A stretch of 64,000 bases of DNA, taken from assembly GCF_026151205.1 (NCBI RefSeq), contig NC_087079.1:5661230-5725229 (forward strand), given 5' to 3'. Below, piece after piece: positions 1 to 64,000 of the stretch (position 1 is the first letter of the stretch; each line of letters begins with the position of its first letter). Origin of the DNA: Bolinopsis microptera (lineage: Eukaryota; Ctenophora; Tentaculata; Lobata; Bolinopsidae). The position numbers and the translations under genes are program-made. A model generated the notes under the pieces. The model had not been told where the DNA came from. It searched no databases and worked only from the letters and a program-made list of their open reading frames with translations.

Positions 1-2761
1 AGCCCATTATTTTTATGACTCGTGTATGGTTAGTTTTAGTTGGGCGCTGAATTACTTGTTAATTGATAATATCTTTTTAGCTCGAGTAATTCGACAATTC
101 TTAATTAGAGTAATGGATTTTGATCCCGAAGACAAAACAGTTGGAATTGGGACGACTGATTCGGGAAAATAGTGAAAACGGAAGACTACTGCTAGATTGT
201 GATAGAATAGGAGCAACCGAAAATAACTATTCGGGATAATAAGCGCCGATCCAAATGGCCAGCTAGTGCTATAGCAACGATGATGAGCCGCGACACGTAG
301 GCTTAATTGACTATGAAAGTGAATGAAGGGCAGAAACAACAATCGGATTCAGAAACTCAGAACTGGCATTTCAAGACTTGATAAAGATGTCTTGACTTTG
401 GTGTAATGCGGTAACTGCAAAAACTTATGGAATCAGACTTGGGAGTGCTACTTTTGCAAGGGAGAGCACTATAAAATAAATTTACCGACTTCCTGCTGTC
501 GAGAAAAGAGCGGACGTGTGTAACGGAACTGCCCATTTTCAAGAAAAAAAAAAACTGTTGAAGAACAAAACATGTTCTTGAAACTACAAGGGAGTGGCAT
601 AGAACAGTGAGCAGGGACAGTGAGGGCACGATCAAACAGGAGGGGTACAGATTTATCGCATAATACGACTTTCCTGCAGATGTGCACCTTACGGATTTTG
701 TGGGGAAAAGGAGACGTTATGTGGTGCATCCTGTGTGGTTTCACGTATTTCGTGCTCTGTTTTCCATCAACCGAATGGAAAAATCACACAGACTTTGTGC
801 CAGGGTACATTGATTCAAGGAATATGGAGTTCCGTAAGACGTAAGTTCTAAGTCTTAAAGCCCTCTTTAATAACTTGTGCCATAATGGCAGCCACACGAA
901 ATTTCTCAATCCACACTTTTTATTCAAATATTACCTTAATATTGATATCATGTGACATTTTATGAGAATTTAAAATCTTCATTCTCAATGCTTTGTTCTA
1001 TCAAAGGGTTAGGTAACGCGTATCAAACAGCAATTACAAAGTCAAACAAACCAAATAAAACAAGCAGACTGGCTACAATAGGAAATCAACGTGCATCTCT
1101 CGCCCCCTGCCTCTCACAGGGGGCGGCGCTCGCGTATGATCTAAATTTTAGTGTTTAGGTGATATTCTTGGGGTGTGAAGATGCTATGAGTTTCGTTCTT
1201 TGGTGTTAATTACAGGGGTGGTGGGTCCTCATAGAATTTCTAGGAGTGGCTACTCATTACTGTTAACAAAGTCAAAATTCTAAATAACTCGTCCTTTAAG
1301 TTAAAAAAACGTATGATATTTTTGAGATTATTATATGTTAAATGCCTAATTCAAATCTGACGTAGCCAGATAATTAAGTTTACTGGGGCGAGGGCTAATT
1401 GTTAACCTCAGACGTGGAATAATATCTGTTAAAATAAGATATTGTAACGAATATTATCTGTCTTGTTAGCTTCAAGTTTGTGACAAACGAAGAAAACAAT
1501 CTGAGATTTAGAAAATAAAAATTCGGCATCTTTAAAAAAGAAAACACTAAATTCATATCGTTATCTCTTCCTTCTCATCTTATAACAGTTGTACCCTGTG
1601 CCAAGACAAATATAAAGTCACAATTTGTTGTTTAAACATTAGGCTGGGGTTTGCCTCTTCCACCGAGTGTACATAAAACAAACTGTTCGTATAAAAAACA
1701 ATTCCCGTATGTAGATAGGAAGGACACATGTCAACTTACAACCCATGGTCAGCAGCTAACAAAATGGTATAGATACAAATCCAGACTCTGCCACAGTTTT
1801 TATACGTCTGTACGTGTTCCTTTTCCATTATTATCCATCTGTTGTAGGTGTGTCGCGCGACACCAGAAACAAGTAATTGCACGGGTGGGGGGCCAGCTTA
1901 CCACCGTCAGGAGTATTTTAAAAGCTTCAGCTCACTCAGAGTGGGGTTAGTAAAATTAAACAGAAAATTAAGCAGCTTATCATAAAACATAGTTGGAACA
2001 CGTTGTAAAGATAAAATTATTCACTATTCTGAGCTGTTCTCCGCCGCCTATATGTTCCCTCGAAACAGTGCTTATTAAATTAAGGTGGTAGTAGTAACAG
2101 GTTATATTTGACAGATTGGCCATTTAAAATTGGTACGAATTAGATTGTCACCACTGAAACAGCTGTGGAAAATTGGAAAATTTTGATCGGTAATTCTCAT
2201 TAAAAAAAAATCTTCAATCATACTGATACAGTAGTTTGTTTATAGTGGCAGGGAGAACCAGTCACACCATCTAAAGACCTTCAGTTCTCTTCTGGTGGGC
2301 ATGCTAACATTAATTAACGTTGCAAGAAAGATAAGCTAGGATTGTGATTCTTTGCAGATGGACCCATTTCTTGTGAAGCTAACTGGGTTGATCTTATGTA
2401 GGATTCAACAGACTGCGTTACTGGGGTTCTTCATCAATTTCTCCCGAAAAATCTACTTTATAGTTTGTTTTTAAATAGAGTACCGAGTGACAGACTCGTT
2501 TCTTGTCGATTATTAGGAGGTCCAAAGACTTTAAAAAAATCGAAAAACAAAAACATCTTTAACGGCATTATCCCAAAAATTCTAGCTTCTAGAGGTTCTC
2601 TTTAAACTGATCCTAAGAACCATATCCTGAAGTATTTGGGGTGAATTGCTCAAATAATGTAGGAGAGATAGGATTATTAGACTCGATTTTCAGAACGCGA
2701 TTGAAAATCGCTCGGCCAATACAATTCACCAAATGTGATATATATATTCACGTAATCAGCC

Positions 2762-2870
2762 GAGGGGGGGGGTGGGGGGGTGGGGGGTTTTTTTTCTTTT
2801 CTTTTATATTTTTTCTCTTTTTCTTTCTTTTTTCTTTCTTTTTTTTTCACTTTTCTTCCTTTCTGCTCTT
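2762..2870. repeat. G-run followed by a T-rich low-complexity tract
   Basis: A run of G with single T interruptions is followed by about 80 bases of T with C. The mirrored site in the right arm is a C-only run of over 400 bases, so this locus has been read very differently on the two arms. Open frames over it encode only Gly/Pro or Phe/Lys homopolymers and are not genes. Confidence 0.85.
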
Positions 2871-3658
2871 TATATTTCCCGTTTGTTCCAAATGAATAAC
2901 GGCTTGTGTAATTTTGACACAATAGTTAACTGTGGTAAACCTGTTAGTTTTGTGGTAACCTGTTTGTTATTCCGCCAGCCAAGAATTGTTGTGGGCGCAA
3001 CCGACGAAAAAATAGTTGTATGTGTAAGGTAAAATTGATAGGAATAAAAAATCTATTGATTTAAAAGAGACAACTTCCAAATATCAAAAATATCGTGACA
3101 TCCTTCACGCAAGTAATCCCGGCTACTGTTTAAAATCCCCAGGAGCCAACGGTTTTCGAAACAAATGCACAAGTGTTAATCAGTTAAACGTTAACCGGAC
3201 ATTTGTAAGTATTTAAACTAATTACAAAAAACTACAAAATTTTACATTTATTGAGCTTTATTATTTTTTTAAACGTAATTGTAACGTCTCGTTCAAGTCG
3301 GTCCAAGACAAAGGCTTGGGCGAACGTCGACAACTTGTTAGAAAAAAATGGAGTGGAGGACTATCACTTTGCTATCAAAAATATCACTTATTCCAATTTA
3401 TTATGAATATTTAATGATTATTAATTTATGAACTATTAAATTAATAAGTGATAATAATTAATATGCTATGCTAAAAGCGACGAAACACAGGAAAAGGCTC
3501 GAAAACCCCCCTTTTGTATTAAAAAAAGTCGCTTAAAAGGACCCTACGCAAGACCTACACCAGGAAATATTTGATTATGGATCGAGGGAAAAAAGAAAAA
3601 ACCTTTGTTACACCAAAAAGAGTAAAGACAATTCATGGGTATTAAACCAATCTAAACA

Positions 3659-5050
3659 GTGATGGTACTGTTAATAAACAACAAGGAGTACTTCTTCCCA
3701 CTTCAAACCTGGTACATGCCATATTTCTACCCCACCCTAAAGGATCCACAAACATCAAACGGTAGGGACCTTAAACCAGGTGTCGAAACCCCCTTCAGGC
3801 TCATCAGGCACTCCAGGATGGAATCACAAAAAACGCAGTGATGTTTCCTGCTAGCCAATACCTGAAGGATCTTGAAAAAAGATTTCTGCTTGGACTTTTG
3901 ACTGATAGCACTGATGCCCTTCAATGGTTGGATTTCGTGGTATATTGAACATTCTCCCCAGTACAGAAGAAAAAGGCTTTCAGAAACAGTGTTTAACTAC
4001 GAACTTTAAGGCCCTCTATGATTCTCCAACACCACCCTCGTCATAGAAGCCTTGAATTCCGCTATGTCATCATGGCAGAGAAGATTGGTCTGAAAGGATT
4101 TCTGCAAAATGGGCTTCACCAAAATTGGTGGAATTGAGCCTTCGATCACTCTGCCCTGGGGTGTTTCGATCAAAAATTGGTTTCATACAGCTCATCGGTA
4201 ATCCCTACGGGTGGGATCATAAGTGGTCCAAAAACGCAAACATTAGCAGATCTACTACCTAATGAACAAATTGTGTTTATAGTAGCTTAACCCAGAGCTC
4301 ATGATAAGATCGGTTTCAGCCAGGCGGTACATTGACGAGACGGAGCCAGTTTGTTTGAGGGAAACTACAGATGAGTTTCAAAAAATTTGGATTGCTAGTT
4401 TCTTTTTGTTCGTTTTTTGTTGTTAACAAAAGCACTCCTCTCCCATGGCCTAATCATTGATGAATAAACCAAATAGAAGATCCTGGTAAAAACGTATCTT
4501 TTGGACATATGTTCCACCTCGATTCCTTAGGATCCCTCCAACGGATTTTGTTTCATAAAGCCAACAGACTCTCGTTCATATTCTACATTTTAAAAAGCTC
4601 CCACCCCTACCCATTATTCCGGTATCGTGTACTTCTTAATGCCTAGATCAGGGAAGGATCATCAACTGCCAAGAACGCCTGAAAGAAAATCTCAAACAAA
4701 ACCTCAAAAAAAAAGGCCTTCCTTGCCGCATGTTACCCTAGAAAAATGATTGAGATCATCAGTAATTAAGGTCATCCAAACACAGCAAAGATCACTGGTC
4801 ACGGCAAGTTCCGGTCTGATGCCCAGACATCATTACATCTCCCAATCAGGGTCATATCTACTTCATGGTAGTGCTGATGGATCTGGTGTCTGTGACTAAG
4901 AAGTATGAAGAACACCTCTCAAGAAACGAGGGAGTTTCAGTGAACAAGTGGACAACTGCTGGAACATCCCCAAGAGGGCCCTCCTCAACCTCCACCACGC
5001 CTAGGAAGACAAATTTTCAGTTACACAAAAGAAAACAGGGCCAAGCCTAA
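3659..5050 (+). other. Coding-like but unrecognised stretch, left arm
   Basis: Short open frames, including 3,659-3,841 and 4,865-5,050, appear in a stretch less AT-rich than its flanks. Their translations have ordinary, mixed amino-acid composition. The mirrored stretch of the right arm (about 22,000-23,300, minus strand) carries related peptides in different frames, including a 90-residue frame at 22,797-23,069. The dense indels between arms break the frames at different places, so this may be a gene or element ORF read with sequencing errors. I recognise no domain and assign no function. Confidence 0.25.
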
Positions 5051-5666
5051 AAATCTCGCCTCGTCAAATTGAACCGAACTTGCTTTAGGGTCAACATGGC
5101 CACAACCAGCAAAATGACAATGTGGCCAAGATGTAAATGTTGGTGAATCTTGTAAAGGCACCGTGAATTCAAAGAGAACGGCCAAGAAGGTTAAAGCATT
5201 CCCTGGAAACTGGCCAGACGCTACAACAATTCCATTTATCGTTCCAATGTAGTGTTGTGGAAAGGCTTACGGTCGGTGCACAACGCGACTCTCTATCGGG
5301 TTTGGATGGAGGGAAAAAAAATAGGGTCAAATAATTATAAAACCTTTTAAATGGTGATAAGGTGATGAAAACAACGTGACTGAATATAGTTGGGGTTTAC
5401 ATTTGTGGATCATGGTTTTAGACAAAGGGAAGGCTTTTAACAAAATTTTTTAATGGTGTCAATTATTGATAATTCTAGTCCTAAAAACTTGGATGGTAAG
5501 TGAACTAAAATATATTCAACTACTCAAAGACTTTAAAAAACCTTGGGAATTAACACTATAAATTCTTTTGGCCTTCCATTACTCCTAACATATTAATTTT
5601 AACTTTATAAACGTTTTAAGAGTGTTCAGATTTAAAAGGAATTTTTGGGTTTTATTAACTTTTACC

Positions 5667-5683
5667 CCCCCCCCCCCCCCCCC
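5667..5683. repeat. C homopolymer
   Basis: A run of 17 C is present in the left arm. The mirrored position near 21,430 lacks a comparable G run. It is another one-arm homopolymer difference. Confidence 0.7.
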
Positions 5684-8430
5684 AAAAAATTTCTAGGGGC
5701 TTATTGTCACTGAGATGACGCTTGCAACATGTTTGACGATAGCCTGTAGTTGAATAGTTTGATCTCAGTTATTTAAAAACAATTCATATAGTTTGGTTTG
5801 AGTCAAAGGGAAAACAAATTCCTTGTATAATAATTAATAAATACTTTAATTAACTAATTAACGAATATATATATAATGAATTAATGATTAATACCTTTTT
5901 TTTTTTGTTTTTATTAATTTTTCCGCACAAAGTAACGTCGCTGTCAAGGAAGTGAACTGATACGTTGGAGGAAATACCACTGTCATCTCACCACGCAGGG
6001 CTTGTTTCACCCTCATCTGAGGAAAGGTAAATTGAGAAATTAGTTAATCCAATTAGAGGATAAAAGTTATCTTTAATTGATTAAAAATTTCATTAAAGGA
6101 AGCAAATTCATCAACTTTTCAGCTTATCACGACAATTATTGAAGATAAACTTTATCCGTTGACTCATAACATTAAAAATAAAGGGGCGGTGTAATGGCCA
6201 CTGGTTAAACCTAAGTTTAAGGTTATATGACTCATATTATTAATATGTCTTATTTTATTAAACGCAACTTATATTATTTAAATATTGATTGCCTTAACTC
6301 ATCAAAAGGTTTGATGTACGGCTGAGGAAAAAACCACAGGGGAGTATTTAGTGTAAAACTCCTTTACTTGACCGATTATGATTTAGGGGTCATTCATATT
6401 TGTAAATGTGGACGACCCCCTTTATCCTCTATCCAAGTATCAGTAGGAAACGATTACGGGGGAAGGCAGTGTTAGAATAAGGGACAATGAAACAGCTGCT
6501 ACCACACGAACTGTAACTGATATAACTGGATTAAAGATTAATCTGGGAACATGGTGGCTCGTATGAAGGGAGGGAAGACGTTATATTTTTTCACCAGCTG
6601 CGATTTTTTAAAATATTACGAAAAAGTCAATTTCACATGTCATTTTATTTTCGTACGATGACAATGATTGCATCAGGACATCTGATTTATGATTCCATTA
6701 AAATTTCTATTATCATTCGGATCTCAACTTGTCTGTTGCTAATATTTACCGTATTTTGTCTGGTCAGATTACCACCTGATTAACTAGTTCCATATTCTCA
6801 GGGACAAAACGGATTTCCGCGATTATTTTGGCAAATTTTCGCGGCTTCCGCCGACATTTAACAGGCTATACAAATTAAACTACACATAAAAATTTGTCGC
6901 GGAGAATGGGAATTTCGCGATATTGTACCATGCCGCGAAATCCCTTTTGTCCTGCTATCTCTAACACTCTACTTTACCAATTATGTTCCAAAAACAATGA
7001 GCTTATGTGTCTTCAAGAATTACGTTCATGTATTTCCTGATTTACCAGTTGGATATAAACGATCGATCAAACTCAGTCTAAACAGTTTTCAGTTCGGATC
7101 CCTTAACTTTGTACCTATTCGGCATTCACAAAATGTTTTTGCTGAACTATTATGTATTCTATACTGTGAAAACATACTGTTCAGATATTCAAACCAGTAA
7201 AGGACCACTACTCAGTTGTTGTATTGTCTAGAGGTTAAAAAATATAGCGTCCTAGGATCTGCTCTTTCTTATTTCAAAATATATGGAAACCAATTTTGTT
7301 ATTAAAACAATCTGTTTAAGTGTTTATTTATTTTCTGTAATATGCCCACTGTCCACATACTAGCTTTTTTGTTTTTCATACATACCAGAAGGCTTACATT
7401 TTTAGGGTTTTTGATGCGGTAGGTTTTGGGTTTACGGGGGTCGTTTATATATTACGTAATCCTTTTTGGCACCCCCATTTTTAACCCCCTCCCCCCTCCG
7501 TAATAAATTTTTACACAGGAGCTATTGTGTAAAATATACTAGCGTAATCACTTTGGAAAACCCCCCCCCCTCCTCCCCTGGCTGATAACGTAATATTATG
7601 TGAATTGGGGTGAATGACTCCTAAGGTTTTCAAGAATTTCATCTTGTAACTAATCCGAAACTCTCTTTCCATAATATTAAGAAGTAAATCCTGAACTCAA
7701 TCAAGATGTTATATTCATAATTTTAGATTCCCTGATTAGAAAAATTCCCTTCAGGCGGGTCTCTCCAAATTGAGCGGTTACTTTGATGGCGATTTTAGGT
7801 TAGTCCACGGAATAGGACTAGGGGAACCGGGACACGCGGGGCGTTACGAACACAGGGGCGGTATTTCTTAAAAGGGTGGACACGGAGGGCGAATCAACAT
7901 GAATCACTTTAACATGTATAAACGGGTTTTTTGATGTTTCAACAGTCCTGGGTTGAGGTAAAAGCTTAGCACGAAGGAATTGGATATACTCTCGTTTTAA
8001 TTTGAATCAAAAAACATAGTGATGGCCACAAATACATTCACCCAGATTTAAGCGAGCCAAACATTGGAGAGATTTGCCTTAAATAATCTCTGTTCAACCA
8101 CAGCAGCAGATTTCGGGGTTTGGTAACGTTGCTTAGACCAATCAAATAACAATGCCAAGGGTTTCATGTGACAAAACTTGGATTCAAAATATGCAGTAGT
8201 GACGCTCGGTTACCCGGGGTTTAAATCAGGGGTTAGTACGTCCCAAAAACGGGAATTTTACTTTGGGTAGACAAATTTCATGAGGTGTGTTCATCAATTT
8301 CAAAACCATTCATTCTCTCAGTTAAAACTGTTAAAACGACCTTCATTAAGGACGTTTTTTTCTTCGCCTTCGTGTTCATACTAAAAATGAAATCATGTGA
8401 TTCGCCCTTTATCCACCTGACCCTTTAGGA
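5684..8430. other. AT-rich arm sequence without a recognisable gene
   Basis: This stretch is AT-rich and mirrored at about 18,540-21,430. It contains a C-rich site (7,561-7,570) whose mirror is a 65-base C run. Only short frames are present (for example 6,997-7,200), with no domain I recognise. Confidence 0.6.
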
Positions 8431-8439
8431 AAAAGTAAC

Positions 8440-9575
8440 GCCCTTGTTTCCTACGCCCCTTCGTTGTTCCTCCGATCTTGCGTCTTACCCCCTTTGTTTC
8501 CTACGCCCTAGTGTCCTCCGCTCCTTGCGTCTACCGCCTTTGTTTCTACGCCCTAGTGTCCTCCGCTTGCGTCTAACCTCCTTTGGTTTCCTAACGGCCT
8601 CGTGTCCTCCGCTCTTGCGTCTACCACCTTTGTTTCCTACGCCCTCGTGTTCCCTCCGCTCTTGCGTCTACCGCCTTTGGTTGACCTACGCCTATTGTCC
8701 TCCGCTCTTGCGTCTACCGCCTGTGTTTCCTCGCCCTAGTGTCCTCCGCTCATGAGTCTACCGCCTTTGTTTTCCTACGCCTAGTGTCATCCGCTCTTGC
8801 TCTACCGCCTTTGTTTCCTAAGCCCTAGTGTCCTTCCGCTTTCTTGCAGTTCACCGCCTTTGTTTCATACGCCCTCGTGTCTCCTCCGCTTCTTGGTCTA
8901 CCGCCTTTGTTTCCTCGGCCCTCGTGTCCTCCGCTCTTGGTGGGGGGCGTCTACCGCCTTTGGTTTCCTACGCCCTAGTGTCATCCGCTCTTTGCGTCTA
9001 CCACCTTTGTTTCCTAACGGTCCATAGTGTCCTCCGCTCTTGCGTCTACCGCCTTTGTTTCCTAGCCCTAGTGTCCTCCGCTCTTGCGTCTACCGCTTGG
9101 TTTCCTACCGCCTAGGTGTCCTCCGCTCTTGGCGTCTACCGCCCTTTGTTTCCTACGCCCACGTGTCCTCGCTCTTGCGTTCTACCGCCTTTTTTTTTTT
9201 TTTTTAATTCCTACGCCCTCGTTTCCTCCGTCTTGCGTCTACCGCCTTTGTTTCCACGCCCTAGTGTCCTCAGCTCTTGCGTCTACCCCCTTTGTTTCCT
9301 ACGCCCTAGTGGCCTGCTCTTGTCGTCTACACTTTGTTTCCTAGCCTAAGTGTCCTCCGGCTCTTGCGTCTACCGCCTTGTTTCCTACGCCTAATTGTCT
9401 CGCTCTTGCGTTCTCCACTTTGTTTCATACGCCCCTAGTGTCCTCCGCTCTTGCGTCTACCACCTTTGTTTCCTACGCCCTCGTGTCCTCCGCTCTTGGC
9501 GTCTACCGCCCTTTGTTTCCTACGCCCTATGTCCTCGGCTCTTGCGTTCTACCGCCATTTGTTTCCTACGCCTGT
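8440..9575 (+). repeat. 45-bp minisatellite, left-arm copy
   Basis: About 25 tandem units of a 45-bp sequence are present, each containing CTCTTGCGTCTACCGCC, TTTGTTTCCTACGCCC and a GTGTCCTCCG end. Units differ by frequent single-base indels. Because 45 is a multiple of three, all frames stay open for some distance and give false ORFs repeating Ser/Ala/Leu/Pro/Phe-rich 15-residue units. There is no evidence that it is coding. Confidence 0.93.
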
Positions 9576-9589
9576 ATCCTATACCCGAG

Positions 9590-11230
9590 GCTATGTGTGG
9601 TTTGCTTTCTTAATTATATACGCTACCGTATTATCCTACTTCGTCGGAAAAAGGATGGTGGATCACACGGACCGTCTTTTATCCAATAAATCAATAAATT
9701 GAAAGCAAACTTTTCTTTATATCAGTAAATTATTGGGCCAGCAGCGTCCGGACTCCCATTCGTCCAAATTTGAATAATTAGGTACACAATAATTTCAGAC
9801 CTAGTTTCTCATTAGAATTAGTTTGTATTCTTATAATCCGGGATCTTGCTGGCCCTTGATTCCAAGTTTAATTACATTCTCCCTCGTATAAAGACATTTC
9901 TTCAATGCAATTTAAAATACTATAGTTACTCAGACTAAGGACTACCATGATGGTATGGACGTTTTTGGCTATTTGTCATTGATGTGCCATATCCGTTTAA
10001 TTATATACATTATTTATACATAGTATGGTTCATTGCTCTTTTATTATTCATATTTACAGATTGCTCAATAGCGAGTCACCTGTTTCCATAAAGTTGACTA
10101 TTTGGAAAGGGAAATTTTCCATTTTTGTTCTTGATAATACTACTTAGAGAGTAAAAAGTCAAATGTTAGGTTTATTTTTGTAGTATATTTGGATAGAGAG
10201 CCACACTGCTAGCAAAACAGCCTAGAATCAGAATTATGTTATGTTGTATTAATTAAAGAGTTTTGGTAAGGACCATAGTGTATTTAGTTTATAACCGCTC
10301 ATTCTAGAAAAAAGTGAGCGGTCCAAGGATATGCGGATAACTTGGCACGCTACCGATTATTAGGAGATAGATCCACGTATTAGTTAATGTTGTTTGCTTT
10401 GTTATTTGTTTGAATGTGGCGGTAAATAAATATGGTTTTTGGAACAGGCCTCTCCTTTCAACTTCACATTATTTTGGACTAACCAACCTCAACTCCAGGG
10501 CACACTATCATGTTTACAGTGGATGGGACGAATATAACAAATATATGATATTCTTGAGACTCGGGATACGAACTCACCTCAACAAAACAAGGGGGCCCAT
10601 ACTTCTCTCTACAATTTACTGGTATTTTAACGTCATGAAGAGTGACTAGTTTATAGCTTTATAGTTGCAGCAAATTAAGAGCTGCTGTTTTGTAAGAAAT
10701 CGTCGGTAAGGTCAGCCCAAATCAAAATTATTAGAAAAAAATTCATACCAGACCACGTTTAACCGTTTTTAATTTTTACAGTAAAAACATAATGTTAAAG
10801 TAAAAGTATGTTCCGATTTCCTAGCGTTTCAAGTGGAACAACCGTTATTTCCATCTATTTTAAATTACAACTGCGCAATCTCGACCAGCCAATTAATAAT
10901 TCGGTTGCACTATGCCACATTTTCAACTTTAATCTTTCATTCGCTTGTTTGTCTTGTTTTCGCTAATTATGTTTTGCCGATCAGCTGCACGCCAAATATT
11001 CCTGTTGTCATGTATAATCTATTCAATTTCATATTCAAGCATAACAAACCAATGTTCTCAACTATTGGCAAAAGTCGTTTAATATTGGATACAGTATAGT
11101 CGATCGCCATGGACTATTTAGAATTTGGACGAGTGGTGGAAGATCTTCAGAACACCAAACAACATGATTAATTTATAACAACCTTGGTCTTTAATGAGGA
11201 CACAAAACGAAGCAAAAACTTGATATATTG
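9590..11230. other. AT-rich arm sequence between the two minisatellites
   Basis: This stretch is AT-rich and mirrored at about 15,690-17,340. It holds only short frames (for example 10,833-11,099) with no recognisable domain. I see no gene here. Confidence 0.6.
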
Positions 11231-11235
11231 GTTCT

Positions 11236-13240
11236 ACAGACCCCACAGGTAGTGCTAGTGGGAGTGGTAGGGGAACGCTGCAGTCCTGTACCTGTACCAC
11301 GGTACACCCAAGGCTCTGAAACTAGACCCTAACACTAACCCACAGGTAGTGATAGGTTGGGAGTGGTGGGGAAACTCTGCAGTCTGTACAGTTCCTGGTA
11401 CACAAGGGCTCTGAAACTAGATCTAACACTAACCCAAAGGTAGAGATAGTGGGAGTGGTTGGGAAAACTATGCAGTACGTACATGTCCCTGGGGTACTCA
11501 AGGGCTCTGAAAATAAACTCTAACACTAAACCCCAAGGTAGTGATAGTGGGAGTGGCAGGAGAAACTCTTGCCAGTCTGTTACCTGTCCGGTAACACAAG
11601 GCTCGAAAAAATAGACTATACACTAACCCCACAGGTAAGTGATAGTGGGAGTGGCAGGGACTCTGCAGTCGGTACCGTCCCTGGTACACAAGGCTCTGAA
11701 ATAGGGACTCAACACTAACCCCAAGGTAGTGATAGTGGGGGGAGTGGCAGGGAACTTCTGCTGTCCTGTGTGTTACCTGTCCCTGGTACACAAGGCTCTG
11801 AAACAAGCTCTAACATACCCACAGGTAGTGATAGTGGGAGTGGCAGGGGAAAATTTGCAGGTCCTGTACCTGTCCCTGGTACACAAGGGCTCTGAAACAT
11901 TGGACTCTAACACTAACCCCACAGGTTGTGATAGTGGGATTGGTAGGGAACTTCTGCAGGTCCTGTAACCTGTACCTGGTACACAAGGCTCTGGAAACTA
12001 GGGACTCTAACACTAAAACCCACAGGTAGTTTGATAGTGGGAGTGGTAGGGAACTCTGAGTCCTGGTCCCTGTTCCCTGGTACACAAGGGCTCTGAAACT
12101 AGATCTAACTTAACCCACAGGTAGTGATCGTGGGCGTGGTGTTGGGACTCTGCAGTCCTGTACCTGTCCCTGGTACCACAAGGCTTGAAACTAGGACTCT
12201 AACACTAACCCCACAGGTAGTGATAGTGGGAGTGGTAGGGAATCTGCAGTTCCTGTACCCTGTCCCTGAGTACCACAAGGATCTGAAACTAGAACTCTAA
12301 CACTAACCCCACAGGTAGTGATAGTGGGAGTGGGTAGGGAACTCTGCGTTACTGTACTGTCCCCTGGACACAAAGGCTCTGAAACAAGACTCTAACCACT
12401 ACAACCCCACAGGTAGTGTTAGTGGGAGTGGTAGGGAACTCTGCAGTCCTGTAACCTGCCCTGGTAACAGGCTTCTGAAACTAGGGACTTCTAACATTAA
12501 CCCCACAGGTCGTGTTAGTGGGAGTGGTAGGGAAACTCTGCCAGTCCTATACCTTGTCCCTGGTACACAAGGCTTGGAAATCTAGACTCATCACTAACAC
12601 CACAGGTAGTATAGTGGGAGTGGTAGGGGAACCTTGCAGTCCTGCGTACCTGTCCCTGGTACACAAGGCTCTGAAAACTAGACCTTAACCACTAAACCCA
12701 CAGGTAGTGATAGTGGCGGTGGTAGGGAAAACTCTGCAGTCATGTACCTGTCCCTGGTACACAAGGCTCTGAAAACTAGACCTAACACTAAAACCCCACA
12801 GTAGTGACTAGTGGGTGTGGTAGGGAAACTCTGCAGTCCTGTACCTGTCCCTTGGTACACAAGGCTCTGAAAACAGACTCTAAAACTAAACCCCCACAAG
12901 GTAGTGATAGTGGGAGTGGTAGGGAACTCTGTAGTCTGTACTGTCCTGGTACAAAGGCTTGAAACTAAAACGCTAACACTAACCCCACAGGTAGTGATAG
13001 TGGGAGTGGTAGGGAAACTCTGCAGTCCTGTACCTGTCCCTGGTACACAAGGCTCTGAAACTAGACCCTAACACTCAACCCCACAGGGTCGTGATAGTGG
13101 GGAGTGGTAGGGAAATCTGCAGTCCTGTACCTGATCCCTGGTACACAAGGCTCTGAAAATAGACTATAACACTAACCCCAACAGGTAGTGATAGTGGGAG
13201 TTGGTAGGGAACTCTGCAGTTCTGTACCTGTATCCAGGGA
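11236..13240 (+). repeat. 94-bp minisatellite, left half
   Basis: About 21 tandem units of roughly 94 bp are present. Each contains GGTACACAAGGCTCTGAAAC, CACTAACCCCACAGGTAGTG, GGGAGTGGTAGGGAACTCTG and CCTGTACCTGTCCCT. Unit length varies through indels. The array runs up to the turn-round of the giant palindrome and reappears immediately in reverse orientation. Confidence 0.95.
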
Positions 13241-15685
13241 CAAGGGTATAGGACTGCGCAGAGTTCCTACCACTCCCACTATCCACTACCTGTGGGGTTA
13301 GTGTTAGCGTCTAGTTTCGGAGCCTTGTGTACCAGGGACCAGGTTACAGGACTGCAGCGTTCCCTAACCACTTCCCACTATCAACTACCTGTGGGGTTAG
13401 TGTTAGGAGCTAGGATTCAGAGCCCTTGGTGTACCAGGGACAGGTACAGGATTGCAGAGTTCCCTACCCATCCCACTATCACGGACCTGTGGGGTTAGTG
13501 TTAGTGGGTCTAGTTTTTCTGAGCCTTGTGTACCAGGGACAGGTACAGGACTGAGGAGTTCCCTACACTCCCACTATCACTACCTGTGGGGTTAGTGTTT
13601 AGAGTTTGTTTCAGAGGCCTTGTTTAACCAGGGACAGGTTTCAGGACTGAGAGTCTCCCTTAACCACTCCCACTATATCATACCTGTGGGGTTGGTTAGT
13701 TATTTAGAGGTCTAGTTTCAGTGGGACTTGTGTACCAGGGTCAGGTAAGGGGAACTGCAGAGTTCCCTACCCACTCCCCTATCACTACCTGTGGGCGTTA
13801 GTGTCTCAGGGGTCTTTTTTCAGGAGCCTTGTGTACCAGGGGACAGGTCAGGACATGCAGTAGTTTTCCCTTACCACTCCCACTATCACTACAGGTGGGG
13901 TTAGTGTTAGAGTCTTAGTTTCAGAGCCTTGGGATACCGGGGAACAGGTACAGGGCAATGCAGAGTTCCCTAACCACTCCCACTATCACTACCTGTGGGG
14001 TTAGTGTAGAGTCTAGTTTCAGAGCCTTGTGTACCAGGGGACAGGTATTGGGACTGCAGAGATCTCCATACCACTCCACTATCAATCAATACCTGTGGGG
14101 AATGTTAAGAGGTTCTAGTTTCAGAGGCCTTGGTGTACCAGGGACAGGTACAGGGACCTGCAGAGTTCCCTACCACCCTCCCAATATCACTACCTGTGGG
14201 GTTAGTGTTTTCAGGACGTCCTACAAGCCCATCTCATCACTGCGAGAGATGAGAGAGATACATCTCCTCCCCCCCTTCTCTCCACTCCAGTGATCCCCCA
14301 CCCGTCCCACACCCTGTTACTAGATTCCGGCTGTGTGTGTCGCACTCACTATAGAGCTCACCCACACTTCTATTACCCTTATCCCTCCCAACCCCACATC
14401 ATCCTAGTCACGCCACAGTTACTGCTGAGTTCCTACCACTACCACTATCACTTTCTGTGGGGTTAGTGTAGAGTTAGTTTCAGAGCCTTGTGTACCAGGG
14501 GGGACAGGTACAGGACTGCAGAGATCCCTACCCACTCCCACTATCACTACTGTGGGGTTTGGGTTAGGTCTGTTTTCAGAGCCTTGTGTACCCAGGGAAA
14601 GGTTAACAGGGACTGCCAGAGTTCCCTACCACTCCCACTATCACTCACCTTGTTGGGGGTTGCATCCTCGACGCGCCTGCTGTCAGTGACCATCATCGCA
14701 CGTCTAGTTTCAGAGCCATGTGTCACAGGGACAGGTTCAGACTGCAGTAGTCCCTACCACTCCCACTATCACTACCTGTGGGGTTAGGTTAGAGTCAGTT
14801 TCAGAGCCTTGTGTACCAAGGGGACCAGGTACAGGACTGGCAGGGAATAGGTTCCCTACCACTACCACTATCACTACCCTGGGTGGGGGTTGCGTTTTTG
14901 TTAGTAGTGAGAGGTCTAGTTTTGGTTTTAGGAGTCTTCTAGTTTTCAGAGTGCCTTTGTGTTCCTAGGGGGGACCAGGTACAGGTACAGGATTTTAGGG
15001 AGGGTCAGGGGACAGGGTTTACAGGACTGCTGGGAGTTTGTGTTTGCCCGTGCACAAATGCCAACTCCCTCTATACTCCACTGTCGGGGGTTTTAAGTTG
15101 TTTTAGAGTCTAGTTTTCCGATCCTTTGTGTGTACCAGGGACATGTAACAGCACAGGGACTGAGAGTTTCACTGGCCACTCCCACACTATCACTACCATG
15201 TGGGCGGGGTTAGTGTTAGAGTTAGTTTCAGAGCCTTGTAAACAGGAAAGGTACAGGATGCAGAGTTCCCAGCCACTCCATATCACTACTGTGGTGTTTA
15301 GTGTTAGAGTTAGTTTTTCAGGAAGCCTTGGTACCAGGGACAGGTACAGGAATGCAGAAGTTACCTGCCACTCCCACTATCACTACCTGTGGGGTTAGTG
15401 TTGGAGTTTAGGTTTCAGAAGCCTTGTGTACCCAGGGACAGTGTACAGTACTTGCAGAGTTCCCTACGCTCCCAATTATCACACCTGTGGGTTAGTTTTA
15501 GTGTCTAGTTTCAGGGCCTTGTGTACCAGGGGACAGTTACAGGACTGCAGAAGTTTTCCCTTAACCACTCCCACTATCAACTACCTGTGGGGTTAGTGTT
15601 AGGGTCTAGTTTTCAGAGGCCTTGTGTACCATGGCAGGTACAGGGCTGCAGAGTTTCCTTACCACTCACTATCACTACTGTGGGG
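13241..15685 (-). repeat. 94-bp minisatellite, right (reversed) half
   Basis: The same 94-bp unit as the left half appears in reverse complement, again about 21-23 units, interrupted by non-repeat segments at about 14,215-14,425, 14,655-14,700 and 14,885-15,110. The orientation switches within one unit near 13,230-13,245, at the nearly self-complementary CCTGTCCCTGG part of the unit. Confidence 0.95.
14215..14425. other. Non-repeat segment inside the right-hand array
   Basis: About 210 bases with no similarity to the 94-bp unit interrupt the array and have no counterpart in the left half. The segment is C-rich with short GAGA-like stretches. It could be a true insertion or a stretch of low-quality base calls. 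It encodes nothing I recognise. Confidence 0.6.
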
Positions 15686-17349
15686 GTTTGAAGAACCTTT
15701 TATCAAATTTGCTTCTTTTGTGTCTCATTAAGGACAATGTTGTTATAAAATTTAATCATGTTGTTTTGGATCTGGAGTCTTCACCACTCTCATAATTCTA
15801 ATATTCGAATGGGATCGACTAATAAAACTGTAACCAAATATAAGTACGACTTTGCCTGAAAGTTGAGAACATTGGTTGTTATGCTCTGATATGAAATTGG
15901 GAAATAATTTACATGACAACAGGAGATATTGGCGTGCAAGCTGATCGGCAAAACTAATTAGCGAAAAAAAACAAACAAGCGAATGAATGATTAGAAAGGT
16001 TGAATTGTGGTATAGTGGCAGTTTAGAATTGGCTGTCGAGATTTGCAGTTTTAATTTAAAATCGATGGCATACCGGTGTTTCCACTTGAAAAAGCTAGGA
16101 AATCGGAACATACTTTACTTAACTTATGTTTACTGTAGAATTAAAAACGGTTAATCCGTGGTCTGGTAAAGAATGTTTTTTCTATTTGATTGGCTACCTT
16201 ACCGACGGATTTCTTAAAAAACAGCAGCTCTTAATTGCTGCACTATAACGATATAAACTAGTCCACTCTTCATGGACGTTAAAATACCAGTAAATTGTAG
16301 CGGAGAAGTATGGGCCCTTGTTGTTGAGGTGAGAGGGAATCCCGGAAGTCTCAAGAATATCAGATATATTTGTTATATTCGTCCCCATCCACTGTATAAC
16401 ATGATATTGTGCCCTGGGAGTTCGAAGGTTGGTTAGGTCAAAATAAAAAGCGAAGTGAAAGGAGAGGCTGTTCAAAAAAAAAATATTATTTCACCGCACA
16501 TTCAAACCAATTACAAAGCAAACAACATTAACTAATACGGGTTAACTCTCTGCTAATAATCGTACGCGTGCCAAGTTATTTCCGCATATCCTTGACGGCT
16601 CACTTTTTCTAGAATGAGGTTATAAAATAAATACACTTATTGTCTTACCCAAAAACCTTCTTAATTATCAAACATAAACATAATTTTGATTTAGGCTGTT
16701 TGCTAGGCAGTGTGGCACTTCTATCCAAAATATTACTACAAAGAAAAACCTAAACATTTGACTTTTACTCTCTAAGTAGTATTATCAAGAACAAAAAGGA
16801 AAATGACCCGTTTCTAAATAGTTCAACTTTTATGAAAAACAGGTGACGCCTATTGAGCCATTTGATATGAATAATATTAAAGGAGCAATGACGATACTAT
16901 GTATATAAATGTATATAATAAACGATTATGGCACTCAAATGAAAATAGCAAAAAACGGCAGTAACTCATCATGTAGTCATAGTCTGATGTAAACTATAGT
17001 ATTTTATATTGATGAAGGAATATTGTCTTGAAAACGAGGGAGGTAATGTTAATTAAACATTGGAGATCAAGGGGCCATTCAAGGGAGCCTGATTATAGAA
17101 TACATCTAATTCTAAATGAGAACTAGGTCTGAATATATTGTGTACTAATTATTTCTATTGGGACGATGGAGTCGGGCCGGGTGCTGGCCCAATATTTACT
17201 GATTATTAATGAAAAGTTGGCTTTTCAAATAATATTATTTATTGATAAAAGCGTCCGTGTTGATCACCTCTTTTACCGACGAAGTAGGTCAATAAGGTAG
17301 CGTATATAATTAAGAAAGCAAACCCGACACATAGCCTCGGGTAAAGGAT

Positions 17350-18530
17350 ACTAGGGCGTAGGAAACAAAAAGGCCGGTAGACGCAAAGAGCGGAGGACAC
17401 TAGGGGACCGTAGGAAACACAGGCGGTAGGAGCAAGAGCGGAGGTCACGAGGGCGAGGAAAACAAAAGGTGGTAGACGCAGCGCGGAGGACATAGGGGCG
17501 TAGGAAACAAAGGTGGTAGACGCAAGATGCGCAGGAACTAGGGGCGTAGGAAACAAAGGCGGGTAGACGCAAGAGAGGAGGACACTAGGGCGTAGGAAAC
17601 AAGGTGGTAGACGCAAGAGGGAGGTGAACCCCCCCCCCAAAAACCTTTTTAAAGGGCGTAGGAAACAAAGGTGGTAGACGCAAGAGCGGAGGACATAGGG
17701 CGTAGGAAACAAAGGCGGTAGGACGCAAGAGGAGGAGGACCCGAGGGCGTAGGAAACAAAGGCGGTAGACGCAGAGGGAGGACACGCGGGCGTATGAAAA
17801 CAAAGGCCGGTAGGAACGAAGAGGGAGGGACACTAGGGCGTAGAACAAAAGGCGGTAGAGCAAAGAGCGGAGGGGACCATAGGCGAAGGAAACAAAGGCG
17901 GCCCCCCCCCCCCCCCTAGACGCAAGAGCGGAGGCACTAGGGCGTAGGAAACAAAAGGTGGTAGAGGCAAGGCGGGGCACTAGGGGCCGTAGGAAACTAC
18001 ACTCAAGACGCGGTAGGACGCACTAGAGCGGAGGACACGAGGGCGTAGGAAACAAAGGCGGTAGACGCAAGAGGGAGGACACGAGGGCGTTGGAAACAAA
18101 GGCGGTGACGCAAGAGCGGAGGGACACTCACGTGCGACCCACGTTAGGAAACAAAGCGCACGGTTAGACGCAAGAGAGGAGGCATAGGGCGTAGGAAACA
18201 AAGGCGGTAGAAGCAAAAGAGCGGATGGACACTAGGGCGTAGGAAACAAAAGGCGGTAGGACGCAAAGACCGGAGGAACACTAGGGCGTAGGAAACAAAG
18301 GGCGGTAGAGCATGGCGCGGAGGGACCAAGAAGGGGCCGTAGGAAACAAAGGTGGTAGACGCAAAGATGCGGAGGACACGAGGGGCGTAGGAAACAAAGG
18401 CGGTAGAGCAAGAGCGGAGGGACACCTAGGGGTAGGTAACAAAGGCGGTCGACGCAGAAGCGGAGGTACTAGGGCGTAGGAAACAAAGGTGGCTAGGGAC
18501 GCAAGAGCGGAGGACACAGGGCGTAGGAAA
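17350..18530 (-). repeat. 45-bp minisatellite, right-arm copy
   Basis: This is the reverse complement of the 8,440-9,575 array, with the same 45-bp unit and similar copy number. The indels differ from those in the left arm, and two C/G runs (about 17,628-17,638 and 17,902-17,916) are absent from the mirror. Long minus-strand frames here are produced by the repeat period alone. Confidence 0.93.
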
Positions 18531-19495
18531 ACAGGGCGTACTTTCCTTAAAGGGTGCAGTTGGATTAATAAGGGCGAATCACATGATCATTTTCGTATGA
18601 TGACACGAAGGTCGGAAGAAAAAAACGGTCCCCTTAAATGATGGTCGTTTTAACTGTTTAACTGAGGGATTGATGGTTTGGAATCTCCGCGTACGTGAAC
18701 ACATCAGTGAAATTCTGTCTACCAATGTAATCTCCTCCATACACTAGCCCCCCTCGTTGGTAGTATCATAGTACCCAGAATTTAAACCCGGGTAACCGTA
18801 AGCGTCAAGCGACTGCGAATAATTTTGTATGCCATTTTGTCACATGAAACCACTAGGCATTGTTTGTTTGGTCTAAGCACGTTACCAATCCCCAAAATCT
18901 GCTGCTGAGTTGACCTTGAGATATTTAAGGAAAATTCTTCAATGTTTTGGCTCGCTTAAAATCTGGGTGATTAATTTGTGGACATCACTTTTTTGTTTCA
19001 AATTTAAACGTGAGTAGATCAATTCTTCGAGCTAAGCTTTACCTCAACCAGACTGTTGAGAACTCAAAAAACCGTTCTATACCTGTTTAAAGTGATTCAT
19101 GTGATTCGCCCTCGTGTCCACCTTTTAAGAAAGTAACCGCCTTGTGTCGGTACGCCCCTCGTGTCCGGTTCCCATAGGTCTATTGTGGACAGAAACCAAA
19201 AAATCTCATCGAAAGTACCGCTCCAATTTGGAGAGGACGCTGAAGGGAATTTTCTATCAGGATCTAATTATGAATATAAACTCTTGATTGATTTCAGGGA
19301 TTTACTTATTAATATTATGTAAAGAGAGTTCCGGATTAGGGTAAAAGATGAATTCTTGGAAAATCTTAGGAGTTCCATTCACAATTACATAATATTACGT
19401 TATCAGCCGGGGGGAGGAGGAGGGGGGGGGGGTTTCCAAATGATTACGCTAGTATAATTTTTACACAATAGCTCTGTGTAAAAATGATTCGGGCC

Positions 19496-19497
<2 letters not shown>

Positions 19498-19562
<65 letters not shown>
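19498..19562. repeat. 65-base C homopolymer
   Basis: An uninterrupted C run occurs where the mirrored site (7,561-7,570) has only about ten C. Such a length jump between otherwise matching arms points to a base-calling artefact. Confidence 0.9.
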
Positions 19563-22500
19563 TAGGGGAGGGGGGTTAAAAATGTGCCAAAAAGTGATTA
19601 GTAATTATATAAACGACCCCGTATAACCAAAAACTGACCGCATCAAAACCCTAAAAATGTAAGCCTTCAGGGGATGTATTTGAAAAACAAAAAAAGCTAG
19701 GTATTGGGACAGTGGGCATATTACAAGGATAATAACACTTAAAAGATTGTTAATAACAAAAATGCTCCATATATCCTTGAGATTAAAAGAGCAGTCCTGA
19801 GGACCGCTATTTTATCGCTATACAAGTAAACAATGAGTAGTGTCTTTACTGTGTGAATATCTGATAGCAGTATGTTTCACAGTATATAATAAATAATAAG
19901 TTCAGCAAAAAAAATTTGTGATGCCGAAAAGGTACAAAAGTTATCCAGGACTGAATAAAACTGTTTAGGACTGATTTTGAGCGATTCATATATCCACTGG
20001 TGAATCTCACAGGAATATGAACGTAATTCTTAAAGACAATACGCTCATAGTTTTGGAAAACATAATATGTAAAAGGTTAGAGTGTGTAGAGATAGCAGGG
20101 ACAAAAGGATTTCGCGGCATGACGAAATCGGCGAAAAATTTCCATTCTCCGCGACAAATGATTATGTGTAGTTTAATGATAGAGCCTGTTTTAAAATTTC
20201 GCGGTTACCGGCGTAATTTGGCCAAAATAATCGCGAAATCCTTTTGTCCTGAGAGATAGTGACTAGTTAATCAGGTGGTATCTGACCAGACAAAAGACGT
20301 AATATGTAGCAACAGGACATAAGTTGAGATCCGAATGCTATAGAAAAATTTTTATGGAAATCATAAATCAGAGTGTTTGCCAAGTGCATTCATTGTCATC
20401 GTACGAAAAAATAAAATGAAATGGAAATTGACTTTTCTTTATATTGTAAATAAATCGCAGTAGCTGGTGAAAAAAAATATAGACGTCTTCTTCCCTTCAT
20501 ACGAGTCACCATGTTCATTATAATCTTTAATCCAGTATTAAATCAGTTACAGTTCGTGTAGGTGGCAGCTTGTTTCAATGTCCCTTATTCTAACAGCAGC
20601 CTGCCCTCAGTAATCTGTTCCTAAACTGGATACTTGGATAGTGGATAAGGGCGTTCACCATTTTACCCATATGAATGACCCCTAAATCAGTAATTCTGTC
20701 AAGTAAAGAGTTTACACTAAAATATCCTGTGTTTTTCCTCAGCCCTACATCAACTTTGATGAGTTATGGTCAAATCAATATTTAAATAATATAAGTCGTT
20801 AATATTAATATAAGTCCATTTAATAATATGAGTCATAAACTTAAATTAAACAGTGGCCATTTACACGCCCTTTAGGTTTATGTTCTGAGACAACGGATAA
20901 GTTATCTTTCAATAATTGTCTTGAGGAAGCTGTAAAAGTTGATTATGATTTTGGCTCTTTAATGAAATTATTAATCAATTAAAAAAACTTTATCCTCTAA
21001 TTGATTAACTAATTACTCAATTACCTCTTCCTCGATGTTGGTGACAACCCTCTACGGGGTGAGATGACAGTGGAAAGGTTTCTTCCGAAACGTATCAGAT
21101 CCTCTTTCCCTTGCCAGCGACCGTTACTTGTCAAAGGTAATTATCATTAATTCATTAACTTATATATTCGTAATTGTAATTAAGTATTTATTAAGTTATC
21201 TATACAGAGGGAATTTGTTTTTCCCTCTTGAATAATTCAAAATTACTAGATGAATTGTTGTAAAATACTGAGATCAAAACTATCAATATCGCTATCGTTC
21301 AAACAAGTTTGCAAAGGCGTTTCCATCTTCAGTGACATAAAGCCCTGAAATTGTAAAAGTAGTAAAAACCCAAAATCCTTAAACATTCTGATCACTCTTA
21401 AACAACGGTTATTAAAGTGATAAATTAAGATGTGGAGGAGTAAGGGAAAGGCCAAATGGATGTATAGTGTTAAATTCCAAAGGTTTTAAAGGATTCTTGA
21501 GTAGTTTGAATATAATTTATGTTACGGACAATTCCAAAGTTTTTAGGACTAGAATTATCAATAATTGGGACACATTACAAATTTTGTTAAAATCTTCCTG
21601 TGTCTAAAAAAACTGATCCAACAACTGTAAACCCAAACTAATATTCATCACTTGTTTTCTCTACCTTACCACATTTAAAGTTTATAATATTTGACCCTAT
21701 GTTCGCCGTTTCCTAACCCCGTAGAGATCGAGTTGTGCGACCGAGTAAGCCTTTCCACGACACTACATGGGAAAACAGATAAATGATGTGTCAGCTCTGG
21801 CAGTTTCCAGGGAATGCTTTAACCTTCTTGCGTTCACTTTGATTTCACGGGTGCCCTTTGGGGACAAGTTCACAACATTTACATCTTGGCACATTGCATT
21901 TGCTGGTTGGGCCATGTTGAGCTCCTAAAAGCAAGTTCTTTCAATTTGAGAGGCGAGATTTTTAGGCTTGGCCCTGTTTTCTTATGTGGAACTGAAAAAA
22001 TTGTTCTTCCTAGGGTGTGTTGGATTGTTGAGGAGGTCTCTTGGGTGTACCAGCAGTGTCACTTTCACTGAAACTCCTCGTTCTTGAGCAGGTGTTCTTC
22101 ATTACTTCTTAGTCAACTCGACACGATCATTCATCACTACCCTAAGTTGATATGACCCTGATTGGTGAGATGTAATGATGTTGGGTCATCTGGGAGCCTG
22201 CAACTTTGGCGTGGGACAGTGATTCTTGCTGTGATGAGGACATTAATTACTGATGTTCACTATCATTTTTTTTTTAGGGTTAACATGCGGCAAGGACAGG
22301 TTTTTAGAGTTGTTGAGGATGTTCTTTCAGGCCCAGATTTTCTTGGCAGTGCATGATCCTTCTGAGTCTTAGGCATTGAGGAGTACACGATACGGAAATA
22401 GATATGGTTGGGTGGTGAGCTTTTAAAAAAATGTAAGTATGAACGAGAGATCTGGTTGGCTTTGATGAAAAACAAATTCCCGTTTGGAGGGATCCTAAGG

Positions 22501-22796
22501 AATCGAAGGTGAACATTATTGTCAAGGGAAAGATACGTATTACCAGGGAAACTTCTATTTGGTATGCATCAAATGATTAGGCCATGGGAGAGGAAGTGCT
22601 TTGATAAACATCTGGCCAATCCAAAATTTTGGAACTTATCTGTATTTTCCGCAAAACAAACTACCTGCTCGTCGTAATGTAACGCCTGGTGAAAACGATC
22701 TTTATTCATGAGCTCTGGGTTACTATAAAACAATTTGTTTCATTAGGTAGTAGACTGCTATGTTTGCGATATGGACACTAGGATCCACCCTAGGGA

Positions 22797-23069
22797 TTAA
22801 CGAATGAGCTGTATGAACCAATTTTGACGAAACACCCCAAGCAGAGGGATCGAAGGCTTCAATTCCACCCAATTTGGTGTAGCCATTTGGCTGAAAATCT
22901 TCATGACAATCTTCTCTGCATGATTGACATAGCGGAAATTCAAGGTTCTATGCCGAGGGGTGAGTGTTAGTGAACTCATAGAGGGCTTAACAGTCGTTGG
23001 TAAATGATTCTGAAGCCTTTTCATCTGTACTGGGGAATGTTTCACTATCCCACGAAAAATTCCAACCAT
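22797..23069 (-). other. Unrecognised 90-residue open frame, right arm
   Basis: This is the longest ordinary-composition frame in the arms. Its C-terminal 45 residues include NHAEKIVMKIF and GVFRQNWFIQLI. Parts of the peptide reappear in mirrored left-arm sequence near 3,930-4,190 in broken frames. That supports a real underlying coding stretch disrupted by errors, but no family is recognised and no start or splice signals can be judged. Confidence 0.25.
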
Positions 23070-24103
23070 TGAAGGGCTTCAGTGCTATCAGTTCAAAAGG
23101 TCAGAGCAGGAAATCTTTTTCAAGATCCTTTCTGGTATTGGCTAGCGAGGGAAAAACATTCACTGCGTTTTGTTATTCCATCCTGGAGTGGCCGTGATGA
23201 GCCTGAAGGGGCGGTTCGACTCCTGGTTTAAGGTATTCCTTTTGAAGTTTTGTGGATTTTAGGGTGGGGTTAGAAATAAGCTTTACCAGGTTTGAAGGGT
23301 GGGAGAAGTCCTCTTTGTTGTTAGTAAAAAATGTACCCATCAATGTTTAGATTGTTGTCTATACCCATTGATGTCATTTAGCTTCTTTTGGTGTAACAAA
23401 AGTTTTTTTTTTTCCCTCGATCCAAAAATCAAATAGTTCCTGGTGTAGTCTTGCCGTAGGGTCTTTAGCGAGCTTTTTATACAATAGGGGGTGTCGAGCT
23501 TTTCCTGGGTTCTTCGCTTTAGCTGGTATTAAATTATTATACTTATGAAATTTTAATAATCATAAATTAATTCACATTAAATATTCATTAATAATTGAAT
23601 AATTGCTCATTTTTGTTAGCAAAGTGATGTCTCCACTCAGTTTTTTTCTAACAAGTATGTCGACGTTTCGGCCCACGCCTTTGTCATGGGACGACTGACG
23701 AGGACGTTACAATTACGTTAAAAAATTAAATTAAAGTCAATAAATGTAATTGATTTGTAGTGTTGTAATTGTTTAAAGGTACACTTACAAATGTCGGGAT
23801 AAGCGATTAACAAGAGTAAACACGTTTGCATTTTTTTCGAAAAATAAAACCGTTGCTCTGGGATTTTTACAGTAGCCGGGTACTTCGCTGAGGGATGGCA
23901 CGTAGATTTGTCTAATGGAGTTGTTCTTTATCAATAGTTTATCTTTCAAATTTTACCTTACACATAAACTATTTTTTCGATCGTTCGTTGCTCCACAACG
24001 ATTCTTGGCTGGCGACTAATAACAGGTTTACCACAGAAAACTAACAGAGGTTACCACAGTAACTATTGGTGGTCAAAAAATTACACAAGCGTAATTATTT
24101 GGA

Positions 24104-24534
<431 letters not shown>

Positions 24535-25079
24535 TCGCTGATTACGTGAATATATATAAACGACAATATGTGTAATAGTATTGCGGCGAGCGATTTTCAA
24601 TCGCGTTCCTGAAAAATCGAGGTTAATAGTCTATCTTCTCTACAATTTTTTCTTGAGCAATCACCCTCAAACTTTTCAGGATATGTTCTTAGGAATCAGT
24701 TAGAAGAGAACTCTAGAGCTAGAATTTTCGGGATAGGCATTTTAAAGTTTTGTTTTCGTTTTTTTTAAATCTTGGGGACCTCTTAATAATCGACAAGAAA
24801 TCGGAGGTAAGGTCTGTCATCTTATCTCTATTAAAAAACAAACTATAAAAGTAGATTTCGGACGAAATTTGAGAAGAACCCTTAACGCAGTGTTGAATTC
24901 CCTACATGTAAAGATCATCCCCATTTTGCTCACAAGAAGTGGGTTATATGCCAAAGATTCACTATCTAGCTTTACTACTTGCAACGTAATAAATGTTAGG
25001 CTGCCCACTCAGAGAGAAACTTGAGGTCTTGAAGATGGTGTGAAGGTTCTCCTCACATATTACCAAACTAATGTATTCA

Positions 25080-25930
25080 GTATGAAGAAATTTAATGAGA
25101 ATTTACAGATCAAGAATTTTCCATTTACACAGGCTGCTTCGTGGTGACAAATTCTAATATTCGTCAATTTAAATGGCCAATCTGTCAAAATATAACACCA
25201 TGTTTAACTACTCCACTTAATTTATTAAAGCACTGTTCGAGGGGGGGGGACATTAGGCTGAGCGGAACTAAGCTCTGAATAGTGAATAATATTATCTTTA
25301 GCAACGTTTTCCAACTATTTGTATGATGGAAGCTGTAAGTTTTCTGTTCGTTTTTAGCTAACCCCACTCTGAGTGAGCTGAAGCTTTTTTACACACAATA
25401 CTCTGACGTGTAGCTGGGTTCCCCCACCTGTGCAACTTTACTTGTTCTGGTGTCGCGCCGGACACACCGACACAGATGGCGAGACTGGAAAAGGAACGCG
25501 TACAGACGGAATAAACTGTCAGGAGTCTGGATTTGTATCTATACCAGTTGTTACTCTACATGGGTGGTCGTGGCCATGTGACCTTCTATTCTACATGGAA
25601 TGTGTTTAGTACGGAACAGTTTGTTTTATGTAACCTTTCTGTGGAAGAGGCAACACCGCCAAATGGTTAACAACAAATGTGACGTATATTGGATTGCAGC
25701 CGGTTACAACTGATGACGCTGAGAAGGCAGACGCACACGAAATGATTTAGGTGTTTGCTTTTTTTAAGATGCTAATTTTTAGTTAACTCTCAGATTGTTT
25801 TCATCGTTGGTCCAACAACACTGGAAGTTTAACGAAGGACAGCTAAGAACGTTAACAATATTCTTATTTAAAACCGAAATTATAACCACGTCAGAGTAAG
25901 CACAATAGCAGCCCAGTAGACTTACAATAT
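25080..25930 (+). repeat. Dispersed repeat, copy A (arm sequence)
   Basis: This arm segment (mirrored at about 1,380-2,230) contains landmarks such as CCCCCACCTGTGCAA and GAGGCAACACC. It has a clear diverged copy in the same orientation at 28,580-29,600. Two shorter, more decayed relatives lie at 30,470-30,775 and 31,540-31,850. It is therefore a repeat of the genome, separate from the arm palindrome. Confidence 0.75.
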
Positions 25931-26004
25931 CAGCTACTCAATATAATTAGGCAAAAACCATAATAAAAAATAACAAACACAATACAGACTTAATACTACC
26001 TTAC

Positions 26005-26093
26005 CACCCACCCCCCCCCCCCCCCCCCCCCCCCCCCTCCACCCCCCTACCTACCTCATCCTAACCCCCCCCCCCCCCCCCACCCCCCCCCCC

Positions 26094-26135
<42 letters not shown>

Positions 26136-26349
26136 TCCCCCCCCCCCCCCCCACACCCACCCCCTTCCTCACCACCCCCCCGCCCCGCGCAACCCCCACC
26201 CCCCCCCCCCCCCCCCCCCCCCCCTCCCCCTCACACCCCCCCCCCTACCCCCCAACCCCCCCCCCCCCCCCCCACCCCCCCCCCCCCCTCCCCCCCCCAC
26301 CCCCCCATCCCTCCCACCCCCCCCCCCCTCCACCCCCACCCCCCCCCCC
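26005..26349. repeat. 345-base C-rich tract
   Basis: C runs are interrupted by scattered A and T. The mirrored left-arm site near 1,220 is a short GGGTGGTGGGT stretch. It is the third large one-arm C expansion in the right arm. Confidence 0.88.
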
Positions 26350-27623
26350 GATGAGTAGCCACTCCTAGAAATTAGGGGGGACACTCACCCCTGTAATAAC
26401 ACCAAAGAACGAAAACTCTAGGCACCTCTCCTCACCCCAAGATATCTCTAAACACTAAAATTAGATCATACGCAAGTCTCGGCCCACGCTGTGAGAGCAG
26501 GGGCGAGAGACGAGAGATGGCACGTTGATTTCTATTGTGGCCAGTCTCTTTGTTTATTTGGTTCTTTGTCTTGTAATTTGCTGTTTGAACCGTTACCTAC
26601 ACATTTGATAGAAAACAAAGCATTGAGAATGAAGTATTTTTAAATTTTCATAAAATGGTCACATGATATCAAATATATGGTAATAATTGAATAAAAAGTG
26701 TGGATTGAGTAAAAGTTTCGTTGGCTGCCATATGGACTAGTTAAAAAGTAGGGCCTTAAGACTTAGGAATACTTCTTACGGAAACTCATATTCTTGAAAC
26801 AATGTTCCCTGGCACAAAGTTGTGTATCTTTTCCATTCGGTGATGGAAAAAAAAACACATAGCACGATACGTGAAACACACAGTGATGGCACCACATAAC
26901 GGTCGTCCCCTTTTCCACAAATCGTAGGGTGCACATCTGCAGAAAAGTTTCGTTTATGCGATAAATCTGTACCCCTCGGTTGATCGTGCCCTTCACTGTC
27001 CCCTGCTCACTGTTCGTATGCCACTACTTGTAGTTCAAGAACTGTTTTTCTTCCAAAACAGTTTTCTTGAAAAAATGGGCAGTTCCGATACCCACAGTCG
27101 CGTCTTTTTTCTCGACTGCAGGACGTCGGGAAATAATAGTGCTCTCCTGGCAAAATTAATGACCAACCACTCCAATTCTGTCTTAAGATACCACGTCTCG
27201 TGATTGCAGATACCGCATGGACACCAAGTCGAGAACATCTTTATCAAGTCTTGAAATGCAGTTCTGAGTTTCTGAATCGGATTGTTGATGATCTGCCCCT
27301 TCATTCACTGTCATAGTCATTATTTAGCCTTACTGTACTCGGCTCATCAATCGCTGCTCAGATCACTAGCTGGAAGTTTTGGATCGGCGCCTAGTATCCT
27401 GATTGTTATTCGTTGCTCCATTTATCAAAATCTTGCATGTAGTCTTCCGTATTCATATTTTTTCCGAATTCATCGTCAATGCCCTGTCTGTTTCGGGTTC
27501 AAAAATCCATACGCGTAATGTAAGAATGTCGAAATTACGCGAGGCTAAAAAAGGATATTATCAATTTAACAACGTTAATCAGCGCCAACTAAACTAACCA
27601 TACACGAGTCATAAAAATAATGG

Positions 27624-28579
27624 ACTATTTAGTTTATCAACTAAAAATTCTGTGATAACAGCTAAAGACTTATGGTGTCTTGTGCTGAAGGAAATGTCCT
27701 AACAACACAAAGGTTTAAATTCAAGAAGCAGCCGTCATATCCAAAATGGGCCTGGGACGGAAGTTTTTACGATTTTATAAAATACCTGAACTGAAACGAA
27801 GAAAAGGAAACCTTTTCATGAAGTGGAGATTAGGATTTCGACGGAGACCTGAAAGGACGTAACTACGCATACGATTTGTTCGGGGACTTTGCAGATGAGA
27901 TTTCAATTCTACGACTACGATAGTGCAAACCGAGCGGGAGTCGGTGAACAAAATATGTGGCGTGAGGGACTGAAACCGGATTCAATTCCAAAATTATGAA
28001 TAGGCGTGATGGTGAAATCAAAGATTCAATCTGCAGTTAAAACTTGTTCTTGATGGCGGAAACTTTTGAATCAGCCCGGCGCAAGAGGGTAGGAGAGGGA
28101 AAATCGGTTGTATTGATCAGTTAGACGAAGGAGAATGAAGGGAATACTTGGGAACCGTTGCTCTCTAATAAGTACCTCCTTTAAAGTAGGGAAGCATCAC
28201 AATCTCAAGAATTGATAGCCACCGAAGAACCCAACTTTGAAATAATCCCGAACAGCTATTATCTGTCCTGTATCAGCTGACACCAAAAACAATGACAAAA
28301 GGGTGTCCAATGCCGTCCTCGTACTACAATTGGCTCGTTGCCAGGACTGGGACTATCTTCATTTGGTACAATTGTTCTGGTCCCCATCTGAAGCTGGACC
28401 ATTATTCAGGATCTGCCAGAGGAAATTTAGCAGAAGGATAATGACAGTGATGACTGTGACGGTACAGCGATGCAGATTACACTCCAGGGGAAACTGCACT
28501 TTACAGTCAGTTTCGCGGGAAAAAAAGGTAATACTATTAAGTTTATTATTATGTATGGATGAAATTTACATAAAGAATT
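27624..28579. other. Flank of the palindrome; one weak exon candidate
   Basis: The sequence is no longer mirrored within the window. A possible plus-strand exon lies at about 28,430-28,527, bounded by AG and GT and free of stops in one frame (it includes the peptide MQITLQGKLHFTVSF). Without flanking exons or a recognised family this remains a guess. Nothing else is identified. Confidence 0.3.
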
Positions 28580-29600
28580 TACAGATCAAGAATTTTTACC
28601 ATTTCCACCAGCAGTTTTAGTCGTGCCATCTAATTCGATCAAATTTTAGCCCGTTTTAAATGGCCAGCTGTCAAATATAACCATGTTACTCACTACCCAC
28701 TAATTTAATAAGCTCTGTTTCGAGGGGACATATAGGTTTGAGCGATCCTTTAAAAATCACAATAGTTGAAATGGTGACCAAATTATGTCTTTAGGCAACG
28801 TGTTCTCATTGTCCCAACCCTTTTCTATGATCGAAGTGCTAAGTTTTCTGTTAGTGGTGATGTTTTAGCTACCTATACTCTTAGTGAGGTGAAGATTTTA
28901 AATACTCCTGACGGTGTAGCTGGTTCCCCCACCTGTGCAATTACTTGTTCCTAGTTGTCGCGCGGCTACACTGATACAGGGCGGAAATTACAAACAAAAT
29001 AAAGGATTGGAGGGTATTATAAAGGAATCACGTTACAGGACGGAATAACTTTGGGTGAGTGTGCGATTGTATCTATACCAGTTGTTTACCTGTACCATGG
29101 GTGGTAGAGAAACAGCTGTCCTTCTATCTACAATACGGAACGTGGCTTAGTACGAAAGTTGGTTTAATGTACATTGCGGTGAAGAGGCAACACCCAGCCA
29201 ATTGGTTAACAACAAATTGTGAAAGTTTATTGATTGCAGGCAGGGTAACAAATGTTGAAGATGAGAGGAAGACGATAATGAAATTGAATTTAGGTGTTGC
29301 TTTATAAAAAGGACTGCTAATTTTAGTTACAATCTCAGATGTTTTTTCTTGGTTGTACAAACTTTAAGCTTCACAAAGAGAGATAAGGAATCGTTTACCA
29401 TATTCTTATATTGGGAGCCGTCTGTTGAAGCTTGCTCTCTGACTCGGGGTTGAAAACCATCGTGTCAGTACTTCGTGAGTAGTTAAAGTATTCACAACGA
29501 TAATCCGCATCCCCATTCGCAAAATTATTTAGCAGATATCTATTCCACGTCAAGTTAAACAATTAGCTCGGCCCCCAGTAGAACTACTTCACAGAAACAA
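28580..29600 (+). repeat. Dispersed repeat, copy B
   Basis: This copy can be followed along almost its whole length against 25,080-25,930 and the mirrored 1,380-2,230. It differs by substitutions as well as indels, so it is a genuine older paralogue and not another read of the same molecule. Shared points include GAATTTAC near its start, CCCCCACCTGTGCAATTACT, GTATCTATACCAGTTGTT and GAGGCAACACCCAGCCAA. A peptide-like frame (29,059-29,307) exists, but stops occur in the other copies. Confidence 0.75.
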
Positions 29601-29704
29601 CCTCCGACTTTAATTTAAATTTTACCCACTTCTCTTGGGAACCTCGTCTAGGAAATTGAATATTATATGCTTCTAAATTTTCTTTAGCCGCATTTTTATA
29701 TCAT

Positions 29705-29878
29705 AAAGGCCTTTTTACATCTTTTGTAACACCTTATAAATTTTTAACACCGTTTATAATCTTTTAGAACATCTTTTATAACATCTTTTATAAACATTCT
29801 TTTTATAACACCTTTTTACAAAAGCTTTTGACTTTGTAAACAACATTTTGTAAACACCTTTTGTTGCACCTTTTTGAA
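29705..29878. repeat. Degenerate AACACCTTTTATAAC tandem repeat
   Basis: Roughly a dozen irregular units of about 13-16 bp with the theme AACACCTTTTATAAC or AACATCTTTTATAAC. It is an AT-rich minisatellite with no coding potential. Confidence 0.8.
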
Positions 29879-30469
29879 GCAGCTTTATCATCCTATTATT
29901 AGTCTCGCGGTTCATGTTGAAATGAAATCAAGCGGTAAAAATTTGAGTAAATCTACTAATAGAAAAACTTAGTTTTTATCTTTCTAATTAAATCAGTTAA
30001 AAGGCCTTTATCAAAATGGGGAGCTGCTCAGTATCAAGTGCCAAGAAAACCGATCATCTGTTTAAAATCAACATCCACAAATTAGATTTATTCCATTTTG
30101 ATACGATGACCACCGAAATTTTAATTTTGCTCCATTTTTCTGAGCTGCGAATGATAATAGACTTGATTTTAAATGACCGCAGGGCCGCAAGATGTTGAGT
30201 ATGGACAATTGAATTGACTACATTTAGTCACTTATAAGATTGAGCCATCTGTAAATTGTTACGGTCTAGGGACCTTTTTATGTTGGGAAGTGTGGAGAAT
30301 TGGATATAAAAGGTTTAACTTATCTCTAAAAATTCTCATTATCTTGTTAAAACACTCAACATAAGTTTTGTTTTAGTAGCGCTTTATCATATCGTTTGAA
30401 GATGAAAAACTAATGGATGTTCTGGTTCCACTGTGATGATAGTTAGCCACACTACTCTCGAGTGGAACT

Positions 30470-30775
30470 GAAAGATATTGAATCTTCCAGAGGGCAAAAC
30501 GGGTCCTGCACCTGTGCCCTGAACCTGCTTGGGTGTCAAGATACGCGAAAGAGGTGGCTTACGGATGGCGGAATTATGCTGACAGTAAAGCACTCAAGAT
30601 TGCTGACATGAAGGATGTGGATTTTGTCTCCGTACTGTAGTAAATGTTTCAGTCAGGTGGATCTCACATAGTTATAACTGTCCCTCCATCCGCATAATTG
30701 GTGCCGACAGCGCTATGTTGTATGTAAAAGCGGTGGGGAAACGCAACACAGTCAACTGGTGGTGAGTGCAGCAAT
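30470..30775 (+). repeat. Dispersed repeat, decayed copy C
   Basis: Two blocks resemble copies A and B in the same order and orientation: GGTCCTGCACCTGTGCCCTG near 30,500, and a block near 30,715-30,765 aligning with the GAGGCAACACCCAGCCAATTGG part of copy B. Divergence is high. Only the order of blocks makes the relation convincing. Confidence 0.5.
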
Positions 30776-31099
30776 GTGGCTTGTTACTGGAACTGCAAAC
30801 GGTACAATGTTGGAAAAGAAAGCGGGATTATATTTAGTTACTTTAAAAGTTGTTTCAAATTTAAAATGGATTTTTCTTGTAACCATCAATACAGTGTTTT
30901 TTTATTGTTCCGTGCACTAAAGCATTTTTTAAACATTAAACTAAAACTAGTAACGTTCTGTATAAGAACTGGAAGGTTGTTACCATGGAAAATCAAACCA
31001 TCACCCCAATTCTAGAGGGTATTAGCTTTTTTAAAAAGATATCGAGCTCACAAGAATTGGGTCATCTGTAAAGAATGACCTCTAAGGGAGCTGAATAAA

Positions 31100-31135
31100 T
31101 CTCCTTACCTACCCCCCCCCCCCCCCACCTCCCCT
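31100..31135. repeat. Short C-rich low-complexity tract
   Basis: A run of about 17 C is followed by ACCTCCCC. It is simple-sequence DNA. Confidence 0.8.
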
Positions 31136-31539
31136 CCTTAATCAATCTTACAAATTAGCAGGCCCAACAGCTGAAAACAAGATAGCAGGTGTTCAAATAC
31201 ATTTGTTCAGACAAAGTTGAAAAAAATCACATAAAATTAGAGTAAAATTAAGTGAATCTCCAGGGACAGCTGCTGTGGCCCACAAAACAGCTTTGTAAAT
31301 GAACCAACTTCGACTTAAATTGATTAAAACATATATATTAGGTAGTGCTGATAAAAAAAATAAATTATTTTTTTTTCCGAATAATCATCCTGGTTAACTT
31401 TTTTAGGCATTATCTATAATATATAATAATTAGGATTACAACCAGAAATGGGACTTAGTTTCTAAGGCTATTGTCAACATATCGAACTGCTCGGCTGTTT
31501 GTTTTGCTGTGATTACTAAACCATACCCACTCAAAGTAT

Positions 31540-31850
31540 AACCTGAAGATCTTGATTACCCCGACGGTGTAACGGGTCTCCTCCATGTGCCTTGACTGCC
31601 TCTGGTGTTGCCAGATTACAACGATACTGACGCCTACAGCTGGAGGAGAGTGGGAACTGGCAAGCAGGCAGATATATCAACATTACGGACTGTGTGATTG
31701 TTTGAGCCAGTTTGTAAACCGTCACAGTTGAGGTGCCACCTTGACATCAAACTGTCCGCCCTACGTATTCTATGGGGGCAGTAATGATTGTTTGGTTTGA
31801 TGTAGTCACGACAGCAGGCGGTAACGCCAGCGGCTAATGATCAGGTGGAA
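31540..31850 (+). repeat. Dispersed repeat, decayed copy D
   Basis: The blocks CCCGACGGTGTAACGGGTC and TGTGCCTTGACTGCC align with CTGACGGTGTAGCTGGTTC and TGTGCAATTACTTG of copy B. A later weak match lies near 31,795-31,840. The spacing of the C and D copies (about 1.1 kb) and of B and C (about 1.6 kb) suggests old tandem duplications. Confidence 0.45.
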
Positions 31851-31859
31851 AATTGTGAG

Positions 31860-32360
31860 TGTTTTGGAGCGCGTTTCGGGTATGCTGTTTAAGAAGAAAC
31901 ACAGGGTTCTCAAAACCAAATTTTAAGAAGAAATGTCTGTCATAAAATTTAAGAAAGAGTTAGTTCGTTAAATTAAGCAGGAAACCCATTTTTCAAAGGA
32001 TATGTGTAATTTGTTGAGCTGGTAGTTGATGTAACAAATTAGTTTTAGTGTTTTTAAATTCCTGTTCCTGTCGTAAAAAGTTGCGTCTATAAAATTGTCA
32101 GCGAACACAAACATGGATTCATATAATGGGGTTTAATCAGAAAAAAACGCCCCCCCCCCCCTCAGAACCACCCAGTTTTATGTTGATAATATGACTACTG
32201 GAAGGGGAGGTGGACTAAAATACTTTTAAGTATATTTTTTTGGATGAATGACAGCGATGTGAGACATTTATTGGTCGTCGCTTGAAGCTGTCACGTCATG
32301 TCCACCCCAGAAGTGTATTCTATCAGTATACCTGGAGGTTCTGGTGATGAACCATATCTA
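31860..32360. other. Intergenic AT-rich stretch
   Basis: This holds a short C run near 32,150. I see no gene, RNA or repeat that I can name. Confidence 0.6.
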
Positions 32361-32367
32361 TTTGGGA

Positions 32368-32591
32368 CACGTGGGACATCAGCCGTTTCTATGATTAAAA
32401 GCCTCAACCTTTGAAAGCTGATTGGTTAAAATCCACTACGTGTCACGTTTATTCTGTCCACGTGTTTATCTGTCACGTGTTAACTGTACACGTGTTACCA
32501 TGGAAACTAAAACTCCCTTCTCTCCAGGTTTATCTCAGCTCTGTCACGTGTTATCTGTCAGCTGTTATTGTCACGTGTTACCTGTCACGTG
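32368..32591. promoter_or_regulatory. Cluster of seven CACGTG (E-box) motifs
   Basis: CACGTG occurs at 32,368, 32,459, 32,474, 32,489, 32,545, 32,572 and 32,586. The last six lie within about 130 bp, mostly as TGTCACGTGTTA. The block TGTTACCATGGAAACTAA occurs twice (about 32,493 and 32,593, the second with extra T), so part of the cluster arose by local duplication. CACGTG is the palindromic core bound by bHLH proteins such as MYC/MAX, USF and CLOCK in animals, which makes an enhancer or promoter role possible. A plain minisatellite is the alternative. A reading frame runs through it (32,411-32,944) without recognisable domains. Confidence 0.5.
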
Positions 32592-32944
32592 TTTTACCAT
32601 GGAAACTAACTTCACATCCGCACCCCCAGGTTATCTCGCGCTGGGAGGGTTTTACTCTAGAAAGGACGATACAGGCTCTACGTGAAAAGCCTATACTACC
32701 TACTGTTTGTGTAATGCAGCCGGATTGGGTAAACTGGATAAACTCACGAGGCTGTACAGCTGGTAGGCTTGTAATGTACTCTGATATTACTATTACATAT
32801 TTAAAAACTCACCACATATTATCTTTTCTAAGCTTTGCACGAGAGTTTTTCGCCAAGATACTCAGTCTAGTCAGAATTAAAATGGAAGTTCCACGCGATT
32901 CAAGTTTAATTGGGTTCCGGGCCTACTTACAATTCTCAAGTTGA

Positions 32945-34580
32945 ATTGTGTGTATAGGGTAACGTACTACGAGTATGAGGTAAATGAGAAGGTAAGTCTT
33001 AATTATCTGTAGCTTATAGCCTGCGCCTTACCTTCAATTAAACTGTTAATCGTTCAATGGAATTGTAGAAAAAGACTGAAATAGATGTTTATTTAAATTA
33101 ATAATGCGAAAATTGTTTAGAAATACACTGTTATTCAGGAACGCTTGTTAGATTTTCTGTCCATTTTACACAATGTTTTTATAGTTAAATTCTTAGTTTA
33201 CAACCACTCATATCTGGTCTGCCCAAAATTCTAAAATAGCACATTGTGGCTACTGTCTGCTGTGATATGTATTGTATCTTGAAAAAATTTTCGTCTCGTG
33301 GATTATCAAAAGAAAGGGACGTCATATAAAAATAAAAGAATCACATAATCGAGTTAAAAGTCTGACATGGAATAACAATAAAATCTCGTATATTTATTTA
33401 TTGAAACGATAGCCCACTTAAAAAAAAATTTATTGTGTCCTTAAACAAGCTCCTAAACTACAACCCAGGTCACTCCACTTCACGTTCAGATGATTCCCTG
33501 AGCATTAATGGTAAAACTATTTAAATTCTAAAGAAATTTTTTTTCAAAGCAGGGAAACATCCACAAATCTGATATCTTGAGAGATAATAGGCCATAACTA
33601 ATCAACCAAAAATAATAGGGGGCCATTGTACTTTTCAATGTTACATTTTCAACAACGGTTTGTATTGCAGTTCCTGAAACCTTAGGCGCTTTTCCATAAA
33701 TTACTGCGATCCTTGTAAATCATTTTTCACGCGACATTAATCAAGTTACAATGATGGGAATTCCGAGCTCTATTCTTATATCCAGTGTTTTAAAGTGATA
33801 GTTGGTGTGACCAAACGATTTTTGGACGAAATACAGGATCAGTCCTTTGTGGGGAGTAATTTGTAAAGCTTCCACATTCAGAGTGTTACCTGTGTTGTTG
33901 ATTATAATGATGTGAATTGCATAACTTTTTTGTAAATACTATTTATTTCGTATTATGTATCGCGATGGAAATATTTTAAGCGGGTAATGTCCTGGTTCCA
34001 AACCCAGGATACTCGAATTATATTGCACGATTTTGTTCCTTTTTACAATAACTTGTCTGAAAAGTATTTAAAATTACTACTGGATCGTACATCGTTTCAA
34101 AGTAGAGCTAAATGGTTAAGTTTAATTATTGATAAGATTTTCTGGGTGTCAGAAATAAAGGTTAAGTAAATTAACAAGGAAATTAGTGCAATTTAAAAAT
34201 TAAAGCAGTGGTGATGCACTGGAAGGTACAGGAAAAAGTAAATTGATGTCTGTGTTTAAAACCACGTAGGAGATTTATCAAAAAAAAAATATAAATCAGT
34301 AACAACCTCTGTTTAAGAAAACGCTGTTTTGATTCCCCACCGTTTACCCACAGTTAAAAATGTTCAGCCATTACTTTACCACAGAACTTAAAGCCCTGTA
34401 CTTTTAATGCAGTGTCGTGTCGTAATCAAGTGCCAGACTACGTTGGCAGGGAACCCCACTTGCCACCTGGCTGCCTTCGGGGGCACTGTGAGGCTGCAGA
34501 GTTCCTCTCAAGAACGGAGCTATAGTTCCTTTGTTAAGGACAGGGAGGCTTGGTTATACTCCCCTGGTGGGAACGCTATT
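32945..34580. other. Intergenic or intronic AT-rich stretch
   Basis: Only short frames are present (for example 33,987-34,169 and 34,407-34,589), with no recognised domains and no clear splice-bounded exons. It could be intron or upstream flank of the ankyrin gene ending at 37,725, but no further ankyrin exon was found here. Confidence 0.5.
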
Positions 34581-34585
34581 CAAAA

Positions 34586-34665
34586 ATAAGTTTGGACTTT
34601 AACTTACAAAAACAAGTTTGTACTTTAAGACTTACAAAATCAAGTTGGTACTTAACTTACTTTAC
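34586..34665. repeat. Short tandem repeat, about three units
   Basis: Units of the form AAGTTTGTACTTTAACTTAC recur at roughly 23-31-bp spacing, ending near 34,665. It is a local minisatellite. Confidence 0.7.
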
Positions 34666-35562
34666 AGCTGCTGTTACAGACTAAGTTAATATCAAATCTT
34701 CGGATTTTACAGTTTATCTTCCATCATCTTATAAATTTTAAATTGTATTTAATTATTATTTAAGAATATTAACGTTATTTTTGCCGAGCGTTTTTTAAGT
34801 TTCTTTTCGAGTGTGAAAGGTAGAAAATTTACTTGAGGGAATTTTACGATGTCTTTTAAGCCCATTCATTGCACCCTTCTCTGCTGGGGAACGGAATTCT
34901 AGTTAAGATTTGTCATTTTGGCATCAGAATTTAAATTTAATTTTTCTCTTGTTAAATAAATTAAGGGTTTAAAAGCCCGGGTTGGGGTTAAACACTATTT
35001 CAAATCATGGTACCGAATCAGATACCGCTTACGTTGATCGAGTTCCCCAAATTTAATCCGATTAAAAAATGTTTATCCGTGATGAGCGTGATTCTAATAT
35101 TTATATCCAACTTTGTTCCTATACCCGGTGGTGTTACAAATTTCAAAAACATACCATGGATCAAGGCTTTCTTCACTTTTTCAGGGACCATGCAATCACC
35201 GTAAACGTGATTATATTTTTCTACATTTTTCTAAAAATGTAAAAAAATTTTCGAGATGTTGATTGATATCATCCCCATTAACGTCCTACCCGACACGACG
35301 GGCAAAATTACATGACCAATTTCACCCAGATTTTTTGGGGGAAAAAAGAAGCTTTCCGATTAAAGTATCTGTTTCTACAGAAGTATGGGTCTTCTGCTAA
35401 AAAAAGCGCGGACAATTTTTCTAAATTTACTCACCCTCGCCCCTCATCTCCAATAAAAATTTATTCTGGTACAAAATTAGTGCTTGTCAATCCGCCAACG
35501 GAGACGATTACGTACATTTTACATCTTTTATATACTTTCAGGATACACTTACCTTAATTAAA

Positions 35563-35705
35563 CATTACATCACCTTACATAACATTACAATTAAATTACC
35601 TAACATTTACAAATTAACATTTTACTAACATTACATAAACTTACATAACCCTTACATTAAACCCAAACATAACTTACATAACCTTACATAACCTTTCATA
35701 ACATA
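35563..35705. repeat. Degenerate ACATAACCTT tandem repeat
   Basis: About a dozen irregular units around the theme TTACATAACCTTACATAAC are present. It is simple-sequence DNA with no coding potential. Confidence 0.85.
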
Positions 35706-35990
35706 AACAATCAACTTATTTACTTCTTTCAGGACGTCAGAGTGGTAAAAGTTGTGCAAAAGGGGGGGCTCACCTTCAGTTATTAGTATACAGGATAGCA
35801 GATGCTTGAGCTTGTAAGTAATGGTACATAAAGTTCATTATGTGCTCGTAAGTAATGCAGTAATACTTGTTAGCAACTTGTAAACTTTAGTAAGTAGTAA
35901 ATTGTTTAATTATCTTAATGCATAGAGCGATAAATCCCCAATAGCTATTTGTTAGTAAAAAAAGCTCCACTAAAGAACAAAAGAAACAAT

Positions 35991-36455
35991 TTAATTATAA
36001 ACAATCGATCGCAGCCTGGGAGAAAAGATATTTAGTTTTTCGTTGGTACATTTATTGCTCTTTTTGAATGGACATTGAAAACCTGCCACCAGATCTCCAG
36101 TGAGGTGAGAGTTTTCATATGCAACAAATCGGATACAATAAGATCGTTGACCTTTATGTTGTTTATTAATGAGCAAAAATTCAACACTTAGATTCAACAA
36201 CTCAGTTCGTTTATATAAAGACGGTTTCACTTTGGCGAAGGCTTCAGGCCCTTTAATTTTCACCAATTTTAAAGGGCTTTCACCCATCTTTAAATCAGGC
36301 GCAACCCTTCTTGTGGTAAGAAGTATGGTCAGCAGTTTCTGTGAAATGTGGGTCTTATTAATCCGGCGTCGAATTTTATTTGTGAGACCTATTGTGGCGT
36401 CTTTAATTTCGTTCAATTTGAGCCTTGCCGTCTTTAATTTTTTTATTAATTTCAA
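35991..36455 (-). CDS. Unrecognised 154-residue open frame, possibly an exon
   Basis: This frame is rich in Lys/Arg in its first third, with motifs such as NKIRRRINKTHISQ. The last third has four Cys (YCIRFVAY, FQCPFKKSNKC) spaced irregularly. The first codon of the open stretch is TTG and no ATG lies upstream before a stop at about 36,470, so it is more likely an exon or remnant than a complete gene. An AAAG acceptor-like site lies just upstream. The composition looks coding and the opposite-strand frame looks like its shadow. I recognise no family and propose no function. Confidence 0.35.
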   Translation of the reverse strand: MKLIKKLKTARLKLNEIKDATIGLTNKIRRRINKTHISQKLLTILLTTRRVAPDLKMGESPLKLVKIKGPEAFAKVKPSLYKRTELLNLSVEFLLINKQHKGQRSYCIRFVAYENSHLTGDLVAGFQCPFKKSNKCTNEKLNIFSPRLRSIVYN

Positions 36456-36459
36456 CAGG

Positions 36460-37050
36460 CTTTGATTTTATAAAGCGGCGTCAGGAAAAACCAACTAAGT
36501 GTAATTAGATCAACCGTAATATCAAATCATTATTTTTGGAAACACAGCTATTTTTCTGGCAAGCAAACGTATACTTCTAAGAGAATTCGAAACGTTCTTT
36601 TCTAGAAAATATATTCTTTACAAACGTAGGCGCCGCTAAACCCGCCGGAATCCATTAATTTATATTTAAAGTAACTTGATGGTATGAACGTCAGATAAAG
36701 AATGAAACGAATCGATGAAACGAAACGAGTGAGCTTGCTAGCTAGTCTTAGCGAGAAGAATTTTTTCGGCTTCACGCTTGTTAATTGGTTGGGTGTGTTA
36801 CACAAAACTAATGATAAAAGTATAAAGATACAATGCTTATCACACATGTAATATTGACCGTCGAAATGCAATCTCGGTTACAGTTCAGTTGGCTGTTTGA
36901 CAGAAAACTAGGAATTTTCAAGTAATCGCTGTACTTTTGTATTATATCAGCTATTTTCTTTAAATGTGTAACTGTATATGTACGGACCATGTTGTTTCGC
37001 TCATCGTTGACACGTGCATTATATAGTCACAGACCAATGTATTCCCCGCC
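36460..37050. other. Probable intron or upstream flank of the ankyrin gene
   Basis: This is AT-rich sequence leading to the CCCCGCCAG acceptor at 37,052. No additional ankyrin exon is recognised. Confidence 0.4.
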
Positions 37051-37052
37051 AG

Positions 37053-37725
37053 GTCCGTTATGGAGAATGATCCAGAACAGTTAGATTTGTGGGTGCTCGC
37101 ACTAGCCAACCTTAACGCAGTAGGGTCCGGAAAATGCACCCCTCTACACATGGTATGTTGTTACTTGTTAATTAATTTAGCTTACCAATCTATTTAACTT
37201 GTTTATTGATTTAACTTATTAATTGTTTCTTAACTTTTTAAAAAATAATTGTGTTGAGTTAAAGTGTTCGTCTGAGTCGATTACTTGTGAGCTTGTTTTG
37301 GAGGGGGTTTCACTGGGCATCATTCACTCGGGAATACTGGGCATACTTATTAAAGTATGATGATTTTTGATAATTCTGCATCAACTATATATCTGTTCAA
37401 AATTATATTAAATTTAATGTAATAAATCTCACTGCAGAGTGTGATGTTCAATTCGGTGGAATGCTACAAGAAATTACTTGAATGTGGAGCCGACCGAACG
37501 GTATGGTTTCATCATGTTTTACAACAATTGGATATTTGTGCACCAAAGAATATCAAAAACTAGTTTCAAACCCTAGTTTATAATTGTACAAAGCAACTAT
37601 TATAATATTAAAAAATAAGTTATTTCTCTGAATTGCTGACGATAATCTTATTTCAGTTGAAGGATTTAGGTGGGCTGACTGCTGAGGATATGATCTCAGT
37701 CCTTAATAGAACCGGTTTCTCGTGA
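37053..37725 (+). CDS. C-terminal exons of an ankyrin-repeat protein
   Basis: Three exons join in phase with GT-AG introns: 37,053-37,152, 37,438-37,500 and 37,657-37,725 (TGA stop). The acceptors are CCGCCAG, CTGCAG and TTTCAG, and the donors are GTATGT and GTATGG. The joined peptide has TPLHM at the end of exon one, then SVMFNSVECYKKLLECGADR, then LKDLGGLTAEDMI. This fits the ankyrin pattern TPLHxA, LLxxGAD, GxTAxDxA. The 33-residue helix-loop-helix repeat normally makes a protein-binding surface. At least one repeat and the start of the next are seen, and the protein ends nine residues after AEDMI. The N-terminal exons are upstream and not identified, so its specific family and location are unknown. 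Confidence 0.85.
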
Positions 37726-37817
37726 TAGTCTTCTGACAGTCTGGAAACTCTTTAGGATATTCACCTAGCTAACGAATACGCCATACTGAGTACGGCTGCG
37801 ACGAACTTTTAACCACG

Positions 37818-37965
37818 ATTGGTCCAATATTGTGCAGCATTGGTCCAGTCTTGCGCAAAATTGGTCCAACCATGAACAAAACCGCTGTAATCTTGCACAA
37901 AATTGGTCTAATCTTGTGCGAAACTGGTTTACTCTAGTTCAAAATTGGTCCAATCTTGGTTGAAT
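37818..37965. repeat. 21-bp tandem repeat, about seven units
   Basis: Units begin at 37,818, 37,839, 37,860, about 37,881, 37,902, 37,923 and 37,944 with the theme ATTGGTCCAATCTTGTGCAAA. Each good unit contains the palindrome TTGGTCCAA, so a transcript could fold into small hairpins. It lies 93 bases after the ankyrin stop codon and so probably within that gene's 3' untranslated region. Confidence 0.9.
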
Positions 37966-38262
37966 GTTTGTCACGGATAGGAAATAGTAAAAGGTCACTA
38001 AGTCAGTATGGCGAATTTTACTATTAACTTTTATACACTGCATGCGATTTATGATATTTTTACGTAGGAAATGATGTTACGTGTGTTTAAGTGCTGAACT
38101 TGTATTAAATGAAAGTTATGAACGTAGATTTTAATTTATAATACTGCACTATGTAATGTGCAGGTATGTAAAAACGAGTGACTAAACAACCATTTGCTGT
38201 TCATTCAGGGGTCATCATTCGTCGGTCAAAACGTTTTATATCGTTGTTATTTTAAACCTAAA

Positions 38263-38268
38263 AATAAA
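38263..38268 (+). terminator. Candidate polyadenylation signal
   Basis: AATAAA lies 538 bases after the ankyrin stop codon within AAAATAAATAAATAC. It is the first clear plus-strand signal I noticed downstream of that gene, but AT-rich DNA produces such hexamers by chance. Confidence 0.35.
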
Positions 38269-38299
38269 TAAATACGGCGACTGTTTAAAGTAACATGAA

Positions 38300-39820
38300 G
38301 TATTTATTAACTTATACAGTTACAGACAACTCTGTAACCGCATGATGATAGAATTAAAAGCCGAAATGGTAAAAATATTGCGATAAACGGTCATGAATAC
38401 AAAGTTTAATACAGATAGACAAACGGGAACATTTTCCTCCCGCTCCATTGTCTATGATGGCGTTAAGACCCTATTTTAGTATTTTAAAGAGTCCCTATTT
38501 GATCAAATTGCTGAAGAGTATGTTTGGTGTCCATATTATCCATATTACATAATCAGTGACTTATTTTATTATCAAACTAGCTTAATACGATCATGATATG
38601 TCATTACATATGATAAATACGATCACAATAATATGATAAGATGATAAAATAGTAAGCATCATGTAATTGTAATCAACCGTCTTAAACGTTACGCTACGTT
38701 AGTTTAAATAATGGTGATATTAATGACGACGCATGTACTGGACAACTCTCATCTTGTTGAGTTGTTTTTAAGTTTGTGGCCTTATTATTTACGCTGTTGT
38801 TAATTTGTCCTTTGTGTCTTACTCTTAACTTTGGACTGTCCTAAAGATTATAACCATTTAATATTTATGGACTACGGTAAATATAACGAAACGTCGGTCG
38901 TTATTCAACATTGTGTTGTATTTGTCGCCTCAAAATAAGGTATTCGCTATTTTCGATTATCTGAAGTCTGAACATACATGAATTTCAAAAAAATTTAAAA
39001 TCAAATTTTTTACATTATATAATATAACCGACGAAAATAATCTCCGAAAGGTAACTAAGACTATTTCTAGAATTTTTAAATAAACTTTTACTGTATATAT
39101 GAACTTATTTTTACTCCGTTATGATATCTGTAAAACTGTTTGTACCTTACAGAATAATGTTTGGAGTTGGACTATAATCTATATATATCTGGATGTTTGT
39201 AATTGTATCATGCATGATTTTATTTAGGAAAGATGTTTTTTTTCAATTTGTACTGGCAGTGGCATCAAAACTCTGGTTTATCTCTATGAGTATTATCCCA
39301 TAACAGTTTTCACTAATTTTTAAGGTCACCGACGTAATATATTCGGTACCGAATATCGAATATCGAATATTTGATGATTCGGTAATCCTAAACGCGTCGC
39401 GTCACTATACTGGTTAATCGTGCTGATAGTGATACACTCAGAGCAAACAAATTATAAAACAAGTTACTCGGGCCATGTTCGCATGATCTGACTTGCTCAG
39501 AGCAATGATCACATCCACAGTCGTTGATAAAATAGGTTTGAGGTGAGCCGTATGGCTGGTTGACACACGTTGCAACCCATCTTCGCTGCTGATAAGATAA
39601 GATAAGAGGTTCAGGTACACAACGTGTAGCAAGTGGCTGGACGGCTGGTGTGTTATGCATTCCTAAGATTTAACTAGATGACGATTAATAAATTGTTATT
39701 ATATCACGTGACTATTCTTCTTCTTCGTAGTATAGGGGGCTGTGGTCAATATTACTATACGATAGAGCATCGGAGCCGGCCCTGTGCTTACCCCGGTAAA
39801 ATTAATAAGTCAAGAAAAAA
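38300..39820. other. Gene-poor AT-rich stretch
   Basis: No exon or RNA gene is recognised. A small GAATATC triplication lies at about 39,353-39,372. The minus-strand frame at 39,388-39,660 (90 residues, Cys-containing) has no recognised domain. It may belong to the neighbouring LINE remnant's 3' flank. Confidence 0.5.
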
Positions 39821-39826
39821 AAATGT

Positions 39827-40093
39827 TTAGACTTTGTTTTCTTTGCATTTAGTAAATCGTTTTGTTGCTTGTATGAAGCCGATGATCCTTGGTAATGGTA
39901 GTGAGAATTTGTCCACTATGTCTGTCACACTAAGATAAAAGGAGTCAAAGTATCCTCCTCGTTGGTAAGACCATTTCGGGCACTGGCCAATAAAGTGGTT
40001 CATAGTCTCCTTCTCCATGAGACAGTGTGGGCAAATTTTGGGGACCGTTGTCGGCTTGGACTTATTAATGTGGTAGTTTAGTTCACAATGCAC
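39827..40093 (-). mobile_element. 3' coding remnant of a LINE (RNase H/zinc-finger tail)
   Basis: The 88-residue frame starts near HCELNYHINKSKP and continues with CPHCLMEKETMNHFIGQCPKW. Many LINE polyproteins end this way: after the reverse transcriptase or RNase H region comes a C-x2-C, an acidic residue with Thr, then H-F-x3-C finger (here C-x2-C-x8-H-x4-C). The rest of the element is absent. This is therefore a 5'-truncated insertion, consistent with incomplete target-primed reverse transcription. It is unrelated in sequence to the CR1/L2-type LINE at 51-57 kb. Confidence 0.65.
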
Positions 40094-40544
40094 GTGAGTA
40101 CTGCAGAGACTACTTTAACACATTTGAAACAATCGAATTATCGTGTTATTACCCTGTGACATGGTGTAACATGGTCAAGTGAAAGGGTGGGGGATGATTT
40201 GGAATCATTGTCCAAAAGTATAAAGATTGTTAAGAAATCATATTTTGTAACAAAATCATATTGTGTATTGTCAATTAAAAAATCTTTACAAATTTACAAA
40301 TAGGGCGCGCCTAAACTGAAAGTATGAAAGTGAATTTATTTTATTACACATTTCGGACTTGACCGTTTTAAAATTCTTTGCTTGAAACAACTATGATCAC
40401 TACCTCACTACCTGGCCCTAGCCTTTAAAAATGTTTAACAGATACTTTCCCCTTCTCATACTGTACGTGTGACAGCTGTGACTGTGTGCTCGTGCCGTTT
40501 TATTATTGGCTTCCTGGTCTGTGGTCGCATTTCACAAATACTTT

Positions 40545-40654
40545 AGCGTGGTTTCAACACGTTACATTTGACTTTTAAGCACATTTTCTGGATATGGAGT
40601 GTCCAACAGCACTCGTTTTATGGAAACAATCCAGCGTCCTTAAAAGTTACTGCT
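40545..40654 (+). repeat. Direct repeat, first copy
   Basis: About 110 bases containing TTTGACTTTTAAGCACATTT, GGAGTGTCCAACAGCACTCG and AAAAGTTACTGCT recur at 41,407-41,523 in the same orientation, with short insertions in the second copy. Confidence 0.9.
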
Positions 40655-40688
40655 TTCATGATTGACGATGTCAACCCATCGTGATCGA

Positions 40689-40725
40689 GATCGTTGCACT
40701 TGCTCTGCGAAGCAGAGCAACGATC
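40689..40725. repeat. Nested hairpin
   Basis: The outer arms GATCGTTG (40,689-40,696) and CAACGATC (40,718-40,725) enclose the near-palindrome GCTCTGCGAAGCAGAGC, giving a stable hairpin. GC-rich inverted motifs (GCGCGGCGCG, GCGGCGCG) follow up to about 40,780. It may be an end or core of a small foldback element. Confidence 0.75.
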
Positions 40726-41406
40726 GACGATGCGAAGCAAGAATGCTATAGTTTGCGCGGCGCGTCGAAGCGGCGCGAAGTCCCCCAAGTAGGTAGTGCG
40801 CCATCGACAGTGAGCCGCGCGTGCCGACTGTAGGATGGTTTTTTAGCGCTAATTTCGGCCAGCACAATTTTCTTCAAACAAATAGATATTAAGTATCCTT
40901 CCCGACCTCCGATTGCAACAAAAATTGGTAAGCTTACTCATAGACTTACAAGGAAAGTGTCCGAAAAGTTTAAAGCATATCCATTCCAACCATTAGACAT
41001 TATGTTACAGCTAAAAGCAGCGTATTTTGCCCAATTTTGATCACTATATCAACTCCGATATCCACCAAATTTTTCGGACAGTTGTGAAAGCCCTATTGGA
41101 AGGTCGTCGCCAATTTTCAGAATGATCTCATTCAAGGAACTGAAGATATATCCAAATAATACGACAAAAATCAACGAATTTGGTCAAATTAGGTCAAATT
41201 ACGCAACTTTTACAGCTAATTTTGCTCCAAAAGCCACGCACCATTAAATGTGGCACCTAGGCAAAATTCACTGATCTTTCTAAAAAGGTTTAACAAATTT
41301 GGTATTGTGAAAATTCTCACAGTCTCTAGAAAACAATGGTAAAAAATTTTTTAAATCCGAGCAAGTTTATTTTTATCGTGGACCTCCTAATCGCGCTACA
41401 AGTACA

Positions 41407-41523
41407 AGCGTGATTTCAACACATTTGACTTTTAAGCACATTTTCTGGATGTGGAGTGTCCAACTCCAACAGCACTCGTTTTATGGAAGCAACCCAGCGT
41501 CTCTAAAAGTAAAAGTTACTGCT
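41407..41523 (+). repeat. Direct repeat, second copy
   Basis: This is the second copy of the 40,545-40,654 sequence. The pair brackets about 750 bases that start with the hairpin at 40,689 and hold no recognised gene. The pair could be solo termini of an element or the result of a local duplication. Confidence 0.9.
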
Positions 41524-42224
41524 AAGACCGCAGACGTCAGGACAGTTTCCGGAAAGGAAGATCCACATTCCACACTTTCACAAATTTTTGCTCTTTTTTT
41601 ATAAAAGAGTGCAAGATCAAAGATTGGAAAAAGATCAGCTGCCGTTCTTTTTTTAGACTTCTCTACAAATGCTAAGGCATTTGATAGCATCAATAGAAAT
41701 CAGCCCTTTTTCACATTCTTGGACTCTATAAAATTCCAGCTCCTATTAATAATAATATTATTATGGCTACTTCGCTTCGGCGGTAGTTTATGCACCGTTC
41801 GCAAGCAAGAGCCACTTTGGTCTACTTGCTGTGAGGTGTCTCAGCTACTTGGGTTGGGCCTGGGGTCCCCCTTTTTTTCTTTTTTTTCATTAGTACCAAG
41901 TACTACATTTTCAAAGTTCATTTTTTTCACAATAGCGACACGTATCATACTAGTCATACTCATAGCATGACAAAGACCTGATTATTTATACATTTTTTAA
42001 TCAGAAAAAACTTACAAAATACTCTAAGGTCAAATTTATTGTTACTTGGGGATCCCAGGCTATAATGTTCATAAACATATAGATTCGGCGGAATGACAGT
42101 GACACGCTGAGAATGAGCGCCGCCCAGTAAATTTATTGTTGAGTAGTCCCATTTCATGAGAAGTAGGTATTATAATATCATTACAAGTTCCTGAGAATGG
42201 TCCCCTGATTCAGCTGATAACATT

Positions 42225-42355
42225 TGATTGGCTGTTTCGCTTTCATGTCCCAGGAGCAATATTTTTACCACGTTACCATAAATTGACCTTCTTAAGAATA
42301 AGGAGCAGTCCTATTGTGACGTAAGTCGTAACTGAAAGAAGGATATAAAAGTAAA
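42225..42355 (+). promoter_or_regulatory. Possible core promoter (CCAAT, CRE-like, TATA)
   Basis: A reverse CCAAT box (GATTGGCTG, about 42,227), a CRE-like TGACGTAA (about 42,317) and a TATA box GATATAAAAG (about 42,342) lie in promoter-like order. No recognised gene follows. A terminal-inverted-repeat element begins about 70 bases downstream of the TATA box. Chance occurrence in AT-rich DNA is possible. Confidence 0.3.
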
Positions 42356-42413
42356 ATAGCAGCTACTACAAAACTTGACCAGTCTCTAGCTCTATGATTC
42401 CTAGTTAAGTATA

Positions 42414-43290
42414 CCTTACTCGGGAATATTATAGCGGGTTAATTTATGACTGGGAAAATTAATAACCGGGAAAAATATGGCGGACTTTCCCAAAACCCGC
42501 CAAATTATCCCGGTCATGTATTTACCGGTGGCCGACCTTTCAGTTTTTTTTTCAGAGGTCAACAAATTTTCAACCGAAATTTTTGTTTTTGTTACTTGTT
42601 AAAGAAGTTATTTCAATTTACAGTTACTGATATTACTCAGAAATAGAAAAAAAGACACGTCTAGTATTTAAAGGAAAATAAATCTATAGCAATAATAAGT
42701 CAAATCTTCATTAAAGCGTATTCTCATCCTCATTATCGCTAATGTCCCCTCCATTATCATTATTGATATCCCCCTGCTGCTGACCGTCAAATTCGAAGTT
42801 GTATTGTTGTCTTAACAAGACTTTCATTTTGTCCGCTAATGGGGCTACTGCTCTGAAGGTCAGCCGGAGCTTAATTTCCTGCCCACCGCTTGGTATTGGG
42901 GAACGTCTTGGCTTTGCATCTTCAACTGTTCCAGCAATCAATCCACCGTGGACCATGAAATAGTGGCACAGTTTACTCACTTCATGGGCAAGAAAAGTGA
43001 GAATCACGGTCCACCCTGAAATCTGATTTCTATAACCAAATTGTGATTTTTATAACGAAATTATGGTAGCAACCGCCAATAAAGTTACAGCCCTCCATCC
43101 ACTGCTTCAAAAGTCTTCTCTAGCACATACGAGACTTCAGGTAAAATATGATGATCACCACCCCCTTGGAACCCCATTATCTGAGTCGGCGGGTTTTTTT
43201 TATGACTGGTAAAATTTTTGACCGGGAAAAATATGGCGGAATCTTCCAAAACCCACCACTTTATCCCGGTTATAATAATCCCGAGTAAGG
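42414..43290. mobile_element. 877-bp terminal-inverted-repeat DNA element, TA target site
   Basis: The ends are CCTTACTCGGGAATATTATA and, reverse-complemented, CCTTACTCGGGATTATTATA (19 of 20 identical). TA flanks both sides (42,412-42,413 and 43,291-43,292). Inside each end sits a direct copy of a block with CCGGGAAAAATATGGCGG, and that block itself folds back on a later CCGCCAAATTATCCCGG. The element has minus-strand coding-like remnants (43,085-43,180 and 42,711-43,007) but no recognisable transposase. TA duplication occurs in Tc1/mariner-type elements. I leave the superfamily open. Confidence 0.8.
42711..43007 (-). CDS. Unrecognised ORF inside the TIR element
   Basis: The 98-residue frame (start codon GTG-like) has ordinary composition with segments HEVSKLCHYFMVHGGL and LRLTFRAVAPLADKMKVLL, and an acidic, Asn/Asp-rich tail ending DNEDENTL. 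A second coding-like piece with the same orientation lies upstream at 43,085-43,180 (HILPEVSYVLEKTFEAVDGG). A GT...AG interval separates them, but it does not keep the frame. This could be captured host sequence or a remnant of the element's own protein. No family is recognised. Confidence 0.3.
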   Translation of the reverse strand: MILTFLAHEVSKLCHYFMVHGGLIAGTVEDAKPRRSPIPSGGQEIKLRLTFRAVAPLADKMKVLLRQQYNFEFDGQQQGDINNDNGGDISDNEDENTL

Positions 43291-43299
43291 TAGTCCAGA

Positions 43300-45535
43300 T
43301 TATAAAATTAGACGGCCTCACAAACTTTTTTGAAATTTTAGCTATGATGATTGATATGAGTCCTTTAAGGTGACACAGTAGAGCCTTTTCTTTTTTATCA
43401 TCTTAGACTGAACATAACCTTACTCTAATCTTAATTGTTAGTTGTTACTCTGTCTCTAGTTGTCAACCCTAAAGGTCTTGTGGTACCACATCCCCACTTA
43501 CCACCAACTTGAAGTGGATTTTTTCTTTCAAGTTTCAACGACTTCCGTGTAAAGGTGTACAAAGAATCAGTCTAGATACGTGTGTCGTGTAATAAGTATA
43601 GTAGTACTGCCTTATGATTTCCTAACCGTAAATTTGTACTTTGAGCTGAAAAAAAGGGGCGAGTCTGCGTCTCGTTGCCGGATTTATAACAGAAACAAAT
43701 ATCTACGGATATCATCGGTAAAGTTTCTACTTCGTACCCCACTTGTACATAACATGGTAAATATAAGCATCAGCGTTGCTGTTAAGGTTACTCCTAGCTC
43801 AGGCCTCAGAGCACTACGATTCTTCAGAACGAGACATAAGCAATTGGGGTTAGTGTTCACAACCTGCATGAAACCTTAATGGTTGGGCGTGTTACTAGAG
43901 GTGATCGCGTCTTCACAGCGAGTTCGTACTCGCGCTGAGGTTTATTGCACGCGTGAAACATTCCAATGTACAAGCAGCTAGCACGTGACACAATTCAGCC
44001 AATCAAGAGTACAGAAATCCGCAAAGTTAAAGTTTCAAACTTTTATTCGGCCCAAAATGAGACTTTTCTGGAGATTTTGAGATAACTCAAAATCTGTGTT
44101 GTCTCAAATTTTCCCTCCGTGGGGGAAATGTTATTTTTACGAGGCGAACATTTTGCAAAAAACCGGAAGTCTCTATCTCTTTTACTTTCGAAGTTAGGCC
44201 TCAGCCGGTAAGGTTTCCTGGGAAACCAATTTTAAGAATTACTGTAAAGATATGTCACAATCCAGACTTTACAATGCAGCTGAGAGCGAGTTGCTACTAT
44301 AAGTATACGTGGAGACACCAAGGTCACATCCCTGTTCAATAAAGTTTAATAATAATAGTGAATACTTTAAAATTAAAGTTAATGAATACTTGTAAAGTTA
44401 ATGATAAAAGTATCGTTTTATATTCGTGGAATTCACTTCTTGAACAGTTCGGTGTCTGGTATTGTGCTCAACTAATAAGCAGCATATTTGTTAGCAAGGT
44501 AGCCTTTATATAGGTGAAACGAATAGTAATTCTTTAATTTTTAGTTTGGAGATTTATTAGCGTTTGTTTCACTTAATAGTTAGCTTGATACTAGTAAAGC
44601 TTGTAGATGTAAGTTTCGACGTTATTTGAGTTAGCTATAATTCACTGAAAACAGTTTCTTCTAACCTTATTTAAGGATGAAGAGCTTTGGAAACAAATTG
44701 TCGCTTTTAGAAAATAAACGAAATCAGGACATGTACCTTTCTAAAGTGTCTAAATTAGACTCTAATTAGGCCAGGTATCTCTATAATAATAAAGTGTATT
44801 ATACCGTATGTCAGTGACATAAAATTAAAACTAAAATGAGGTAACATGTCGAGGATCAGTAGTTATAGTAAAAGTATCAGTAGCACTAGCATACACTTAC
44901 AGTTAAACCACTATATACCAGGCTTCTCGGGGATACGAAAAGCTCGTAGGTAGGTACTAGTATATATATTTGAAAAAGCTGGTATAGAGAGTAAACAGCC
45001 ATTATCGATAGATCCTACAAGTCTACGAAGTTAGATCATAGTTGTCATCGTATCATATTTATTGAATAATAAGCTGCTGTTACCTGTTCATCTCATCAAA
45101 ATTCATAGCATATTTGTTGTTCTAGAGTGTTTTAAAGAGCTCAAAACAAAATGACGTCTGGACTTTCGCAAATCGATTGTCAGTTATATTATGGTATTGG
45201 TGCGAAGATTTCAATACCTAGAATTGAGCCCTTATAAAGTTGCTTAATGTCACAGTTTTTACTGGTCAATAAAGTTAAGTGTTTAGTTTAACTTACTTTA
45301 TCAACTTAGTCCAATATTTAGTTTAACTTACAAATACTTCTAAACTCAAGGCGGCTTCAGTTGCGACCAATCAAGTCCATGCATCATTGTCATGAGTCGA
45401 AATAAATAATAATAATATAATTATAAGGGGAACATCCCAACTAGTAAGTTTAACTTTAAGTTTAACCATGTTTATTTATTGGGTATGCAAAGAGAGATGG
45501 TCCAGTTGGGAGCTTAACTAATTCACTGATTGTAT
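43300..45535. other. Gene-poor stretch
   Basis: No recognisable exon or RNA gene is present. Points noticed are a small hairpin (AGCGAGT...ACTCGC, about 43,918-43,937) and a CCAATC box near 44,003. The longest plus-strand frame (43,580-43,879) and its minus shadow have no recognised domain. Confidence 0.5.
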
Positions 45536-45540
45536 AAATA

Positions 45541-45625
45541 CAGTATTACCTCCCTAAAACGTGCCTCACTATAACGCGGACCTCGTTATAACGCGGTTTT
45601 TTGGGCAAAACATTTCCCCTTTCCT
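45541..45625 (+). mobile_element. Terminus of a pogo/Tigger-like DNA transposon (fragment)
   Basis: CAGTATTACCTCCC is followed by two copies of a TATAACGCGG motif (in CTCACTATAACGCGG and CTCGTTATAACGCGG). CAGT ends with internal repeated CGTTATAACGCGG-like motifs are characteristic of pogo/Tigger elements in many animals. The opposite terminus was not found within the next kilobase, so this is a solo end or a decayed copy. Confidence 0.4.
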
Positions 45626-45942
45626 CCCTCGATGCGCTTTATACTGAGATTTCACAGTATAACTATACCTATTAGAAATGCAAGGACATTTACTAGTTTT
45701 ACTGTTGTTAAACCTTACTAGTACTACTATCATCAAACTTTACCTTTGACTTGGAGTAGTTCGGACTCTATTTACCAAGTCTATCGGTACCAGACCAACT
45801 CTATTACTTTATTTTAAGTGCTTCTTAGATTTATAAGTCTGTTCTAATTCTAGAACTTAACTTGTTGTCAAAATAAGAAACGCGTAATCCTAGGTACGAA
45901 TATAGGCGAGGTAGGGCGCTAAGTGACTGTCAGGTATGTTAT

Positions 45943-45984
45943 ACCTGTGGTATGTACCTGTGGTATGTACCTGTGGTATGTACC
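45943..45984. repeat. 13-bp tandem repeat, three units
   Basis: Three perfect units of ACCTGTGGTATGT are followed by ACC. Confidence 0.95.
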
Positions 45985-46403
45985 AGGTATGTATCGTCAC
46001 AAGACTCGCATCTATGCAGTAAAGATGACGCCAGATTCAATCACTCATTAAGATGGCTTACACTTGAATAATCTAGAAATGCAATGCTCACTCTACCGAA
46101 AACTCTTTGTATGACTATAAAAATGTATAAGTTATTACGGAGGGGAGGAGGAGTCTAAAAGCGCCAAAATATTGCTTACGTACCTAATACATGTGCGAGG
46201 GATGGTTACAGTAAGCCTGTACTGATAGTGATGCTGGCCCTGTGTGAAATGGATATGATGGCCCTCATGTGTGTAACGGAGATATGGGTTACACTAGAAT
46301 AATCCAGCAGGTATCCCTGCAATTAGATCAAATTTGCAGGAATGGCAAGATGTCACACTTAACTCAACCCGTTGAAACACGTCTATTAGATGTCACAGAC
46401 TAC

Positions 46404-46493
46404 CTCGAACACAATTGGTCGAGAGCGCACTTCCTAGAACCCCATTGGTCGAGAGCTCCCATCCTCGAACCCCATTGGTCGAGAGCGCAACAC
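46404..46493. promoter_or_regulatory. Three 30-bp repeats each carrying a CCAAT box
   Basis: Units start exactly 30 bp apart at 46,404, 46,434 and 46,464, with the theme CTCGAACCCCATTGGTCGAG followed by AGCGCA. ATTGG is the reverse of the CCAAT box bound by NF-Y, and the flanking CTCGA...TCGAG forms a short palindrome around it. A fourth ATTGG lies at about 46,504. With the TATA box about 125 bp downstream this looks like a plus-strand promoter with multiple NF-Y sites. Confidence 0.55.
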
Positions 46494-46616
46494 GCACAGT
46501 TGATTGGTTCCATAGAATTCTCATCAGCTAGCTATATTACAAAGGTTTCCCAGATCTTAGCGTGATCTGGAATATTCGTTACTTATTCTGACCGGGACCA
46601 GCCGTATAATACTATA

Positions 46617-46626
46617 CTATATAAAA
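46617..46626 (+). promoter_or_regulatory. TATA box
   Basis: TATATAAAAG is a strong consensus TATA box downstream of the CCAAT repeats. Transcription would start near 46,650. No open frame or exon that I recognise follows, so the transcript's nature is unknown. Confidence 0.4.
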
Positions 46627-46659
46627 GCTCAGCCCTTATCAGGTTAACACTACAACTGA

Positions 46660-49600
46660 TAACACATTACATTACACCGCCATTAACGCTACCTGTAACA
46701 GTGCTGTGTTCTCATATTGGTTGTCCGTGACACAACACTGATTTTGCACGTGACACCGCGCACAACTTAACCGTGCATCAGATGACGTCTTTGTAATGTT
46801 TCTCCCTTGGTGGCTGTGTTGCGTCATGATATTTTGGACCTTGTCCTGCTGTTATGATTATTCGGATATTTGTATATTGATAGTACTTGTCAGTTGCCTT
46901 TAATTATCACGTCTATAATTATATCATACCTAAATTAATCTTGAAGTTACGTAACCTGAAGTAGTAGTCGTAACACGTAAGAATTTCCCATATTCCCATA
47001 AAATCCGCATAAATTTAAACTGCGAACTGATAAGAGCGGTTACAGTGGGTAATGTTATTTGTTGATTTGTTAAATATGGGCATATTATGGGCATTTTATT
47101 ACAGATTTCATTAATCATGCGCCGTGTCAAGGAAAGGTTCATTTCTTTAATAAAATGCTCGGTATGTGGAAACAGTTTTATTACAAAGTTGTGCGTCTTC
47201 AAAGAATTTCAATCCCCTCTGACTCAGTAATTCCGATACTTGGGCTCTAAATTATATTGCTTAGTTGATGAACGCGTGCTTTGATTTTGCTTCGAATAAT
47301 CCTGTCGTATGTTAATATTTGTTGGGAGTATCTTTATAAATATTTGTTTATTAACATAAGTTAAGTTTTATGAAAAAAGGTGTTACCGTCTTCAGTTCTT
47401 ATCAACAAATCAATTTATCCCTGAGCAAGGATGTTCATCAGGTATAATAAATCTGTACTCTGTAGTCTGTAGCCTTTACACCTGTATCAAAAACGCAGCA
47501 CTGATCAAGGATAATATAACTGTTGCTTGAACACTTTCGTAGGAAGGCAGAAAATCGCACACTATAAGTATATTAAGAAAGACATCGACGGGTTGACCAT
47601 CTAATGCCTTTAAACTAGGTTGACATTTAAAATGTCTCACTGGGTTAGGCAGACTTACAAAATACAATGGAACGCATTTTGTGCGTCAACGTCCGAGTGA
47701 AATCATCACTCGGTATTTATTTCAGCAGATTTATAAGTAGTAACTCTAACTAAGAAGAAGTTTATATTTGCACATACCTTTTTATATGGTCTCTTGTTAC
47801 CAGGTAGGAAGATATAAGGGAAGTATTATAAATATAATGATTGATGCCTCAAATTCTTCTTAAGTCGAGTTATTTCTTTATGGAAAGTGTCGACACTTTC
47901 CTTATCTGTTATAATTTTGACTGTTCATGATTTTTACGGATTAGGTATGTAATATTAACGGATATGATAAAAATAAAAATATCCATAGCCTTCATTCTTT
48001 AAAAATTCAGTGAGTGTCAATGAATAAAATTAAATATTTTGTGAATGTGCTTTATGGCCTATCAATTTTTATCCTTCCAATTTTTTAGCCTCCAAATATG
48101 AATATCACTAATAGGGCACTCAACTATTATTAAGCAATAACACAAATGTAGCCTGCTACATGGTGTTGATGTGTGATGATTCCGCTACTAAAGGTGTAGA
48201 AACTCCCTTTAAACCTTCCTTTATCCTCACATCATGGATACTAATAGTGTTATCGTTTGTGAGTGGCAGTAGCGAAATTTGATTATTATGAAGTCAGCTG
48301 TGAAATTCAGTGGGGATATCACTAAATATCTGATGGATCTGATGAGGCTTTTATTTAGCTGCTCTCCCGTTAAACTATGGTTCCGGTTTCAGCGAACTGT
48401 GGTTTCAGAAATATATGCAGTTTGGTGAACATTGGTTAGTCCTTCATGATAATTACTGAACAGTTCTCACAACTTTATTATGACATCAGATAATTAATTA
48501 CATGTATAATCATTATGAATATGTAATAAATATCAAATCCAATCCAAATCACTTAAAGAATTGATTATAATCACGGACAAAAGCTTTTACAGATAGTCAG
48601 TCTTATCGTGTCTGATAATATCTTTTTGTTAAACTGCAGTGGTCGTGTTTATGGCGGATCCGAATATTCATACTTTCTTCTGTCCTATAATTTCCTCTTC
48701 AAAATAAAATACGGATTTTCCTTTATCAAAGTATTCTCACTAACTAAGGTATTAATTTCGTAAGCTAAATATTAAAGCTATCGGGTTTCTAAATGTGTGG
48801 CAATTTAAAACAGAATAATAACGTTATTCGACGATCTTCCGGTGGTTGTTTGTTAAAATTTCAATGATATCATTATCATCCGATTTTGATATTGCGTGTT
48901 TTTGCTCAGTTTCAAATGAAAACACGTACATCTACAAACTAGTTCCTCGAGTAAGAGCACCCGACGGGTTAACGTTTAGACGGTTCCAGAAAACTCGATT
49001 CCTTTTCGTTCCAGTTCAGATTCGGATAGTAATGACTACTCTGCCAGAGCTAACCTTCGCCCTGGTTCTAGAAAATTCAACGCTTTGATTGGGCGGGGAG
49101 ATTTATATTCATAATGACTGGTTCCACTTTAAATCGGGCAATACTGCAAATACTCCGCCGGAGAGCTGTAATCCCCCAGCAGACGGTTAGCAGCACTGCG
49201 TGCGTTGAATTCGCGTCACTGACACATTTTGTGTCTCTAATTCACCTTGTGAGTATTTCCATCATAAAGCTCATGTCAGTGCTGCACGTCACTCAGTTCT
49301 ATACGACCAGCTCCTACGTTGGAGCGCCATTCCTGACATAACAAAAGCGCCCATATTAGGTCAGACTATAAGATGGGGAGCTGAAACATTCTTAATTGAA
49401 CATTTTACATTCGCTATTATTCCTCTTTATCCCTCTAAGTCTGAGTCAAATATCTTGCATTATCTGGAATTCCTATTCTTCACATTCGGTTGGACTATAA
49501 GTAAAATTAAGATGGAACTTTCCAAGTCTAATATGTTACATCGGTTATCACTCCATTAAATCTTTACAGCACAAAGTCTCCAACCTGCTCTGTAATTGTT

Positions 49601-50030
49601 AACACCAGTTCTTTTAAGTTTCAGTTAGTTGATATTGACCTTTGTTACGTGTTGTAACACTCAGTCTCTGTTCAGAATTACAGTCTTGTTTCTGGATCTC
49701 AGCTATTAAGTTGTTGTTAACTTTGTGCTCGCAACGTCGGATTTTCCAAAGAGTTTCAAGTGTTTCTGTTCGCATTTAATGGTTTTTTAGAAACGGAGGA
49801 GGAAACTAATCTCCCTCCTTGTTCTTTAACCTCATATTAGGAGGAGAAATGAAAGAGGGTGACTGGTGAGATGGGGACTGGGAAAATAGTAGAGGAGTGA
49901 GAATGGGGTGGGGGGATAGGGCCAGCAGAGAGCTTAAGAATGGGGATTAGAAGGTATTAAAAAATTGTAATGAAGACATGGGAGGACAGGAAATGATGTT
50001 TAGAGAGGACCAGGGAGGAGAGTCTCAATA
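46660..50030. other. Gene-poor stretch downstream of the promoter-like region
   Basis: Scattered short frames are present (for example minus 46,930-47,202, minus 47,476-47,667, plus 48,846-49,088). None has a domain I can support. A purine-rich, G-rich stretch runs from about 49,855 to 49,995. Confidence 0.5.
47882..47901. repeat. Perfect 20-bp palindrome
   Basis: GGAAAGTGTCGACACTTTCC is exactly self-complementary. It could be a binding site for a dimeric factor or cruciform-prone DNA. No neighbouring gene is recognised. Confidence 0.9.
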
Positions 50031-50059
50031 TAAATACTAACTCGTTGTAACTATAACAA

Positions 50060-50115
50060 TATCTAACCAGATCTACCTAATATCTAACCATGGATCTACC
50101 TAATATCTAACCAGC
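50060..50115. repeat. Short ATCTACCTAATATCTAACC tandem repeat
   Basis: About two and a half units of roughly 22-23 bp with ATCTAACC recurring at about 50,060, 50,083 and 50,105. Confidence 0.8.
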
Positions 50116-50393
50116 ACAACATCAGGTCGCATGACTCAGTAGTGTTGAAGAACACTGCAACTAACAAAGAGAAGAAGATCTCAGTTCTTCTGTCTCTTCT
50201 GAAGATCAACCTATGAGGTGAGGAGTCTTTGTTTATTGTTTAAATTTAACTCTTATTTCTGTTATGATATTTAGTTCCAGGTTAGTGCAGGTTTTAATAA
50301 GTTTGTAATGTTCAGGGGCCCTTGCCAGGGCTAAAATATTAATAAGGATATTTTCGTGAAAATTACGATATTCATGATATATCTATGTCATCT

Positions 50394-50412
50394 ATAATAA
50401 TAATAATAATAA
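50394..50412. repeat. ATA/AAT microsatellite
   Basis: Six or so AAT trinucleotides in a row. Confidence 0.85.
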
Positions 50413-51191
50413 CAAAGTATTTATATCCCGCTCATATTAGCAACTAGTAACCAAGAATGGTACTAGCTACTAATGTCAGAGCGGCTCTCATAACAAAGAG
50501 AAAACTATAATAATTTAGAATTCTCCAACAAAAAATTCTCATTTTCCTTTAAGCTGCTTTATTGGTAACACTAACGTTTAAAAACTATATACGACAGACA
50601 TGGTGGTACAATCAGACATCAGATGGAATAAACTATAAGAGAAAAATAATAATCTCGACACATATTGGTTACCTTTATTTATTCAAAAGAATTTAATTAA
50701 TTAAACTTCATTATACACTCTTCTTTATTTGTAGATCAAAACAACAAACACAAACTGTGGCCTGCATCCCCGTCAATACCACACAATCATTTAAAGAGTT
50801 GCTCGAAGGTAGTAGACCAGGCCGACGGATCCCCAGTCCGATTTCCCTGAGTATTGTCGCACCCAATTAAAGGGAACACTACATCACCCTGTACCCAACA
50901 GCTTGCAAGCAAGCTGCCGTTCACCCACCGGTTCACTGCGGTACAGGTAGATTGCCGAAGCATGTGCTACCAACTCTGCAATCATGTGGTACCGGCCAAG
51001 GATACAGGTTATAAAAATAAAAACAAGCCAGGGCATGGCAAATGGCAGTCTAGTCTCTCCGTGTAAGTGTAACTATACACAACTCATGGCAGTTAAAAAA
51101 ACCCATGGAATAATCTACAAACTAAGGCCAGGTTCTAGGAACTTTCTAAAAAAGAAAAAAGAACACGAATATAAATACGACTAGGTATGTT

Positions 51192-53015
51192 CTAAATGAT
51201 TGAAAAATGGGTTTTTAAAGCCCGTTTAAAAGTATCAATGTTGTTAGCTTTTCTTACCGTATACGGTAGCAAGTTCCAGAGTTTTGGGGCTGCGTTGCTA
51301 AACCTCCTATCACCTAGCCTGATTTTACTGAGTCTATTAACCTTAAACCTTAAGTCATCACCAGACAGTTGCCGTGTTTTAGAATATGCTGCCTGGGAGT
51401 CAATCTGAAGAAGATCAGACAGATATGGTGGTGCTTGGCTGTACATAACCTTATACGCCAGAAGACAAATCTTGAAACTTATTCGTTCTTCAATGGGGAG
51501 AATGTGTGCTTTTTTGTAGTATTCGAGAAGATCTACATCACGGTCATCGATGTTATAGATGAATCGTATTCCAGCATTCAGTACAGATTTGAGCTTTTTC
51601 AGTGACTTCATCGGTAGGCAAACATACAGTGCATTACAGTAGTCAAGTTTTGATATAACCAGTTGCTTCACTAGCATAACTTTTAAACTTTCATCAAGAT
51701 AACATCGTATTCTCTTCAGATTAGTTAATGCCCACATTGACTTCTGTTTAACACTGTTTAGCTGTCTTTCCATGGTAAGAGCTGGGTCTAGTTTGACTCC
51801 TAAACTCTTCCAATTGTCACCGACACATTCTGTTGGGATCACTTCCGTACTCCCAAAATTAACAGAAATTTGATTCTGTCCAAATTCTCTAAGAACCAAA
51901 GGCTTCCCAATGACTAGTAGCTCTGTTTTTGACTCATTAAGTTTCATATAATTTTCAAGCATCCAGGCCCTTATTTCGTCAAGGCAGGCATTGATCTTAA
52001 TTTTCATTTCACTTAGTTCTCCAGGTATTAGGGGTTCAAAAGAAATGTAGAGCTGCGAGTCATCTGCATATAGCTGAATACGAATCCCATATTTAGCAGC
52101 TATCTTCTGAAGTTGTTTAATGTACAGGATGAACAAAATCGGTCCAAGCAAAGATCCCTGAGGCACTCCAAAAAGAAGACACATTACATCAGATAGCTCC
52201 TGACCAACTTTGACATCGAAAGATCTTGCATGAAGGTAATCCTCAAACCAGCTGTTAGCTTTACCTGTGATTCCAAAGTCAGCTAAGAGTTTTCTGATAA
52301 GTATATTATGATCTATTGTGTCGAAAGCTGCTGAAAGGTCTAGCAGGACCAGTGTCACAATTCTACCCTGCTCGATTTCCCCAAGAATGTCATCAGTCAT
52401 TTTCACTAATAAAGTCTCACAGCTATGTTTTGGTCTATAACCAGACTGAACTGGACAATGAAGATCTTCTGCATCCAAGTATTTATTGAGTTGACTGAGT
52501 ATGTACTTTTCAAGGATCTTGGACATAACCGGGAGATTTGAAACTGGTCTATAGTTTTTTAGACAGTCAGGATCTGCTCCATCCTTTTTGAGGGTGGGTC
52601 TGACCACTGCTCTCTTAAGATCCGATGGAAACTTAGCAGTTTCAATGGAAAGGTTGACGATGTAGCAGAGAAATGGTGCTAGTTCTTTAATGCAGTGTTT
52701 CAGGAGAAACATGGGTATTGGATCTAAGTCACAGAACTTATTTGACATGCTTTTCACCAGGGTTTCCATCTCGGACACTTCTACTGCTTTAAAAGTCTCT
52801 AACTTTGACTCCCTTTTATCACCTCTTGGGTTTTCCTGGGGTTCGGCCGGTGAATCACGAAGGTTTTCAATAGAGGACCGGATGTTTTCCACTTTTCCAG
52901 AAAAGAAAGCTTTTAGATCATCTGCAACTTCCTTAGGATTTCCAGATGGCATACTTGTCTGAGAATTACCCAACAAGCGATTGACTTTCTTGTAAAGGGA
53001 TTTAATCTCATTAAA
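51192..53015 (-). CDS. LINE ORF2, reverse transcriptase part
   Basis: This is the RT domain of the LINE polyprotein, which copies the element's RNA into DNA at the nicked target. The open frame begins with FNEIKSLYKKVNRLLG just after the insertion junction. Using the 594 residues from the first start-like codon (52,976), the landmarks are NYRPVSNLPV (141-150), the finger motif SGYRPKHSCETLL (178-190), catalytic LDLSAAFDTIDH (212-223), GVPQGSLLGPILF (270-282) and the catalytic YADD box (303-306). They are followed by WMLENYMKLNESKTE and a CR1/L2-type tail with RFSNAAPKLWN. All catalytic aspartates are present. The N-terminal endonuclease half lies at 55,395-56,438, displaced by the nested insertion. 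Confidence 0.95.
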   Translation of the reverse strand, partial: FNEIKSLYKKVNRLLGNSQTSMPSGNPKEVADDLKAFFSGKVENIRSSIENLRDSPAEPQENPRGDKRESKLETFKAVEVSEMETLVKSMSNKFCDLDPIPMFLLKHCIKELAPFLCYIVNLSIETAKFPSDLKRAVVRPTLKKDGADPDCLKNYRPVSNLPVMSKILEKYILSQLNKYLDAEDLHCPVQSGYRPKHSCETLLVKMTDDILGEIEQGRIVTLVLLDLSAAFDTIDHNILIRKLLADFGITGKANSWFEDYLHARSFDVKVGQELSDVMCLLFGVPQGSLLGPILFILYIKQLQKIAAKYGIRIQLYADDSQLYISFEPLIPGELSEMKIKINACLDEIRAWMLENYMKLNESKTELLVIGKPLVLREFGQNQISVNFGSTEVIPTECVGDNWKSLGVKLDPALTMERQLNSVKQKSMWALTNLKRIRCYLDESLKVMLVKQLVISKLDYCNALYVCLPMKSLKKLKSVLNAGIRFIYNIDDRDVDLLEYYKKAHILPIEERISFKICLLAYKVMYSQAPPYLSDLLQIDSQAAYSKTRQLSGDDLRFKVNRLSKIRLGDRRFSNAAPKLWNLLPYTVRKANNIDTFKRALKTHFSII

Positions 53016-53212
53016 CTATATAAAAAAATAAGTATAAAGAATAAGGAAAAGGAACGGGAATGAAGCCAATACCAGAAGTGAAACCCCACCAAAGAATAAT
53101 TGATCCTTAGGTAGACCTGGTGAAATAAAGTAACTGAACTGTAAGTTTAAGAAAAGACGGAAGGAATAAAGGAGAGAGGAAATAATGTATGTGAACATCA
53201 TCAGCAGATGAC

Positions 53213-53265
53213 TTGGCACACCGGTTTCGGGGGTTTAATACCTGTACCGGTTTAATGTGCCAAGA
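53213..53265. repeat. Hairpin in the 3' region of the Penelope-like element
   Basis: The arms CTTGGCACA and TGTGCCAAG lie at the two ends, with ACCGGTTT repeated within. The transcript of the element could fold here. Its role is unknown. Confidence 0.7.
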
Positions 53266-53290
53266 CCCCCTAGCAATCACTCGTCAGTGA

Positions 53291-53701
53291 TCACCTGTTC
53301 ACGTTAAATGTGATGTCAAGGATGTCGCTGACATCAAGTATACTGTATTTGTACAGAATACTAGGTCGGTCTTTCAGAAGCTTTTTGAATTTACTCTTCA
53401 GGAGTCTGTCATTATAACATCTTGAAAGAAGTGTCCTATAAAGGGTGTTGGTAGAACACAGAAAAGAATCAAGGTCAGAGATAATGGAAGAGTAACGAAG
53501 GACCTGACCGTAAAAAACATTATAACCAACAGAAGAGGAAATATTACTGTTAGGAAAGGTGTACATGACCACAGGAAAGTTGAAGTCATCAAGTTTGTTG
53601 TAAAGCTTGGTGGCGACGTGTCCGGAGTTATTCATCGAGATGTTGATGTCGAGATAGTTTACGGACTTATTGTCGTCACCACTCCTCTCCATAAGCAGGT
53701 C
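53291..53701 (-). CDS. C-terminal part of the Penelope-like reverse transcriptase
   Basis: This is the region after the catalytic RYVDD box. It contains GDDNKSVNYLDINIS, a TKLYNKLDDFNFPVVMYTF segment and SVGYNVFYGQVLRYSSI, then a basic helical tail ending at the TGA or TAG near 53,291. It is separated from the catalytic part by the MULE at 53,702-55,048. The frame on the two sides is the same when one copy of the 9-bp target duplication is counted. Confidence 0.7.
   Translation of the reverse strand, partial: DLLMERSGDDNKSVNYLDINISMNNSGHVATKLYNKLDDFNFPVVMYTFPNSNISSSVGYNVFYGQVLRYSSIISDLDSFLCSTNTLYRTLLSRCYNDRLLKSKFKKLLKDRPSILYKYSILDVSDILDITFNVNR
53693..53701. repeat. MULE target-site duplication, left copy
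   Basis: AAGCAGGTC, identical to 55,049-55,057. Nine bases is the usual duplication length for Mutator-like elements. Confidence 0.9.
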
Positions 53702-53997
53702 GGTAATCACACTATATAATGACAACACTATATAATGACAAGCACTTTGTAATGACAGCTGATCTTTGTCATTATATAGTCTGCAAAACGGACTATATAA
53801 TGACAACACTATATAATGACAAGTTTATCTTATATCGACTTTTCCTTACTTTTCTTTAATTCTACTTTTAGAATATTACTAAAGCAAATAATCTTATTTA
53901 AGTAAAATGTATAACTGTCATAGAAATATAGTACAATCGAAATATCATAAAATCCCAATATCGTAAAACCGATAATATCAATAATCAAATGTCGAAT

Positions 53998-54225
53998 TCA
54001 TAGTGCAGCAGAAACAGCAGAGAGATAATCGATGACTTCGTACTCCTGGTTATCGTAGGCTTGCATGAAGGATTCCAGAAGGGAGTCGTACCTTATCCAC
54101 TTGGCTGCTCTCTGGGGTGGAGGTCTTCTCATCAGTCTTTCCGTGATCTTCTGATCTGTTAGTCCTTGCTCTAGTTTGAGGGCTTCAAGGTGTCTGGCTG
54201 AAGGTGTCTGGCTGAAAAGGTCCAA
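53998..54225 (-). pseudogene. MULE transposase, C-terminal fragment
   Basis: The 75-residue frame has RRPPPQRAAKWIRYDSLLES and YEVIDYLSAVSAAL at the end, the kind of C-terminal helical tail (short basic segment, K-W/x-Y, then DYL-x-A/I) seen in FLYWCH/MULE transposases. Just upstream, in another frame, lies LTVHGITPDNYRLPLAFGLL followed by PGKRQEHYTNLLEEL. That is the conserved MULE core stretch preceding the second catalytic residue. A short SQTPSARHL/SQTP duplication marks the junction between the frames. The piece is a remnant of a deleted gene. Confidence 0.65.
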
Positions 54226-54333
54226 AGCGATCCAGTTCTTCTAGTAGGTTTGTGTAGTGTTCTTGCCGCTTTCCAGGGAGAAGACCAAACGCCAGAGGAA
54301 GTCTGTAGTTGTCTGGGGTGATTCCATGTACTG

Positions 54334-54675
54334 TCAGGAGTTAGGTGAATAGATTGGGTGCCACCTTAAAAGTTCCGTCAATGACGAGATTGCTGTTCGT
54401 ACCATCTTCGAGAGGCTGCTGGTCCGACATCCAAGGTTAGCTCTGCACTCGAAGTCCAGTCCTGAAAGAACTTCAGCAACGATCCGTTTAGTTGATGTGT
54501 CCGATGTCGCTGCACGTTCCTTCATCATCTTCTTAGAGCGATGGACCACGATCTCTGCTCTTTGTTCATCGTGGTTGTGGTTCGGAGAGTTCTTTACTGT
54601 CTGTTCATGAAGGACCAGTCGAGCGTTGTCCTTTCCTCGTTTACCAGTAGTGTATTCAACAGAAGGAGTAGCCAT
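54334..54675 (-). pseudogene. MULE transposase, FLYWCH-like N-terminal fragment
   Basis: The frame starts at an ATG (MATPSVEYTTGKRGKDNARL). It then shows NSPNHNHDEQRAEI and a helical AEIVVHRSKKMMKERAATSD, the pattern of a FLYWCH zinc finger (G-x-K...H-x-H) followed by the K-x-M-K-x-R-A linker found in MULE transposases. The Cys-containing middle of the finger is absent, which fits internal deletion. FLYWCH fingers bind the element ends. Confidence 0.65.
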
Positions 54676-55030
54676 GATTGATATAGCTTTTCCTTCATTG
54701 AGCCCTATATATACGAGTACCACCACATGATAACAAGCTCCAACGACACCAACGAGCTCCAACAAGTACTCATGTTTCCACTTGAGTACTTGGATCACAT
54801 CCTTTCCACAGCTTGCATTAAAATATTTGAGATGACGGATCAGCTAGTGATGATCTGTGGCACGTTCGATGTTACGCGACCTTACCATTTGAAGGCATGG
54901 GTCACATCATTTTAGGTAAATTTGCAGCCGTCTCACATGTCATTATATAGTGTGCAAAACGCACTTTGTAATGACAGGACTATATAGTGACAAGTCATTA
55001 TAAAGTGCTTGTCATTATATAGTGTTGTCA

Positions 55031-55400
55031 TTATATGGTGCGGGAATCAAGCAGGTCAGGTGGATAAATGGACCTGATTAGGTTAGAGAAATGCAAATAG
55101 TTCATGGTGTTGAGGTCGTCGACATATCTGCAGTTTCTTGAGAGGAGCTTAGCGAGACCGAACTTCTTTTCTTTGATTAGGCGTGTCATGTAGTTGAATT
55201 CACACTTCCCTAGCGAAAGATCAGCGAACTGGCTACTAGAATTCCCTCCCATGGGAATGCCTTTCGTTTGTCTTAAAATCTGATCCCCAATAATAATATC
55301 ACCTGATGAAGCTGTGATAGAATTTCTATAGTATCCCTTTCTTTTTTCAAACTCCATACCCTGAAATTTATCCCGAAGTCCTACGTACGCTGGTTTAAGT
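55031..55400 (-). CDS. Catalytic part of the Penelope-like reverse transcriptase
   Basis: The frame reads FEKRKGYYRNSI, then SSGDIIIGDQILRQTKGIPM with GGNSSSQFADLSLGKCEF, then FGLAKLLSRNCRYVDDL and SNLIRSIYPPDLL. GIPMG...S and RYVDD correspond to RT motifs B and C; the YVDD box holds the paired catalytic Asp. The motif A region is missing because the element is 5'-truncated into the LINE. The right end of the frame is interrupted by the MULE left boundary at 55,048. The last few codons listed run into MULE sequence. Confidence 0.7.
55049..55057. repeat. MULE target-site duplication, right copy
   Basis: AAGCAGGTC, identical to 53,693-53,701. Confidence 0.9.
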
Positions 55401-56438
55401 CCTTTTCCAGACCTCCAAGCTCTCTGCTCTTCTTCTCATTCTTCTCACTTCTCTCAGCTCTTCATCAATCCAGGGCGTTTCATTAGCTTTCACTTTCCTG
55501 TCCACTTCTGGGCAATGGGTGTCCATAAGGCTCGAAAGAACCTCATTGTACTGTGTAACGGCCTCGTCTAGTGACCAGTCAAAATTTCCTTGGCACAGAG
55601 ATGAGTTCTTCAAACTTTCTCTAAAAATGTCTTTGTCAAGATTTTTAAAATTTCGGTAGTTAACCTTTTTCCAAGTCATCTTGGGTTTCTTACAGCAGTG
55701 ATACCCTAAATCAAAATGAACCAGAAAGTGGTCGGAGGATGTTCCTGATTTGGTCACAGAAACTGGGCCCATTCTAGACCTAAGGTTTTCTGTAGAGAGT
55801 ATAAGGTCAATTGTACCACCTTGTTCATGCGTTGGTACAATAGGCATGATTTGATAAAGGTCATAGTCTTGTAGAAGTCTTACCAATTTCATAGGGTACA
55901 AATCATTAGGACGCTCCATGTGAATGTTGAAATCTCCCATCAGAAGAGGGATACCAGTCTTGGTACTTAAGTCATCAAGGTAGCTCTCGAACTCCTCTAG
56001 AAACATACATTCCGTGTATCTAGCTTTCTTTGTATAAGGAGGCCTGTATATATTCACAAGACGAATCGAATCTGTCTCAGTCTCAGATTGGAGCAATGCT
56101 TCCATAACCTGGAACGTTTTGTACTTAGTTACCTTTTCGTTAACTTTTAAGGTTATTTCTGGTCTGTAAAGGAAAGCAATACCTCCTCCACCTCTGTGTT
56201 TTCTAGGATTTGATAGTATCTCCCAGCCATAACTCTTGATCTCTTGAATTTTTACACTATCTGCCTCCTTAAGAAACGTTTCCTGGACAAAGCAAACATC
56301 ACATTTATGATCATTGAGGTGCTCCATCACTCCCACTGTCTTATTTACAAGCGATCTGACATTAAAGGTCCCAACCCTTAGGCTCTTGTTCTCTTTGTCA
56401 TGAGCTCCTTTACCCTGATTTGGTAGGAGTTTTTTGCA
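55395..56438 (-). CDS. LINE ORF2, AP-endonuclease part
   Basis: This is the exonuclease-endonuclease-phosphatase fold domain that nicks target DNA. The frame is open from just after a TGA at 56,441-56,439. The conserved order is VGTFNVRSLVNK, CFVQETFL (catalytic Glu), GGIAFLYRP, VNIYRPP, LLMGDFNIH (Asp/Asn), GGTIDLIL and SDHFLVHFDL (catalytic Asp-His). The region before VGTFNVRSL has no ATG; the first in-frame start-like codon is a GTG at 56,336, after the conserved start. The frame is the -1 frame of ORF1, whose end it overlaps by about 60 bases. It is thus probably translated by frameshifting or reinitiation. The frame ends where the Penelope-like insertion begins. Confidence 0.93.
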   Translation of the reverse strand, partial: CKKLLPNQGKGAHDKENKSLRVGTFNVRSLVNKTVGVMEHLNDHKCDVCFVQETFLKEADSVKIQEIKSYGWEILSNPRKHRGGGGIAFLYRPEITLKVNEKVTKYKTFQVMEALLQSETETDSIRLVNIYRPPYTKKARYTECMFLEEFESYLDDLSTKTGIPLLMGDFNIHMERPNDLYPMKLVRLLQDYDLYQIMPIVPTHEQGGTIDLILSTENLRSRMGPVSVTKSGTSSDHFLVHFDLGYHCCKKPKMTWKKVNYRNFKNLDKDIFRESLKNSSLCQGNFDWSLDEAVTQYNEVLSSLMDTHCPEVDRKVKANETPWIDEELREVRRMRRRAESLEVWKRT

Positions 56439-57571
56439 TCACTTGATGAGTGAGTCCTGGACATGACCCACAGTTTTTCTCTCACATAAAACGGACAAAG
56501 AGTGTCTGACGCCTTGTGTCTTGGATCTGACTTTTCTGATCGATTCTTGCTATGTGAACAGTTCGTGCATCGTATGTCCCCTGTCTTTTTCTCTTTCTTC
56601 TTAATACAGTCCTTCGATTTGTGGCTTCCTGCACAGTAGAAACATGTTGGGTCTGAGTCTTTGGACTTGCAGTATATGGATCCACTTGTATGACCAAAAC
56701 CTTGACAGTGATAACACTGTATAACGTGATACCTGTCTCTGACAGGGTACATTTCCAATCCCAGACAGATCCTGTTTCCAGCCTTTTTGATAACTTCCCT
56801 TATAGCCGGTGAAACCTGCAAAACGGCAAACCTATCTTTGTCATCCATAAAGACAGCCTTGAACTCATCACCACTTTCCATCAGGGTCTTGATAGTGTCA
56901 TTCTTCTTCAGGACACCCTCCACTAGCTCTTCCTTCGTCTTTATGTCTGCATCAAGGCCCGAGATAGTTATCTTTGGATTAAGCTTCCTCAGTTCTTCCG
57001 ACTTAGATGTGACATTATAATTGGATTTAAGCGCTTCTTCTGCATGACCTAGATCCTCTTTGGATTTGAACACCAGTCTGGCAACGCCTTCAGTTTTAGG
57101 GGGATTAGCCCTAACTACAGGAATATTGCTCAGTTTTTGCTTAAGATCCTTTTTCACAGCTGTTGTCCATTCTTCACCCGAGATTTTATTATCTCCATCA
57201 GGTCCCAAGTCCTCAGACTTCTTTTCAACCACCAGAGTATGCCTGACCTTGTCAGTATGCAAAGACTTCACACCAGAATATCCTGACTGAGCTGTTGCCA
57301 AGCTCTCCTGAATAATTTGTGGCAGTGTAGAAGCTAGTTCCTCTCTTACAATAGCTAAAACCTGTTCATGTGTACTGGATTCTTGTGGGCAAGACAGAGC
57401 TTCGATTGCTTTTTCAGCTAAATTGTAAGCCATTTTTAGGGACTGCCAAATGCCCTCCTTTGTATTAGTACACTTTTTAACATCATCACACTCAGATATT
57501 CTTACCTTAAGGGAGGTGTTGATTTTCTCCAACTCTATCTCCAGTTTCTTCTTCAACTTCATATCCGCCAT
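56378..57571 (-). CDS. LINE ORF1, gag-like nucleic-acid-binding protein
   Basis: The 397 residues start at an ATG (MADMKLKKKLEIELEK). A short amphipathic helix (about 4-25) is followed by a helical region (38-95), an RRM-like stretch (about 148-205, ARLVFKSKEDLGHAEEAL) and three Cys-rich knuckles. These are C286-x2-C289-x4-H294-x6-C301, C310-x2-C313-x3-H317-x4-C322, and a third with C335-x2-C338, H352 and C359. This is the type of ORF1 found in CR1, Jockey and I-group LINEs; it coats the element's RNA. The final residues include Ala379-Lys380-Asn381, coded by the slippery sequence GCA AAA AAC. The frame is intact. Confidence 0.93.
   Translation of the reverse strand: MADMKLKKKLEIELEKINTSLKVRISECDDVKKCTNTKEGIWQSLKMAYNLAEKAIEALSCPQESSTHEQVLAIVREELASTLPQIIQESLATAQSGYSGVKSLHTDKVRHTLVVEKKSEDLGPDGDNKISGEEWTTAVKKDLKQKLSNIPVVRANPPKTEGVARLVFKSKEDLGHAEEALKSNYNVTSKSEELRKLNPKITISGLDADIKTKEELVEGVLKKNDTIKTLMESGDEFKAVFMDDKDRFAVLQVSPAIREVIKKAGNRICLGLEMYPVRDRYHVIQCYHCQGFGHTSGSIYCKSKDSDPTCFYCAGSHKSKDCIKKKEKKTGDIRCTNCSHSKNRSEKSDPRHKASDTLCPFYVREKLWVMSRTHSSSDAKNSYQIRVKELMTKRTRA
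56429..56435 (-). promoter_or_regulatory. Candidate -1 ribosomal frameshift heptamer A AAA AAC
   Basis: In the ORF1 frame the codons gcA AAA AAC form the canonical X XXY YYZ slippery heptamer. A -1 slip makes the next codon CTC at 56,429-56,427 and continues through GAHDKENKSLRVGTFNVRSL into the endonuclease. ORF2 lacks its own ATG there. No downstream pseudoknot was modelled. Termination-reinitiation is the main alternative, since ORF1 stops 49 bases later. Confidence 0.6.
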
Positions 57572-57599
57572 AATTTACCCTGCCAAGTACTGAGGACCA

Positions 57600-58600
57600 G
57601 ACTCGGATTTCCAAACTCTTTAGTTCTGAGAAAAACTATACAGTAGTATTGAAGTAAGATTCCAAATCCTCAAATTATTTGTTATATAGTAGTGTTGAAA
57701 GTATTAAAATACTGATACTTCTTATTACGATGTTTATTAAATTAATGATATTTGAGCTTCGTTATTCTTGGAACGGCTGATTTATGTAATGTTTCTATTA
57801 TTGTGATAATGGAGATAATGTATTTCCCGTGCAACATATTTCTACATTATCTCACTGCCATGTTGGACGTGACTAAGGAAGAAATGACACACTCGTTTCA
57901 ATGAAATATGTGGAGGTCATCATTCAAATGTACACGTGACTCACAAGTCACGTGTGACGTAGGTCACACATTCGTCACACAATCCTGTGTGGTGGTTTTG
58001 TAAGTTAGATCAGCAGTGCGAATGTGTTGCCTAATAAAGTGTGACTAAAGTGACTAAATCAAAGGTTGCTGGTTGCAGGACTCAAAATATGGACATACCA
58101 ATTGAGCTGTCTAACATCTGTCTTTTTGTACCATTATAAGCCATCACCGCGCTGCCTGTATGTGGCTTCGCAGGTAAATTTGATTATGTTATCAGAAAAA
58201 ACTCTCCTGAAATCTTCAGTAAATTAAATATGAGTCCTTAGTCCTACAGCCACAGGTAGTCTTTAAAGTTTCGAATTTAATGTAATCATATATATAGGAT
58301 ATATTTAGGGTCATAAAATTACCAATGTAAACTAAAATCATGTATGTAAGTTACACCGGTAAAAATTGACAAACAATTCACTCTGTGAACCTGAAAAACT
58401 TTAAACATTTGATGCAATCTTTTGAATCTTCGCAAAGATTCTTGGTGAATATTCTAGGATATAAATTAAAGTATGGCAGGAATTTGTATTCCGCATACAT
58501 TCCGCTGGAACTCCAGCAATGTTGATGGTGCGGCCTGTGTGAATATTATGGAGACAATGTTTATAATCTCACTTATACTCACGGAAATTGTATGTAATGA
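57600..58600. other. LINE 5' flank and gene-poor stretch
   Basis: No gene is recognised. The LINE 5' untranslated region probably occupies some of the first hundred bases, but its limit cannot be fixed. Confidence 0.5.
58043..58115 (-). other. tRNA-like sequence (weak)
   Basis: On the minus strand AGCTCAATTGGTA sits at positions 8-20 and TTTGATTT at about 53-60, matching the spacing and partial consensus of the A and B boxes of a tRNA. An acceptor stem and a clear anticodon stem are not evident. It may be a decayed tRNA pseudogene or the head of a tRNA-derived SINE. Confidence 0.2.
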
Positions 58601-58610
58601 ACACTACACC

Positions 58611-58787
58611 GAAAACGGTCATAATACTTACGAGTTTTATTTCGTATGTGATCCTAAAATTTCGTATGTGATTCTAGAATTTATTACATTAAAGTTGGTT
58701 ATACTCCGAAAACGGTCATAATACTTAAGAGTTTTATCTCGTATGTGGTCCTAGAATTTATAACATTAAAGTTGGTTATACTCTGCT
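58611..58787 (+). repeat. 97-bp tandem duplication
   Basis: GAAAACGGTCATAATACTTA begins copies at 58,611 and 58,708. Both end with TAACATTAAAGTTGGTTATACTC or its variant. The copies differ by a small internal duplication of TTTCGTATGTGAT. Confidence 0.9.
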
Positions 58788-59832
58788 AAAACATGCTATT
58801 TTCTTTAACATATGTCATTAATTTATAATAAATTGAAAAAAACAACACCTGCATGCCATCTTCAGCCCCGGGTAGCCGCCTCATTAGCCTTCACGCCCGA
58901 ATTTCAGAAACATTTCACAATGTCTACTGCAGATCATGTATTAAAAATGTTGAAGGACATAAAGCCTTGTTGTTTATTGAGACAAGGGCTCTCGATGCGC
59001 TTCCTGCATATTTCAATATGCTGTGAGTAAAGGAACAACATATTATTAGTTATTAAACTGCTACTACTCTTGTTGTGTGTGTGTGTGGATTTATTTATAT
59101 TTTATTATCTAAAGTTCCAGTTTTCAGAGCAATTTCATTGCAATTTGGAGCTTCTAGCGGCCAGGTTTCGCGGCCAAGCTATAGTTATCAAACCGCTGCC
59201 ATGTATATATCAAACCGCTACCATGCCCCCAGACCCCTACAATATGCGTGTAAATATTTGCAAGAATTAACATGCCTCACAATGGATGGGAACACAAAGC
59301 AAACACTCCGCATACCCACGTGACGTGCTCCCACACTGTGTAGGAATGTTTGGTATTATCTCTCCAGCCCCCTATAAGTGTTGTAGTGCGTTCTAATTAG
59401 CTCGTAATTAGGCTTGATAGATAACTTACTTTTACTTACTTTGTAGTAAGTGTTGATTAATAGCTTGGGATTTCGAGGATTGTTTCCGAGAAAACCCCCC
59501 TTCCTCGACCTTTGATCCTAATGACTTGCTGAGATTTTCAAATGAGCTGGACTGTGTTTCTTTGTAGAATTTATCTTCATTTCATTTTGGATGGCCCGCT
59601 AGCGTTATTAGTTTGCTGTATTAAATTTCAAATCACCACGTTTGCCCCTCTTATTTTAAACCACAAACATAACCTCACACCTGAACTGAACCCAAACTTT
59701 AACACTTACTCACCCACAAAACATCCTAAATCCTAATTCTTACCAGCAGGTGGTAGAATAGAAACCTAATTCTGGTAGAATTGTGTCGGGAAGAATGTCC
59801 TCTTTTAACACCAACTTGAAGTGACCACTGTA

Positions 59833-59851
59833 GGGGGGGGGGGGGGGGGGG
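59833..59851. repeat. G homopolymer
   Basis: A run of about 19 G in otherwise AT-rich DNA. Confidence 0.9.
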
Positions 59852-59987
59852 TAGGTTATATATTACAGGTGTTGGTATGACCAGCTGGTTGTTGTACTGT
59901 TATACGGGTGTCATCTTACAAACCAATCTCTTAATACCGACCCTTTCTCACAGTGTTTCAGTCCGCCGGCACCACTACACTGCCCTG

Positions 59988-60034
59988 TGTGGTGCCGTGA
60001 AGTGGTGCCGTACAGTGCCGTGTTTTGCCGTGTT
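59988..60034. repeat. GTGCCGT short repeats
   Basis: GTGCCGT or TTGCCGT occurs at least five times within about 45 bases. Confidence 0.75.
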
Positions 60035-60939
60035 TTCCCTTTTCTGTAGCTTTACTTTATTTTACATCTTAAGGTGCCCACCCGTCTTCGTAAAGTATGT
60101 TTTCAATTTCGTGATGTAAGATGATATTCTGTTAATTTCATGTGCTGTTAAAAATATTATCGTCGCGGTAAAATCAACCGCTTACTTCCATATACTCAAA
60201 ATCATAATTCATTTGACTCATACGCATTCTATTTACACGGACACAATTTCATCAGAAAATAAGGTCATAAAGTTATAAGATTACTGAAGCATAAGATAAC
60301 TTTTTAATCACTCAATAAGCTTCAGATCCTTGTTCACGTTAAACGGCCTAAACTAAACAAAGATATGTTCCCAGGCAGTGTAACCCAAACCTCAACCCAA
60401 ACCCTCATCTTAACCGTAGTCCTAACAACAGTACTAAAGAACATACAAGATATGAGATACAAAGTACTAGGACATGACGTTATAGGGACAGTAGAGTGTG
60501 AACTACCTATCATTTTGATTTATATCTATCATTATTCATTGTTCTGTTGCCTATTATTTACACCTCTGTTTAATAAATGTTGAATATTATAGCTGCAGCC
60601 TGCACGATACTAAGTAATAAGTACTCTACAGCTCGTTATCACAACCCCTCCTAGCCCCAAATATAATAGACACTGTATAAACACTGTTTATTAAACAGCT
60701 CAACAATCAGCAATCACCAGCTTGTTAGCTGTAAAGTTACACTAACTGATGTTTGATGAGGCCTCGAACAAGGCTGTTAAAGTGTAGGATTTATACCCTG
60801 AATGGGATATTATCTTAAGATCAGGGTATAACAACTAGGTGGTTACTGTTAAGGGCCTGAAATATGAGCCTGCAAGTTCAATTAAGTAAACGTTAGAAGT
60901 AGTCGAATGCGCACATAGCTCGTTATTACGCAATTATTG

Positions 60940-61049
60940 ACTACTGATTGATAAACAACGTTGGGTGCAGCAAATAACTTACTAATGTTATAATTATATC
61001 ATTTGTAGGCTACTGATTGATAAACAACGTTGTATTGGGTGCAGCAAAA
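60940..61049 (+). repeat. Two-copy direct repeat, about 70-bp spacing
   Basis: CTACTGATTGATAAACAACG followed by TT(GTATT)GGGTGCAGCAAA occurs at about 60,941 and 61,011, the second copy with GTATT inserted. It is a recent local duplication. Confidence 0.9.
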
Positions 61050-61535
61050 GTCTGTTTATTAGTTTATCTTCTATTTGCCCGTGTAAGGCACTCCCAGTGA
61101 TCCCCACCCAGGAACGACCTGTGAAGTAGATTTCGGGTTATTTGTATTGTTGATAGTTTATATCAAGACTAGCTGGTCGTGAGTACTTGTCGCAACCCTT
61201 TCTTAATTTCGGACCACAACCATTCTTTGTTAACTTTAAGTGTTCGGCAAAAGTCGTATTTTGGAGCATACCTTTCATCATCCGGTATTAATCAACGATA
61301 AATTAAGAAAACCAGGTGAAATCCAAATCATAATCACACCTTCTGGCTTTTAGGTCGCCTAATTCTGTTACGGATTGAACTTCATCCATTTATCCATTGA
61401 CAAGATGATCGTCAGAATATTCGATTAAACATGACATGAGCTTCTGATCCTGAGTCCATTACACGCGTAAATCCTGTAATATTTTATAATATTCTTACAA
61501 ATCTTACGAAAATTGTATAATTCTATCTCGTTTAA

Positions 61536-63605
61536 AGGACCAGTTAACTGAAAAATTTGTAGTCTCCAATTTGGCTAAGATTTAAATCAGCTGTGACAAA
61601 CTGGTAAAAAATTGTATCGCCGAAAGAACCAACTCTCTAGCTTACGTGTAACGCGTGTTATTGCAATAATAAGCTGTGGCCGCGTGACGTCATATAGTCC
61701 CTCAGTGCGCGCTGGCATAGCGTAATACAATGCACAAATGTTTATCATCGTCAATAAAACACGTGTAACTCACTCAAATTTTAGAGTTATGACTATTTCC
61801 CTAGTTCTCCAAAATCCTTATAGTTTTGGCTATCACCCTAACTATATGAATAGCTGATTGGATGTACAGTGCTCACGTCAGGATTTTAAACAGTGACATA
61901 ACTTCTTGAACAGTGGCTGGTGAATGTACGGTTAGAAAGTTTCTGCTATTACAAGTTATGTCATATGTGATAATTTTTGATTGTTTTCATTGCTTCATTA
62001 AAACGAAGGGAGACTGTACCGATTATTTTTCCCCAGTCCATGAAACTAATACACAAAATAATGTGCTATATATTAAATATAGCTGATCAGAGTGTAACTC
62101 TGTAATATAATATTACAGTTGTTCGGAAGAATGCGAGCAGTCGAATGGTTCGCTGTCCTAAAAGACATAGTTCCGAGAGCAATTATATTTTTAGCATAGC
62201 GAAATTTCTTACTTTAATCCACACGTGCCAGACAGTACAGGAGACAAGAAGTCTGGCTATTTTACGGCCGTTCTCATGGGACCATTAGTAGAAGTAGCTC
62301 CTATCAGAACGGTGCCGTGGGAACTGAAAAATACCCGGTCTACTAAATACTGATTGGAGTGTACAGTGTGCGGAGTGTTTTGAATTTGACTTACCTAGTT
62401 ATCGTCCTACTTGTATGATCATCGGTACTTACCATAAATAAACTACAGGTAAATTTAAATACCAAGTGCAAACGTGTTCAGTCAATCGACCCACTGAACA
62501 ACTATAGAATTTCCAAGACCCTATTATTCTTTGGCCATATGTATTACGGCACGATCGATTCTTAGATGGCTAAACGACAAACGTTAATCTATACAATTCT
62601 TAAACTATGAGATAGCACTTTAATCTAAAAATACACTTTTTATATTACTATTTACTCCTGATTTTTACATTTCAATTTTCACGTAAAACATTGTAGCCAT
62701 AGGTTGATCATGGACACTGACAGCTTAATTTTAGATAATAATGATTTATGAGTTTCTCTAAAGTTAACTCTAAACTTGTGTAGTCCAGTCATTTATGGAC
62801 ATTTATGGAATTGAACCTGCAAATTTTCGTATACTCACGAAATTTTGCAAAGACCTTCCCAAAAGTATGAATAAACGATTTTCGGTTGGAGACATATTGA
62901 CCACGCCGATATTAACCCAATAACGTAACCGACCTTTTGCTTCTGAAGGTCGTAGAGACTTCTAAATAGGCTGAAACGAAGCGGCATATGCATGTTTATA
63001 TAGGAGTTACTGAGCAACACATGGCCTAAAATCCTTACTTTTCGAGAAATTTGCCAAAAACCATTTTGGGCGTGGTGCTGAGCCCATTTTCGATAGGATC
63101 GTGATAGAGTCTTTAGACAGGGTGCAAAAGAACCGCAATTAGCATATTTATATATGACTTACGAAGAAACAGATGCCTTAAAGTGCTTACTTTTTCAGTT
63201 ATTGGCGAAAAACTGATTTCCGGTTCCAGAAATCATGCAAAAATATGGGTATCTTGTAAATTGGGCTATGAAGGCCCTACAGATTTTTGAATGGGTGCAA
63301 ATTGTGCAGAATGGCCATGTTTATATACAACTTATGAAGCAACATGTACCCTAAAACACTTACTTTTCGAGTTATTTGGGGGAGAACCATTGCATTATGT
63401 CCATTTTTACCTGTAAAATACAGTCTCACGAGCTCTTCTGTGCGCGCAAGGGACTTTATGACGTCATCGCCAAAATAATACAAACGGTAATTACACGCGT
63501 TAGAGAGCAGTTAGAGATTTAGGAATTTCGACTCGTTGCTCAGTTTGCTATTTGTCACAATCTGTCAAAATATGAGGATAACTTTTTTTTGAGTTAACTG
63601 GTCCT
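61536..63605. mobile_element. 2.07-kb TTAA-flanked DNA transposon, non-autonomous
   Basis: TTAA lies immediately outside both ends (61,532-61,535 and 63,606-63,609). The termini are AGGACCAGTTAACT, inverted. Inverted homology continues inward for about 150-180 bases: the left GTAACGCGTGTTATTG, GTGACGTCATATAGTCCC and GTGCGCGC blocks reappear in order, reverse-complemented, near 63,505-63,430. TTAA duplication is the mark of Kolobok and piggyBac-type transposases. No transposase frame was found inside, so mobility would depend on another copy. The interior holds the repeats described next. Confidence 0.82.
62935..63395 (+). repeat. Three diverged tandem units inside the TTAA element
   Basis: Units of about 150-165 bp begin near 62,945, 63,100 and 63,268. 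Each has a TTTATATA-x-GA/CTTA block (63,000, 63,148, 63,320), then ACATG/CAGATG...CCTAAAA/CTTAAAG, then CTTACTTTTCGAG or a variant (63,035, 63,188, 63,360). They are old duplications inside the element before it inserted. Confidence 0.7.
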
Positions 63606-63609
63606 TTAA

Positions 63610-63945
63610 CTCTTCCTATTCCACTCTCGGAGAACACGTTGAGGAGCCTGATAAAACATGTAGCCATGACGTTAAGAAGAGTAATTAGGCATATATTATC
63701 ATGCTTGACAAATTCTCCGAGACAAATTCAGATGTTTAGTAGTTGCGGTCCTCCTGTAGTAGAGCACTAGTAGAGTAGTAGGGGACCTCCCCTCTGTTGA
63801 GCTACTTCACCGGGGGGCTGCATAAGTACGTGCATTTTAGTTTACTTGCAAGCTTATTTTAGCATTCTGCTACGTTACTGTGTCTATTATAGTATGATCC
63901 AGTGTGTTGTGTTTTCTTTGAAGGGGAAGGAGGGTTTTTATTTTG
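63610..63945. other. Gene-poor terminal stretch
   Basis: No gene or named element is recognised between the transposon and the microsatellite. Confidence 0.5.
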
Positions 63946-63949
63946 AGTG

Positions 63950-64000
63950 AGAGGGAGGGAGGGAGGGAGGGAGGGAGGGAGGGAGGGAGGGAGGGAGGGC
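63950..64000. repeat. GGGA microsatellite at the window end
   Basis: At least eleven GGGA units run to the last base, so the true length is unknown. Confidence 0.95.

Follow-up and report, generated by a model that had tools for sequence, protein, structure and literature searches.

The window, which is the whole stretch of 64,000 nucleotides analysed here, carries on its minus strand a LINE, presumably of the CR1/L2 clade, whose two ORFs overlap at a heptamer of the slippery type. The window copy (L001) belongs to the family that we call A. Its features, in positions of the window, are the following:

56378 to 57571, minus strand: ORF1, 397 aa, from the ATG at 57571 to a TAA; no Pfam match at E<=0.1
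56439 to 56441, minus strand: TGA closing the ORF2 frame, immediately 5' of TGC AAA AAA CTC, so that the frame opens 3 nt 5' of the heptamer
56429 to 56435, minus strand: slippery heptamer A AAA AAC in the ORF1 phase, from the sequence and the comparison of sampled copies
56378 to 56438, minus strand: overlap of 61 nt between ORF1, stop included, and the open ORF2 frame
56378 to 56380, minus strand: ORF1 stop TAA, 48 nt 3' of the heptamer
55398 to 56438, minus strand: 5' part of ORF2, a linker and an AP-like endonuclease (Pfam Exo_endo_phos 5.4e-13, Exo_endo_phos_2 1.3e-8)
53011 to 55293, no strand: insertion of 2283 bp in ORF2 of the window copy; copies L003 and L007 are continuous across it
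51195 to 53010, minus strand: 3' part of ORF2, reverse transcriptase (RT; Pfam RVT_1 3.8e-29 in 51195-53015; alignment to L003 and L007)

At the junction the ORF1 frame reads GAT GCA AAA AAC TCC and the ORF2 frame TGA TGC AAA AAA CTC. An earlier reading made from the letters of the window (the sequence-only reading) had placed GCA AAA AAC in the phase of ORF1 and had described a -1 frame running open into the endonuclease with no ATG before it. We confirm both statements: the heptamer lies at 56435-56429 (minus), the -1 frame is open from 56438 into VGTFNVRSLVNK, where the endonuclease begins, and the first Met of the ORF2 frame has index 37, within the endonuclease, whose core GTFNVRSLVNK starts at 56372 (minus). 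The window alone is weak evidence, because A AAA AAC arises at the right phase in 7.4 % of shuffles of the A-family junction L003; the strength comes from comparison. Cys/His knuckle-like stretches can be seen by eye in ORF1 of the window copy.

Pfam finds the order endonuclease then RT (Exo_endo_phos and RVT_1) in ORF2 of both the window copy and family E. The insertion parts the two domains and breaks ORF2 of the window copy, and the final bases of the 5' part, to about 55398, may lie at or past the edge of the normal ORF2 continuation near 55294. The flanking LINE sequence overlaps by 8 bp at the insertion, probably as a target-site duplication. The first 0.5 kb of the insertion (from 53200) is present in 39 other scored places, 35 of them with this part joined directly to the insertion's last part, and the middle part (about 53702-55048), which carries inverted repeats towards its ends, is matched only here among the scored matches; one element therefore seems to be nested in another. 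Two ORF fragments in this region (window 53294-53824 and 55034-55435, minus) have what we take, by eye, to be a resemblance to the RT of Penelope-like elements; a Pfam search gave the former only a sub-threshold DUF1106 match and the latter none.

Among solved structures, the endonuclease part of the window copy has no match at E<=0.01 and the RT matches R2 and group II/retron-type RTs. The RT (51195-53015, minus) also matches PDB 2q7z_A, complement receptor type 1, at E 3.4e-6 with a best stretch of 182-231, and no single stretch of this match passes alone. Elsewhere in the window, positions 59833-59851 form a run of 19 G amid sequence of 40 % GC.

The junction in twelve families

The genome of the window (264.65 Mb) was searched with a 501-base junction query, giving 35 matches, of which nine, the window included, are full-length at 96-100 %, one stands at 85 % and the others are partial or at 66-68 %. 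The LINE is therefore multi-copy, with near-identical copies. Three protein searches of the genome with the endonuclease (best 150 of 519, 930 and 1127 candidates) yielded more distant copies, which were sampled from each new similarity level and sorted by eye on similarity into families A to L. The census consists of 29+39+20 = 88 picked copies with a readable junction, a sample from the best 150 matches per search and not all copies, and conservation here means conservation over 12 families in one genome of one species. Copies L011, L012 and L032-L035 (of 35 loci) and L053 (of 40 loci) had no usable junction and were left out; L076-L082, L113, L115 and L116, cut longer from sampled elements or their family mates, added nothing to the count; L114, excised at the wrong place, was unused. 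The census pattern was AAAAAAN or YCCTTTT in one phase within 110 nt, and all phases were examined in separate scans. No relatives outside this genome were found in viral contigs (one protein and one alignment), genome contigs (one protein) or phages (tblastn), where little was to be expected because these databases hold viral and prokaryote sequence.

A AAA AAC was found at the expected phase in 74 of the 88 sampled junctions, distributed over the families as A 8/10, B 19/19, C 9/9, D 10/11, E 6/6, F 6/6, G 4/4, H 2/2, K 5/5 and L 5/5. Single copies carry a changed heptamer in three cases, A AAA AAG in L009 and A AAA AAU in the decayed copy L010, both of family A, and A AAA AAA in L052 of family D. 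The remaining two families have another sequence throughout, C CCU UUU in family I (6/6) and U CCU UUU in family J (5/5). The latter falls outside the strict N NNW WWH rule, and its first position would need G-U re-pairing. Both fit Y CCU UUU, the heptanucleotide suggested as the NS1' site of the JEV-group flaviviruses in a report that allows U at position 1 by such re-pairing (PMC2657137). The expectation of the sequence-only reading, a heptamer kept in phase amid varying surroundings, is thus borne out in 10 of 12 families, and the other two have in its position another shift site of known type.

An ORF2-frame stop between the heptamer and the endonuclease motif was found in 0 of 88 junctions, and the -1 frame is open in all 88 over a distance of 39-66 nt; two copies (L005, L059) have a stop inside the motif itself. 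The distance from the heptamer to the ORF1-frame stop varies by family: 0 nt in F and H, 3 nt in G, K and L, 6 nt in E, 12 or 21 nt in J, 30 nt in I and 48 nt in A-D, except for 51 nt in L010. In L058 and L060, both of family E, the sequence shortly 5' of the junction is unrelated, and hence ORF1 is missing there. The frame 3' of the heptamer stays open for 2.9-3.2 kb in seven of nine representatives, for 1.0 kb in the window copy and for 1.7 kb in family I. Families C, F and H are each represented by a single long copy, in which ORF1 is open for only part of its length (208, 69 and 19 codons respectively).

The sequence around the heptamer is variable. Identity in the first 560 aa of ORF2 is 26-55 % among nine families, and ORF1 tails differ between families in both length and sequence. 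Dinucleotide shuffles of 81-nt junction windows, with one copy per family, lead one to expect A AAA AAC at this phase in 0.34 of 12 families, compared to 10 observed; for any N NNW WWH heptamer the expectation is 1.9 and the number found is 11, all but J. At another phase the consensus heptamer occurs in one family only, in the longer A run of L. In all nine representatives it is the sole N NNW WWH site at this phase within the last 70 ORF1 codons, the open codons numbering only 69 in F and 19 in H. We give no combined p-value because the families share ancestry, and the real unit is 12 families on long branches.

We built a tree of ORF2 N-terminal proteins, midpoint-rooted for drawing only and with a long outgroup row (L103). 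A branch with support 100/99 separates the 12 families from six other LINE types, and families I and J form a pair (99/98). Family H, which has A AAA AAC, is drawn nearest to this pair at 88/92, under the mark for strong support. Since the 12 families stand together and I and J are paired, one switch from A AAA AAC to Y CCU UUU suffices. Such a replacement of one shift site by an unrelated one at the same place is hard to account for except by frameshifting.

A downstream pseudoknot, which the sequence-only reading had suggested looking for, did not emerge. Minimum free energy folds of the 80 nt downstream of the heptamer in 11 families (all but J) have z values from -0.72 to +1.69 against shuffles and no shared signal, and no length tried gave a z below -1.76 (A, 50 nt). 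A scan for simple H-type pseudoknots with crude energies was negative in 10 of these 11 families, and the candidate in F was equalled by 3 of 30 shuffles. A stem begins 5 nt past the heptamer in K and 9 nt past it in F. The ORF1 stop comes within two codons of the heptamer in E, F, G, H, K and L, and our guess is that its nearness may aid the shift in these six families.

Routes to ORF2

The best explanation of these junctions is very probably programmed -1 frameshifting to an ORF1-ORF2 fusion, at a site common to the LINE clade. Ribosomes would translate ORF1 until, at GCA AAA AAC, the P- and A-site tRNAs slip back by one base. A fraction would then go on in the -1 frame and produce an ORF1-ORF2 fusion with endonuclease and RT, and the remaining ribosomes would halt at the end of ORF1. 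The predicted outcome is much ORF1 protein and little fusion, comparable to Gag and Gag-Pol. We infer the occurrence of the shift, its rate, the tandem slip and the working of the fusion in retrotransposition from the compared sequences. The proposal of a programmed frameshift, made from the window by the sequence-only reading, gains support from the 88 junctions of 12 families.

One alternative is termination-reinitiation, where ORF1 is finished and translation restarts at a near ORF2 AUG or a non-AUG codon, the heptamer being incidental. In SART1 and L1, ORF2 has its own start. A mechanism of this kind has been proposed for SART1, and a report suggests it for both SART1 and L1, two-ORF LINEs like those described here, in which translation of ORF2 depends on that of ORF1 (PMC2881922). 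The junctions of four families are compatible with it: an ORF2-frame AUG lies just before the endonuclease in F, H and L, 0-9 nt from the motif, and in four of five J copies the ORF2-frame ATG is part of an AUGA overlap with the ORF1 stop. Because of these start codons reinitiation is a possibility in F, H, L and J, and they may reflect either dual use or a drift toward reinitiation.

For the clade as a whole we consider reinitiation improbable. In the sampled copies of A, B, C, D, E, G, I and K, which are 8 of the 12 families, the interval from heptamer to endonuclease motif contains no ORF2-frame AUG; unlike SART1 and L1, these families have a slippery site instead. An ORF2-frame AUG in C lies 5' of the heptamer. 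The statement that no ATG opens ORF2 thus holds for other copies in these eight families and fails in F, H, L and most of J. In family A the first Met lies past an Asn shared by all nine aligned families. Reinitiation also leaves unexplained both the constant phase of the heptamer and its exchange for another shift site.

Other LINE types of the same genome do have the arrangement that reinitiation would use. We compared ten copies of six such types (L103-L112), picked from an RVT_1 search (best 150 of 6502 candidates). AUGA stop-start overlaps are present in L104, L105, L109 and L112, and an AUG follows the ORF1 stop after 5 nt in L106-L108 and after 13 nt in L110; in L103 and L111 the ORFs are about 180 nt apart, with the end of ORF1 outside the scanned stretch. 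In the stretch that begins 30 nt ahead of the ORF2 opening and extends 150 nt past it, the consensus heptamer is absent from all ten except L105, where it is found at +144, inside ORF2. ORF1 of L104 gave a sub-threshold match to GDSL lipase. Many of the best 150 of the 6502 RVT_1 matches score equally and have frames open for about 1000 aa, and for this reason the genome seems rich in young LINEs.

Slippage of the polymerase on the A run during transcription, by which some mRNAs would gain one base and have their frames fused, is a considerably poorer candidate, and we regard it as very unlikely. The ten A-type families do offer six or seven consecutive A. Such slippage would depend neither on phase nor on a C after the run. 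All ten families nevertheless share one phase, and 74 of their 77 copies have the C; families I and J have merely a C4T5 or C2T4-5 run there.

The heptamer might also follow from a protein motif, Lys-Asn being conserved near the end of ORF1 in the A-type families, mostly as SKN or AKN. The preceding residue is Ala, Ser, Ile, Thr, Gln or Arg, encoded by GCA, TCA, ATA, ACA, CAA or CGA, so that its third base is A in 77/77 copies; Lys is AAA in 77/77, and AAC comes next in 74, with AAU in L010 only. ORF1 codon use (3084 codons) is 0.521 for AAA, 0.460 for AAC and 0.283 for a third-base A, and a conserved X-K-N motif would yield the heptamer at 0.068 per family. Given these nearly fixed codons, and the absence of the motif from I and J, which have Pro-Phe with another shift site instead, a protein motif that the nucleotides merely follow is the least probable of the explanations, with hardly any weight left to it.

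Returning to programmed -1 frameshifting, we lean slightly towards a wider hypothesis, in which a whole old clade of animal LINEs, probably in a ctenophore, obligately makes its endonuclease-RT as a Gag-Pol-like fusion by a -1 frameshift. The slippery site would be the most constrained element of the junction, replaced once without loss of the strategy; there would be no clade-wide pseudoknot, with perhaps some help from the ORF1 stop 0-2 codons downstream in 6 of 12 families, and other lineages would use the AUGA overlap.

Known systems and significance

How ORF2 is expressed in two-ORF LINEs is not settled, and reinitiation is the usual answer. Retroviral gag-pro and gag-pol are known for -1 frameshifting with A AAA AAC. 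The LINE clade has in common with these genes the heptamer, the layout of the overlap and the expected control of the ratio of products; it differs in that the order of endonuclease and RT is not that of an LTR element, and no shared stimulator was found. On mammalian ribosomes A_AAA_AAC is listed in one report among the most shift-prone sites (PMC5009743).

The same report describes gag of the Drosophila element HeT-A as needing frameshifting (PMC5009743), which makes HeT-A an animal non-LTR element comparable to those studied here, although the frameshift there is in the gag gene and HeT-A is without an RT of its own. For LINEs of Paramecium, +1 frameshifting, reinitiation or readthrough are given as possible (PMC5405496). 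The JEV-group NS1' site is matched at the expected phase by C CCU UUU in family I and U CCU UUU in family J; the flavivirus differs in having a predicted stable pseudoknot past a 5-nt spacer (PMC2657137), none having been found in I.

The closest precedent comes from Dictyostelium. Its TRE5-A and TRE3-A are two-ORF LINEs whose ORF2 has an AP endonuclease and an RT, and a review states that ORF2 depends on a -1 frameshift in both (PMC5911963). These are amoeba elements, whereas here the site is defined, 12 families are sampled and one switch is seen. The opinion of the sequence-only reading that an ORF1-ORF2 fusion would be notable is therefore fair but has to be tempered by this precedent. In the literature searched, with most subscription journals and Repbase reports outside it, we found no report of a -1 site shared by a clade of animal LINEs. 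The kind of mechanism is already known, and what may be new is its fixation across the 12 sampled families, the exchange of the site and the coexistence with LINEs whose ORFs are coupled by stop and start codons.

If frameshifting is confirmed, the way in which LTR elements set the ratio of structural to enzymatic protein would be a stable strategy in animal LINEs too, and the ORF2 protein would carry an ORF1 domain. The genome offers a comparison between a clade with a fixed slippery site and LINE types with stop-start overlaps, and the exchange of A AAA AAC for Y CCU UUU serves as a natural experiment on the equivalence of shift sites in evolution. The J copies L088-L091 combine U CCU UUU with the AUGA overlap and are a possible intermediate between frameshifting and reinitiation.
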